Below are positions 1 through 40,857 of a stretch of 40,857 nt of DNA, piece by piece. Within the stretch, counting starts at the first letter, position 1. Every line of letters begins with the position of its first letter. Source of the stretch: Pseudomonadota bacterium (GTDB lineage: Bacteria > Pseudomonadota > Gammaproteobacteria > Burkholderiales > Burkholderiaceae_C). The translations under genes and the position numbers were made by a program. Under the pieces are notes generated by a model. The model was given only the letters and a program-made list of their open reading frames with translations. It had not been told where the DNA came from and did not search any database. Location of the stretch: contig JAKAFC010000003.1 in NCBI GenBank assembly GCA_021818065.1, forward strand, positions 1 to 40,857, given 5' to 3'.

Positions 1-437
1 AGGTCTAGCATCAGCGTGCCCTGCCCCTTCTGGTTGGGCAGGTAGGTGGCGATGGCCGGGCGCTCGATGTCGTGCAGCGTCTTGAGCAGGTAGCGCGCCA
101 CGGCCATCAGCGCGCCGGTGTTGCCGGCCGAGACGCAGGCCTGCGCCCGCCCATCGCGCACCTGTTCGATGGCGCGGCGCATGGACGAGTCGCGTTTGCG
201 CCGCAGCGCGACTTCGACGGGATCGTCGGACGCGACCACCTCGCTGGCGGCAACGAACTCGACGCGGGCGTCATCCTGCAGCTTGAACTGCGCCAGCAAC
301 GGCGTGACCACCTGCGGCTGACCGACCACCACCAGACGGCCGTCAGAGTGATGCTGCAAAAACTGCGCGCAGGCAGGGAGCGTGACCGAGGGGCCATGGT
401 CTCCGCCCATCAGATCGACGGCCAGAGTGGCGCTCAT
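1..437 (-). CDS. plsX: Phosphate acyltransferase PlsX (N-terminal part; runs off the window start)
   Basis: Minus-strand translation from ATG at 437: [28 protein letters not shown]...[17 protein letters not shown]..., typical PlsX N-terminus; next to rpmF. Confidence 0.93.
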
Positions 438-538
438 GGCTTGGGCTGCGTCCGAACCCAGCGCTCAGAGGACGGCAAAGCCGATGGCAGCGGGCAGCCT
501 GGCAAGCTCGAGCGATGCACGGGGCGCAGAGGCAAGAC

Positions 539-721
539 TCACTCGTCGGACTTGGTCTTGACGACTTTGCGGCCGCGGTAAAACCCGTTCGGGCTGATGT
601 GGTGGCGCAGATGCGTCTCGCCCGTGGTGGGCTCGACGGCAAGCGGCGGCGCACTCAGGTGCTGGTGCGCGCGGTGCATGCCACGCTTCGAAGGTGATTT
701 CTTGTTTTGCTGGACGGCCAC
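539..721 (-). CDS. rpmF: 50S ribosomal protein L32
   Basis: 60 aa [22 protein letters not shown]...; classic L32 and yceD-rpmF-plsX order. Confidence 0.96.
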
Positions 722-789
722 GGCAATCCCCTGTGAAAAAGCTGAGCATTATACGCGAGCGCGCAGCCACCACGGGCAAACAACGCGCT

Positions 790-1353
790 TCAGCGTTTTT
801 TCTCAGCGTTGAGCAAGTCGCGCAGGCCTGCAAACGGTTGTTGTTTTGGCGCCTCATCCGCGCGCGGTTCGGTCGCCACCTGCGGCGCAGCCGTCGGGCA
901 GACGGCATGCATGGGCACCAGCGGCAGGGCCAGGATAAGTTGATCCTCGATGAGTTCGCGCACGTCCACCGGCAATTGCGCGGCCAGCGCCTCGTCCGGC
1001 GCGTCGAGTTCCTCCTGCGTCAACTCCGGTTCGTCCTTGACCAGGCGGAACATCGCGGTTTCATCGACCGCATGGATCATCTCCTGCAGGCAACGCTGGC
1101 AGGTGAGACGCAGCGCCGCCTGCACATGCAGCGACGCCATGGGCTGCGGGTGCAGACCCACGCGATCGCGGTTGAACCCGCGCAAGGACCAGGTCACGGT
1201 CTGATCGTCCGGACGGGCCAGCAAGCTGCACAGACGCGGCAGATGGGCGACGGCAAACTGCCCGTGCAACGCGCCTTCGGTGCGCGCCAGGTCGAACAGG
1301 GCCAGCGCGTGCGGCGGCAGGTCGGGCGATGGATGGTGTGAGGACGGCTGCAT
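790..1353 (-). CDS. yceD: YceD/DUF177 family protein (start may be 1383)
   Basis: LTCQRCLQEM motif, acidic middle (DEPELTQEELDAPDEALA), upstream of rpmF. Confidence 0.88.
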   Translation of the reverse strand: MQPSSHHPSPDLPPHALALFDLARTEGALHGQFAVAHLPRLCSLLARPDDQTVTWSLRGFNRDRVGLHPQPMASLHVQAALRLTCQRCLQEMIHAVDETAMFRLVKDEPELTQEELDAPDEALAAQLPVDVRELIEDQLILALPLVPMHAVCPTAAPQVATEPRADEAPKQQPFAGLRDLLNAEKKR

Positions 1354-1478
1354 GACAGTGCCGCAGTTTACCGACTGCAACATGTCGCCATGGCAGGAGC
1401 GAAGGCCACCTCTTACACTGGAGAGTATGGATGAACAGGGCCGCAGCGCCTTGGCAAAGACCCAACAGAAAGATCACG

Positions 1479-1955
1479 ATGGACAGTATTTCCCAATGGT
1501 TCCCGATGGGCTGGCAGCCCTTTTTGTACGGCGGGATTCTGATTGGCTTGGGGGTGAGCGTGCTGTTCTGGCTCACCGGCCTGATCGGCGGGGTGAGCAC
1601 GGCCTACACCGCCGTCTGGTCACTGATTTCGCGTCACCCCTTCTTTCAGCACGAAAAATTCGTATCGACCCGCAACTGGCGTCTCACATACAGCCTGGGT
1701 CTGATCCTGGGCGCCGTCATCTTCACCTACACCCTGGGCGGCGGTGAAGGTTTTGTCACCAAAGTGCCGCTATGGCAGCTTTTCGTCGGCGGCATCGTCG
1801 GCGGTTTCGGGGCGCGCATGGGGGGTGGCTGCACCTCGGGCCACGGCATCTGCGGCGTGGGTTCGGGTCAACTGCCGTCGATCCTTGCTGTGATCATTTT
1901 TTTGAGCACGGCCATCCTCACAGCGCACGTCGTGCGCGCCTTGGGAGGGTTTTGA
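1479..1955 (+). CDS. YeeE/YedE family membrane protein, N-half (sulfur-compound transport)
   Basis: Hydrophobic protein with GGFGARMGGGCTSGHGICGVGSGQ motif; ATG at 1479 (MDSISQWFPMGW). Confidence 0.88.
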   Translation: MDSISQWFPMGWQPFLYGGILIGLGVSVLFWLTGLIGGVSTAYTAVWSLISRHPFFQHEKFVSTRNWRLTYSLGLILGAVIFTYTLGGGEGFVTKVPLWQLFVGGIVGGFGARMGGGCTSGHGICGVGSGQLPSILAVIIFLSTAILTAHVVRALGGF

Positions 1956-1956
1956 A

Positions 1957-2382
1957 ATGCGGCGCGTTCCGCCTCTGGCTGTGATGCTGTCGGCCCTGTT
2001 CGCCGGCGGTCTGTTCGGTTTCGGTCTGGCCTTGTCCACCATGGTCAAGCCCGAGAGCATTCTGCAATTCCTGATGCTCAAGAACCTCGGGCTGCTGCTG
2101 GTGATGGGCGGCGCCGCCGGTGTGACCTTCATCGCCTACCACCTGCTGCCGCGCCTGATGAAGCGCCCGGTGTTCGGTGTCGTGTTCGGCAAGCATCCCT
2201 CGCATCTGGATGCCCGCACCCTGATCGGTGCGGCGATCTTCGGTGTGGGCTGGGGCCTGAGCGGTGTCTGCCCTGGGCCGGCCATCGCCGGACTCGGCGT
2301 GGGCAACTGGCCGCTGTTGTTCAGCGTGGCCGGCATTCTCATCGGCGCCTGGCTGCACGGCCGCTTCTTCGGCAAGAACTGA
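1957..2382 (+). CDS. YeeE/YedE (DUF6691-type) family membrane protein, C-half
   Basis: GWGLSGVCPGPAIAGLG motif, paired with the preceding gene. Confidence 0.87.
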   Translation: MRRVPPLAVMLSALFAGGLFGFGLALSTMVKPESILQFLMLKNLGLLLVMGGAAGVTFIAYHLLPRLMKRPVFGVVFGKHPSHLDARTLIGAAIFGVGWGLSGVCPGPAIAGLGVGNWPLLFSVAGILIGAWLHGRFFGKN

Positions 2383-2990
2383 TGGTGTCGCGCACCGAAC
2401 CCGATCTCATTCTGGCGTCCACGTCCCGCTACCGCGCCGAGTTGCTGGCGCGTCTGCGGGTGCCGTTCCTGACGCGTGCGCCCGGGGTCGATGAAACGCA
2501 GCAACGCGGCGAATCGCCCCGCGACTTGGCGCTGCGTCTGGCAGCCGAGAAGGCACACGCCGTGGCACGCACCGCGCCCGGCGCCTGGGTGATCGGCTCG
2601 GATCAGGTCTGCATGCTGGGTGACGAGGCCCTGGGCAAGCCCGGCTCGCACGACGCTGCGGCGGCGCAGTTGCGGCGCCTCAGTGGACACGACGCCGTGT
2701 TTCACACCGCACTGTGCGTGGTCGCACCCGACAGCACAACCCAGGTTCGCGACTGCCCGACCGCGGTACGGTTCAGAACCCTGGATGAGAACGACATCGC
2801 GCGTTATCTGCAACTCGACACGCCGTACGACTGCGCGGGCAGTGCCAAATCCGAAGCGCTGGGGCCGGCGCTGCTCAGCATGATGCGCAGCGACGATCCC
2901 ACTGCGCTGATCGGCCTGCCGCTCATCGCCCTGTGCGACATGCTGCGGCGTAGTGGTTTCGATGTGCTGGCGCGCGCAGCCTCAGCGTAG
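2382..2990 (+). CDS. maf: Maf family nucleotide pyrophosphatase
   Basis: LILASTSRYRAELLARL...VIGSDQV...CAGSAKSEALGPALL; Maf motifs. Confidence 0.93.
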   Translation: MVSRTEPDLILASTSRYRAELLARLRVPFLTRAPGVDETQQRGESPRDLALRLAAEKAHAVARTAPGAWVIGSDQVCMLGDEALGKPGSHDAAAAQLRRLSGHDAVFHTALCVVAPDSTTQVRDCPTAVRFRTLDENDIARYLQLDTPYDCAGSAKSEALGPALLSMMRSDDPTALIGLPLIALCDMLRRSGFDVLARAASA

Positions 2991-3965
2991 CGACCAGCCC
3001 AGGTTCGAGAGTTCGCGCACCGCGCCCATGCCCAAGGAGGCGCCAAAGCGCTTGGCCAGGCGCTCGGCCACGTTTTCCTGCAGGGTGTAATCGACGATGT
3101 CGGGCGCCTTGATCTTGTCGCGGGCGATCTGATCCACGTCGCCATAACCGTCGGCCAGACCCTGCTGCACGGCGGATTCGCCGGTCCACACCAGTCCCGA
3201 GAAGGTAGCATCGTTGACCTTCAAGCGGCTGCCGCGCCCTTTCTCGACCGCGGCGATGAACTGCTTGTGGATCTGCTCCAGCATCCCCAGGGCATAGGCC
3301 TTCTGGTCTTCCGGCATGGGAGAAAACGGGTCCATGAAGCCCTTGTTCGCACCGGCGGTCAACAGGCGGCGTGTCACACCCAGCTTGTCCATCAGACCGG
3401 AAAAGCCGAAGCCGTCCATCAGCACACCGATGGAGCCGACCAGGCTGGCCGGATTGACGTAGATGTCGTTGGCCGCAGCGGCGACGTAGTACGCGCCCGA
3501 GGCACACACTTCCTCGCACACCGCATACACCGGCTTGTTGTACTTGGCCCGCAGTCGCTCGATTTCGGCAAAGATCTGGCTGGCCTGCACCGGGCTGCCA
3601 CCGGGACTGTTGATGCGCAGAATCACGCCGCGCGTCTGCGGGCTGGAGAACGCGTTTTGCAAGGCGGCATTGATGTTGTCGGCGCTGGCCTGCGAGTCGA
3701 TGGCAATCTGGCCGTTGAGTTCGATCAAAGCGGTATGCGGCCCGGACGATGAACCGCCACCGTATTGGGCCAACACCCCGCCAAACACCACCACGGCCAG
3801 CATGCCGAGCAGGACGAAACGGAAAAAAATCGACCAGCGTCGCGCCCGCCGCTTTTCGTTGACCACTTCGAGCACCAGCTTTTCCAACACCTGCTTTTCC
3901 CAGGTCCCGGGCTGCACGGTGCTGTCGGGGCGGGACGGGGGAGTATCGGGTGGCAATGCGCTCAT
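2982..3965 (-). CDS. sppA: S49 family peptidase / signal peptide peptidase SppA
   Basis: RINSPGGSPVQASQI, VCEEVCASGAYYVAAAANDIYVNPASLVGSIGV; single N-terminal TM. Confidence 0.92.
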   Translation of the reverse strand: MSALPPDTPPSRPDSTVQPGTWEKQVLEKLVLEVVNEKRRARRWSIFFRFVLLGMLAVVVFGGVLAQYGGGSSSGPHTALIELNGQIAIDSQASADNINAALQNAFSSPQTRGVILRINSPGGSPVQASQIFAEIERLRAKYNKPVYAVCEEVCASGAYYVAAAANDIYVNPASLVGSIGVLMDGFGFSGLMDKLGVTRRLLTAGANKGFMDPFSPMPEDQKAYALGMLEQIHKQFIAAVEKGRGSRLKVNDATFSGLVWTGESAVQQGLADGYGDVDQIARDKIKAPDIVDYTLQENVAERLAKRFGASLGMGAVRELSNLGWSLR

Positions 3966-4127
3966 GGTGGGCGTTGGAAAGGTCGAATGGTCGAAGGCGT
4001 GTGGACGTCGTTGTGTGGACACGGCCTTGTCGATATGTCAGCAGGATACCAGCGCCCTTTGACCCAGCGCATGCAGCCTCGCCGGATGGTGGATTGCGTT
4101 CTGACAAAGTTGGTGCATCTATGATGT

Positions 4128-4142
4128 GTGAGAATTTCCCAC
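4128..4142. promoter_or_regulatory. Related palindrome upstream of the beta-barrel gene
   Basis: GTGAGAATTTCCCAC, immediately 3' of TATGAT (4120-4125); half-site GTGGGAA shared with 7375-7391 and 7414-7430 but 2 bp shorter overall. Confidence 0.45.
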
Positions 4143-4249
4143 GTTTTGTTGCTGGGTTGCTGACATGACCGTCGTGACGCCATTTGAACCGTCATGCGTA
4201 TCCCACCCAGCGCACTTCCGGCCCACCCTTTCTCCGACCCGAGACCATC

Positions 4250-5035
4250 ATGTCCCATCGTCCCACCCTTCTTGCCCTCCTTCTCGCCGCTGGCGGTCTC
4301 GGCACCGCACAGGCCGAGCCGGCGCTGACCGTCGGCAACACCCTGTCGTTCTTCCAAGGCACGTTCGGTACGAGCAACACCATCAACATCCGCTATGACG
4401 CCACCGACATTCAGTACGGCGACAACAACACTTGGCGCGTCAAGCTGACGGTGCCGTATGTCTCCGAATCGGGTCTGCCCGCCAATGCCACCATCTCTGG
4501 CGGCACAGTGGTGGGCGGCGGTGCTGGCTCGACCCAGACGCGTTCGGCCAGTGGACTGGGCGATATCTGGCTGGCTGGCCACTCCAAGGTCTTCCAGGGC
4601 AGCGGTCTCACGCCCTCGGTTACGCCCTACGTCAAGGTCAAGTTCGCCACGGCCTCGGCCGCGAGTGGCCTGGGCACGGGCAAAAACGACTATGAGGTCG
4701 GGGTCGGGTTGCAGCAGGTTGTGGGGAGCAACTGGTTCCCGTTCGCCAACCTGGGCTATCGCGTCGTCGGCAATCCAGCGGGCTACGCCTTGCGCAATAT
4801 CGGCATCTACCAGGTCGGCGCCAGCTACGCACCGAGCCAGCAGAACGTGGTCACGCTGATGTATGCCGGCTCGCAAGCCATGGTGGCGGGTGGTTCAGCA
4901 CCGTCGGATGTGATTCTGGCGTGGAATTACAACCTCACGCCCAAGGGCAGCGGCTTTCAGGTCTACCTGGACAAGGGCCTGAGCCACGGCAGCGCCAACT
5001 TCGGGGTCGGCATCGGCGGGCAGATCGTATTCTGA
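4250..5035 (+). CDS. Exported beta-barrel-like outer membrane protein (transporter/porin-like)
   Basis: Signal peptide (MSHRPTLLALLLAAGGLGTAQA), alternating beta-strand pattern, Gly/aromatic-rich, C-terminal ...GIGGQIVF ending in Phe. Confidence 0.72.
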   Translation: MSHRPTLLALLLAAGGLGTAQAEPALTVGNTLSFFQGTFGTSNTINIRYDATDIQYGDNNTWRVKLTVPYVSESGLPANATISGGTVVGGGAGSTQTRSASGLGDIWLAGHSKVFQGSGLTPSVTPYVKVKFATASAASGLGTGKNDYEVGVGLQQVVGSNWFPFANLGYRVVGNPAGYALRNIGIYQVGASYAPSQQNVVTLMYAGSQAMVAGGSAPSDVILAWNYNLTPKGSGFQVYLDKGLSHGSANFGVGIGGQIVF

Positions 5036-5053
5036 GCCGACTCAAGATCAGTC

Positions 5054-5079
5054 AAGGCCAGCCTATGCTGGCCTTTTTT
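5054..5079. terminator. Intrinsic terminator shared by convergent genes
   Basis: Perfect 9-bp stem AAGGCCAGC-CTAT-GCTGGCCTT followed by TTTT; the minus-strand stop codon (5078-5080) lies at the end of the T tract. Confidence 0.85.
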
Positions 5080-6475
5080 ACGGCCTCGGCACGCTCGGCA
5101 GTTGTGGGCTCGCTGGGATGTTGGGCAAGCTGACACTGGGCGGCGTGACGACCGCAGGCGCAACGCTGGGCACCTGCGGCGGTGTCATTGCAGGTGGGGG
5201 TAGCGGCGTGCTGATGCTGGGCATCTGCGGAGTCGGCGGCACCTGAGGGATAGCGGGGAGTACCGAGGATGGGACACCGGGCAGCGACACCATCGGCGGC
5301 ACCGGCGTAACGATGGAGGGCATCTGCACCGCAGGTCCTGTCAGAACGGCACCTGCCGCGTTCGCCGCAGCCTGACTGCGATCGGACGACATGGACGGTG
5401 CATGGCTTGGCTGCGTGGCTGCAAGCGGCGGCAGGGCGTACTGCATGGCGTCGATCTGCGGAATCACCCGTTGCACGGCGACCGTCGTCGCACTGCGCAG
5501 AACGCCATCGATCAAGGTCGGGGCGGCCTGCAGTGCTGCGGCTCGCAACTGCGCATCCAGCAAGGGCGTGGCGCCCAGCACGTGCAAACCATGCGCCTCC
5601 AGCCCCTGCGGACCGGATTGCAGATAGCCAGCCATGATCACCCGCGTGCCCACGGGTGCCTTAACCGCTGGCGCCGTCATGATCGCCGTGATGACATCGC
5701 CGCTGCGGCCCTGCACACCGCGCAGGACCACATCACCGCCCGGCGCGGGCCAGACTGGCACAGCGCCTGGCGCCACGCCGAACCACTTGCCGTGGACACG
5801 TACCTGATGCGCGGCGACATTCACCGCGTCGACCCGGCCTCGCAGCAGCAAAGGCGTCTGCGCGTTCGCCATGTGTGCAGTGGTGAGACGCACCACACGC
5901 AAAGCTTGCCAACGCCCATCACCCTGGTCGAGCGCGCTGACGCGCACCACGTCGCCGACCGCCAAAGCCTCCCGCGGCAGGGCTTGGTCTTCCGCATTAC
6001 GCACCTGGGTGTCGGGCGACAGCACCACCGTCTGCCCCAGCACCCGCACCTGACCATTGGCGCGATCGATCTGCGTCAGCCGTCCAATCAGGGCGTGGTC
6101 GATGCTCACGTCGACTGCCTCCAACCGCCCGCCGTGCTCGACGGCCTGCACGCGGACCATGTCGCCCAGGTGCAGGCTGCGCTCGGTGCCCGGCTGGCCG
6201 TCCACGCTGTAGCGCACCCCATGCGGCAACTCGTACTCTCCGCCGTTGACAAAAATACTGCCAAAACGCTGCACCGGACCGATTGCAAGAATGCCCGTGC
6301 CACCAATGCCCCCGGGGTGGATGCCCGTACCCCCGATGCCGCCCGGCTCGATACCGGTGCCTCCCATGCCTCCGGGGGTCGCTGCCAGAGACCCAGCAAG
6401 GCTCAAAAGCATGGCAATGCACAGCAACCCCAAGCCGTGCAGCGCCTGCAAACCATAGCGTTGCAGCCGCCTCAT
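5078..6475 (-). CDS. DUF5666-type exported protein with GGIGGTGI.P repeats and Pro-rich tail
   Basis: Signal peptide, 3x GG(M/I)GGTGI(E/H)P, then FGSIFVNGGEYE and repeated 'IDRANGQVRVLG...VGDVVRVSA' OB-like units; C-terminal P/V/S-rich tail. Confidence 0.75.
   Translation of the reverse strand: MRRLQRYGLQALHGLGLLCIAMLLSLAGSLAATPGGMGGTGIEPGGIGGTGIHPGGIGGTGILAIGPVQRFGSIFVNGGEYELPHGVRYSVDGQPGTERSLHLGDMVRVQAVEHGGRLEAVDVSIDHALIGRLTQIDRANGQVRVLGQTVVLSPDTQVRNAEDQALPREALAVGDVVRVSALDQGDGRWQALRVVRLTTAHMANAQTPLLLRGRVDAVNVAAHQVRVHGKWFGVAPGAVPVWPAPGGDVVLRGVQGRSGDVITAIMTAPAVKAPVGTRVIMAGYLQSGPQGLEAHGLHVLGATPLLDAQLRAAALQAAPTLIDGVLRSATTVAVQRVIPQIDAMQYALPPLAATQPSHAPSMSSDRSQAAANAAGAVLTGPAVQMPSIVTPVPPMVSLPGVPSSVLPAIPQVPPTPQMPSISTPLPPPAMTPPQVPSVAPAVVTPPSVSLPNIPASPQLPSVPRP
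6284..6373 (-). repeat. 30-nt coding tandem repeat encoding GGxGGTGIxP x3
   Basis: GGMGGTGIEP GGIGGTGIHP GGIGGTGILA. Confidence 0.9.
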
Positions 6476-7326
6476 GTCGATTCTCCGGTTGCGCCATCGG
6501 ACAGCGTATGCGGCGGCATGTCCTCCTCGTAGTAATACACGCCCAGGCGCAGACGCTTTGAGGGCTCTGCGTCAGCCGCGCCGGTCGCAGCGGCTTGCGC
6601 CCGCTCGGCGCGCGAGACCTGCTGGTACGCCTGCTGCAGCAGGCGTTCGCCGAGCCGCCGCAGATCGTCGCGCACAGCCTCGGCCACTTGCGGCGGCAAG
6701 GCGTCGAAATACACCGACTGTTCGAGGTAAGGCGTCTGCCCCTCTAAGTTATGCACTGCCGCGCGCAGGTGATCGCCGATGTGCGCGCCCATGAAACCCA
6801 ACCGGTCTTGCGGCAGATCCGACACATAACCACGGCGCGCCAGCGCCACAGTGTCTCCCTGCAACTCAACCACACCGGCACGCAGCAACTCGTCGAGCAC
6901 GGTACGTGGACGCATGTCGGCCTTCACCAGCCGCACCAGACTCTCGAAACTGGGCAGCGGCTCCTGCGCCCGCTGCGGCAGCGCACGCGGCTCGCCTGCG
7001 GCGTCGTGGTAGGCCTCGCAGGCCACCCAGGCGGCCACCACCTGCGCCGAGATATTGGCGCCATGCCGCAGCGCGATCTCGCCGGAACCGTCCTGCAATT
7101 CTTCGCGCAGCCGCCGCACCTCTTTGCGATGGATGCCACTGAGCAGGCTCACCCGGCTATCGGTGGGCACCGGCTTGCCACTGCGCGCGTCGAGAGCGAT
7201 GACTTCGCCCACATAGACGAACTTGAGCAACTCAGCCAGCGCCCCATACGTCCAGCCTTGAGTGATCAGGTAGCGGACGAAGGGACGCAGGATGGACAGT
7301 GCCGCCGACTTCAGAGCATCAGACAT
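6472..7326 (-). CDS. DUF6502-type protein, putative DNA-binding regulator
   Basis: RPFVRYLITQGWTYGALAELLKFVYVGEV ... PTDSRVSLLSGIHRKEVRRLREEL resembles the DUF6502 N-terminal HTH-like region; ATGA overlap with the DUF5666 gene. Confidence 0.72.
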   Translation of the reverse strand: MSDALKSAALSILRPFVRYLITQGWTYGALAELLKFVYVGEVIALDARSGKPVPTDSRVSLLSGIHRKEVRRLREELQDGSGEIALRHGANISAQVVAAWVACEAYHDAAGEPRALPQRAQEPLPSFESLVRLVKADMRPRTVLDELLRAGVVELQGDTVALARRGYVSDLPQDRLGFMGAHIGDHLRAAVHNLEGQTPYLEQSVYFDALPPQVAEAVRDDLRRLGERLLQQAYQQVSRAERAQAAATGAADAEPSKRLRLGVYYYEEDMPPHTLSDGATGEST

Positions 7327-7369
7327 AGCCGAAGGATAAGAGAGAGCTCAACCGAGAGAGTCCCATTGC

Positions 7370-7397
7370 TTGACGTGGGAAAGTTTTCCACTATGAT
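7370..7397 (+). promoter_or_regulatory. Sigma70-like promoter of the repeat-protein gene
   Basis: TTGACG (7370-7375), 16-bp spacer, TATGAT (7392-7397). Confidence 0.65.
7375..7391. promoter_or_regulatory. Palindromic putative operator 1
   Basis: GTGGGAAAGTTTTCCAC, near-perfect inverted repeat filling the promoter spacer. Confidence 0.6.
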
Positions 7398-7413
7398 AAC
7401 CCCAAGCGTGTCT

Positions 7414-7430
7414 GTGGGAAATTTTTCCAC
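7414..7430. promoter_or_regulatory. Palindromic putative operator 2
   Basis: GTGGGAAATTTTTCCAC, 39 bp downstream of operator 1, same half-sites. Confidence 0.6.
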
Positions 7431-7476
7431 TCGCTTGATGGCTTTACTTCCTTAACGTTGTTTCAGGAGAAATCGC

Positions 7477-8121
7477 ATGTCCAAGACCCGTACCCTCACC
7501 GTTGTGTCCGCCGCGATCGCCGCCGCGTCGCTGTCGTTCGGCATTGCCAGCGCACAGACGGCCATCCGCACGGTGCAGACCTCGCAAACGTCTGCCGCCG
7601 CGAGCAGCGACGCGGCTGATGGCCAAACCAAGGCGACGGTACAGACCCGCCAGTCCACCGCCGCGACCCAGAGCGTGACGACACGCGATGCCAACAGTGC
7701 CGCCGCGACCGGCACTCCTACGCAAACCCGCGCGCAAGTGCAGACGCGCGAAACCGCGCAAACCCGAACCACGGCACAAAGCCAGCAAGGTGCGCCTGCC
7801 GCCACCGCGCAGGGCCAGCACGGCCAGGGGCTTGGTTTGCAAACCGCCACACTGGCGGGGGCCGCCGCGCAAACGCCAAGCCTTCCAGCGCTCGCTGCGC
7901 CAGCAATTGCCGTACCGGTGGTAAATACGCCTGCGGTGCAGGTGCCTGCGGTCAACACACCCGCGGTAACCGTGCCTTCGGTGACCACGCCCGTCATCAC
8001 CGTGCCGGTGGTGAACACCCCTGCCGTCAATGTGCCAAGCGTGGCAACCCCTGCTGTGACCATGCCGGTGGTGAATGCGCCCTCCATCCAACTGCCGAAT
8101 GTGATGCGGCCGCAGATGTGA
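7477..8121 (+). CDS. Exported low-complexity protein with C-terminal pentapeptide (xPxVx) repeats
   Basis: RBS AGGAGA at 7465-7470; signal peptide ...SLSFGIASAQT; Q/T/R-rich middle; repeats VPVVNTPAVQ VPAVNTPAVT VPSVTTPVIT .... Confidence 0.8.
   Translation: MSKTRTLTVVSAAIAAASLSFGIASAQTAIRTVQTSQTSAAASSDAADGQTKATVQTRQSTAATQSVTTRDANSAAATGTPTQTRAQVQTRETAQTRTTAQSQQGAPAATAQGQHGQGLGLQTATLAGAAAQTPSLPALAAPAIAVPVVNTPAVQVPAVNTPAVTVPSVTTPVITVPVVNTPAVNVPSVATPAVTMPVVNAPSIQLPNVMRPQM
7912..8118 (+). repeat. 30-nt coding tandem repeat (decapeptide = 2 pentads), about 7 units
   Basis: In-frame VPVVNTPAVQ/VPAVNTPAVT/VPSVTTPVIT/VPVVNTPAVN/VPSVATPAVT/MPVVNAPSIQ/LPNVMRPQM. Confidence 0.9.
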
Positions 8122-8148
8122 GCGCGCAACGCGCCGTCTGTTGAAACC

Positions 8149-8176
8149 AGGCGCTGCGGCGGCTACCGCAGCGCCT
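8149..8176. terminator. Hairpin between convergent genes (likely shared terminator)
   Basis: AGGCGCTGCGG-cggcta-CCGCAGCGCCT, 11-bp perfect stem; no strong U tract. Confidence 0.55.
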
Positions 8177-8177
8177 A

Positions 8178-8837
8178 TCAGCCGTTGGCCGCCAGAAACG
8201 CGCGCAGTTCGGCCACCGAATGCACCAGCGCCACGGGCGCCAGCGGCTCGAGTTGCGCCGTGTCGTGCGCGCCGTAGCTCACGCCGATGGCGGGACACGC
8301 GGCGTTGCGCGCCATCTGCAAATCGTGCGTGGTGTCACCGATCATCACCGTGCGGGCGGGCGGCGTGGCCAACTCGGCCATCAACTCGTGCAGCATGGCG
8401 GGATGCGGTTTGGAGAAGGTTTCATCCGCCGTGCGGGTGGCGTCGAACAGACCGCGCAACTCGGGCCGGTCCATGGCACGGCTCAGGCCGATGCGCGATT
8501 TGCCGGTGGCCACGGCCAAGTTGTAGCCCGCCGCCTTCAGCGCATGCAGCAGATCGAGCACACCCTCGAACAGCACGAGCTGCCCGTCCAGAGCGAAGTA
8601 GTGCTTGCGGTAGGCCGCGGCCAGACGCGGGTAATCGGCGTACGGCAGATCCGGCGCGGCGTGGCGCAGCGCATCTTCCAACCCGAGACCGATGACATAG
8701 GACGCCGCCTCACGACTCGGCACGGCCAGGCCGAGATCGCCGCAGGCGGCCTGAATGGCGCCGGTGATGGCCGCCGTGGAGTCCATCAGCGTGCCGTCCC
8801 AGTCGAACACAATCAGGTCGTAGTGCTGTCGTTGCAT
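8178..8837 (-). CDS. HAD-IA family phosphatase (phosphoglycolate phosphatase-like)
   Basis: VFDWDGTLMDST, ATGKSRIGL, FSKPHPAML, MIGDTTHDLQMA. Confidence 0.9.
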   Translation of the reverse strand: MQRQHYDLIVFDWDGTLMDSTAAITGAIQAACGDLGLAVPSREAASYVIGLGLEDALRHAAPDLPYADYPRLAAAYRKHYFALDGQLVLFEGVLDLLHALKAAGYNLAVATGKSRIGLSRAMDRPELRGLFDATRTADETFSKPHPAMLHELMAELATPPARTVMIGDTTHDLQMARNAACPAIGVSYGAHDTAQLEPLAPVALVHSVAELRAFLAANG

Positions 8838-8856
8838 GGCGATGCAGGCGCGGGAA

Positions 8857-9849
8857 TCAAGATGCTGCGCATTGTGCCCGCAAAGCGTGCAACAACGCGG
8901 TGCACGACTCCGGCAGCGGCGCGCGCAAGTCCAGCCGTGCACCCGTCGCCGGATGCGCGATGGCGAGCGACTCGGCGTGCAGAAACATGCGCCGAAACGG
9001 CGGCAAGCTCCCGCTGCGGCCGCGCGCCATCAGCGCATTCAGCGTGTCGTCGCCATATTTGTCGTCACCGACGATGGGGTGGCCGGTATGCGCCAGGTGC
9101 ACCCGGATCTGGTGCGTGCGCCCAGTGAACAGCCGCGCCTGCACCAAGGTCAGGCCGTCCCAAGTCCCCAGCCCCGACAGGGCGAATTGCTCCTGCGGCC
9201 GAAACTGCGTGCGCGAGGCCTGCCCCAGTTGCGCATCCACCCGCACCCGCCGTTCCTCGTTCGCCGTGAGGTACTTGTAAAGCGGCGCTTCCACCGTGAT
9301 GGCGCCGCCTGTCCATTGCCCGGCAACCAGGGCCAGGTAGCGCTTGTCGGCATGACGCTCGCGCAGCGCGGCGTGCAGCGCCGTCAGCGCGCTGCGCTTT
9401 TTCGCCAGCAGCAGCAGCCCGGACGTATCGCGATCGAGCCGGTGCACCAATTCGAGGAATTTGGCGTCGGGCCTGGCCGCGCGTAGCGCCTCGATGACGC
9501 CGAAGCTCACCCCCGAACCGCCGTGCACGGCAACGCCTTCGGGCTTGTTGATGGCCAGTAGATGCTCGTCTTCGTACACCACCGGAAACTGCAGCGGCGG
9601 CGCGGCGCGCGGTTGATCCGGCTGGGCCACGCGCACCGGCGGGATGCGCACCTGATCGCTGGCCTGCAACTTCAGATCGGCGCTGGCCCGTCCCCCGTTG
9701 ACCCGCACTTCGCCCGAACGCACGATCCGGTGGATATGGCTGCGCGGCACGCCTTTGAGCTGGCGCGCCAGGAAGTTGTCCAGCCGCTGCCCCTCGCCTG
9801 CATCACCGACCTGAACGAGGCGAACCTGGGGAGATGGTGCGGTGTGCAT
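8857..9849 (-). CDS. rluC: 23S rRNA pseudouridine synthase RluC
   Basis: S4-like N-terminus; LVHRLDRDTSGLLLLAKK, GRTHQIRVHLAHTGHPIVGDDKYG. Confidence 0.94.
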   Translation of the reverse strand: MHTAPSPQVRLVQVGDAGEGQRLDNFLARQLKGVPRSHIHRIVRSGEVRVNGGRASADLKLQASDQVRIPPVRVAQPDQPRAAPPLQFPVVYEDEHLLAINKPEGVAVHGGSGVSFGVIEALRAARPDAKFLELVHRLDRDTSGLLLLAKKRSALTALHAALRERHADKRYLALVAGQWTGGAITVEAPLYKYLTANEERRVRVDAQLGQASRTQFRPQEQFALSGLGTWDGLTLVQARLFTGRTHQIRVHLAHTGHPIVGDDKYGDDTLNALMARGRSGSLPPFRRMFLHAESLAIAHPATGARLDLRAPLPESCTALLHALRAQCAAS

Positions 9850-9854
9850 ATAAT
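9849..9854 (+). promoter_or_regulatory. Possible rne promoter -10 (TATAAT)
   Basis: Consensus TATAAT on the plus strand at the rluC start; no clear -35. Confidence 0.35.
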
Positions 9855-10567
9855 CGGACGTGAAGTTGCGTCGTTGAAACAACGCATTTTTGGCAAGAGT
9901 TACGCGGAGTTGCGTGAGGCAGCTGGGCGATCTGCCAAGAATGGATGGCATGCCTTCTGACAGGGTTGCGCGCCCCGCCCGCTTTCGGGCCGGTGCGAAG
10001 CCAACCGAACGCCTGGGTCAGATGGGCATTTTAGGTTCAGCCTCGCACCGTGCGTTTTGCTCCTGGATCGGTTTGGTCGGAGCGAGACGGACGGACTTCA
10101 CCGAAATGCGCGTTGTTCAAAGCCGGAATGATGTCGTCGCGCCGCTGCGTCTGTGCAGATGCCCGTGACCGCCGCCCGGCTTTGCCACCCTGGATCTGAA
10201 ACCCTTGAATCGACTCTTCGTCCGCGACCGCACTCCAGCCCAGATCTGGCGCTGCATGCCCGTGCCGCTGGCGAACCTTGCTTGTGCGTCCCTGCCGCAT
10301 TCCCCTTCCCTCTCCCCTGGTGCGGCCGATCGCGGCACCAGGCTGCGCACTGTGCAATCCGGAGCCCTGCTCCGACCCCGCCACGGCGGCACGCGCAATG
10401 GAAGACTGCCCGGTGCACGGTTCGGCATGAGCGCAGTCTGATTCTGGCCGCCCTGTGCGCCGCACGTCTGCGACGCAAAAGGCCTGGCTTCAGCTCCGGT
10501 CCACAACGCATCGGGGCGCCTTGGCGCCCGCTTTGTATCGGCCGCATCGCGCGGCCAGGAGCTTGAC

Positions 10568-13500
10568 ATGAAACGCATGTTGTTCAACGCCACGCAATCG
10601 GAAGAATTGCGCGTGGCCATCGTCGACGGGCAGAAGCTGCTCGACATCGACATCGAACAGGCCGGGCGCGAGCAGCGCAAGGGCAATATCTACAAAGCCG
10701 TGGTCACCCGCGTCGAGCCCTCGCTCGAAGCCTGCTTCGTCGATTACGGCGAGGAGCGCCACGGTTTTCTGCCGTTCAAGGAAATCTCGCGGCAGTATTT
10801 CAAAGAGGGTGTATCGCCCTCGCAGGCCCGCATCCAAGACGTGATCCGCGAGGGTCAGGAAATGCTGGTGCAGGTGGAAAAGGAAGAGCGCGGTAACAAG
10901 GGCGCGGCGCTGACCACCATCATCTCCCTCGCCGGGCGCTACCTGGTGCTCATGCCCAACAACCCGCGCGGCGGCGGCGTCAGCCGACGCATCGAGGGCG
11001 AAGACCGGCAGGAACTGCGCGAGGCCATGGACCAACTGCAGTATCCCGAAGGCATGAGCCTGATCGCCCGCACCGCAGGCATCGGCCGCTCCGCCGAAGA
11101 ACTGCAGTGGGACTTGAACTACCTGCTCAAGCTGTGGAGCGCCGTGCGCGACGCCTCGGAGACGCAGAAGGGCGCGTTCCTGATCTACCAGGAATCGTCG
11201 CTGGTCATCCGCGCCATTCGCGACTACTTCACCAGTGACATCGGTGAAATCCTGATCGATACCGAAGACGTGTTCGAGCAGGCACGGCAGTTCATGCTGC
11301 ACGTCATGCCCGACACGGTCGAGCGCGTCAAACGCTACCGCGACGATCTGCCGCTGTTCTCCCGCTTCCAGATCGAGCAGCAGATCGAGACGGCCTACTC
11401 CCGCACGGTCAACCTGCCGGCTGGCGGCGCCATCGTCATCGACCACACCGAAGCGCTGGTGGCGGTGGACGTGAACTCGGCGCGCTCCACCCGGGGCAGC
11501 GCCATCGAGGACACCGCGCTGCGCACCAACCTCGAAGCCGCCGACGAAGTCGCACGGCAGATGCGGCTGCGCGACCTCGGCGGGTTGATCGTCGTCGACT
11601 TCATCGACATGGAAGAACCGCGCAATCAGCGCGCGGTCGAAGACCGTCTGCGCGACGCGCTGCGCCAGGACCGTGCCCGCGTGCAGGTGAGCAAGATTTC
11701 CAAGTTCGGCCTGCTCGAACTCTCGCGCCAGCGGCTGCGCCCGGCGCTGTCCGAAGGCGCTTACGTCACCTGCCCGCGCTGCAACGGCACCGGCCACATC
11801 CGCGACACCGAATCGAGCGCGCTGCAGATCCTGCGCATCATCCAGGAAGAGGCCATGAAGGAAGGCACGGCCGCGGTGCACGTGCAGGTGCCAGTGGAGG
11901 TGGCGTCGTTCCTGCTGAATGAGAAGCGCGCCGAGATCACCAAGATCGAGTTGCGCCAGCGTCTGTCGGTGCTGCTCATCCCCAACAAGCACCTCGATAC
12001 GCCCAACTACAAACTCGAGCGCCTCAAGCACGACGACCCGCGGCTGGAAAACCTGCCAACCAGCTACAAGATGGCCGACGCCATCGAGGAAGACACCGCC
12101 ATCACCCGCCGCGAAAAAGAGCAGCGCCCGCGTCAGGAGGCCCTGGTGCGCGGCATCACCCCGGAAGGACCGGCGCCCACCGCCCCTGCGCCCGCAGCCG
12201 CTGCGCCCAAGGCCGTCGAACCCGTTGCGCCCCCGCCTGCTCCGGCGCCGGTCAGTCCGGCCGCGGGGGGCGGCCTGTTCGGTTGGGTGAAACGCCTGTT
12301 CGCTGCGCCGGAGGCTGCGGCCCCGGCAGCAACGGCGCCGCAGGCCACACCCGCGCAGGCTGCCGCGCTGACCAAGGCCGATGCCGAGTCGTCTGCGCAG
12401 ACCGGCCGTGGCCCGCGTGGCAGCAACGGCCAGAACGGTAACCGCCGTCGTGGCGGACGCGACCGCAACCGCGACGGCCAGGGCGAGAACCGCAGTCGCG
12501 GCCAAGGCAGCGCCGCCGTCGAGGCCAGCAGCGACACCGAGGCGCCCAACGCCGACGCTGCGGCAAGCCGCAGCCGCCCGCCGCGCCAGCAGCGGGAGCC
12601 GGGACAAGGCCAAGGCGAACGGGTCAAGCGCGAGCGCCCCGCTGGTGAGGCGGCGGCCCGCAAGGAGCCGCGTGGCGATGCCGCGGCGGCACCGCAGGCG
12701 GCCACCGCCGACGACTCCAGCGCCGAGGCCCCGCGCCGTGCCCAAAACGGCCGCGGCGACAACCGCCGCCCGCGCCGCGACGCCGAAGCCGCCGCGTTGG
12801 CCGACACCGCCGAGAGCAGCAGCGCCCTGGCCGCGGCCGGGGTGGCTGCCGCCGACACCCAGCCGTCTGCAACACCGCCGCTCGACGCCCAGAGTGAGGG
12901 TCCGCAAGACGAGGCACAAACCGAGCGCAAGGCACGCAACCGCCGGGGTCGCGGTCGCCGTGGCGGGCGCCGCGACGAGGCAGCAAACGTCGAGGGCGCG
13001 GAAGGCGCTGAGGGCACAGCCGAGTCTGCCGCGACCACCGAGGCGGCGGAAGTCGCGTCGAGCGAAGACCAGCCCGGGCGCAGCTTCGGTTCCCTGGCCG
13101 CGCCGATGGCGCTGCCAGCCAGTCTGCTTCCTGGCGCGCAAACGCCTGCTGAAGCAGCAGAACACAGCCACAGCCCTGCTCAGCCCATCGCCGCACCGCT
13201 GCCTGCCTTAGTCGGCAACACCGAGGTTGCGCCTGCTGTTCCCACCCCGGCCGCTGCGCCGGAGCCGGCTGTCAGCGCACCGGTGGAACCCGAGGCTGCG
13301 CCCGCTGTGGTCGCAGCAGCCGACCCTGCGGCTGCAACCAGCACGTCCGAACCCACAGCCCCCTACGTGCTGCCGGTGGATGCGCTGCAAGCTACGGCGC
13401 AGGCCGCCGGCCTGCAGTGGGTGCAGTCCAACGCCGAGGCGATTCGCCGCGTGCAGGCTGAACTGGCGGCGCAACCCGCCCCCATCCATGTGCCACGCGA

Positions 13501-13606
13501 GCGCAAACCCGCCCTTAAGCTGGACGATGGCCCGCTGATCTTGGTGGAAACTGCGCGTCCCTTGCCCACGCTGCAACTGCCAGAACACAGCCAGCAGACG
13601 CATTGA
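10568..13606 (+). CDS. rne: Ribonuclease E
   Basis: [31 protein letters not shown]1 domain, [23 protein letters not shown] Zn-link; Arg-rich and Ala/Pro-rich C-terminal half. Confidence 0.97.
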
Positions 13607-13637
13607 GCCAGGCCCGCACCGGGGGCGACGGGGCGGC

Positions 13638-14555
13638 TCAGCCGCCTTGCAGCCCCAGCGCCACCGTGGGGTAGCGCAGACGTGCCCGCAATTCGGCCTT
13701 CATGCGCGTGGTGTCCAGCTGTCTGGACTCGCGCATGAAACTGAGCATCATCGGGCTCAGCCCGGCGGCCGCGGCGTCGGTGCGCGGCACGCGCCGTGGC
13801 CGCGGCAGGCCGTACAGGTCGGCCGCCAGATCAAAGTAGTCGCCCATGCGCAGCACGCTGTCGTCGGCCACGTTGTACACCCGGCCGGGTGTGGCACGGT
13901 CGAGCGCCAGCAGGCACAGCCGCGCCAGATCGTCGGCGTGGATGTGGTTGGTGAAGACGTCATCGGGCGCTGCCAGCACCGGCAAGCCGCGTTCGAGCCG
14001 GGCGCGCGGGGAGCGGGCCTGGGCATCGTAAATGCCGGGAATGCGCAACACCCCCACGTGCCAGCCGCGCTGCCGCCCGGCGCGGCGCCATTGCGCCTCA
14101 GCGTCACAACGGCGTGCCGCGCGTGCGGTTTGCGGCTGGCAGCGACGCGTTTCGGCCACCCGCTCGCCACCGCAGTCGCCGTACACGCCGGTGGTGCTGG
14201 CATAGACCACGCGCAAGGCTTTTTTCCCGGGCCGGGATAAGATGCCCGACTGTTTCAGTCTGGAAATCAGATGGCGGCTGCGCAAGTCGTGTGGCAGAGC
14301 GGTGTCTGCGGGTGGGGCCAGCATGAGCACGGCATCGGGCGCCAACCGCGACAGGCGCCAGAGCGTCTCGGGTTGGTCGAGGTTGCCCAGCAGCGGCACG
14401 ATGCCCGCGGCGCGCAGCACGCCCAGCCGCTCGGGCGACGAGGTCAGCGCCAGCAGCCGGTAACGGCGGCGCGCCAGTGCCGCCACGCGCATGCCGATGT
14501 CGCCGCAACCGACGATCAGCAGACGCGGTTGCCTGATTGCCTTGGACCCCTTCAT
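13638..14555 (-). CDS. SDR-family NAD(P)-dependent epimerase/reductase
   Basis: RLLIVGCGDIGMRVAALARRRY, VYASTTGVYGDCGGERV, GVLRIPGIYD. Confidence 0.85.
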   Translation of the reverse strand: MKGSKAIRQPRLLIVGCGDIGMRVAALARRRYRLLALTSSPERLGVLRAAGIVPLLGNLDQPETLWRLSRLAPDAVLMLAPPADTALPHDLRSRHLISRLKQSGILSRPGKKALRVVYASTTGVYGDCGGERVAETRRCQPQTARAARRCDAEAQWRRAGRQRGWHVGVLRIPGIYDAQARSPRARLERGLPVLAAPDDVFTNHIHADDLARLCLLALDRATPGRVYNVADDSVLRMGDYFDLAADLYGLPRPRRVPRTDAAAAGLSPMMLSFMRESRQLDTTRMKAELRARLRYPTVALGLQGG

Positions 14556-14579
14556 CGTCGAACCCTTGTCATCCCTGTC

Positions 14580-15611
14580 ATGAATCATCAAGTCACCGTG
14601 CAGCCCAGCGGCCACCAGTTTGCCGCCGAGGCCGAAGAAACCCTGCTCGCCGCCGCCATCCGCCAGTCTGTCGGCCTGCCCTACGGCTGCCAAGACGGCG
14701 CCTGCGGCTCGTGCAAGTGCAAGCTGCTGCAGGGCGAGATCACCCTCGGGCCACACCAACTCAAGGCGCTGAGCGAGGCCGAACGCGCGCAGGGCTTCAT
14801 TCTCGCCTGCCGCGCCAAGGCGCTGACCGATGTGGTGATCGAGAGCCACGAAGTCGTGGGCGCGGGAGAGTTTCCGGTGAAAAAAATGCCGGCCCGCGTC
14901 AGCAGCATCGAGCACCTGGCGCCTGATGTGGTGCGGGTGATGCTGCAACTCCCGGCGGCCGATCCGTTGCGCTATCGCGCCGGGCAATACCTGCAGTTTC
15001 TGCTGCGCGATGGCGCCCGGCGCAGCTATTCCATGGCGAATGCCCCTACCGAGGCACCGCAGGTCGAACTGCATCTGCGACACATGCCGGGCGGCAAGTT
15101 CACCGACCATGTGTTCAGCGCCATGAAGGAAAAGGAAATTCAGCGCATCGAGGGGCCCTTCGGCAGCTTCTTTCTGCGCGACGACGCCGCCCAGCGGCCC
15201 ATGATTTTCCTCGCCTCGGGGACCGGCTTCGCCCCGATCAAGGCCATGCTCGAACAGATGCAGGCGCAAGGCGATGCGCGCGCCGTCACGCTGTACTGGG
15301 GTGGGCGCAAGCAGCAGGACATTTACCTGCACGACTGGGTGATGCAGCAGTGCGCGCGCATGCCCACGCTGCGCTTCGTCCCCGTGCTGTCCGAGGCCGA
15401 CGCCGGCTGGGCCGGCCGCACCGGCTTCGTGCACCACGCCGTCATGGCCGATCTGCCCGACCTCAGCGGCCACGTCGTCTATGCCTGCGGCGCTCCGGTG
15501 ATGGTGGACGCTGCACGCCACGACTTCAGCCAGCAGTGCAAGCTGCCGGAAGACGCTTTCTTCGCCGACGCCTTCACCACCGAAGCCGACAAGGCCGGGG
15601 CCAAGGCCTGA
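14580..15611 (+). CDS. 2Fe-2S/FAD oxidoreductase, CDP-6-deoxy-delta-3,4-glucoseen reductase-like
   Basis: CQDGACGSCKCKLLQGE ferredoxin motif; RSYSMAN FAD motif; GTGFAPIKAMLE NAD motif. Confidence 0.9.
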   Translation: MNHQVTVQPSGHQFAAEAEETLLAAAIRQSVGLPYGCQDGACGSCKCKLLQGEITLGPHQLKALSEAERAQGFILACRAKALTDVVIESHEVVGAGEFPVKKMPARVSSIEHLAPDVVRVMLQLPAADPLRYRAGQYLQFLLRDGARRSYSMANAPTEAPQVELHLRHMPGGKFTDHVFSAMKEKEIQRIEGPFGSFFLRDDAAQRPMIFLASGTGFAPIKAMLEQMQAQGDARAVTLYWGGRKQQDIYLHDWVMQQCARMPTLRFVPVLSEADAGWAGRTGFVHHAVMADLPDLSGHVVYACGAPVMVDAARHDFSQQCKLPEDAFFADAFTTEADKAGAKA

Positions 15612-15659
15612 TCCCAGGGCCTGTACCGCAAGTCCTGGAAGGGCAGAGTCTGCCTCGGC

Positions 15660-16373
15660 TTATTCGCCGAGGTAGGCCGCACGCACCCGCGGGTCGTGCA
15701 GCAGCTCCTGCGCCGGGCCGCTCATGGTGACCTGGCCCGAGTCCATCACATAGCCGCGGTCGGCCAGGCCCAGCGCGCGCTTGGCGTTCTGCTCCACCAG
15801 CAGAATGGTGACGCCCTGCTTGGAAATGTCTTCGACCACTTCGAAGATCTTGTCCACCATGATGGGCGACAACCCCATCGACGGCTCATCGAGCAGCAGC
15901 ACCTGCGGGCGGCTCATCAGCGCCCGGCCCATGGCCAGCATCTGCTGCTCCCCGCCCGACATGGTGCCCGCGAGCTGGTCGCGGCGCTCCTTCAGGCGCG
16001 GGAAGATGCCATAGACCTTGTCGATGTCGCTGTCGATCTCCTTGTCCTTGCGGGTGTAGGCGCCCATCTGCAGGTTCTCCTGGATGGTCATGCGGGTGAA
16101 CACCCCACGGCCCTCCGGCACCATGCATAGACCCTGGCGCACCAGATCGAAGGCACCCTGACCGTTGATACTGCGCCCGGCGTAGTGCACCTGCCCGTCA
16201 GTGATGGGCTGCAGGCCGGTGATCGCCTTGAGCGTGGTCGTCTTGCCGGCGCCATTGGCACCAATCAGGCTCACCAGCTCGCCCTTGTGCACCTCCAGAT
16301 CGACACCCTTGACCGCCTGGATGCCGCCGTACGACACCCGCAGTCCGGTGATTTTGAGGACGGTTTCGGACAT
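15660..16373 (-). CDS. livF: Branched-chain amino acid ABC transporter ATP-binding protein LivF
   Basis: GANGAGKTT, MSGGEQQMLAMGRALMSRPQVLLLDEPSMGLSP. Confidence 0.94.
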   Translation of the reverse strand: MSETVLKITGLRVSYGGIQAVKGVDLEVHKGELVSLIGANGAGKTTTLKAITGLQPITDGQVHYAGRSINGQGAFDLVRQGLCMVPEGRGVFTRMTIQENLQMGAYTRKDKEIDSDIDKVYGIFPRLKERRDQLAGTMSGGEQQMLAMGRALMSRPQVLLLDEPSMGLSPIMVDKIFEVVEDISKQGVTILLVEQNAKRALGLADRGYVMDSGQVTMSGPAQELLHDPRVRAAYLGE

Positions 16374-16375
16374 GC

Positions 16376-17146
16376 TCAGTGCTCCCCTGCGCCCAGATAG
16401 GCCTCGATGACTTTTGGATTTTTCTGCACTTCGGCGGGTACACCTTCCGCGATGATCTTGCCGTAATCGAGCACGGTCACGCGGTCGCACAGACCCATGA
16501 CCAGCTTCACATCGTGTTCGATGATGAGAATGGTGCGGCCGTCCTTCTGGATGGCGGTGAGCAACTCGCGCAGCTGCAGCTTTTCGGTGGCGTTCATGCC
16601 GGCGGCCGGTTCGTCCAGCGCCAGCAGTTGCGGATCGGTGGCCAGGGCGCGGGCAATCTCCAGCCGCCGCTGGTCGCCGTACGACAGCGTGCGGGCGCGG
16701 AAGTCGGCGTAGCGCTCGATGCCCACATACGCCAGCAGCTCGCGCGCACGGTCGCGGATGGCCTTTTCCTCGTCGCGGAAATGCCGGGTGCGGAACACCG
16801 CGCCAATGAGCGCGCTGTTGGTGCGCACATGGCGGCCCACCATCACGTTTTCCAGCGCCGTCATGTCCGGGAACAGACGGATGTTCTGGAAGGTGCGAGC
16901 AATGCCCTCGCGCGCCACCTGATGCACGGCGGCCGGTTTGTAGGGCTTGCCTGCCAGGATGAAGTCGCCCGAATCCGGCGGATACAGCCCGGTGATGACG
17001 TTGAAGAACGTGGTCTTGCCCGCCCCGTTGGGGCCGATCAGGCCGTAGATCTGGCCACGGTCGATCTGGATGCCGACCTCGCTCAAGGCCTGCAGGCCGC
17101 CGAAGCGTTTGGACGCGCCGCTCACGCGCAGAACGGATTCGCTCAT
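16376..17146 (-). CDS. livG: Branched-chain amino acid ABC transporter ATP-binding protein LivG
   Basis: GPNGAGKTTFFNVITGLY, LSYGDQRRLEIARALATDPQLLALDEPAAGMN. Confidence 0.94.
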   Translation of the reverse strand: MSESVLRVSGASKRFGGLQALSEVGIQIDRGQIYGLIGPNGAGKTTFFNVITGLYPPDSGDFILAGKPYKPAAVHQVAREGIARTFQNIRLFPDMTALENVMVGRHVRTNSALIGAVFRTRHFRDEEKAIRDRARELLAYVGIERYADFRARTLSYGDQRRLEIARALATDPQLLALDEPAAGMNATEKLQLRELLTAIQKDGRTILIIEHDVKLVMGLCDRVTVLDYGKIIAEGVPAEVQKNPKVIEAYLGAGEH

Positions 17147-18264
17147 GCCTTGCCTCCTTCCTGCAGCGGCGTGGGCAGTTTGGTGAAGCTCTTGCCGTGT
17201 TCGGGCGCCGGCCACAAGCCTTTGGGCCGCATGATCATGATGATGATCATGGCCAGCGCGTAGATCAACTGACGCAGGATGCCGCTGTCGATGTACACAT
17301 GGCCGAAAGTGTGCTGCTGCCAGTCGGAAATGAAGCCCATGTAGCGCAAGGCTTCAGGCAGCACCGACAGCAGCACCGCCCCGAGGATGACGCCAGGGAT
17401 GTGCCCCATGCCGCCGATCACCACCATGGCCAGCACGATGATGGACTCCAGCAGCGAGAACGACTCGGGCGAGACGAAGCCCTGAAAGGCCGAGAACATC
17501 ACCCCGGCGACCCCGCCGAACGTCGCCCCCATGGAGAACGCCAGCAGCTTCATGTTGCGGGTGTTGATGCCCATGGCCTTGGCGGCGATTTCGTCTTCGC
17601 GCATCGCCATCCAGGCACGGCCGATGCGCGAGTCCTGCAGGCGGTAGCTCAGGATCACCACCCCCACCACCAGCAGCAGGAACAGGTAGTAGTACTGCGC
17701 CACCGAGGGCACGGTGAAACTGCCGAGGTGGATGTTGTGGTTCAGGTCCCAGCCGAACAGCCGAATGCCGTGAATCCCCGAAATGCCCTGCGGCCCGTTG
17801 GTGATGTTCACCGGGGCGTTCAGGTTGTTCATGAAAATGCGGATGATCTCGCCGAAACCCAAGGTGACGATGGCCAGATAGTCGCCGCGCAGCTTGAGCA
17901 CCGGCGTGCCCAGGGCGATGCCCGCCGCCGCCGCCAGCGCCGCGGCCATGGGAATGACCAGCCAGATCGAGACGTCGAAGCCGTTGGGGAACATCGCCCC
18001 CAGGGCATCGAAGTTGCTCGTGAGCTGGTTCGATGACAGCAGCGCGTACAGGTAGGCGCCCACCGCGTAGAAGGCGATGTAGCCCAGGTCGAGCAGGCCG
18101 GCCAGCCCTACCACGATGTTCAACCCCAGCGCCAGCATGATGTAGAGCATGGCGAATGCGGCGATACGCACCCAGGCGTCGCCCGCGATCTGCAGCACCA
18201 TGGGCAGCGCAATCAGCGCGACAGCCCCGGCCACAATCCAGACCCAGTTCTTTTGTTTGTCCAT
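17143..18264 (-). CDS. livM: Branched-chain amino acid ABC transporter permease LivM
   Basis: Polytopic; GLNIVVGLAGLLDLGYIAFYAVGAY; REDEIAAKAMGIN. Confidence 0.94.
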   Translation of the reverse strand: MDKQKNWVWIVAGAVALIALPMVLQIAGDAWVRIAAFAMLYIMLALGLNIVVGLAGLLDLGYIAFYAVGAYLYALLSSNQLTSNFDALGAMFPNGFDVSIWLVIPMAAALAAAAGIALGTPVLKLRGDYLAIVTLGFGEIIRIFMNNLNAPVNITNGPQGISGIHGIRLFGWDLNHNIHLGSFTVPSVAQYYYLFLLLVVGVVILSYRLQDSRIGRAWMAMREDEIAAKAMGINTRNMKLLAFSMGATFGGVAGVMFSAFQGFVSPESFSLLESIIVLAMVVIGGMGHIPGVILGAVLLSVLPEALRYMGFISDWQQHTFGHVYIDSGILRQLIYALAMIIIMIMRPKGLWPAPEHGKSFTKLPTPLQEGGKA

Positions 18265-18275
18265 GGTCGGTCTCC

Positions 18276-19208
18276 TCAGGCGCGATCGGCCACGCGCTCA
18301 CCCAACAGGCCTTGCGGGCGCAGCGTCAGCACCAGAATCAGCACGATGAAGGCGAAGATGTCCTGGTAGTTACTGCCGAAGATGCCGCCGGTGAACGTGC
18401 CGATGTAGCCCGCACCCAGTACTTCGATCAGGCCCAGCAGAATGCCGCCCAGCATGGCCCCCGAGAGGTTGCCGATGCCGCCCAGCACCGCCGCGGTAAA
18501 CGCCTTCAGACCCGGGGTGAAGCCCATGTAGAAGTTGGCGGTGGCGAAGTTGGCGAACCACATCACCCCGGCAATGGCTGCGAGCATGGCGCCGATGACG
18601 AAGGCCGAGGAAATGACGAAGTTGGGATTCACACCCATGAGCGACGCCACGCGCGGGTTTTCGGCGGTGGCGCGCATCGCTCGACCGAGCTTGGTGTGGT
18701 TGATCAACCAGGTCAGCCCGGCCAGCAGTACGGCGGTGATGACCAGAATCATGATCTGCACCGGGGTGATGACGATGCCCGCGACATTGATGACGTTGCT
18801 GGGCAGCAGACCGGCCGGGAACACCTTGTAGTCGCGTCCCCAGATGATCATGGCCAGCGTCTCCAGCAAGATGGACATGCCGATGGCGGTGATCAGCGGT
18901 GCCAGCTTGGGCGCGTTGCGCAGCGGCCGGTAGGCAATGCGCTCGATCAGGTAGTTCAGCACCCCGGTGGCCAGCATGGCGATGACCACGGCGATGACCA
19001 CGGTCAGCCAACCGGGCAAGTGCGGGGCCACATGGTCGAGCACCTTGAACACGGTATAGGCGGTGAGCGCCCCCACCATCATCACGTCGCCGTGGGCGAA
19101 GTTGATGAGGTTGACGATGCCGTACACCATGGTGTAACCCAGGGCGATGAGGGCATACATGCTGCCCAGCACCAGACCGTTGACGATCTGCTGAAGAAAA
19201 ATATCCAT
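18276..19208 (-). CDS. livH: Branched-chain amino acid ABC transporter permease LivH
   Basis: LQQIVNGLVLGSMYALIALGYTMVYGIVNLINFAHGDVMMVGA. Confidence 0.95.
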   Translation of the reverse strand: MDIFLQQIVNGLVLGSMYALIALGYTMVYGIVNLINFAHGDVMMVGALTAYTVFKVLDHVAPHLPGWLTVVIAVVIAMLATGVLNYLIERIAYRPLRNAPKLAPLITAIGMSILLETLAMIIWGRDYKVFPAGLLPSNVINVAGIVITPVQIMILVITAVLLAGLTWLINHTKLGRAMRATAENPRVASLMGVNPNFVISSAFVIGAMLAAIAGVMWFANFATANFYMGFTPGLKAFTAAVLGGIGNLSGAMLGGILLGLIEVLGAGYIGTFTGGIFGSNYQDIFAFIVLILVLTLRPQGLLGERVADRA

Positions 19209-19385
19209 ACCTGCAATCTCCTGACGAGCGGATGGCTAGTGAGTAAGGGCCTGACTCTTGTGGAGCGGCCGGAGTGAAACAACGGAACCGTGGATGAAAG
19301 CAAAGGGCGTGCCGCTGCCGCCGCACCCATCGGGTGCGGGCGCATCAGGCCAGGGGCGTGAGGGCAACGCCAGGCCGCGCCGACG

Positions 19386-19500
19386 GGGAGCGATCGCCCG
19401 GTCGGGCGCGGCGGCTCCCGGCGCCCCAGGCGTCGGGAGGGGGTGAACAGGCTTCATGGGCTTCTGCGAGGGCCGGACTGTCCTGGCCCCCTGTTTTTTT
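19386..19500 (+). other. Structured intergenic segment ending in a terminator-like hairpin plus T7
   Basis: GGGAGC..CGCCCG-gt-CGGGCG..GCTCCC (19386-19419), flanked by CCGACG/CGTCGG; then GGGCCGGACTGTCCTGGCCC (19470-19489) followed by CCTGTTTTTTT. Confidence 0.4.
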
Positions 19501-19567
19501 GGTGGCGCGATGATAACCGCCTGTCTCGGTGCCCCCGGCACCGGGTCAACCCGCAGTTTGCGTGACC

Positions 19568-20995
19568 TCAGTCGGGGTTTGGCGGCGGCGGAACAGTGTC
19601 GCCGGTCGCGTCTGAAGCAGACAAACCCCGTTGTTGCGCATTGCGCTGCGCCAGGTCGTGCATGCGCCGCGCAATGCGCTCCTCCAGCCCGCGCGGGGTG
19701 GGGTGGTAGAAGCGGGGCGGCGTCATGCCCTCCGGGAAGTAGCTCTCGCCAGCGGCGAAGGCGTCCTCCTCGTCGTGGGCATAGCGGTAGTCGCGACCGT
19801 AGCCCAGGTTTTTCATCAGCTTGGTCGGAGCGTTGCGCAGGTGCAGGGGCACAGCCTGCGTGCCCTGCTCGCGGGCAAAGGCGCGGGCAGCGTTGAAGGC
19901 CTTGTACACCGCATTCGATTTGGGCGTGATCGCCAGATACACCACGGCCTGCGCCAGCGCCAGTTCGCCCTCGGGGCTGCCCAGGCGTTCGTAGGTCTGC
20001 GCGGCCTCGAGCGCCAGGGTCAGCGCCTTGGGATCGGCCAGGCCGATGTCCTCGACGGCCATGCGGATCAACCGCCGTGCCAGATACCGCGGATCGGCAC
20101 CGCCTTCGAGCATGCGCGCAAACCAGTAGAGCGCGGCGTCCACATCCGAGCCGCGCACCGATTTGTGCAGTGCCGAGATCAGGTCGTAGGTCTGCTCACC
20201 GCCCTTGTCGAACCGCAGCAGCGTGGCGCCCAGGGTCTGCTCCAGCAAGTCGGCGCTCAGGCTGGTCTGATCAGCGCGCTGCGCTGCCTGCAGCGCCAGT
20301 TCCAGAGCGCCCAGAAGGCGACGGGCATCGCCATCGGCGTGGCGCATCAGGCGCTGCGCCGCTGCGGGGTCGATGCGCTCGACGCCGCTGCCGGGCAGTG
20401 CCCGCTGCATCAGCGCCAGCAGATCGGCGTCATCCAGCGGTTCGAGCACATACACCACGGCACGCGACAGCAGAGCGCTGTTGACCTCGAACGACGGGTT
20501 CTCGGTGGTGGCCCCGATGAAGGTGAACAGCCCGCTTTCCACATGCGGCAGAAACGCGTCCTGCTGACTCTTGTTGAAGCGATGCACCTCGTCGACGAAG
20601 ACGATGGTGGCGCGTCCACGCTGCCGCGCCGCCTGGGCCTGCGCTACCGCGTCACGAATGTCTTTCACCCCGGCGAGCACGGCAGACAGAGGCAGAAAAT
20701 CGGCGTCGAAGGCGTCGGCCATGAGCCTTGCCAGGGTGGTTTTGCCCACGCCCGGCGGCCCCCAGAACAGCATGGAATGCAGCCTGCGAGTCTCGAACGC
20801 CACGCGCAGCGGCTTGCCGGGACCCAGCAGATGGCGCTGCCCCACCACGTCATCGAGATGGTGCGGCCGCAGCCGCTCGGCCAGAGGGACGTGCGCCGCA
20901 TCTGCGGCCGGTGGGACGTGCGCCGCGGCTGCGGCCGGTGCCGATGACGCCGGGGGCAGCCCGGCATCGTCGAACAGACCCGGGTGCTCTTGCAT
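19568..20995 (-). CDS. rarA: Replication-associated recombination protein A (AAA ATPase)
   Basis: GPPGVGKTTLARLMA, IVFVDEVHRFNKSQQDAFLPHVE, GATTENPSFEVNSALLSR. Confidence 0.95.
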   Translation of the reverse strand: MQEHPGLFDDAGLPPASSAPAAAAAHVPPAADAAHVPLAERLRPHHLDDVVGQRHLLGPGKPLRVAFETRRLHSMLFWGPPGVGKTTLARLMADAFDADFLPLSAVLAGVKDIRDAVAQAQAARQRGRATIVFVDEVHRFNKSQQDAFLPHVESGLFTFIGATTENPSFEVNSALLSRAVVYVLEPLDDADLLALMQRALPGSGVERIDPAAAQRLMRHADGDARRLLGALELALQAAQRADQTSLSADLLEQTLGATLLRFDKGGEQTYDLISALHKSVRGSDVDAALYWFARMLEGGADPRYLARRLIRMAVEDIGLADPKALTLALEAAQTYERLGSPEGELALAQAVVYLAITPKSNAVYKAFNAARAFAREQGTQAVPLHLRNAPTKLMKNLGYGRDYRYAHDEEDAFAAGESYFPEGMTPPRFYHPTPRGLEERIARRMHDLAQRNAQQRGLSASDATGDTVPPPPNPD

Positions 20996-20997
20996 GG

Positions 20998-21666
20998 TCA
21001 GGGTTGGCGGATGACCGACGCCCCTTTCGGCGGCGTGAAGCGGAAACTGTCAGCGGCAAACGTCGGGTTGCGCTGGATGGCGCTGAACCGCATGGTCGAG
21101 ATCTGGCCGAAGGCATCGCGCAGCTGCAGTTCGACCACTTCCGGGCCTTGCGGTGTGGCGCGCAGGCCGATGCGAATCCAGTCGAAGTTGCTGTCGCGCG
21201 CCTTGGGCGTGGCCTGCACCCACTGCAGACTGCCGGCCTCGGGCTGGGCCTGCAAGGTGAACAACTGCGCCAGATCGCCACCGGCGAAGATGGCCGCCGG
21301 CGTCCCCTTGAAGGCCTGCGACACCGCGCTGATGGTCACCTGATCGAGGTCGTGGTCATAGGTCCAAAGCTGCCGACCGTCGCTGACGATGACCTGAGCG
21401 TACGGCTTGGTGTAGTCCCAGCGAAAGCGGTCAGGACGCTCGAAGGCGAACTGGCCCGAGGCCGGGGCTTGGGCCGGGCCCTTGGGATTGCTCACGGTCT
21501 GGGTGAACTGGGCACTGCCGCCCCGTGTCTGCTGCAGCCATTGCTCGAGCAGTTGCACCGGCGTGGCCGCCAGGGCTGCGGGCGCGGCCAGGCCGAGCAG
21601 GCCGCTGGCCAGCGCCGGGGCGAGCAGCAACAGCTTGCGGCGGGCGATGAGGGAAGTCATGGTCAT
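20998..21666 (-). CDS. lolA: Outer-membrane lipoprotein carrier protein LolA
   Basis: Signal peptide; GGSAQFTQTVSNPKG, RPDRFRWDYTKPYAQVIVSDGRQLWTYDHDLDQVT. Confidence 0.93.
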   Translation of the reverse strand: MTMTSLIARRKLLLLAPALASGLLGLAAPAALAATPVQLLEQWLQQTRGGSAQFTQTVSNPKGPAQAPASGQFAFERPDRFRWDYTKPYAQVIVSDGRQLWTYDHDLDQVTISAVSQAFKGTPAAIFAGGDLAQLFTLQAQPEAGSLQWVQATPKARDSNFDWIRIGLRATPQGPEVVELQLRDAFGQISTMRFSAIQRNPTFAADSFRFTPPKGASVIRQP

Positions 21667-21727
21667 GCGTCTTTCAAAACAAAGGAAATGGCTGATGTGG
21701 CAGGCACGCGCCACGCGCGCAGTGTTC

Positions 21728-24076
21728 TCACTCCGGGCGCACCGGCACCAGAATGTCGCGGTTGCCGTTGGCGGTCAGCGCCGACACCAGGCCGGACTGT
21801 TCCATCTGCTCCAGGAGTCTGGCAGAACGGTTGTAGCCGATGCGCAGATGACGCTGCACCAGAGAAATCGAGGCCTTGCGGTGTTGCAGCACGATCTGCA
21901 CCGCTTGGTCGTAAAGCGGGTCGGACTCGCCGTCGGCGCCGCTCGCCGTGCCAAGCCCGGCCGCGCCGCCTTCAGCATCCTCCTCGCCGGTGAGGATGCC
22001 GTCGAGATAATTCGGCCCGCCGCGGCTCTTGATGTCTTCGACCACGCGATGCACCTCGGCATCGCTGACGAAGGCGCCGTGCACCCGCTGCGGCATGCCC
22101 GAGCCTGGCGGCAGGTAGAGCATGTCGCCCATGCCGAGCAGGCTCTCGGCGCCCATCTGGTCGAGAATGGTGCGCGAATCGACCTTGCTCGACACCTGGA
22201 AGGCCATGCGCGTAGGGATGTTGGCCTTGATCAGTCCGGTGATCACGTCCACGCTGGGGCGCTGCGTGGCCAGGATGAGGTGGATGCCCGAAGCCCGCGC
22301 CTTTTGCGCCAGCCGGGCGATGAGTTCCTCGATTTTCTTGCCCACCACCATCATCAGATCGGCGAGTTCGTCGATCACCACCACGATGTGCGGCAGCTTT
22401 TCCAGCGGCTCCGGCGCGTCCGGCGTCAGGCTGAAGGGGTTGGTCAGCGGCTCGCCGCGCGCCTTGGCCTCCTGCACCTTGGTGTTGTACCCGGCCAGAT
22501 TGCGCACGCCGAGTTTGCTCATGAGCTTGTAGCGCCGCTCCATTTCGCCGACGCACCAGGTCAGCGCCTGCGCCGCTTGCTTCATGTCGATGACCACGGG
22601 CGCGAGCAGGTGGGCGATGCCGTCGTAGACGCTGAGTTCGAGCATCTTCGGGTCGATGAGGATCAGCCGCACATCGCTGGGCTCGGCCTTGTACAGCAGG
22701 CTGAGAATCATGGCGTTGACCCCCACCGACTTGCCCGAGCCGGTGGTGCCGGCCACCAGCAGGTGCGGCATCTTGGCCAGATCGGCAACCACCGGGTTGC
22801 CGACGATGTCCTTGCCCAGCCCCATGGAGAGCACCGAGGCGGCCTCGTGGTAGTTGTTGGAGCCCAGAATCTCCGACAGCTTGATGGTCTGGCGCTTGGC
22901 GTTGGGCAATTCCAGCGCCATGGTGTTCTTGCCCGGGATGGTCTCGACCACGCGGATGCTCACCAGCGACAGCGCCCGCGCCAGATCGCGCGACAGGTTG
23001 ACGATCTGCGCCCCCTTCACCCCAGTGGCGGGCTCGACCTCGTAGCGCGTGATCACCGGCCCCGGATAGGCCGCCACCACACGCACCTCGACGCCAAAGT
23101 CCTTGAGCTTCTTCTCGATCAGGCGCGAGGTGAATTCCAGCGTCTCGTGGCTCACGGTCTCGGCCTGCACCGCGGGGGCAGCATCGAGCAGGCTCAACGC
23201 GGGCAGCGCCGAGTCGGGCAACTCGTTGAACAGCGGCTTCTGCCGCTCCTTGAGCACCCGTGGCGACTGCGGCACCACGGCCACCTGCGGTTCGATCAGC
23301 ACGGGCGCGAGCACGTCGCGTTCCTCGGCCAGCGGGCGCTGCAACTCGACTTCCTTCTCACGCTCCTGCATGGCCTGCTGCCCGGCCAAGGCGTCCTGCT
23401 CGCGGTCGCGGCGTTCGAGCTGCCATGTCCACAGCCGCTCGATCCAGCCACCGATGCGCTCGGCAGCATCGGCCCAGGAAAAATGCCCCACCCAGCTCAG
23501 CGCGAACAAGAAGATGGCCAGCAGCACCAGGGTGCCGCCGGTATCGCCCAGCAAGGTGTCGGCGACACTGCCCAGGGCATGGCCCAACAGACCGCCCGCA
23601 GTCCCCGGAAGGTGGGCGGCCAGACTCCACAGCCGCGTCGATTCCAGCGCCGCGCTCGACAGCGGCAGCAGCAGCACGCCCGCCACGGCGGCCACCGGCT
23701 GCAGCTTGCGCCAGCGACTGGTCGGCGCCCCGACCTCGGCCAGCGGCGCCTCCCGCTGCGACTCGCGCCACAGCCGCAACACGCCGTACAGCCCCAGGGG
23801 AATCAGCCAGAGGGCGGAAAACCCGAGCAGAAAGTAGGCCACATCGGAGAACCAGGCACCCAGCACGCCCACCCAGTTCGCCACCACGCCGCTGGTGCCG
23901 GAACTCGACCAGGACGGATCGGCCTCGTGAAAGCTCAGCAGACTCAGGCTGAGCAGCAACCAGCCGATGAAGGCCGCAGTCAGCTTGACCTCAGCGGCAA
24001 GGCGCTGCAGGCGGGTGCGGGGGGCGAGACGCAGGGAGGCGGAGGCGGAGCGGCTTCGGGTATCGATCTTGGGCAT
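21728..24076 (-). CDS. ftsK: DNA translocase FtsK
   Basis: 4TM N-terminus; [37 protein letters not shown]; gamma domain at the C-terminus. Confidence 0.96.
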
Positions 24077-24079
24077 ACT

Positions 24080-25911
<1,832 letters not shown>

Positions 25912-25928
25912 GGTAGCGCGCAGCCCGG

Positions 25929-25956
25929 CCTGCCGCGCCTTGGCGCGGGCAGGTTT
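25929..25956 (+). terminator. Terminator-like hairpin after trxB
   Basis: CCTGCCGCGCC-tt-GGCGCGGGCAGG followed by TTT. Confidence 0.55.
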
Positions 25957-25978
25957 GCCACAGCCAGGGCGAAAGCCA

Positions 25979-26006
25979 TGGACAGATTTCGCGGGCCGGG
26001 TATAAT
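25979..26006 (+). promoter_or_regulatory. rpmB-rpmG promoter
   Basis: TGGACA-16 bp-TATAAT, 37 bp upstream of the rpmB ATG. Confidence 0.6.
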
Positions 26007-26042
26007 CTTTAGCTTTTGTTCTACAAAATTTTGAGGTGTGCC

Positions 26043-26276
26043 ATGGCACGAGTGTGTCAAGTGACAGGTAAAGGGCCGATGGTCGGGAACAATGTGTCCC
26101 ACGCGAACAACAAGACCAAGCGCCGCTTCCTGCCCAATCTGCAATATCGCCGGTTCTGGGTCGAGAGCGAAAACCGGTTCGTGCGCCTGCGCGTGACCAG
26201 TTCCGGCCTGCGCACCATTGACAAAAAAGGCATCGACGTCGTCCTCGCCGAGCTGCGCTCGCGCGGCGAAATCTGA
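26043..26276 (+). CDS. rpmB: 50S ribosomal protein L28
   Basis: [34 protein letters not shown]. Confidence 0.97.
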
Positions 26277-26329
26277 TCGCCCATCATTCATCGTCTAGGC
26301 TCACCTCCTAGCACTGCACGGAGCCCATC

Positions 26330-26500
26330 ATGGCAACCAAAGGCGGACGCGAAAAAATCAAGCTGGAATCCTCTGCGGGCACCGGCCATTTCTACACCAC
26401 CACCAAGAACAAGCGCACCACCCCGGAAAAGATCGAAATCAAGAAGTTCGATCCGGTGGCACGCAAGCATGTGAGCTACAAGGAAGGCAAGATCAAGTAA
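26330..26500 (+). CDS. rpmG: 50S ribosomal protein L33 (not in supplied ORF track)
   Basis: Translated by hand: [56 protein letters not shown], 56 aa. Confidence 0.97.
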
Positions 26501-26522
26501 GTCGGCCTTCCGCGCCACGCGC

Positions 26523-26566
26523 ATCCGCTGCATCTGCCGCAAACGCGGTCAGAGCAGCGGATTTTT
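26523..26566 (+). terminator. Strong intrinsic terminator after rpmG
   Basis: ATCCGCTGC.TCTG.CCGC-AAAC-GCGG.CAGA.GCAGCGGAT then TTTTT. Confidence 0.85.
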
Positions 26567-26668
26567 CATGGGCGCTCGCTGGTCGTTCCCGGCGAAAAAC
26601 CCTGCGCCATGCTGCTGCGCGAGGCCGATTCACGCGGCAACGACGAGGCACCGGCCCACCACCCCGCG

Positions 26669-27877
26669 TTAAACAGCCGGGGTGTAGCGGCGCAGACGCA
26701 GTGACAGTTCGCGCAGAGCAGCCACGCCACTGTCCTCGGCGCGGTGGCACCAGTCCTGGAGTTTCTGCCGCAACTGCTCGGCATTGAGGTTGGTCTGCTC
26801 CCAGACCGTCTTGAGCTCTTCGCGCATGTGCAACAGTTTGCCCAGATTCGGACTGGCGCTTGCCGCGGCATCGACCAGGGCGCGCGAGCGCTCGCACAGG
26901 ATTTCGCGCTCGACCCCGATCCAGCGCTTGGCGGCGCGCAGCGCCAGCCGGTAATTGTCAGCGCCTTGCTGCTCCGCGGCGCGCGCGAGTTCGGCCTTGA
27001 GGGTGGACTTGAGCTCGGCGGCGTAACGCGCCATCAACTCGTAGCGGTTGGCGATCACCGCCTGCAGCGTGACCTGATCGACCTCGGCGCGCACATCGCC
27101 GAGTCTGAACTGCGGCGGCAGCTTGCGCGGCTTGGCCAGCCCCACCCAGGACAGGGCGCGGATGTAAGCCCAGCCAATATCGAACTCCCACCATTTGACC
27201 GACAACTTGGCCGATGTCGGGTAGGTGTGGTGGTTGTTGTGCAGTTCCTCACCCCCGATGAGCAAGCCCCAGGGCGCGATGTTGTGGCTGCGGTCACGCG
27301 CGGAGAAATTGCGGTAGCCCCACCAGTGCCCCAGGCCGTTGATGACCCCGGCAGCCCAGATCGGGATCCACAGCATCTGCACCGCCCAGACGGTGCCGCC
27401 GATCGCGCCGAACAGCAGCACGTCGAGAATCAGCAGCAGACCGACACCCTGCCAGACGAAGCGCGAGTAGATGTTGCGCTCCAGCCAGTCGTCCGGTGTG
27501 CCGTGACCGAACTTGCTCAGGGTTTCGGTGTTGCGCGACTCGGCGCGATACAACTCGGCGCCGCGCAGCAGCACCGTGTCGATGCCGCGCGTGACGGGGC
27601 TGTGGGGATCATGCTCGGTCTCGCACTTGGCGTGATGCTTGCGGTGGATGGCGACCCATTCCTTGGTGACCATGCCCGTGGTGAACCACAGCCAGAAGCG
27701 GAAAAAGTGCGCCGCGATGGGGTGCAGATCCAGCGCGCGGTGTGCCTGCGCACGGTGCAGAAAAATGGTCACCGAGGCAATGGTGATATGCGTAGTGACC
27801 AAGGTGAACAGCACCACCTGCCACCACGACGCTTGCAGCAGACCGTGCGCTGCCCAATTCAGAAACACATCAAACAT
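26669..27877 (-). CDS. Acyl-CoA/fatty acid desaturase with C-terminal helical extension
   Basis: His boxes HRAQAHRALD, HRKHHAKCE, HNNHHTYP. Confidence 0.92.
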   Translation of the reverse strand: MFDVFLNWAAHGLLQASWWQVVLFTLVTTHITIASVTIFLHRAQAHRALDLHPIAAHFFRFWLWFTTGMVTKEWVAIHRKHHAKCETEHDPHSPVTRGIDTVLLRGAELYRAESRNTETLSKFGHGTPDDWLERNIYSRFVWQGVGLLLILDVLLFGAIGGTVWAVQMLWIPIWAAGVINGLGHWWGYRNFSARDRSHNIAPWGLLIGGEELHNNHHTYPTSAKLSVKWWEFDIGWAYIRALSWVGLAKPRKLPPQFRLGDVRAEVDQVTLQAVIANRYELMARYAAELKSTLKAELARAAEQQGADNYRLALRAAKRWIGVEREILCERSRALVDAAASASPNLGKLLHMREELKTVWEQTNLNAEQLRQKLQDWCHRAEDSGVAALRELSLRLRRYTPAV

Positions 27878-27988
27878 CAGAAACTTTCAGATCGATACAA
27901 CGCCGTTGGAATGGGCTGAGGGGCAAAAGTTGCGTCCATTATCGGCCTTGGCTGCTGCCCCGCGCTCAGGGCTAACGCCAAGACCTTG

Positions 27989-29293
27989 TCAGCCAGCAAT
28001 CGGCGCGGTGCTGGGCGCATCGGCCACTGATGCAGCGCGGCGTTGCAGCACGGCGGCATAAAAGCCATCGGTGCCATGGCGATTGGGCAGCAACTGCAGG
28101 TCGCCCTGGGTCACCAAGCTGGCGTCGGTCACGCCCTGCTGGCGCAGCACCTCGGCCGCAGACACCCGCTCGAACGCCGGATGGGCGGCCAGAAAGGCCT
28201 CGACGATGGCGCCGTTTTCTTCCGGCAGCAGGCTGCAGGTGGCGTACACCAGCCGCCCGCCGGGCTTGACCAGCGTGGCGGCAGCTTGCAGGATGCTGGC
28301 CTGTTTGGCCGTCAATTCGGCGAGATCTTCGGGCTTTTGCCGCCATTTCATGTCGGGGTTGCGGCGCAGCGTGCCCAACCCGGAACAGGGCGCGTCCACC
28401 AGCACGCGATCGACCTTGCCGGCCAGGCGCTTGACGCGCTCGTCGCGCTCATGGGCGATGGCCACGGGGTAAACGTTGCTCAGACCGCTGCGCAGCAGGC
28501 GCGGCTTGAGCTTGGCAAGGCGGTAGTCGGCCACGTCGAAGGCGTAGAGCCTGCCAGAGCTGCGCATCATGGCGCCCAGCGCCAGCGTCTTGCCCCCGGC
28601 ACCGGCGCAAAAGTCCACAACCATCTCCCCTCGCCGTGGCGCCAGCAGCAGAGCCAGCAACTGGCTGCCTTCGTCTTGCACCTCGACCCAACCTTCGCGG
28701 AACAGGGTGAGATCCTGCAGCGCAGGCTTGCCCTCCAGCCGCACGCCCCAGGGCGAGTACGGCGTGGGCTGTGCCGGCAGACCGAGACGGGCGAAGGCGT
28801 CGAGCACGGCTTCGCGCCGCGTCTTCTGCACATTCACCCGCAGGTCGAGCGGGGCCGGGCGCAGCAGCGCCTGCGCCAGGGCTGGATACTCGTCGCCATA
28901 ATGCGCCCGCAACGCCGTGGCCAGCCACTCGGGCAGACTCCAGCGCACGGCTTCGGGCAGGGCCAGCGCGTCCTGCGCCAGCAGACGCTTGCGCCAGGCG
29001 AGTTGCTCGGGACTGAGCGCCGCGTGCAGCGAGGCCGGATTGCCGGCCCAACCCAGGATGGCCAGGCGCAATTCCATGGCGCCGCCGATGCTGTCGTCCG
29101 CCGCCAGGGTCTGGAACAGGCGCAGATGGCGCAGCACTTGGTACACCGTGTCGGCCAGCACCTGGCGGTCGGTCTTGCCGAGTTGCGGCTTGGCGCGGAA
29201 CAGCCGCGACAGCACGGCGTCCGCCGCGGCATCGAAACGCAGCAAGTCGCGCAGCAGGTCGCGTGTGGTGTAGAGCAGATCACGCGGTTTCAT
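27989..29293 (-). CDS. RsmB/NOP family 16S rRNA m5C methyltransferase
   Basis: DFCAGAGGKTLALGA, VDAPCSGLGTLRRNPDMKWR, YATCSLLPEEN. Confidence 0.92.
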   Translation of the reverse strand: MKPRDLLYTTRDLLRDLLRFDAAADAVLSRLFRAKPQLGKTDRQVLADTVYQVLRHLRLFQTLAADDSIGGAMELRLAILGWAGNPASLHAALSPEQLAWRKRLLAQDALALPEAVRWSLPEWLATALRAHYGDEYPALAQALLRPAPLDLRVNVQKTRREAVLDAFARLGLPAQPTPYSPWGVRLEGKPALQDLTLFREGWVEVQDEGSQLLALLLAPRRGEMVVDFCAGAGGKTLALGAMMRSSGRLYAFDVADYRLAKLKPRLLRSGLSNVYPVAIAHERDERVKRLAGKVDRVLVDAPCSGLGTLRRNPDMKWRQKPEDLAELTAKQASILQAAATLVKPGGRLVYATCSLLPEENGAIVEAFLAAHPAFERVSAAEVLRQQGVTDASLVTQGDLQLLPNRHGTDGFYAAVLQRRAASVADAPSTAPIAG

Positions 29294-29910
29294 GGCGCAC
29301 TTTCTCGGGGTTGGATGCGGGTGCGCAGGCCGTCGATCTGGACCCGGCCTTCGAGCAGGGCCCGGACGACCGGGGGGTAGATGCGGTGTTCTTCGAGCAG
29401 CACGCGCGCCGCCAGCGTCTCCACGGTATCGCCGTCCAACACGGGCACGGCAGCCTGCGCCAGAATGGGGCCGTGATCGAGCGCGCTGCTGACCAGATGC
29501 ACCGTGGCGCCATGCCATTTCACCCCTTCCTCCAGGGCGCGGGCATGGGTGTGCAGCCCGGTGAAGGCCGGAAGCAGCGAGGGATGGATATTGACCAGCC
29601 GCCCGGCGAAGCGCTCGACGAAGGCGCTGCCCAGCACCCGCATGAAGCCGCACAGCGCGATGACGTCGGGTTCGAGGGCGTCGAGCGCGTCGGCCAGGGC
29701 GCGATCGAAGGCCTCGCGGTTGGGAAAATCGGTGTGCGCCAACACCTGCGTGGGCACGCCGTAGGCACGGGCGATGTCCAGGCCGCCGGCGTCGGCGCGG
29801 TTGCTGATCACTCCGCGCACATGCACTCCCCAGCCCTGTTCGCGTTCGGCCTGAAGAATGGACTGCAGATTGCTGCCGCGCCCGGAAATGAGGAGAACCA
29901 AATTTTTCAT
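29290..29910 (-). CDS. purN: Phosphoribosylglycinamide formyltransferase PurN
   Basis: VLLISGRGSNLQSIL, NIHPSLLPAFTGLHTHARALE. Confidence 0.96.
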   Translation of the reverse strand: MKNLVLLISGRGSNLQSILQAEREQGWGVHVRGVISNRADAGGLDIARAYGVPTQVLAHTDFPNREAFDRALADALDALEPDVIALCGFMRVLGSAFVERFAGRLVNIHPSLLPAFTGLHTHARALEEGVKWHGATVHLVSSALDHGPILAQAAVPVLDGDTVETLAARVLLEEHRIYPPVVRALLEGRVQIDGLRTRIQPRESAP

Positions 29911-30003
29911 CGGCGCGCAGTGTAGCCGCGCAAGGTTGGCCGGGCTGCGCCCAAAACCCCGCCGCGCGTGAATAATGGCGTGTTTGCGTCTGTCCCGCCC
30001 GCC

Positions 30004-30501
30004 ATGAAATGCCCTTTTTGCCAAAGCACCGACACGCAGGTCATCGAAACCCGCGATGTGGAAGACGGCACCGCGCTGCGGCGGCGACGGCGCTGCGGTG
30101 ATTGCGACAAGCGCTTCACCACTTACGAACGCGCCGAAGTCAGCTTCCCCGTGGTGGTGAAAAAAGACGGCCGCCGCACCGACTACGACCGCGACAAGCT
30201 GCGCGCCTCGTTTCTGCTGGCGCTGCGCAAGCGTCCGGTGAGCGCCGATGCGGTGGACACCGCCATCGGCCGGGTCGAGCAGTTGCTGCTGCAAAGCGGT
30301 GCGCGTGAGCTGCCGTCCACGCAGATCGGCGCCTGGGTGATGGACGAATTGCGCGCCCTCGACGGCATTGCCTATGTGCGCTTCGCCTCGGTCTATCACA
30401 GCTTCAAGGATCTGAGCCAGTTCATCGACGTGCTGCAGGAAATGCAACCGGCGCAAACCCCATCCCCCACGCGCGGCCGACGTCGCAAGCCCGCCGCATG
30501 A
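30004..30501 (+). CDS. nrdR: Transcriptional repressor NrdR
   Basis: [43 protein letters not shown] zinc ribbon plus ATP-cone. Confidence 0.97.
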
Positions 30502-31673
30502 CTGCTCCCCTTGCCTCCGCCGATGCCCGCTTTGGCGACGACGACCGTCGCCACATGCGCCGCGCTCTGGAGCTGGCGCGCAGCGCGCTGTATCGCACCA
30601 GCCCGAATCCGCGCGTGGGCTGCGTGCTGGTGCGCGACGGCCAGGTGCTGGGCGAAGGCGCGACGCAAGCTGCCGGGCAGGACCACGCCGAGGTGCAGGC
30701 GGTGAAGCAGGCCTGGGAGCGCGGCCACACGGTGCAGGGCGCCACGGCCTACGTCACCCTGGAGCCCTGCGCGCACCATGGCCGCACCCCGCCCTGCGCC
30801 GATCTGCTGGTGTCACAGGGCGTGGCCCGCGTGGTCGCAGCCCTGGTCGACCCCAACCCGCAGGTCGCGGGCCAGGGTCTGCAGCGCCTGCGCGATGCGG
30901 GCGTGCAGGTCGATGTCGGCTTGGACGCCGACGAGGCACGCGAGATCAACCTCGGCTTTCTTTCCCGCATGGCCCGCGGCACGCCCTGGGTGCGGCTGAA
31001 AGTGGCGGCCTCGCTCGATGGTGTCACCGCCCTGCCCAACGGCGTCAGCCAATGGATCACCGGCGAGGCCGCCCGCGCCGACGGCCATCACTGGCGAGCG
31101 CGCGCCTGCGCCGTGCTCACCGGCCTGGGCACGGTGCGCGCTGACGATCCGCAGCTCAACGTGCGCGCCGTGGACACGCCGCGCCAGCCGATTCGCATCG
31201 TCGTCGACAGTCGCCTGGAGTTCCCGCCCACGGCACGGTTGCTGCAGAGTGCCGCCTCGCCGCTGTGGCTGGTGCACGCCTTGCCGCCGGAGGAGGCCGC
31301 GCCGCGGCTGGCGGCGCTGCGCGGGGCGGCTCACCCCGATCTCGATCTGCAGGCCATCACCCTGCCCGCCGACCCCCGCAAGCCCGGCAAGACCGATCTG
31401 CGCGCGCTGATGCAGACGCTGGCCGCGCGCGGCATCAACGAACTGCACTGTGAGGCGGGTGAAAAGCTCAACGGCTCGTTGCTGCGCGCCGGCGTGGTCG
31501 ACGAGGTGCTGCTGTATCTTGCGCCCCTGCTGCTAGGCGAGGGTGCCGGGCTTGCTGCCCTGGGGCCCTTGCAGCACCTCAGCGAGGGCCTGGCGCTGCG
31601 CTGGCATGCGGTTGAGCCGGTGGGCACCGACCTGCGCATCCTGGCCCGTTTTCCCCTCTCTTTCCCGCATTGA
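30498..31673 (+). CDS. ribD: Riboflavin biosynthesis deaminase/reductase RibD
   Basis: [26 protein letters not shown]-terminal reductase domain. Confidence 0.96.
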
Positions 31674-31679
31674 ACCGCC

Positions 31680-32312
31680 ATGTTCACCGGACTCGTCACC
31701 GCAGTCGGCCGTATCGCCAGCGTCACCCCTCTGGGCACCGAGCCCGATCACGGCAAGCGCGTGCGCCTGGAGGTCGATGCGGCTTGGCTGCGCGGCGTGG
31801 AACTGGGCGAGAGCATCGCCGTCAGCGGTGCCTGCATGACGGTGGTCGCACTCGAACCCGAGGCCTTCGCCGTCGACATCTCGGCCGAGAGCTTGGCGCG
31901 CACCACGGGCCTGGACACGCCGGGGGCGCTGGTCAATCTGGAGCAGTCGGTGGCGCTGTCCACCAAGCTCGGCGGCCATCTGGTCACCGGGCATGTGGAC
32001 GGTGTGGGCCGGGTGGCGCGCTTCGAGCCCGTCGGCGAATCGTGGTTGCTGGCGGTGGACGCCCCCGCCAGCCTGGGCAAGTTCTTTGCCTACAAGGGGT
32101 CCATCGTGGTCAACGGCGTGAGCCTGACGGTCAACCGCGTGGACGATCTTCCGGGGCTGTGCCGCGTGAGCATCAACCTCATCCCGCACACCTTGCAGCA
32201 CACCAACCTGCACCAGTTGCGGGTGGGCAGCGCGGTGAATCTGGAGATCGACCTCATCGCCCGTTATGTGGCGCGCATGCTGGGCGCGGCCAAGGAGCCG
32301 AGCGATGTGTGA
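31680..32312 (+). CDS. ribE: Riboflavin synthase alpha subunit
   Basis: MFTGLVTAVGRI, internal duplication, VNGVSLTVN. Confidence 0.95.
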   Translation: MFTGLVTAVGRIASVTPLGTEPDHGKRVRLEVDAAWLRGVELGESIAVSGACMTVVALEPEAFAVDISAESLARTTGLDTPGALVNLEQSVALSTKLGGHLVTGHVDGVGRVARFEPVGESWLLAVDAPASLGKFFAYKGSIVVNGVSLTVNRVDDLPGLCRVSINLIPHTLQHTNLHQLRVGSAVNLEIDLIARYVARMLGAAKEPSDV

Positions 32313-33129
32313 GCTGTTCGCCTATTCCAGCCGGGTACCGGCGCGGGTGCGGTTCGCCTTTCGCGAATTCGCCCGCCACGGCGGCCCGCATGCGGCCAAC
32401 CCCGACGGCTGGGGTGCGGCGTATTACGAAGGCGTGGATGCGCATGTGCTGCGCGAGGCGCAGCCCGCGCTGGTCAGCGCCTTCGTCCCAGTGCTGGAAA
32501 AACACGACTTCCACAGCCCGCTGGTCATCGCCCACATCCGCCGCGCCTCGCGCGGCCCGGTGGCACTGGCCAACACCCAGCCCTTCGCCCGCGAATTGTT
32601 CGGCAGGCGCTATGTGTTCGCGCACAACGGCGATTTGCCCGACATCGAGCGCGCCATGCCGCTGGCGCATGCCGCGCACCGTCCCATGGGCCAGACCGAC
32701 TCCGAGCATGCGTTCTACGCTCTGATGCAGGCGCTGCAAACACTGGACGCGGCGGGCGAGAGCACCGATCTGAAACGCCGCATCGACGTGGTGTCCGCCT
32801 TCGCCGCCCGGTTGCGCACCCTGGGCGCGGCCAACTTCCTGGTCACCGACGGTGACGTGCTGTTCGCCCATGCCCACCACCGACGCAGCCATCCGGGCAA
32901 CACCTGGGTGACCGGCCTGCACATGCTCACGCGCGAGGCCGCCAGCGAGCACCAGATGCGCACCTCCGGGTTGCACATCCAGGGGCGCGACGACAAGCCT
33001 GCTCCCGCGGTGATGCTGGCCAGCGTGCCACTCACCCCGGAGGATTGGGAACCCCTGCCCGACAGCACCTTGCTCGTGATCCAGCAAGGCCGCCTCATCG
33101 CCCGGCTCGAAGGGCATCCCGGCAGTTGA
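32305..33129 (+). CDS. Class II glutamine amidotransferase (YafJ-like)
   Basis: Starts MCELFAYSS (Cys2 nucleophile), ANPDGWGAAYY, HIRRASRGPVALANTQPF; overlaps ribE by 8 nt. Confidence 0.9.
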   Translation: MCELFAYSSRVPARVRFAFREFARHGGPHAANPDGWGAAYYEGVDAHVLREAQPALVSAFVPVLEKHDFHSPLVIAHIRRASRGPVALANTQPFARELFGRRYVFAHNGDLPDIERAMPLAHAAHRPMGQTDSEHAFYALMQALQTLDAAGESTDLKRRIDVVSAFAARLRTLGAANFLVTDGDVLFAHAHHRRSHPGNTWVTGLHMLTREAASEHQMRTSGLHIQGRDDKPAPAVMLASVPLTPEDWEPLPDSTLLVIQQGRLIARLEGHPGS

Positions 33130-33223
33130 GGCGGGCTGCGGCATCGCGGCGTTGCAAACGGACACAGCGCCGCGGCGTCCCGCTGATACAGTTTTGCTGC
33201 TCCCCAGAAAAGCCCCAGCCCGC

Positions 33224-33838
33224 ATGAAGCCTCTCCAGTCGCGCCGTCTGCCCCACCAACCCTCCCTCCAGCTCCGCCGTGTTGTCCCGCTTCTGGCCTT
33301 GGTCTGGCTGGCGCTGCTGCCGCGCCTGAGTTGGGCATTGGGTCTGAGCGATGTCTCCGACTGGGCCCAGTCCACCTGGAACGCGGCGGTGGACACCACC
33401 AAGACCGGGCAGGACGATCTGTACTTCAGCGGCTACACCTGGCACGATCCCGGCACCTACTCCGCCGCCAAGCGCGCCACCCTCAACCGCCGCGCCTGGG
33501 GATTGGGCTGGGGCCGCCACCGCCTCGACGCCGAGGGCAACGAAGACATGGTCTACGCCATGATCTTTTCCGACTCGCACTGGAACGCCGAACCCGTGGT
33601 CGGCTACGCCCACCAGTGGATGTATTTCAACGACTCCCCGGTGGGCTTCGGTCTGGGCTACACCCTGGCCGTGACCTCGCGCGCCGACATTTTCAAGAAC
33701 ATCCCCTTCCCCATCGCCCTGCCCATCGCTTCGGTGCGTTTCGGCAACTTCTCCATCTACGGCACCTTCATCCCCAAGGTCAACAACAAGCTCAACAACG
33801 GCAACGTGGCCTTCTTCTTCGGCCGTTACGCGTTCTGA
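33224..33838 (+). CDS. pagP: PagP-like lipid A palmitoyltransferase
   Basis: YTWHD, FSDSHWNAEPVVGY, IPFPIALPIASVRFG, NNGNVAFFFGRYAF; matches PagP architecture incl. His and Asp-Ser catalytic positions. Confidence 0.78.
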   Translation: MKPLQSRRLPHQPSLQLRRVVPLLALVWLALLPRLSWALGLSDVSDWAQSTWNAAVDTTKTGQDDLYFSGYTWHDPGTYSAAKRATLNRRAWGLGWGRHRLDAEGNEDMVYAMIFSDSHWNAEPVVGYAHQWMYFNDSPVGFGLGYTLAVTSRADIFKNIPFPIALPIASVRFGNFSIYGTFIPKVNNKLNNGNVAFFFGRYAF

Positions 33839-33924
33839 GCGTCTTCGAGGTGGGGACCGCGGCGGCGCCAGCAGGCTGCAAGGCGGGCTTCTAGAATGCA
33901 GGGTTTTGCTGCGCACCGTCCATC

Positions 33925-35058
33925 ATGCCCCTGTCTCCCATACCCGACATCATTGCCGAGCTCAAAGCCGGGCGCATGGTCATCCTGGTCGATGAGGAAG
34001 ACCGCGAGAACGAGGGCGATCTGGTCATCGCCGCCGAGCACATCACCCCGCAGGCCATCAACTTCATGGCCACGCACGCCCGCGGTCTCATCTGCCTCAC
34101 CCTCACCGCCCAGCGCTGCGCGCAACTCGGTCTCAAGCACATGGTAGAGCACAACGGCTCGTCGCATGGCACAGCCTTCACCGCCTCGATCGAAGCGGCC
34201 GAAGGGGTGACCACGGGCATCTCGGCGGCCGACCGCGCCCGCACGGTGCAGGCCGCCGTGGCGCGCAACGCGCAGGCCAGCGACATCGTGCAGCCGGGCC
34301 ACATCTTTCCGCTGATGGCGGCCGAAGGCGGCGTACTCATGCGCGCCGGGCATACCGAAGCCGGCTGCGACCTGGCCGCCCTGGCCGGGCTGGAGCCTGC
34401 CGCTGTCATCTGCGAGGTGATGAACGCCGACGGCACCATGGCGCGCCTGCCCGACCTCGAAGGCTTTGCCGCGCAGCACCACCTCAAAATCGGCGCCATC
34501 GCCGATCTCATCGAATACCGCAGCCGCACCGAATCGCTGGTGCAGCGCGTGGGCGAACAGGCGATGCGCACGCCGTTCGGCGCCATGCGCTGCGTGGCCT
34601 ACACCGACCGCGCCGGGCACGGGCTGCACCTGGCGCTGGTGCATGGCGAGCTTGCCGCGCAGAGCGCGCCGCTGGTGCGGGTGCACGAGCCGCTGTCGGT
34701 GCTCGACCTGCTCGACACCGAGAGCCAGCGCCATTCCTGGAATCTGCCACAGGCCCTGGCCCGTATCGTGCAAGAAGGCAGCGGCGTGGCGGTGTTGCTC
34801 AACTGCGGCGAATCGGCGGCGCAGTTGCACGCCCAGTTCGAACGCGTGGTGCAGCCTGCGGCGCTGCCGCCGAAGTCCGGGGTGACGGCGCTGCGCGACT
34901 ACGGCATCGGTGCCCAGATCCTGCGCGATCTCGGCGTGCGGCAGATGCGTCTGCTCGGCCAGCCGCGCAAAATGCCCAGCATGGTGGGCTACGGTCTGGA
35001 AATCCTGGGCTTCGAGCCCGCGCCGCAAACCCGCTGCGCCGCCACGCCCAGCGCGTAA
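33925..35058 (+). CDS. ribBA: 3,4-dihydroxy-2-butanone-4-phosphate synthase with degenerate GTP cyclohydrolase II-like domain
   Basis: [43 protein letters not shown]-terminal GCHII-like domain without the Cys zinc motif. Confidence 0.92.
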
Positions 35059-35131
35059 GCTGTCGGTCACCATCTTCGCGCGCCCCCGTTCGGCGCGCTC
35101 GTCCTCGTTGCTTCTGCCTCGCGCCCACACC

Positions 35132-35617
35132 ATGCAAAACGTCCAGAACCGCATTCTTTCCGAACAACTCGACGGCCGCGATCTGCGCATCGCCGTGGTG
35201 CAGGCGCGCTTCAACTCCGCGCTGACCGACCGGCTGGCGCAATCCTGCCTCGACGAACTCGAGCGCCTGGGTGTCAATGAGGACGACATCGGCCTCTACA
35301 CCGTTCCGGGCGCGCTCGAACTGCCTCTCATGCTGCAGGCCCTGGCCGAGAGCGAGGCGTTCGACGCGCTCATCGCCATCGGCTGCGTCATCCGCGGCGA
35401 CACCTACCACTTCGAGGTGGTGTGCAACACCAGCGCCGCAGGCATCAACCAGGTGGCTCTGGACTACAACATCCCGGTGGCCAACGGCGTGCTCACCGTG
35501 GAGAACGAGGCGCAGGCCGAGGCCCGCATCGACAAAGGCGCCGAGTGCGCCCGCGTCGCCGTTGAAATGGCCAACCTGTTCATCGACATCAGCGACAACG
35601 ACGACGAGGCTGCATGA
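35132..35617 (+). CDS. ribH: 6,7-dimethyl-8-ribityllumazine synthase
   Basis: [44 protein letters not shown]. Confidence 0.96.
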
Positions 35618-36222
35618 GCGCATCCACCGCCCCCAAGAGCGCGCGGCGCAAATCGCGCGAACTCGCCTTCCAAGGCATTTACGAATGGCTGCTGGCGGGC
35701 AGCGACGCCGGGGCCATCGAGGCCTTTCTGCACGAGCGTTACCCCACCATCAAGCTCGACGACGCCCACTTCCAGTCGCTGCTGCACGGCGCACTGGCCG
35801 AAGCCGGGGCGCTCGACGCCCTGATCCAGCCGCACATCGACCGCCAGACCAGCGAACTCTCCCCCGTGGAACATGCGCTGCTGCTCATGGGGGCGTTCGA
35901 GTTGCGGCAGCATCTGGACGTGCCCTACCGCGTGGTCATCAACGAAGCGGTGGAACTCGGCAAGATCTACGGCGGCACCGACGGCTACAAATACGTCAAC
36001 GGCGTGCTCGACCGTATTGCTGCGCTGGTGCGTAAGACCGAGGTGGAAGCGGCCAACCAGTCGCACCCGCAGGATCCGCCCGCCGCCAGCGACTTCAGCC
36101 CGCCGCCCAACCCCTACGCCAACGTGCCGGTGCGCCACAAGGCCAAAGCCGCGCCGCGCAACAAGACTGGTGCCGCGCCGCGCCGCGCCAGCGCCAGCCC
36201 GCGCCCGCCACGCAAGGACTGA
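35614..36222 (+). CDS. nusB: Transcription antitermination factor NusB
   Basis: [42 protein letters not shown]. Confidence 0.94.
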
Positions 36223-36229
36223 ACCCGTC

Positions 36230-37407
36230 ATGCGCCTCGCCGAACGCAACCAGGCCATCGCGCCCTTTTACGTCATGGACGTGGTGCGCGCCGCCGCGCA
36301 GCAGCAGAAAGCGTGGGACGCGCAGGGCCGCAGCATGATCCACCTCAGCGTGGGCGAGCCCGACTTCACCGCGCCCGAACCCGTCATCGCCGCCGCCACC
36401 CGCGCCCTGCGCGACGGCCGCACCGGCTACACCCTGGCGCCCGGCCTGCCGGCGCTGCGCGAGCGCATCGCCGCGCACTACGCGCAGGCGCATGGCGTGT
36501 CCATCGACCCGGCCCGCGTGTTCGTCACCGCGGGAGCCTCGGGCGCCCTCACCTTGGCCAGCCTGCTGCTGTTCAACCCGGGCGACGAAGTGCTCATGCC
36601 CGATCCGAGCTATCCGTGCAACAAGAACTTCGTCGCCGCCGCCGGGGCGCAGGCGCGCATGCTGCCCGCACCCGCGACGCAACGCTTTCAGCTCACAGCC
36701 CGCGAAGTCGAAGATGCCTGGACACCGCAGACCGCAGGCGTGCTGCTGGCCTCGCCCTCCAACCCCACCGGCACCTCCATCGCCCCCGACGAACTGCGCC
36801 GCATCGTGGATGCAGTACGCGCCCGTGGCGGCGTGAGCATCGTCGATGAAATCTACCTCGGCCTGAGCTACGACAGCGCCTTCGGCCAGACCGCGCTGGC
36901 GGCGGGCGAGGACGTCATCACGGTCAACAGCTTCTCCAAGTACTTCCAGATGACCGGCTGGCGGCTGGGCTGGCTGGTGGTGCCACCCGCGCTGGTCGCC
37001 CCGCTGGAACGTATGGCGGGCAACTTGTTCATCTGCGCCAGCAGCGTCGCCCAGAACGCCGCCCTGGCCTGCTTCGAACCCGACACGCTGCAGGAGTACG
37101 AGCGCCGCCGTGCCGAGTTCCAGCGTCGGCGCGACCGCATCGTGCCGGGCCTGGAGGCACTGGGGCTGCGCGTGCCCGTGCACCCCGACGGCGCCTTCTA
37201 CGTCTACGCCGACTGCTCGGCCTACAGCGCCGACAGCTGGGACTTCTGCTTCGACGTCATGCGCGACACCGGCGTGGTGCTGGTGCCCGGCAAAGACTTC
37301 GGCACCACCGAACCGCAGCGCTACTTCCGCCTGAGCTACGCCAACAGCATGGCCAACCTGGACGAAGCCCTGGCCAGACTGCGGAGCTATCTGGAGCGCA
37401 AGGCGGC

Positions 37408-37411
<4 letters not shown>
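36230..37411 (+). CDS. Pyridoxal-phosphate class I/II aminotransferase
   Basis: SPSNPTGTSI, NSFSKYFQMTGWRLGW PLP-lysine motif. Confidence 0.93.
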
Positions 37412-37863
<452 letters not shown>

Positions 37864-38008
37864 CTGCCGTGCCGCGCCGGCGTGAACCCCGGCGTGAACC
37901 TTTTGGCGCTGGCTCTGTCTTCTTCCAGGCGTTTCTGCCGTTGCCGGATTTGTTGTAATGCAGCCTGGCCCTGCGCCATCTCCCAGCCACTCCAAGCCAC
38001 CCCTTCCT

Positions 38009-38743
38009 ATGGATCAAAACTTTTCCATCGTGTCCATGGTGCTCGGCGCCAGCATCGTGGTGCAGTTGGTGCTCGCGCTGCTACTCTCGGTGTCGCTGGC
38101 GAGCTGGACCGTGATCTTCCGCAAGTATTTCGCCATCAAGTCGGCGCGCATCAAATCGGAAGACTTTGAGCAGGAATTCTGGTCGGGCACCGGGCTCAAC
38201 GACCTGTACCAATCGGCGCTGAGCAGCGGCCGCCACGGCAGCCCGCTGCAGCGCATCTTCGCCTCGGGCATGCGCGAATACCTCAAGCTGCGCGAGCGCC
38301 ATGTGCTCGACGGCTCCACCCTGGTCGATGGCGCCCGCCGCGCCATGCGTGCCGCCTTCCAGCGCGAGATGGACGCGCTCGAAGCCAATCTGTCCTTCCT
38401 CGCCTCGGTCGGCTCGGTATCGCCCTATGTTGGCCTGTTCGGCACGGTGTGGGGCATCATGCACGCCTTCGTCGGTCTGTCCAACCTGCAGCAGGTCACG
38501 CTGGCCACAGTAGCGCCGGGCATCGCCGAGGCCCTGGTGGCCACGGCCATCGGCCTGTTCGCGGCGATTCCGGCGGTGATCGCCTACAACTTCTTCGCCC
38601 GCGACATCGACCGCCTGGCCAACCGCTACGAGTCGTTCACCGAGGAGTTTTCCAACATCCTGCAGCGCCAGAGTGCACCCGCCGTGCAGGCCGCCCCGGC
38701 CGCCACCCGGCCGGCTGCGGCGGGATTTCAGGGAACGCGCTGA
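38009..38743 (+). CDS. tolQ: Tol-Pal system protein TolQ
   Basis: SVGSVSPYVGLFGTVWGIMHAFVGL; three TM segments. Confidence 0.95.
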   Translation: MDQNFSIVSMVLGASIVVQLVLALLLSVSLASWTVIFRKYFAIKSARIKSEDFEQEFWSGTGLNDLYQSALSSGRHGSPLQRIFASGMREYLKLRERHVLDGSTLVDGARRAMRAAFQREMDALEANLSFLASVGSVSPYVGLFGTVWGIMHAFVGLSNLQQVTLATVAPGIAEALVATAIGLFAAIPAVIAYNFFARDIDRLANRYESFTEEFSNILQRQSAPAVQAAPAATRPAAAGFQGTR

Positions 38744-38826
38744 CATGATGCTGCCCAACGCACGGCATGGGCTGCCCCTGTGGGGCACGGCTTGGCCAAA
38801 GGCGCAGCCCAAACGGGAGTTCTGAG

Positions 38827-39294
38827 ATGCCCGCCATTCAATCCAGCGGCCGTGGTCATCGCTCGCGGCGTGCCCTGGCCGACATCAACGTCGTGCCGTA
38901 CATCGACGTCATGCTGGTGCTGCTGATCATTTTCATGGTCACGGCGCCGCTCATCACCCCCACCATGGTCAAGCTGCCCACCGTGGGCAACGCGCCGCAG
39001 GCGCCGAGCACCCTGGTGCAGGTGACCATCCAGAAGGACGACACCCTGCAAGTGACGCTGCGCGACCCCAAGCTCAAGTCCGCCAGCGCCACGCCGCAAG
39101 CGGTCAGCCTGAAGGACCTGCCGCAGACCGTGCAGCAACTGGCCTCACAGGCGGGGCTGGGCATGGATGCCATGCCGGTGCTCATCGCCGCCGACAAAGA
39201 CGTGAAATACGACGCCGTGATGCGCGCCCTCAACCTGCTCAAGCAGCATGGCGTGGAGCGCGTGGGCCTGGCGGTGCAGTCCAATCCCTCCTGA
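38827..39294 (+). CDS. tolR: Tol-Pal system protein TolR
   Basis: ADINVVPYIDVMLVLLIIFMVTAPL. Confidence 0.95.
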   Translation: MPAIQSSGRGHRSRRALADINVVPYIDVMLVLLIIFMVTAPLITPTMVKLPTVGNAPQAPSTLVQVTIQKDDTLQVTLRDPKLKSASATPQAVSLKDLPQTVQQLASQAGLGMDAMPVLIAADKDVKYDAVMRALNLLKQHGVERVGLAVQSNPS

Positions 39295-39304
39295 CAGCAA
39301 GCGC

Positions 39305-40291
39305 ATGCGTCCGGCGCCATTGTCCCCGACCGATCCCACCGCCTTGCGCCCGCCGCACGAACGCGGCACCGGGCGCGCCTTCGTCTTGGCAGCACTGTTT
39401 CATCTGCTGCTCATTGCCCTCATCGCCTTTGGCGTGCATTGGAAGAGCCATCCCCCCGAAGCGGTCGAGGCCGAGTTGTGGTCGCCCACGGTGCAGCGGG
39501 CCGCGCCCCGCCCCACCGCGCCCATGGAGCACAAGCAGCCACAACCGCAGCCGCAACCCACCCCGGCCCCGCCGCCGCCCAAGCCCGTGGTCCAGCCCGA
39601 GCCGCAACCGCAAGTGCAGCAGGCCGACATCATCTTGAAGCAGCAACGGGAAGCGGCGCTGAAAAAGCAGCAGCAAGAACAGCAGGCTCGCCTGGAACAG
39701 CGGCTCAAGGAGGAACAGAAAAAACTCGCGGCGGAGAAGCAGCGCCTAGCCGAGCAGAAGCGGCTGCAGCAGGAGCAGCGTTTGGCCGAACAGAAGCAGG
39801 CCGAGCAGGAGAAACTGCGGCAGGAAAAGCTTGCCGAGCAGAAAAAGCTGGCGGAGCAAAAGCGCTTGGCCGAATTGCGCCAGCAAAAGCTGGAACAGCA
39901 ACAGGCCCAGGTTGCGGCCTCATCGCGTGACGATTATATGAAGCAACTCATGCAGCAGGCCGGCACCGGCGCCGCCGCCAGCACGGGCACCGCAGCGCAG
40001 ACCTCGGGACCGTCGGGCACCTATGCCGCGCGTATCGCCAGTCTGGTGCGCGAGAACGTGACCTACCCGGAAATCAATCAGATCACTGGCGACCCGCGCG
40101 TCACCGTGCTCGTGAACCTCGCGCCGGACGGCACCGTGCTCACCACAAAGATCGAGCGCTCCAGTGGCGTGGCGAGTTGGGATCAGGCCGTTCTGCGCGC
40201 CATCGAGCGCGTCGGCCGCTTTCCGCCCGACAGCAACGGCAAGATCTGGACACCCATGCTGGTCAAAGCCGGACCGCGCGATCCGGGCTGA
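39305..40291 (+). CDS. tolA: Tol-Pal system protein TolA
   Basis: N-terminal TM, K/Q/E-rich helical domain, TonB-like C-terminus (YAARIASLVRENVTYPE...). Confidence 0.93.
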   Translation: MRPAPLSPTDPTALRPPHERGTGRAFVLAALFHLLLIALIAFGVHWKSHPPEAVEAELWSPTVQRAAPRPTAPMEHKQPQPQPQPTPAPPPPKPVVQPEPQPQVQQADIILKQQREAALKKQQQEQQARLEQRLKEEQKKLAAEKQRLAEQKRLQQEQRLAEQKQAEQEKLRQEKLAEQKKLAEQKRLAELRQQKLEQQQAQVAASSRDDYMKQLMQQAGTGAAASTGTAAQTSGPSGTYAARIASLVRENVTYPEINQITGDPRVTVLVNLAPDGTVLTTKIERSSGVASWDQAVLRAIERVGRFPPDSNGKIWTPMLVKAGPRDPG

Positions 40292-40330
40292 GCCCCGTTT
40301 TGTCCCCCGATCTTCGTCCGGAACGCATCC

Positions 40331-40735
40331 ATGATCCATCTTGCCATGGCGTGCTACGCGCTGGTCATGCTGGCCTTGACCGTCGGCAGTGCCCAGGCAG
40401 CGTCGCTGCACAAGTGCAACGTGAACGGCACCACCACTTACCAGCAGGAACCCTGCCCGTCCGCCCAGGCAGGAAAGCGCCCCACGCTGGATGAACTGAA
40501 CGCCGAAGAAAAGAGGCGCCGTGCCGCGGCCGCAGCCACGGTCTCCCGTGGAACGGCGCCCTCTTTCCCTGAGACTGCGCCTCAGCCCGTCGGATTCCGC
40601 TGCGACGGCAGGCAATACTGCTCGCAAATGACCTCGTGCGCCGAGGCGAAGTATTTTCTCGCCCACTGCCCAGGCGTGAAGATGGATGGCGACAAGAACG
40701 GCATTCCCTGCGAACAGCAGTGGTGCAACCGCTGA
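40331..40735 (+). CDS. DUF4124-like/Excalibur calcium-binding domain exported protein
   Basis: Signal peptide; SLHKCNVNGTTTYQQEPC; C-terminal YFLAHCPGVKMDGDKNGIPCEQQWC Excalibur motif. Confidence 0.8.
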   Translation: MIHLAMACYALVMLALTVGSAQAASLHKCNVNGTTTYQQEPCPSAQAGKRPTLDELNAEEKRRRAAAAATVSRGTAPSFPETAPQPVGFRCDGRQYCSQMTSCAEAKYFLAHCPGVKMDGDKNGIPCEQQWCNR

Positions 40736-40801
40736 CTGAGCCGGGTGGCGTGGCTCTGGCGTAGCCCGCCCAAGGGTCGTCTTCGGGTGTTCGGGGGGGG
40801 G

Positions 40802-40857
40802 TCAGTAGCGCACCTCGGCGCGCCCGTCTTTGGTCAGGCGCGCGAGCTCGGCCAGCA
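40802..40857 (-). CDS. 3' end of an unidentified minus-strand gene (runs off the window)
   Basis: Minus frame ...LAELARLTKDGRAEVRY*; stop TGA at 40802-40804. Confidence 0.45.
   Translation of the reverse strand, partial: LAELARLTKDGRAEVRY

Follow-up and report, generated by a model that had tools for sequence, protein, structure and literature searches.

A DUF6502 protein and a 17-bp palindrome as a candidate autoregulatory switch for exported-protein genes in Thiomonas and other Proteobacteria

The DUF6502 protein encoded in the window (the whole stretch of 40,857 nucleotides that was analyzed) very probably acts as a switch that binds DNA and governs both its own gene and adjacent genes for exported cell-envelope proteins. 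We favor this reading because candidate binding sites lie at all three promoters of the gene block, are found nowhere else in the genome, and recur in the equivalent place in many Proteobacteria. We also regard it as likely that the protein is a dedicated, autoregulating repressor of the block, whose HTH-like region would act on a 17-bp palindrome. The features of the block are listed in Table 1.

Table 1. Genes, candidate operators, promoter-like sites, and hairpins of the DUF6502 block (positions in the window)
Feature	Position	Strand	Remarks
Barrel-like exported protein	4250..5035	+	ORF opens at 4184, probable ATG at 4250; optional block member
Exported DUF5666 protein	5078..6475	-	Translationally coupled to DUF6502
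DUF6502 protein, proposed operator-binding autoregulator	6472..7326	-	HTH-like segment at about residues 55-77 (TDSRVSLLSGIHRKEVRRLREEL)
Exported Pro/Val-rich decad/pentad repeat protein	7477..8121	+	C-terminal end PNVMRPQM
Operator 1 (candidate)	7375..7391	+	GTGGGAAAGTTTTCCAC; fills the -35/-10 spacer of the exported-repeat gene
Operator 2 (candidate)	7414..7430	+	GTGGGAAATTTTTCCAC; 39 bp from operator 1
Operator 3 (candidate)	4126..4142	+	GTGTGAGAATTTCCCAC; ahead of the barrel-like gene, abutting the downstream side of a possible -10, TATGAT (4120-4125)
Promoter-like site, exported-repeat gene	7370..7397	+	TTGACG - 16 bp - TATGAT; conserved in 9 aligned regions
Promoter-like site, DUF6502-DUF5666 operon	7393..7420	-	TTCCCA - 16 bp - TATCAT; -35 within operator 2
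Hairpin with T-run	5054..5079	+	Terminator-like for the barrel gene; DUF5666 stop codon at its edge
Strong hairpin	8149..8176		No T-run on either strand

The initial annotation described four adjacent genes, and ORF calling confirmed all of them, along with the 4-nt ATGA overlap between the DUF5666 and DUF6502 genes. They form three transcription units, with the DUF6502-DUF5666 operon divergent from the exported-repeat gene. On reading the sequences, three of the proteins were found to begin with signal-peptide-like segments (MSHRPTLLALLLAAGGLGTAQA, from 4250; MRRLQRYGLQALHGLGLLCIAMLLSLAGSLAA; and MSKTRTLTVVSAAIAAASLSFGIASA), and two carry 10-residue repeats, with 30-nt tandem arrays at 6291 to 6386 and 7942 to 8025. 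These three proteins look exported, and they may lie at the surface, as first proposed. In Pfam, the DUF6502 protein matches PF20112 over residues 4 to 271 (E value of 1.7e-23, 83.3 bits versus a gathering threshold of 27), and the product of the overlapping gene matches DUF5666 (PF18914) in two stretches (E value of 1.8e-13, 51 bits versus 27). Both families are annotated as being of unknown function. The DUF5666 protein of the block has three GGxGGTGIxP decads behind its signal peptide and a Pro/Val-rich tail, and lacks a lipobox Cys. The repeat array of the fourth protein, also Pro/Val-rich, consists of VxxPx pentads or VNTPAVQVPA decads. It had been designated a pentapeptide-repeat protein, a name that we withdraw, as A(D/N)LXX repeats are not present and no PF00805 match was obtained in Pfam at E values of up to 10.

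Neither this repeat protein nor the barrel-like protein matched a relevant family in Pfam. The latter may be a beta-barrel, a reading that draws on its signal peptide, beta-rich sequence, and C-terminal Phe and on a weak homolog (L071) that gave porin/OMP matches below the cutoff. A profile search against the PDB returned nothing significant, and the AF2 model, built from 4 sequences, had a pLDDT of 29 and was too poor for a fold search. Relatives of the barrel-like protein occur in just 2 of 150 other genomes of the family, so that this gene, although present in the block with an operator of its own, is an optional local member. The two hairpins, initially taken as shared terminators, both fold, but only that at 5054 to 5079 has a T-run behind it, when read on the plus strand (the barrel side); a consensus scan for terminators listed neither this hairpin nor that at 8149 to 8176.

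The initial annotation had noted similar palindromes before the two outward-facing genes. These proved to be a single 17-bp palindrome, GTGGGAAAnTTTyCCAC, present three times in the window (6 strand hits, where shuffling the window gave an expectation of 0.02). A pattern search of the genome assembly (2.68 Mb, 88% complete) with up to 2 mismatches allowed returned the same three sites as the sole matches. Each of the three transcription units has at least one palindrome, and no other targets were found in the genome: operators 1 and 2 lie between the divergent DUF6502 operon and exported-repeat gene, and operator 3 precedes the barrel-like gene.

The positions of the sites relative to promoter elements bear on the direction of control. 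The -10 of the DUF6502-DUF5666 operon is TATAAT in most relatives. At DUF6502 loci elsewhere, operators also cover promoter elements: in the TGTGC clade they lie over the spacer, and in the TTTGGGA clade over the -10 itself, with the ATG only a few bases further on. Promoters scoring at least 9 of 12 overlapped the operator in 16 of 16 loci, which lends weak support, the search window having been centered on the operator. Steric repression would be the simplest reading of operators that lie over promoter elements. Bound DUF6502 could instead act as an activator, for example by reshaping the spacer in the manner of MerR, and the location of operator 1 between the -35 and -10, which recalls MerR-type promoters, is in keeping with this. 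MerR promoters have a long spacer of 19 to 20 bp, a feature that the 16-bp spacer of the block does not share. Moreover, operators elsewhere lie over the -10 itself as well as over the spacer, and the third site in the window is downstream of the possible -10. We therefore consider activation unlikely.

The locus is present in Thiomonas bhubaneswarensis, Thiomonas intermedia, and further Thiomonas, with a DUF6502 of the window type in 9 of 13 genomes. It lies between rluC-gph on one side and, where the contig reaches, sppA on the other. The divergent arrangement with two sites is kept in 8 other Thiomonas loci (L202 to L208 and L213); the usual distance between the sites is 39 bp (37 in L202), and the second is weaker in L205. 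The stretch CTTGACGTGGG...CCACTATnAT is nearly invariant across these loci, and the conserved islands of the alignment are TTGACGTGGG, TTTnCCACTATnAT, and the second site. Operator 3 is likewise conserved in 4 of 4 relatives that have the barrel gene; in two others (L217 and L218), the DUF6502, DUF5666, and repeat genes are present without it. Where the block has been lost (L209, L211, and L212), gph lies directly beside sppA and the palindrome is gone, and one locus (L210) is a relic that retains a single palindrome along with the last part of the repeat gene (...PNVMRPQM). The original proposal of an envelope block controlled by DUF6502 is thus largely supported, as the operators are on three promoters, are kept in relatives, and are lost with the block; it requires correction with respect to the barrel, the pentapeptide repeats, the shared terminators, and the surface location. 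The control itself is what we infer from the sequence.

Beyond Thiomonas, DUF6502 was found in 60 of 151 genomes of the same family, taken to be Burkholderiaceae from the Thiomonas records (approximately 40%), and, in the phylum at large, in 21 of 399. We retrieved 82 DUF6502 loci and searched the 300 bp upstream of each gene. A perfect palindrome of the form TGxGy-N5/6-y'Cx'CA was present upstream of 41 of the 82 genes (approximately 1.4 expected): 33 with a spacer of 5 and 8 with a spacer of 6, versus 0.65 and 0.75, respectively, in resampled sequence. The reversed control gave 2 matches with each spacer, and downstream controls gave 0. A generic palindrome score by itself could not tell operators and GC-rich palindromes apart; the TGxGy template could. 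In an independent draw across the phylum outside the family, a perfect site was present at 12 of 17 loci. GTGGGA palindromes were found at four alphaproteobacterial plasmid loci, those of Pseudoroseomonas, Azospirillum, Methylocystis, and Microvirga (L229, L230, L231, and L234), and in the annotation of the first three, DUF6502 is followed by DUF5666 with a 4-nt overlap. Rhizobium has the coupled DUF6502-DUF5666 pair with no recognizable operator, and no clear operator was seen at two further DUF6502 loci (L244 and L248). Where DUF5666 lies ahead of DUF6502, the operator is often at the start of the operon. These data also bear on the possibility that the genes are neighbors by chance and that the palindromes, as incidental repeats or RNA hairpins, play no part in regulation. 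The occurrence of the DUF6502-DUF5666 pair without a barrel or repeat gene would fit such a view, but the abundance of the palindromes far above shuffled sequence, their fixed spacers of 5 or 6, the conservation of their footprints, and the zero matches in the downstream controls make it extremely improbable.

The operator variants track the clade of DUF6502. They comprise GTGGGATAATATCCCAC; TTTGGGA-N6-TCCCAAA, at a near-fixed position; TTTGCGA-N5-TCGCAAA; AAATGTGA-N5-TCACATTT; and AAATGTGCA-N3-TGCACATTT. With 1 mismatch allowed, GTGGGAWAATWTYCCAC occurred in 11 of 14 genomes with DUF6502, at 1 to 3 places each (none for the reversed control), whereas all 25 genomes that gave no DUF6502 match lacked it (22 from the family survey and 3 Thiomonas). 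Among the 16 genomes of its own DUF6502 clade, 13 contained AATGTGCN5GCACATT; 22 genomes without DUF6502 contained no exact match and three with one mismatch. Candidate targets at a distance from DUF6502 were a DUF5666 gene (L167) and genes for the sorting protease MrtJ (L172 and L174), and in a further genome (L228), genes for DUF6502, MrtJ, and a JDVT-CTERM cytochrome adjoin, with an operator.

The possibility was considered that the palindromes are operators of another regulator encoded elsewhere and that DUF6502 is just one of its targets. In favor of this, AF2 modeling and PDB searches were uninformative and brought no DNA-binding domain to light in DUF6502. The HTH-like segment at residues 55 to 77 was seen again, by eye, and may adopt a DNA-binding HTH fold. 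The AF2 model of DUF6502, from 8 close sequences, had a pLDDT of 51, with values of approximately 40 or lower over residues 1 to 93, and was unfit for a fold search; profile searches against the PDB detected no sequence resemblance to solved structures (4, 8, and 65 sequences were used in the searches with the barrel-like protein and DUF6502). On the other hand, the palindromes accompany DUF6502 across the Proteobacteria, change in sequence with its clade, and are absent or nearly so in genomes without it, so that a separate regulator would need to follow DUF6502 exactly. We therefore regard an outside regulator as quite improbable and retain DUF6502 as the protein that would bind the sites. 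We abandoned a one-residue recognition code in which Arg71 pairs with base G (18 of 18 at spacer 5), because it is confounded by phylogeny and because Lys71 is seen with TGCGA, TGGGA, and TGTGC operators alike. In an association of operator bases with residues, confounded in the same way, residue 71 ranked just fifth for base x.

The co-occurrence of DUF6502 with DUF5666 that the initial annotation anticipated was borne out: 48 of 151 genomes have both, 12 have DUF6502 alone, and 11 have DUF5666 alone (odds ratio of 29; Fisher P of 1e-17). The coupled pair is widespread in Burkholderiaceae and present in Alphaproteobacteria. In 44 of the 82 loci, with neighboring genes called mechanically, the start of the next reading frame overlaps the DUF6502 gene by exactly 4 nt (ATGA). 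The coupled gene is usually predicted to encode an exported protein, often a lipoprotein, with an N terminus of the form CGGG...GGTG: a lipobox was found in 36 of 48 coupled proteins versus 58 of 451 other neighbors, and a GG[TS]G motif near the N terminus in 37 of 48 versus 9 of 451. This common start is notable because the partners belong to unrelated families, namely, DUF5666, DUF4382-like (assigned by reading the sequence), and unnamed ones. Other neighbors of DUF6502 include secreted beta-propeller proteins, SpaA/DUF11 proteins, and a PAP2-type acid phosphatase.

In the repressor model, the N-terminal HTH-like region (HRKEVRRL) would recognize GTGGGA-N5-TCCCAC. The two sites 39 bp apart would cover both divergent promoters, that of the DUF6502-DUF5666 operon and that of the exported-repeat gene, and the third would act beside the -10 of the barrel-like gene. 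The bound repressor would obstruct RNA polymerase at all three promoters, and the exported proteins and the regulator would go up and down together. This layout recurs in Proteobacteria, with DUF6502, a 4-nt overlap, a predicted exported protein or lipoprotein with the CGGG...GGTG start, and an operator specific to the clade. The sites, their placement, conservation, and rarity in the genome, their absence from genomes without DUF6502, and the coupling come from sequence analysis. Beyond these, the model presumes that DUF6502 itself binds the sites and represses rather than activates, that a signal induces the block, and that the products reach the surface. A broader proposal, which we put forward tentatively and consider doubtful as a whole, is that DUF6502 represents a new regulator-lipoprotein system. 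In it, a cytoplasmic repressor would be coupled to an exported protein bearing the CGGG...GGTG N terminus, which unrelated folds (DUF5666, DUF4382-like, and others) share; either this protein or the act of exporting it would in turn influence the repressor, and in some genera the regulon would include surface-protein sorting (MrtJ/JDVT-CTERM).

MrtJ and JDVT-CTERM form sorting pairs (NF033192 and NF033191; PMC11980579). The MrtJ genes in L172, L174, and L228 bear a DUF6502-type operator or adjoin DUF6502 with an operator, and MrtJ is likely a DUF6502 target in other genera, outside this block. Its membership in the Thiomonas block was rejected, as it had a match in 0 of 13 Thiomonas genomes, that of the window among them.

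A literature search found no paper naming DUF6502, a result that does not prove the family unstudied; its operator, autoregulation, and coupling are, we infer, new. A family known by number alone would gain a function that can be put to the test, a target sequence in DNA, and a list of genes under its control, and several unrelated exported families of unknown function (DUF5666 and DUF4382-like) would be tied together by a common regulator and a common N-terminal motif. Operators that differ by clade offer a natural system for how a regulator and its site change together.

The arrangement resembles known systems in part. In the TetR/LacI-type plan, local autorepressors act on palindromic operators over divergent promoters. 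The DUF6502 block has the same layout, with divergent genes, operators over both promoters, and the regulator gene among the targets. It differs in that the partner is an exported protein or lipoprotein rather than an enzyme or pump, and in that DUF6502 is a separate family of approximately 280 residues for which no relationship in sequence to regulators of solved structure was detected. Neisserial surface lipoproteins have a glycine-rich stretch right after the lipobox Cys. DUF6502-coupled proteins similarly have a CGGG...G stretch immediately behind the lipidated Cys, but here a GGTG element comes next and the genes are coupled to DUF6502; in the window, the DUF5666 protein carries its glycine-rich decads without the lipobox Cys.

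Among 48 proteins whose genes are coupled to DUF6502 (loci L073 to L151 plus the window), otherwise unrelated exported proteins share an N-terminal lipobox followed by CGGG...GGTG. In the DUF6502 clade with TTTGGGA-N6-TCCCAAA operators (L073 to L077 and L080), a likely -10 element lies inside the operator and the ATG only a few bases downstream of it, an arrangement that hints at leaderless transcripts.

The genome G000 harbors a second DUF6502 gene (Table), with its own diverged candidate site, TGGGAAAAATTCACA, and a divergent gene for a glycine-rich lipoprotein. DUF6502, DUF5666, and the barrel gene are all missing from a relic of the block in a Thiomonas relative. Elsewhere in the window, the YeeE/YedE-type genes fit a sulfur-oxidizing host.

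Table. Coordinates of additional features
Feature	Location	Remark
Two neighboring YeeE/YedE-type sulfur-transport half genes	window 1431-2382	Sulf_transp, DUF6691
Block relic	L210:7700-8514 (G158)	one palindrome and C-terminal end of repeat gene remain
Second DUF6502	L227:6202-7008 = G000:C75:27201-28007	41% identical

On Rhizobium plasmids, flagellar and chemotaxis genes adjoin DUF6502 (L232 and L233), DUF5666 is annotated with it in L232, and the TGGGA palindrome was not found at either locus. In L172 (G075:C17), L174 (G104:C8), and L228 (G065:C12), DUF6502-type palindromes occur at genes for the intramembrane protease MrtJ, either immediately 5' of MrtJ or in the order MrtJ-palindrome-JDVT-CTERM cytochrome protein adjoining DUF6502. 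This proximity suggests that the surface-sorting pair MrtJ/JDVT-CTERM may be under DUF6502-type control in other genera.

Follow-up and report, generated by a model that had tools for sequence, protein, structure and literature searches.

The window, i.e., the whole stretch of 40,857 nucleotides that was analyzed, carries a leftward gene of the DUF6502 family with a DUF5666 gene behind it and, facing it, a divergent gene encoding a secreted repeat protein. Two palindromes lie in the promoter region between the divergent genes, and a third, weaker one precedes a gene for an outer-membrane-like protein (Table 1). The DUF6502 product matched its Pfam family over residues 4–271 of 284 with a score of 83.3 bits (gathering cut-off, 27); the Pfam entry, PF20112, gives no function for this domain. 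The DUF5666 and DUF6502 genes probably share one operon, and in 50 of 126 loci the gene immediately following DUF6502 encodes a DUF5666 homolog. The DUF5666 protein, in its C-terminus, and the repeat protein both contain proline-valine repeats of the PSV/PAV type, suggesting that the two may act at the same place. The product of the outer-membrane-like gene gave no Pfam match.

Table 1. Positions of genes, promoters and palindromic sites in the window
Feature	Position	Strand	Remarks
Third, weaker site GTGTGAGAATTTCCCAC	4126–4142		upstream of the outer-membrane-like gene; absent from the sequence-only reading
Outer-membrane-like protein gene	4250–5035	+	assigned solely from the character of its sequence; candidate third target
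DUF5666 protein gene	5078–6475	-	Pfam 1.8e-13; overlaps the DUF6502 stop codon
DUF6502 (PF20112) gene	6472–7326	-	Pfam 1.7e-23; proposed DNA-binding autoregulator
Predicted helix-turn-helix TDSRVSLLSGIHRKEVRRLREELQ, DUF6502 codons 55–78	7093–7164	-	recognition helix ~66–78
Sigma70-like promoter TTGACG-16-TATGAT	7370–7397	+	serves the divergent secreted repeat-protein gene
Putative operator 1, GTGGGAAAGTTTTCCAC	7375–7391		takes up the whole spacer between the rightward -35 and -10 hexamers
Possible leftward promoter TTCCCA-16-TATCAT	7393–7420	-	DUF6502 operon; 9/12 consensus matches
Putative operator 2, GTGGGAAATTTTTCCAC	7414–7430		in the rightward transcript, from ~+10 to +26; covers the possible leftward -35 hexamer
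Sec-secreted protein gene with PAV/TP repeats	7477–8121	+	divergent, proposed target; beside the operators in 9/9 Thiomonas loci

Palindromes and promoters of the divergent region

Both 17-mers stand exactly where the sequence-only reading had placed them, with their starts 39 bp apart. The rightward promoter is composed of TTGACG (7370–7375), a 16-bp spacer (7376–7391) and TATGAT (7392–7397), with 10 of 12 consensus matches; two promoter-like sites were observed against 0.1 expected. Given these coordinates, palindrome 1 spans the entire spacer and reaches one base into the -35 hexamer, and palindrome 2 starts 17 bp beyond the -10 hexamer, at approximately +10 from the expected start. The earlier description of a promoter with one palindrome in its spacer and a second copy just past the start point is thus borne out. 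As for the possible leftward promoter, the AT-rich block of the rightward promoter could, on the minus strand, supply its -10 hexamer; its weak -35 hexamer would be located within operator 2 and its start within operator 1. According to the alignment, the minus strand at the place of the leftward -10 hexamer reads TATAAT in most other Thiomonas species.

When up to three mismatches to the consensus were allowed, the window contained six strand-matches (three places) against 0.07 expected, and none of the shuffles reached six, which is far beyond chance. In the whole 2.68 Mb genome, the matches comprise only these three places and four other weak ones.

Both 17-mers are imperfectly symmetric: the G at position 5 is opposite a T at position 13, where a C would be needed. 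In relatives, too, this is the position at which the symmetry is lost, which would be expected if a protein binds the site. The palindromes could alternatively form RNA hairpins in the transcript, serving as an attenuator or a stability element, since operator 2 is within the 5' leader and could pair with itself. However, operator 1 is placed in the promoter spacer, outside the rightward RNA, the operator 1 consensus of the other Thiomonas loci, GTGGGAAATTTTGCCAC, disrupts a stem pair, and the leader folds no better than shuffled sequences (z 0.35 and -0.34); moreover, the sites of another clade lie over a -10 hexamer. The placement of operator 1, the broken pairing in relatives and the absence of excess folding practically exclude RNA hairpins.

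Conservation of the sites in Thiomonas and in the DUF6502 family

The DUF6502 gene or an ortholog with ~80% identity was found in 9 of 13 genomes of Thiomonas, the genus of the window judging from the orthologous loci (eight besides that of the window). An alignment of homologous regions, proposed earlier as a check of conservation, showed that both palindromes are kept in 9/9 orthologous Thiomonas loci, 39 bp apart in all but T. bhubaneswarensis (L011), where the distance is 37 bp. The nine loci share a frame close to CTTGACGTGGGAAATTTTGCCACTATTATAAACACAAGCG followed, after a few bases, by GTGGGAATNWTTACCAC; TTGACG is invariant, and the -10 hexamer is TATTAT or TATGAT. In the 13 genomes, the strict pattern GTGGNAANNNTTNCCAC is confined to the operator spot of DUF6502-A, with no matches in the four genomes that have no ortholog, and a reversed control pattern gave no matches in any of the 13. 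The pair of genome G002 was missed by the strict search because each of its sites deviates by one base.

The sequence-only reading had also allowed for looping between the two operators, and this part is not supported. The distance of 39 bp corresponds to 3.7 helical turns and differs in T. bhubaneswarensis, and many members of the family have a single site. LacI-type looping repressors likewise have two similar operators around one promoter, but the known loops of LacI-like repressors are longer than 39 bp, whereas the distance here is short and unphased. As 39 bp is short and does not make up whole turns, looping is unlikely, and independent or neighbouring occupation of the sites is the simpler explanation.

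The DUF6502, DUF5666 and repeat-protein genes are present or absent jointly in Thiomonas, and the binder can therefore not be identified by presence and absence alone. This co-occurrence, which fails to separate the genes of the module, would also suit an unlinked regulator that controls the entire locus by binding to the palindromes, with DUF6502 merely as one of its targets. A 56-residue fragment resembling the C-terminus of the repeat protein, possibly a remnant, was found in a Thiomonas genome without DUF6502 (G009:C83:14306-14458). The second DUF6502 paralog of Thiomonas has 40% identity and no strict motif; it shows a conserved half-degenerate ATGGGAAAAAATAACAT and lies beside a divergent lipoprotein gene. 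In the same genome as the window, the second DUF6502 paralog (L024; G000:C75:27201-28007) has a half-degenerate ATGGGAAAAATTCACAT upstream and a divergent SACGGGGG lipoprotein gene alongside, and is conserved across Thiomonas.

Outside Thiomonas, the Thiobacillus ortholog (L047, 60% identity) is preceded at a distance of 41 bp by a perfect site, GTGGGAAAATTTCCCAC, in a TTGACG-site-TACAAT layout as in Thiomonas, and followed by a DUF5666 gene as in the window; the available upstream sequence comprises 201 bp, with one site within it. Homologs of the outer-membrane-like gene occupy the same neighbourhood in L040, L044, L045 and L047. GTGTGA-N5-TCCCAC stands before the orthologous gene in three Thiomonas loci (L040, L044 and L045), and a perfect GTGGTAAAATTTACCAC before the Thiobacillus homolog. 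Thiomonas and Thiobacillus thus share the site at both promoters of this gene neighbourhood.

Further analysis covered 125 DUF6502 loci (one of them counted twice), selected by protein similarity and not by motif, with the start codons of relatives set by rule. The pattern TGGRAWNNNWTYCCA was present within 300 bp upstream of DUF6502 in 31 of the 96 loci other than Thiomonas A (shuffle mean, 0.02), whereas the other 227 kb of these loci contained it just twice. The site is ~126-fold enriched upstream of DUF6502 family-wide; the relaxed pattern was defined after a first look at the loci, and the Thiomonas-derived pattern had shown likewise. TGGRA-N5-TYCCA was found upstream in 44/125 loci and the version with a 6-bp spacer in 10, and a scan of spacers from 1 to 11 bp over the 125 loci gave zero matches at 1–4 and 7–11 bp. 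The loci with sites include other families, orders and classes of Pseudomonadota. It is true that AT-rich palindrome cores are commoner in promoters, which are AT-rich. However, the excess over expectation in the window, the nearly fixed spacing in 9/9 loci and the family-wide enrichment make functionless chance palindromes a reading of vanishing probability.

In 301 Burkholderiaceae genomes, GTGGGAWNNNWTCCCAC occurred at 19 places, 12 of which lie immediately before a DUF6502 gene. Of the 15 genomes with this sequence, 14 hold DUF6502, compared with 121/301 overall. At three of the seven remaining places, in three congeneric species, the sequence is followed by the same CGG lipoprotein gene, which is likely a member of the regulon. 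GTGGGAT-N3-ATCCCAC was seen before an unlinked CGGS lipoprotein gene, likewise in three species of one genus (L159:2498, L160:2557 and L161:2493), and this gene is likely a regulon member. In genome G074 (L158:2474), GTGGGAAAATATCCCAC was observed with a Rieske ring-hydroxylating oxygenase gene on one side and an operon of exonuclease VII small subunit-like and polyprenyl synthetase genes on the other. Three tandem GTGTGA/TCCCAC-type sites are located upstream of the DUF6502 start in L048 (-101, -67, -38) and L051 (-143, -109, -80), which belong to two genera and have identical site spacings of 34 and 29 bp.

Two known sequence elements with some resemblance to the sites were considered and rejected. 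MraZ sites are direct TGGGN repeats at the mraZ operon; the TGGG core is common to both, whereas the repeats here are inverted, have a 5- or 6-bp spacer and lie upstream of DUF6502, only there in Thiomonas and mostly so family-wide. One half is TTTTCCAC-like and resembles a DnaA box; the half conserved in relatives, though, is TTNCCAC/TCCCAC, and the strict motif is unique to the locus in Thiomonas.

The DUF6502 protein and co-variation of its recognition helix with the operator

The AlphaFold model of the N-terminal 165 residues of DUF6502 (pLDDT 85, pTM 0.81) shows helices at 27–48, 56–63 and 67–78 and a second helix-helix-hairpin unit at 127–162. DUF6502 is accordingly modeled with a helix-turn-helix unit at 56–78, the second helix of which starts at the co-varying H66-R67-K68. 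S57, G64 and R67 are invariant in 30 diverse members of the family, and the S60-x3-G64-x5-V70 spacing is conserved. The full-length model built from 9 sequences was poor (pLDDT 53). No helix-turn-helix family was matched by sequence in the Pfam search; a KfrA_N match (0.028) was discounted, being weak and confined to the C-terminal helical part. Foldseek returned no solved structures at E <= 0.001, the best DNA-binding ones being the winged-helix proteins CRP/NtcA with a TM of ~0.35 (maximum 0.37). Searching the PDB with a profile of 30 members produced nothing beyond chance matches (sucrose phosphorylase, ParA), and no relatives were found in viral contigs.

According to the tree of 125 proteins, the operator form tracks the DUF6502 clade. 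Sites with a 6-bp spacer belong to one clade only (SH support 99), nearly all members of which have T/S-RK-D/E-V recognition helices. In a clade of 30 proteins with mostly NRREV/TRREV-type helices, the TGGGA operator is absent, and an unbiased enumeration of inverted repeats identified TGTGC-N5-GCACA in 11/30 of its loci and in 0/95 others. Compared with the TGGGA form, the geometry of this operator is kept and the half-site is altered. The recognition-helix residue H66 was associated with the 17-bp operator (Fisher p = 4e-12, uncorrected for kinship), and the label set required 17 changes on the tree against 47.7 when shuffled. Since the operator classes cluster in clades, many of these counts are non-independent and inflated by kinship; the three forms map to clades and represent few independent events. 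Three GTGTGAAAGTTTTACAC-like palindromes, possibly a fourth operator form, were seen upstream of a DUF6502 gene with a TGVHRAEVKRL helix (L104; -253, -221 and -196). At strict thresholds, none of the three forms was found in ~50/125 loci, which counts against the main reading.

Co-variation of half-site and spacer with the recognition helix points to DUF6502 itself as the binder and would be unexpected for an unrelated regulator. DUF6502 paralogs of one genome (G103) also differ in their operator variants, and across Pseudomonadota the sites are nearly restricted to the regions upstream of DUF6502. Control by an unlinked regulator is thus very unlikely.

Proposed regulation by DUF6502

DUF6502 as the binder is strongly supported by the sites being present in 9/9 loci, specific to the locus in 13 genomes and found before distant DUF6502 genes. 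The twin palindromes are very probably operators of the adjacent DUF6502, a predicted helix-turn-helix protein that would repress its own operon and the divergent gene. Of the earlier proposal of a repressor operator pair bound by DUF6502, the binding part gains from the conservation of the sites, their near-restriction to DUF6502 loci and the helix co-variation, and the repressor part is probable from promoter geometry. As read from the sequence, DUF6502 would be a local autoregulator whose own promoter region holds a palindromic operator that is conserved along with the gene.

In Thiomonas and most of the TGTGC clade, the operator immediately precedes a -10-like hexamer. The operator of the HRRDVR clade overlies the -10 hexamer of the divergent lipoprotein promoter, with TTGAC upstream (signal-peptide calls on the divergent lipoprotein genes are crude). 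Every one of these positions would occlude polymerase, so repression together with autorepression is most likely. DUF6502 might instead bind the sites and activate or switch one of the divergent promoters: operator 1 lies between the -35 and -10 hexamers, as at promoters activated by MerR-type proteins, and the poor leftward -35 hexamer could need help. MerR proteins correct spacers of 19–20 bp, whereas the rightward spacer has an ordinary 16 bp and is not overlong; a MerR-like mechanism is therefore unlikely, and a MerR-type spacer regulator was rejected as a candidate. The HRRDVR-clade operator over the -10 hexamer, with a good TTGAC -35 upstream, also fits occlusion, and activation or switching is on the whole doubtful.

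Under repression by DUF6502, the protein, probably dimeric, would bind two TGGGA-type half-sites 5 bp apart. Occupancy of operator 1 would block both the core promoter that drives the repeat-protein gene and the point at which the DUF6502-DUF5666 transcript begins; occupancy of operator 2 would add occlusion past the rightward start and on the leftward -35 hexamer. Via the third site, DUF6502 would most likely repress the outer-membrane-like gene too. Repression would last until a signal, possibly envelope-related, lifts it. The sites, their placement at the promoters, their conservation, their near-restriction to DUF6502 loci and their co-variation with the recognition helix are computational results; to these the scheme adds, as inferences, physical binding, dimerization, repression over activation, and the signal.

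The arrangement resembles that of TetR-, MarR- and LysR-type regulators: the regulator gene and its target are divergently transcribed, the promoter region between them contains palindromic operators, and autoregulation is proposed. It differs in that the sequences are unrelated: DUF6502 matches no known regulator family in Pfam or the PDB profile search, and its modeled fold shows only a weak resemblance to winged-helix proteins.

The nature of the proposed targets, namely, the secreted repeat protein, DUF5666, the outer-membrane-like protein and CGGG lipoproteins, suggests an envelope or surface function. It is likely that DUF6502 proteins are Pseudomonadota-wide DNA-binding autoregulators with an evolvable operator code set by the recognition helix (TGGGA-N5-TCCCA, TGGGA-N6-TCCCA and TGTGC-N5-GCACA), which would control DUF5666 and divergent secreted, lipoprotein and outer-membrane genes as an envelope module. 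A search for literature on DUF6502, PF20112 and GTGGGA/TCCCAC operators, outside of which most subscription literature lay, found nothing relevant, and as far as could be searched, both the role of DUF6502 as a DNA-binding autoregulator and its operator code are new.

A domain of unknown function that is present in ~40% of the sampled Burkholderiaceae genomes and scattered in Pseudomonadota would thereby become a family of transcription factors that is open to testing and for which a DNA code is predicted. DUF5666, several families of secreted repeat proteins and CGGG lipoproteins would be linked to one control system. The changes of half-site and spacer that are matched to recognition-helix changes may represent natural specificity switches for studying the co-evolution of regulators and operators.
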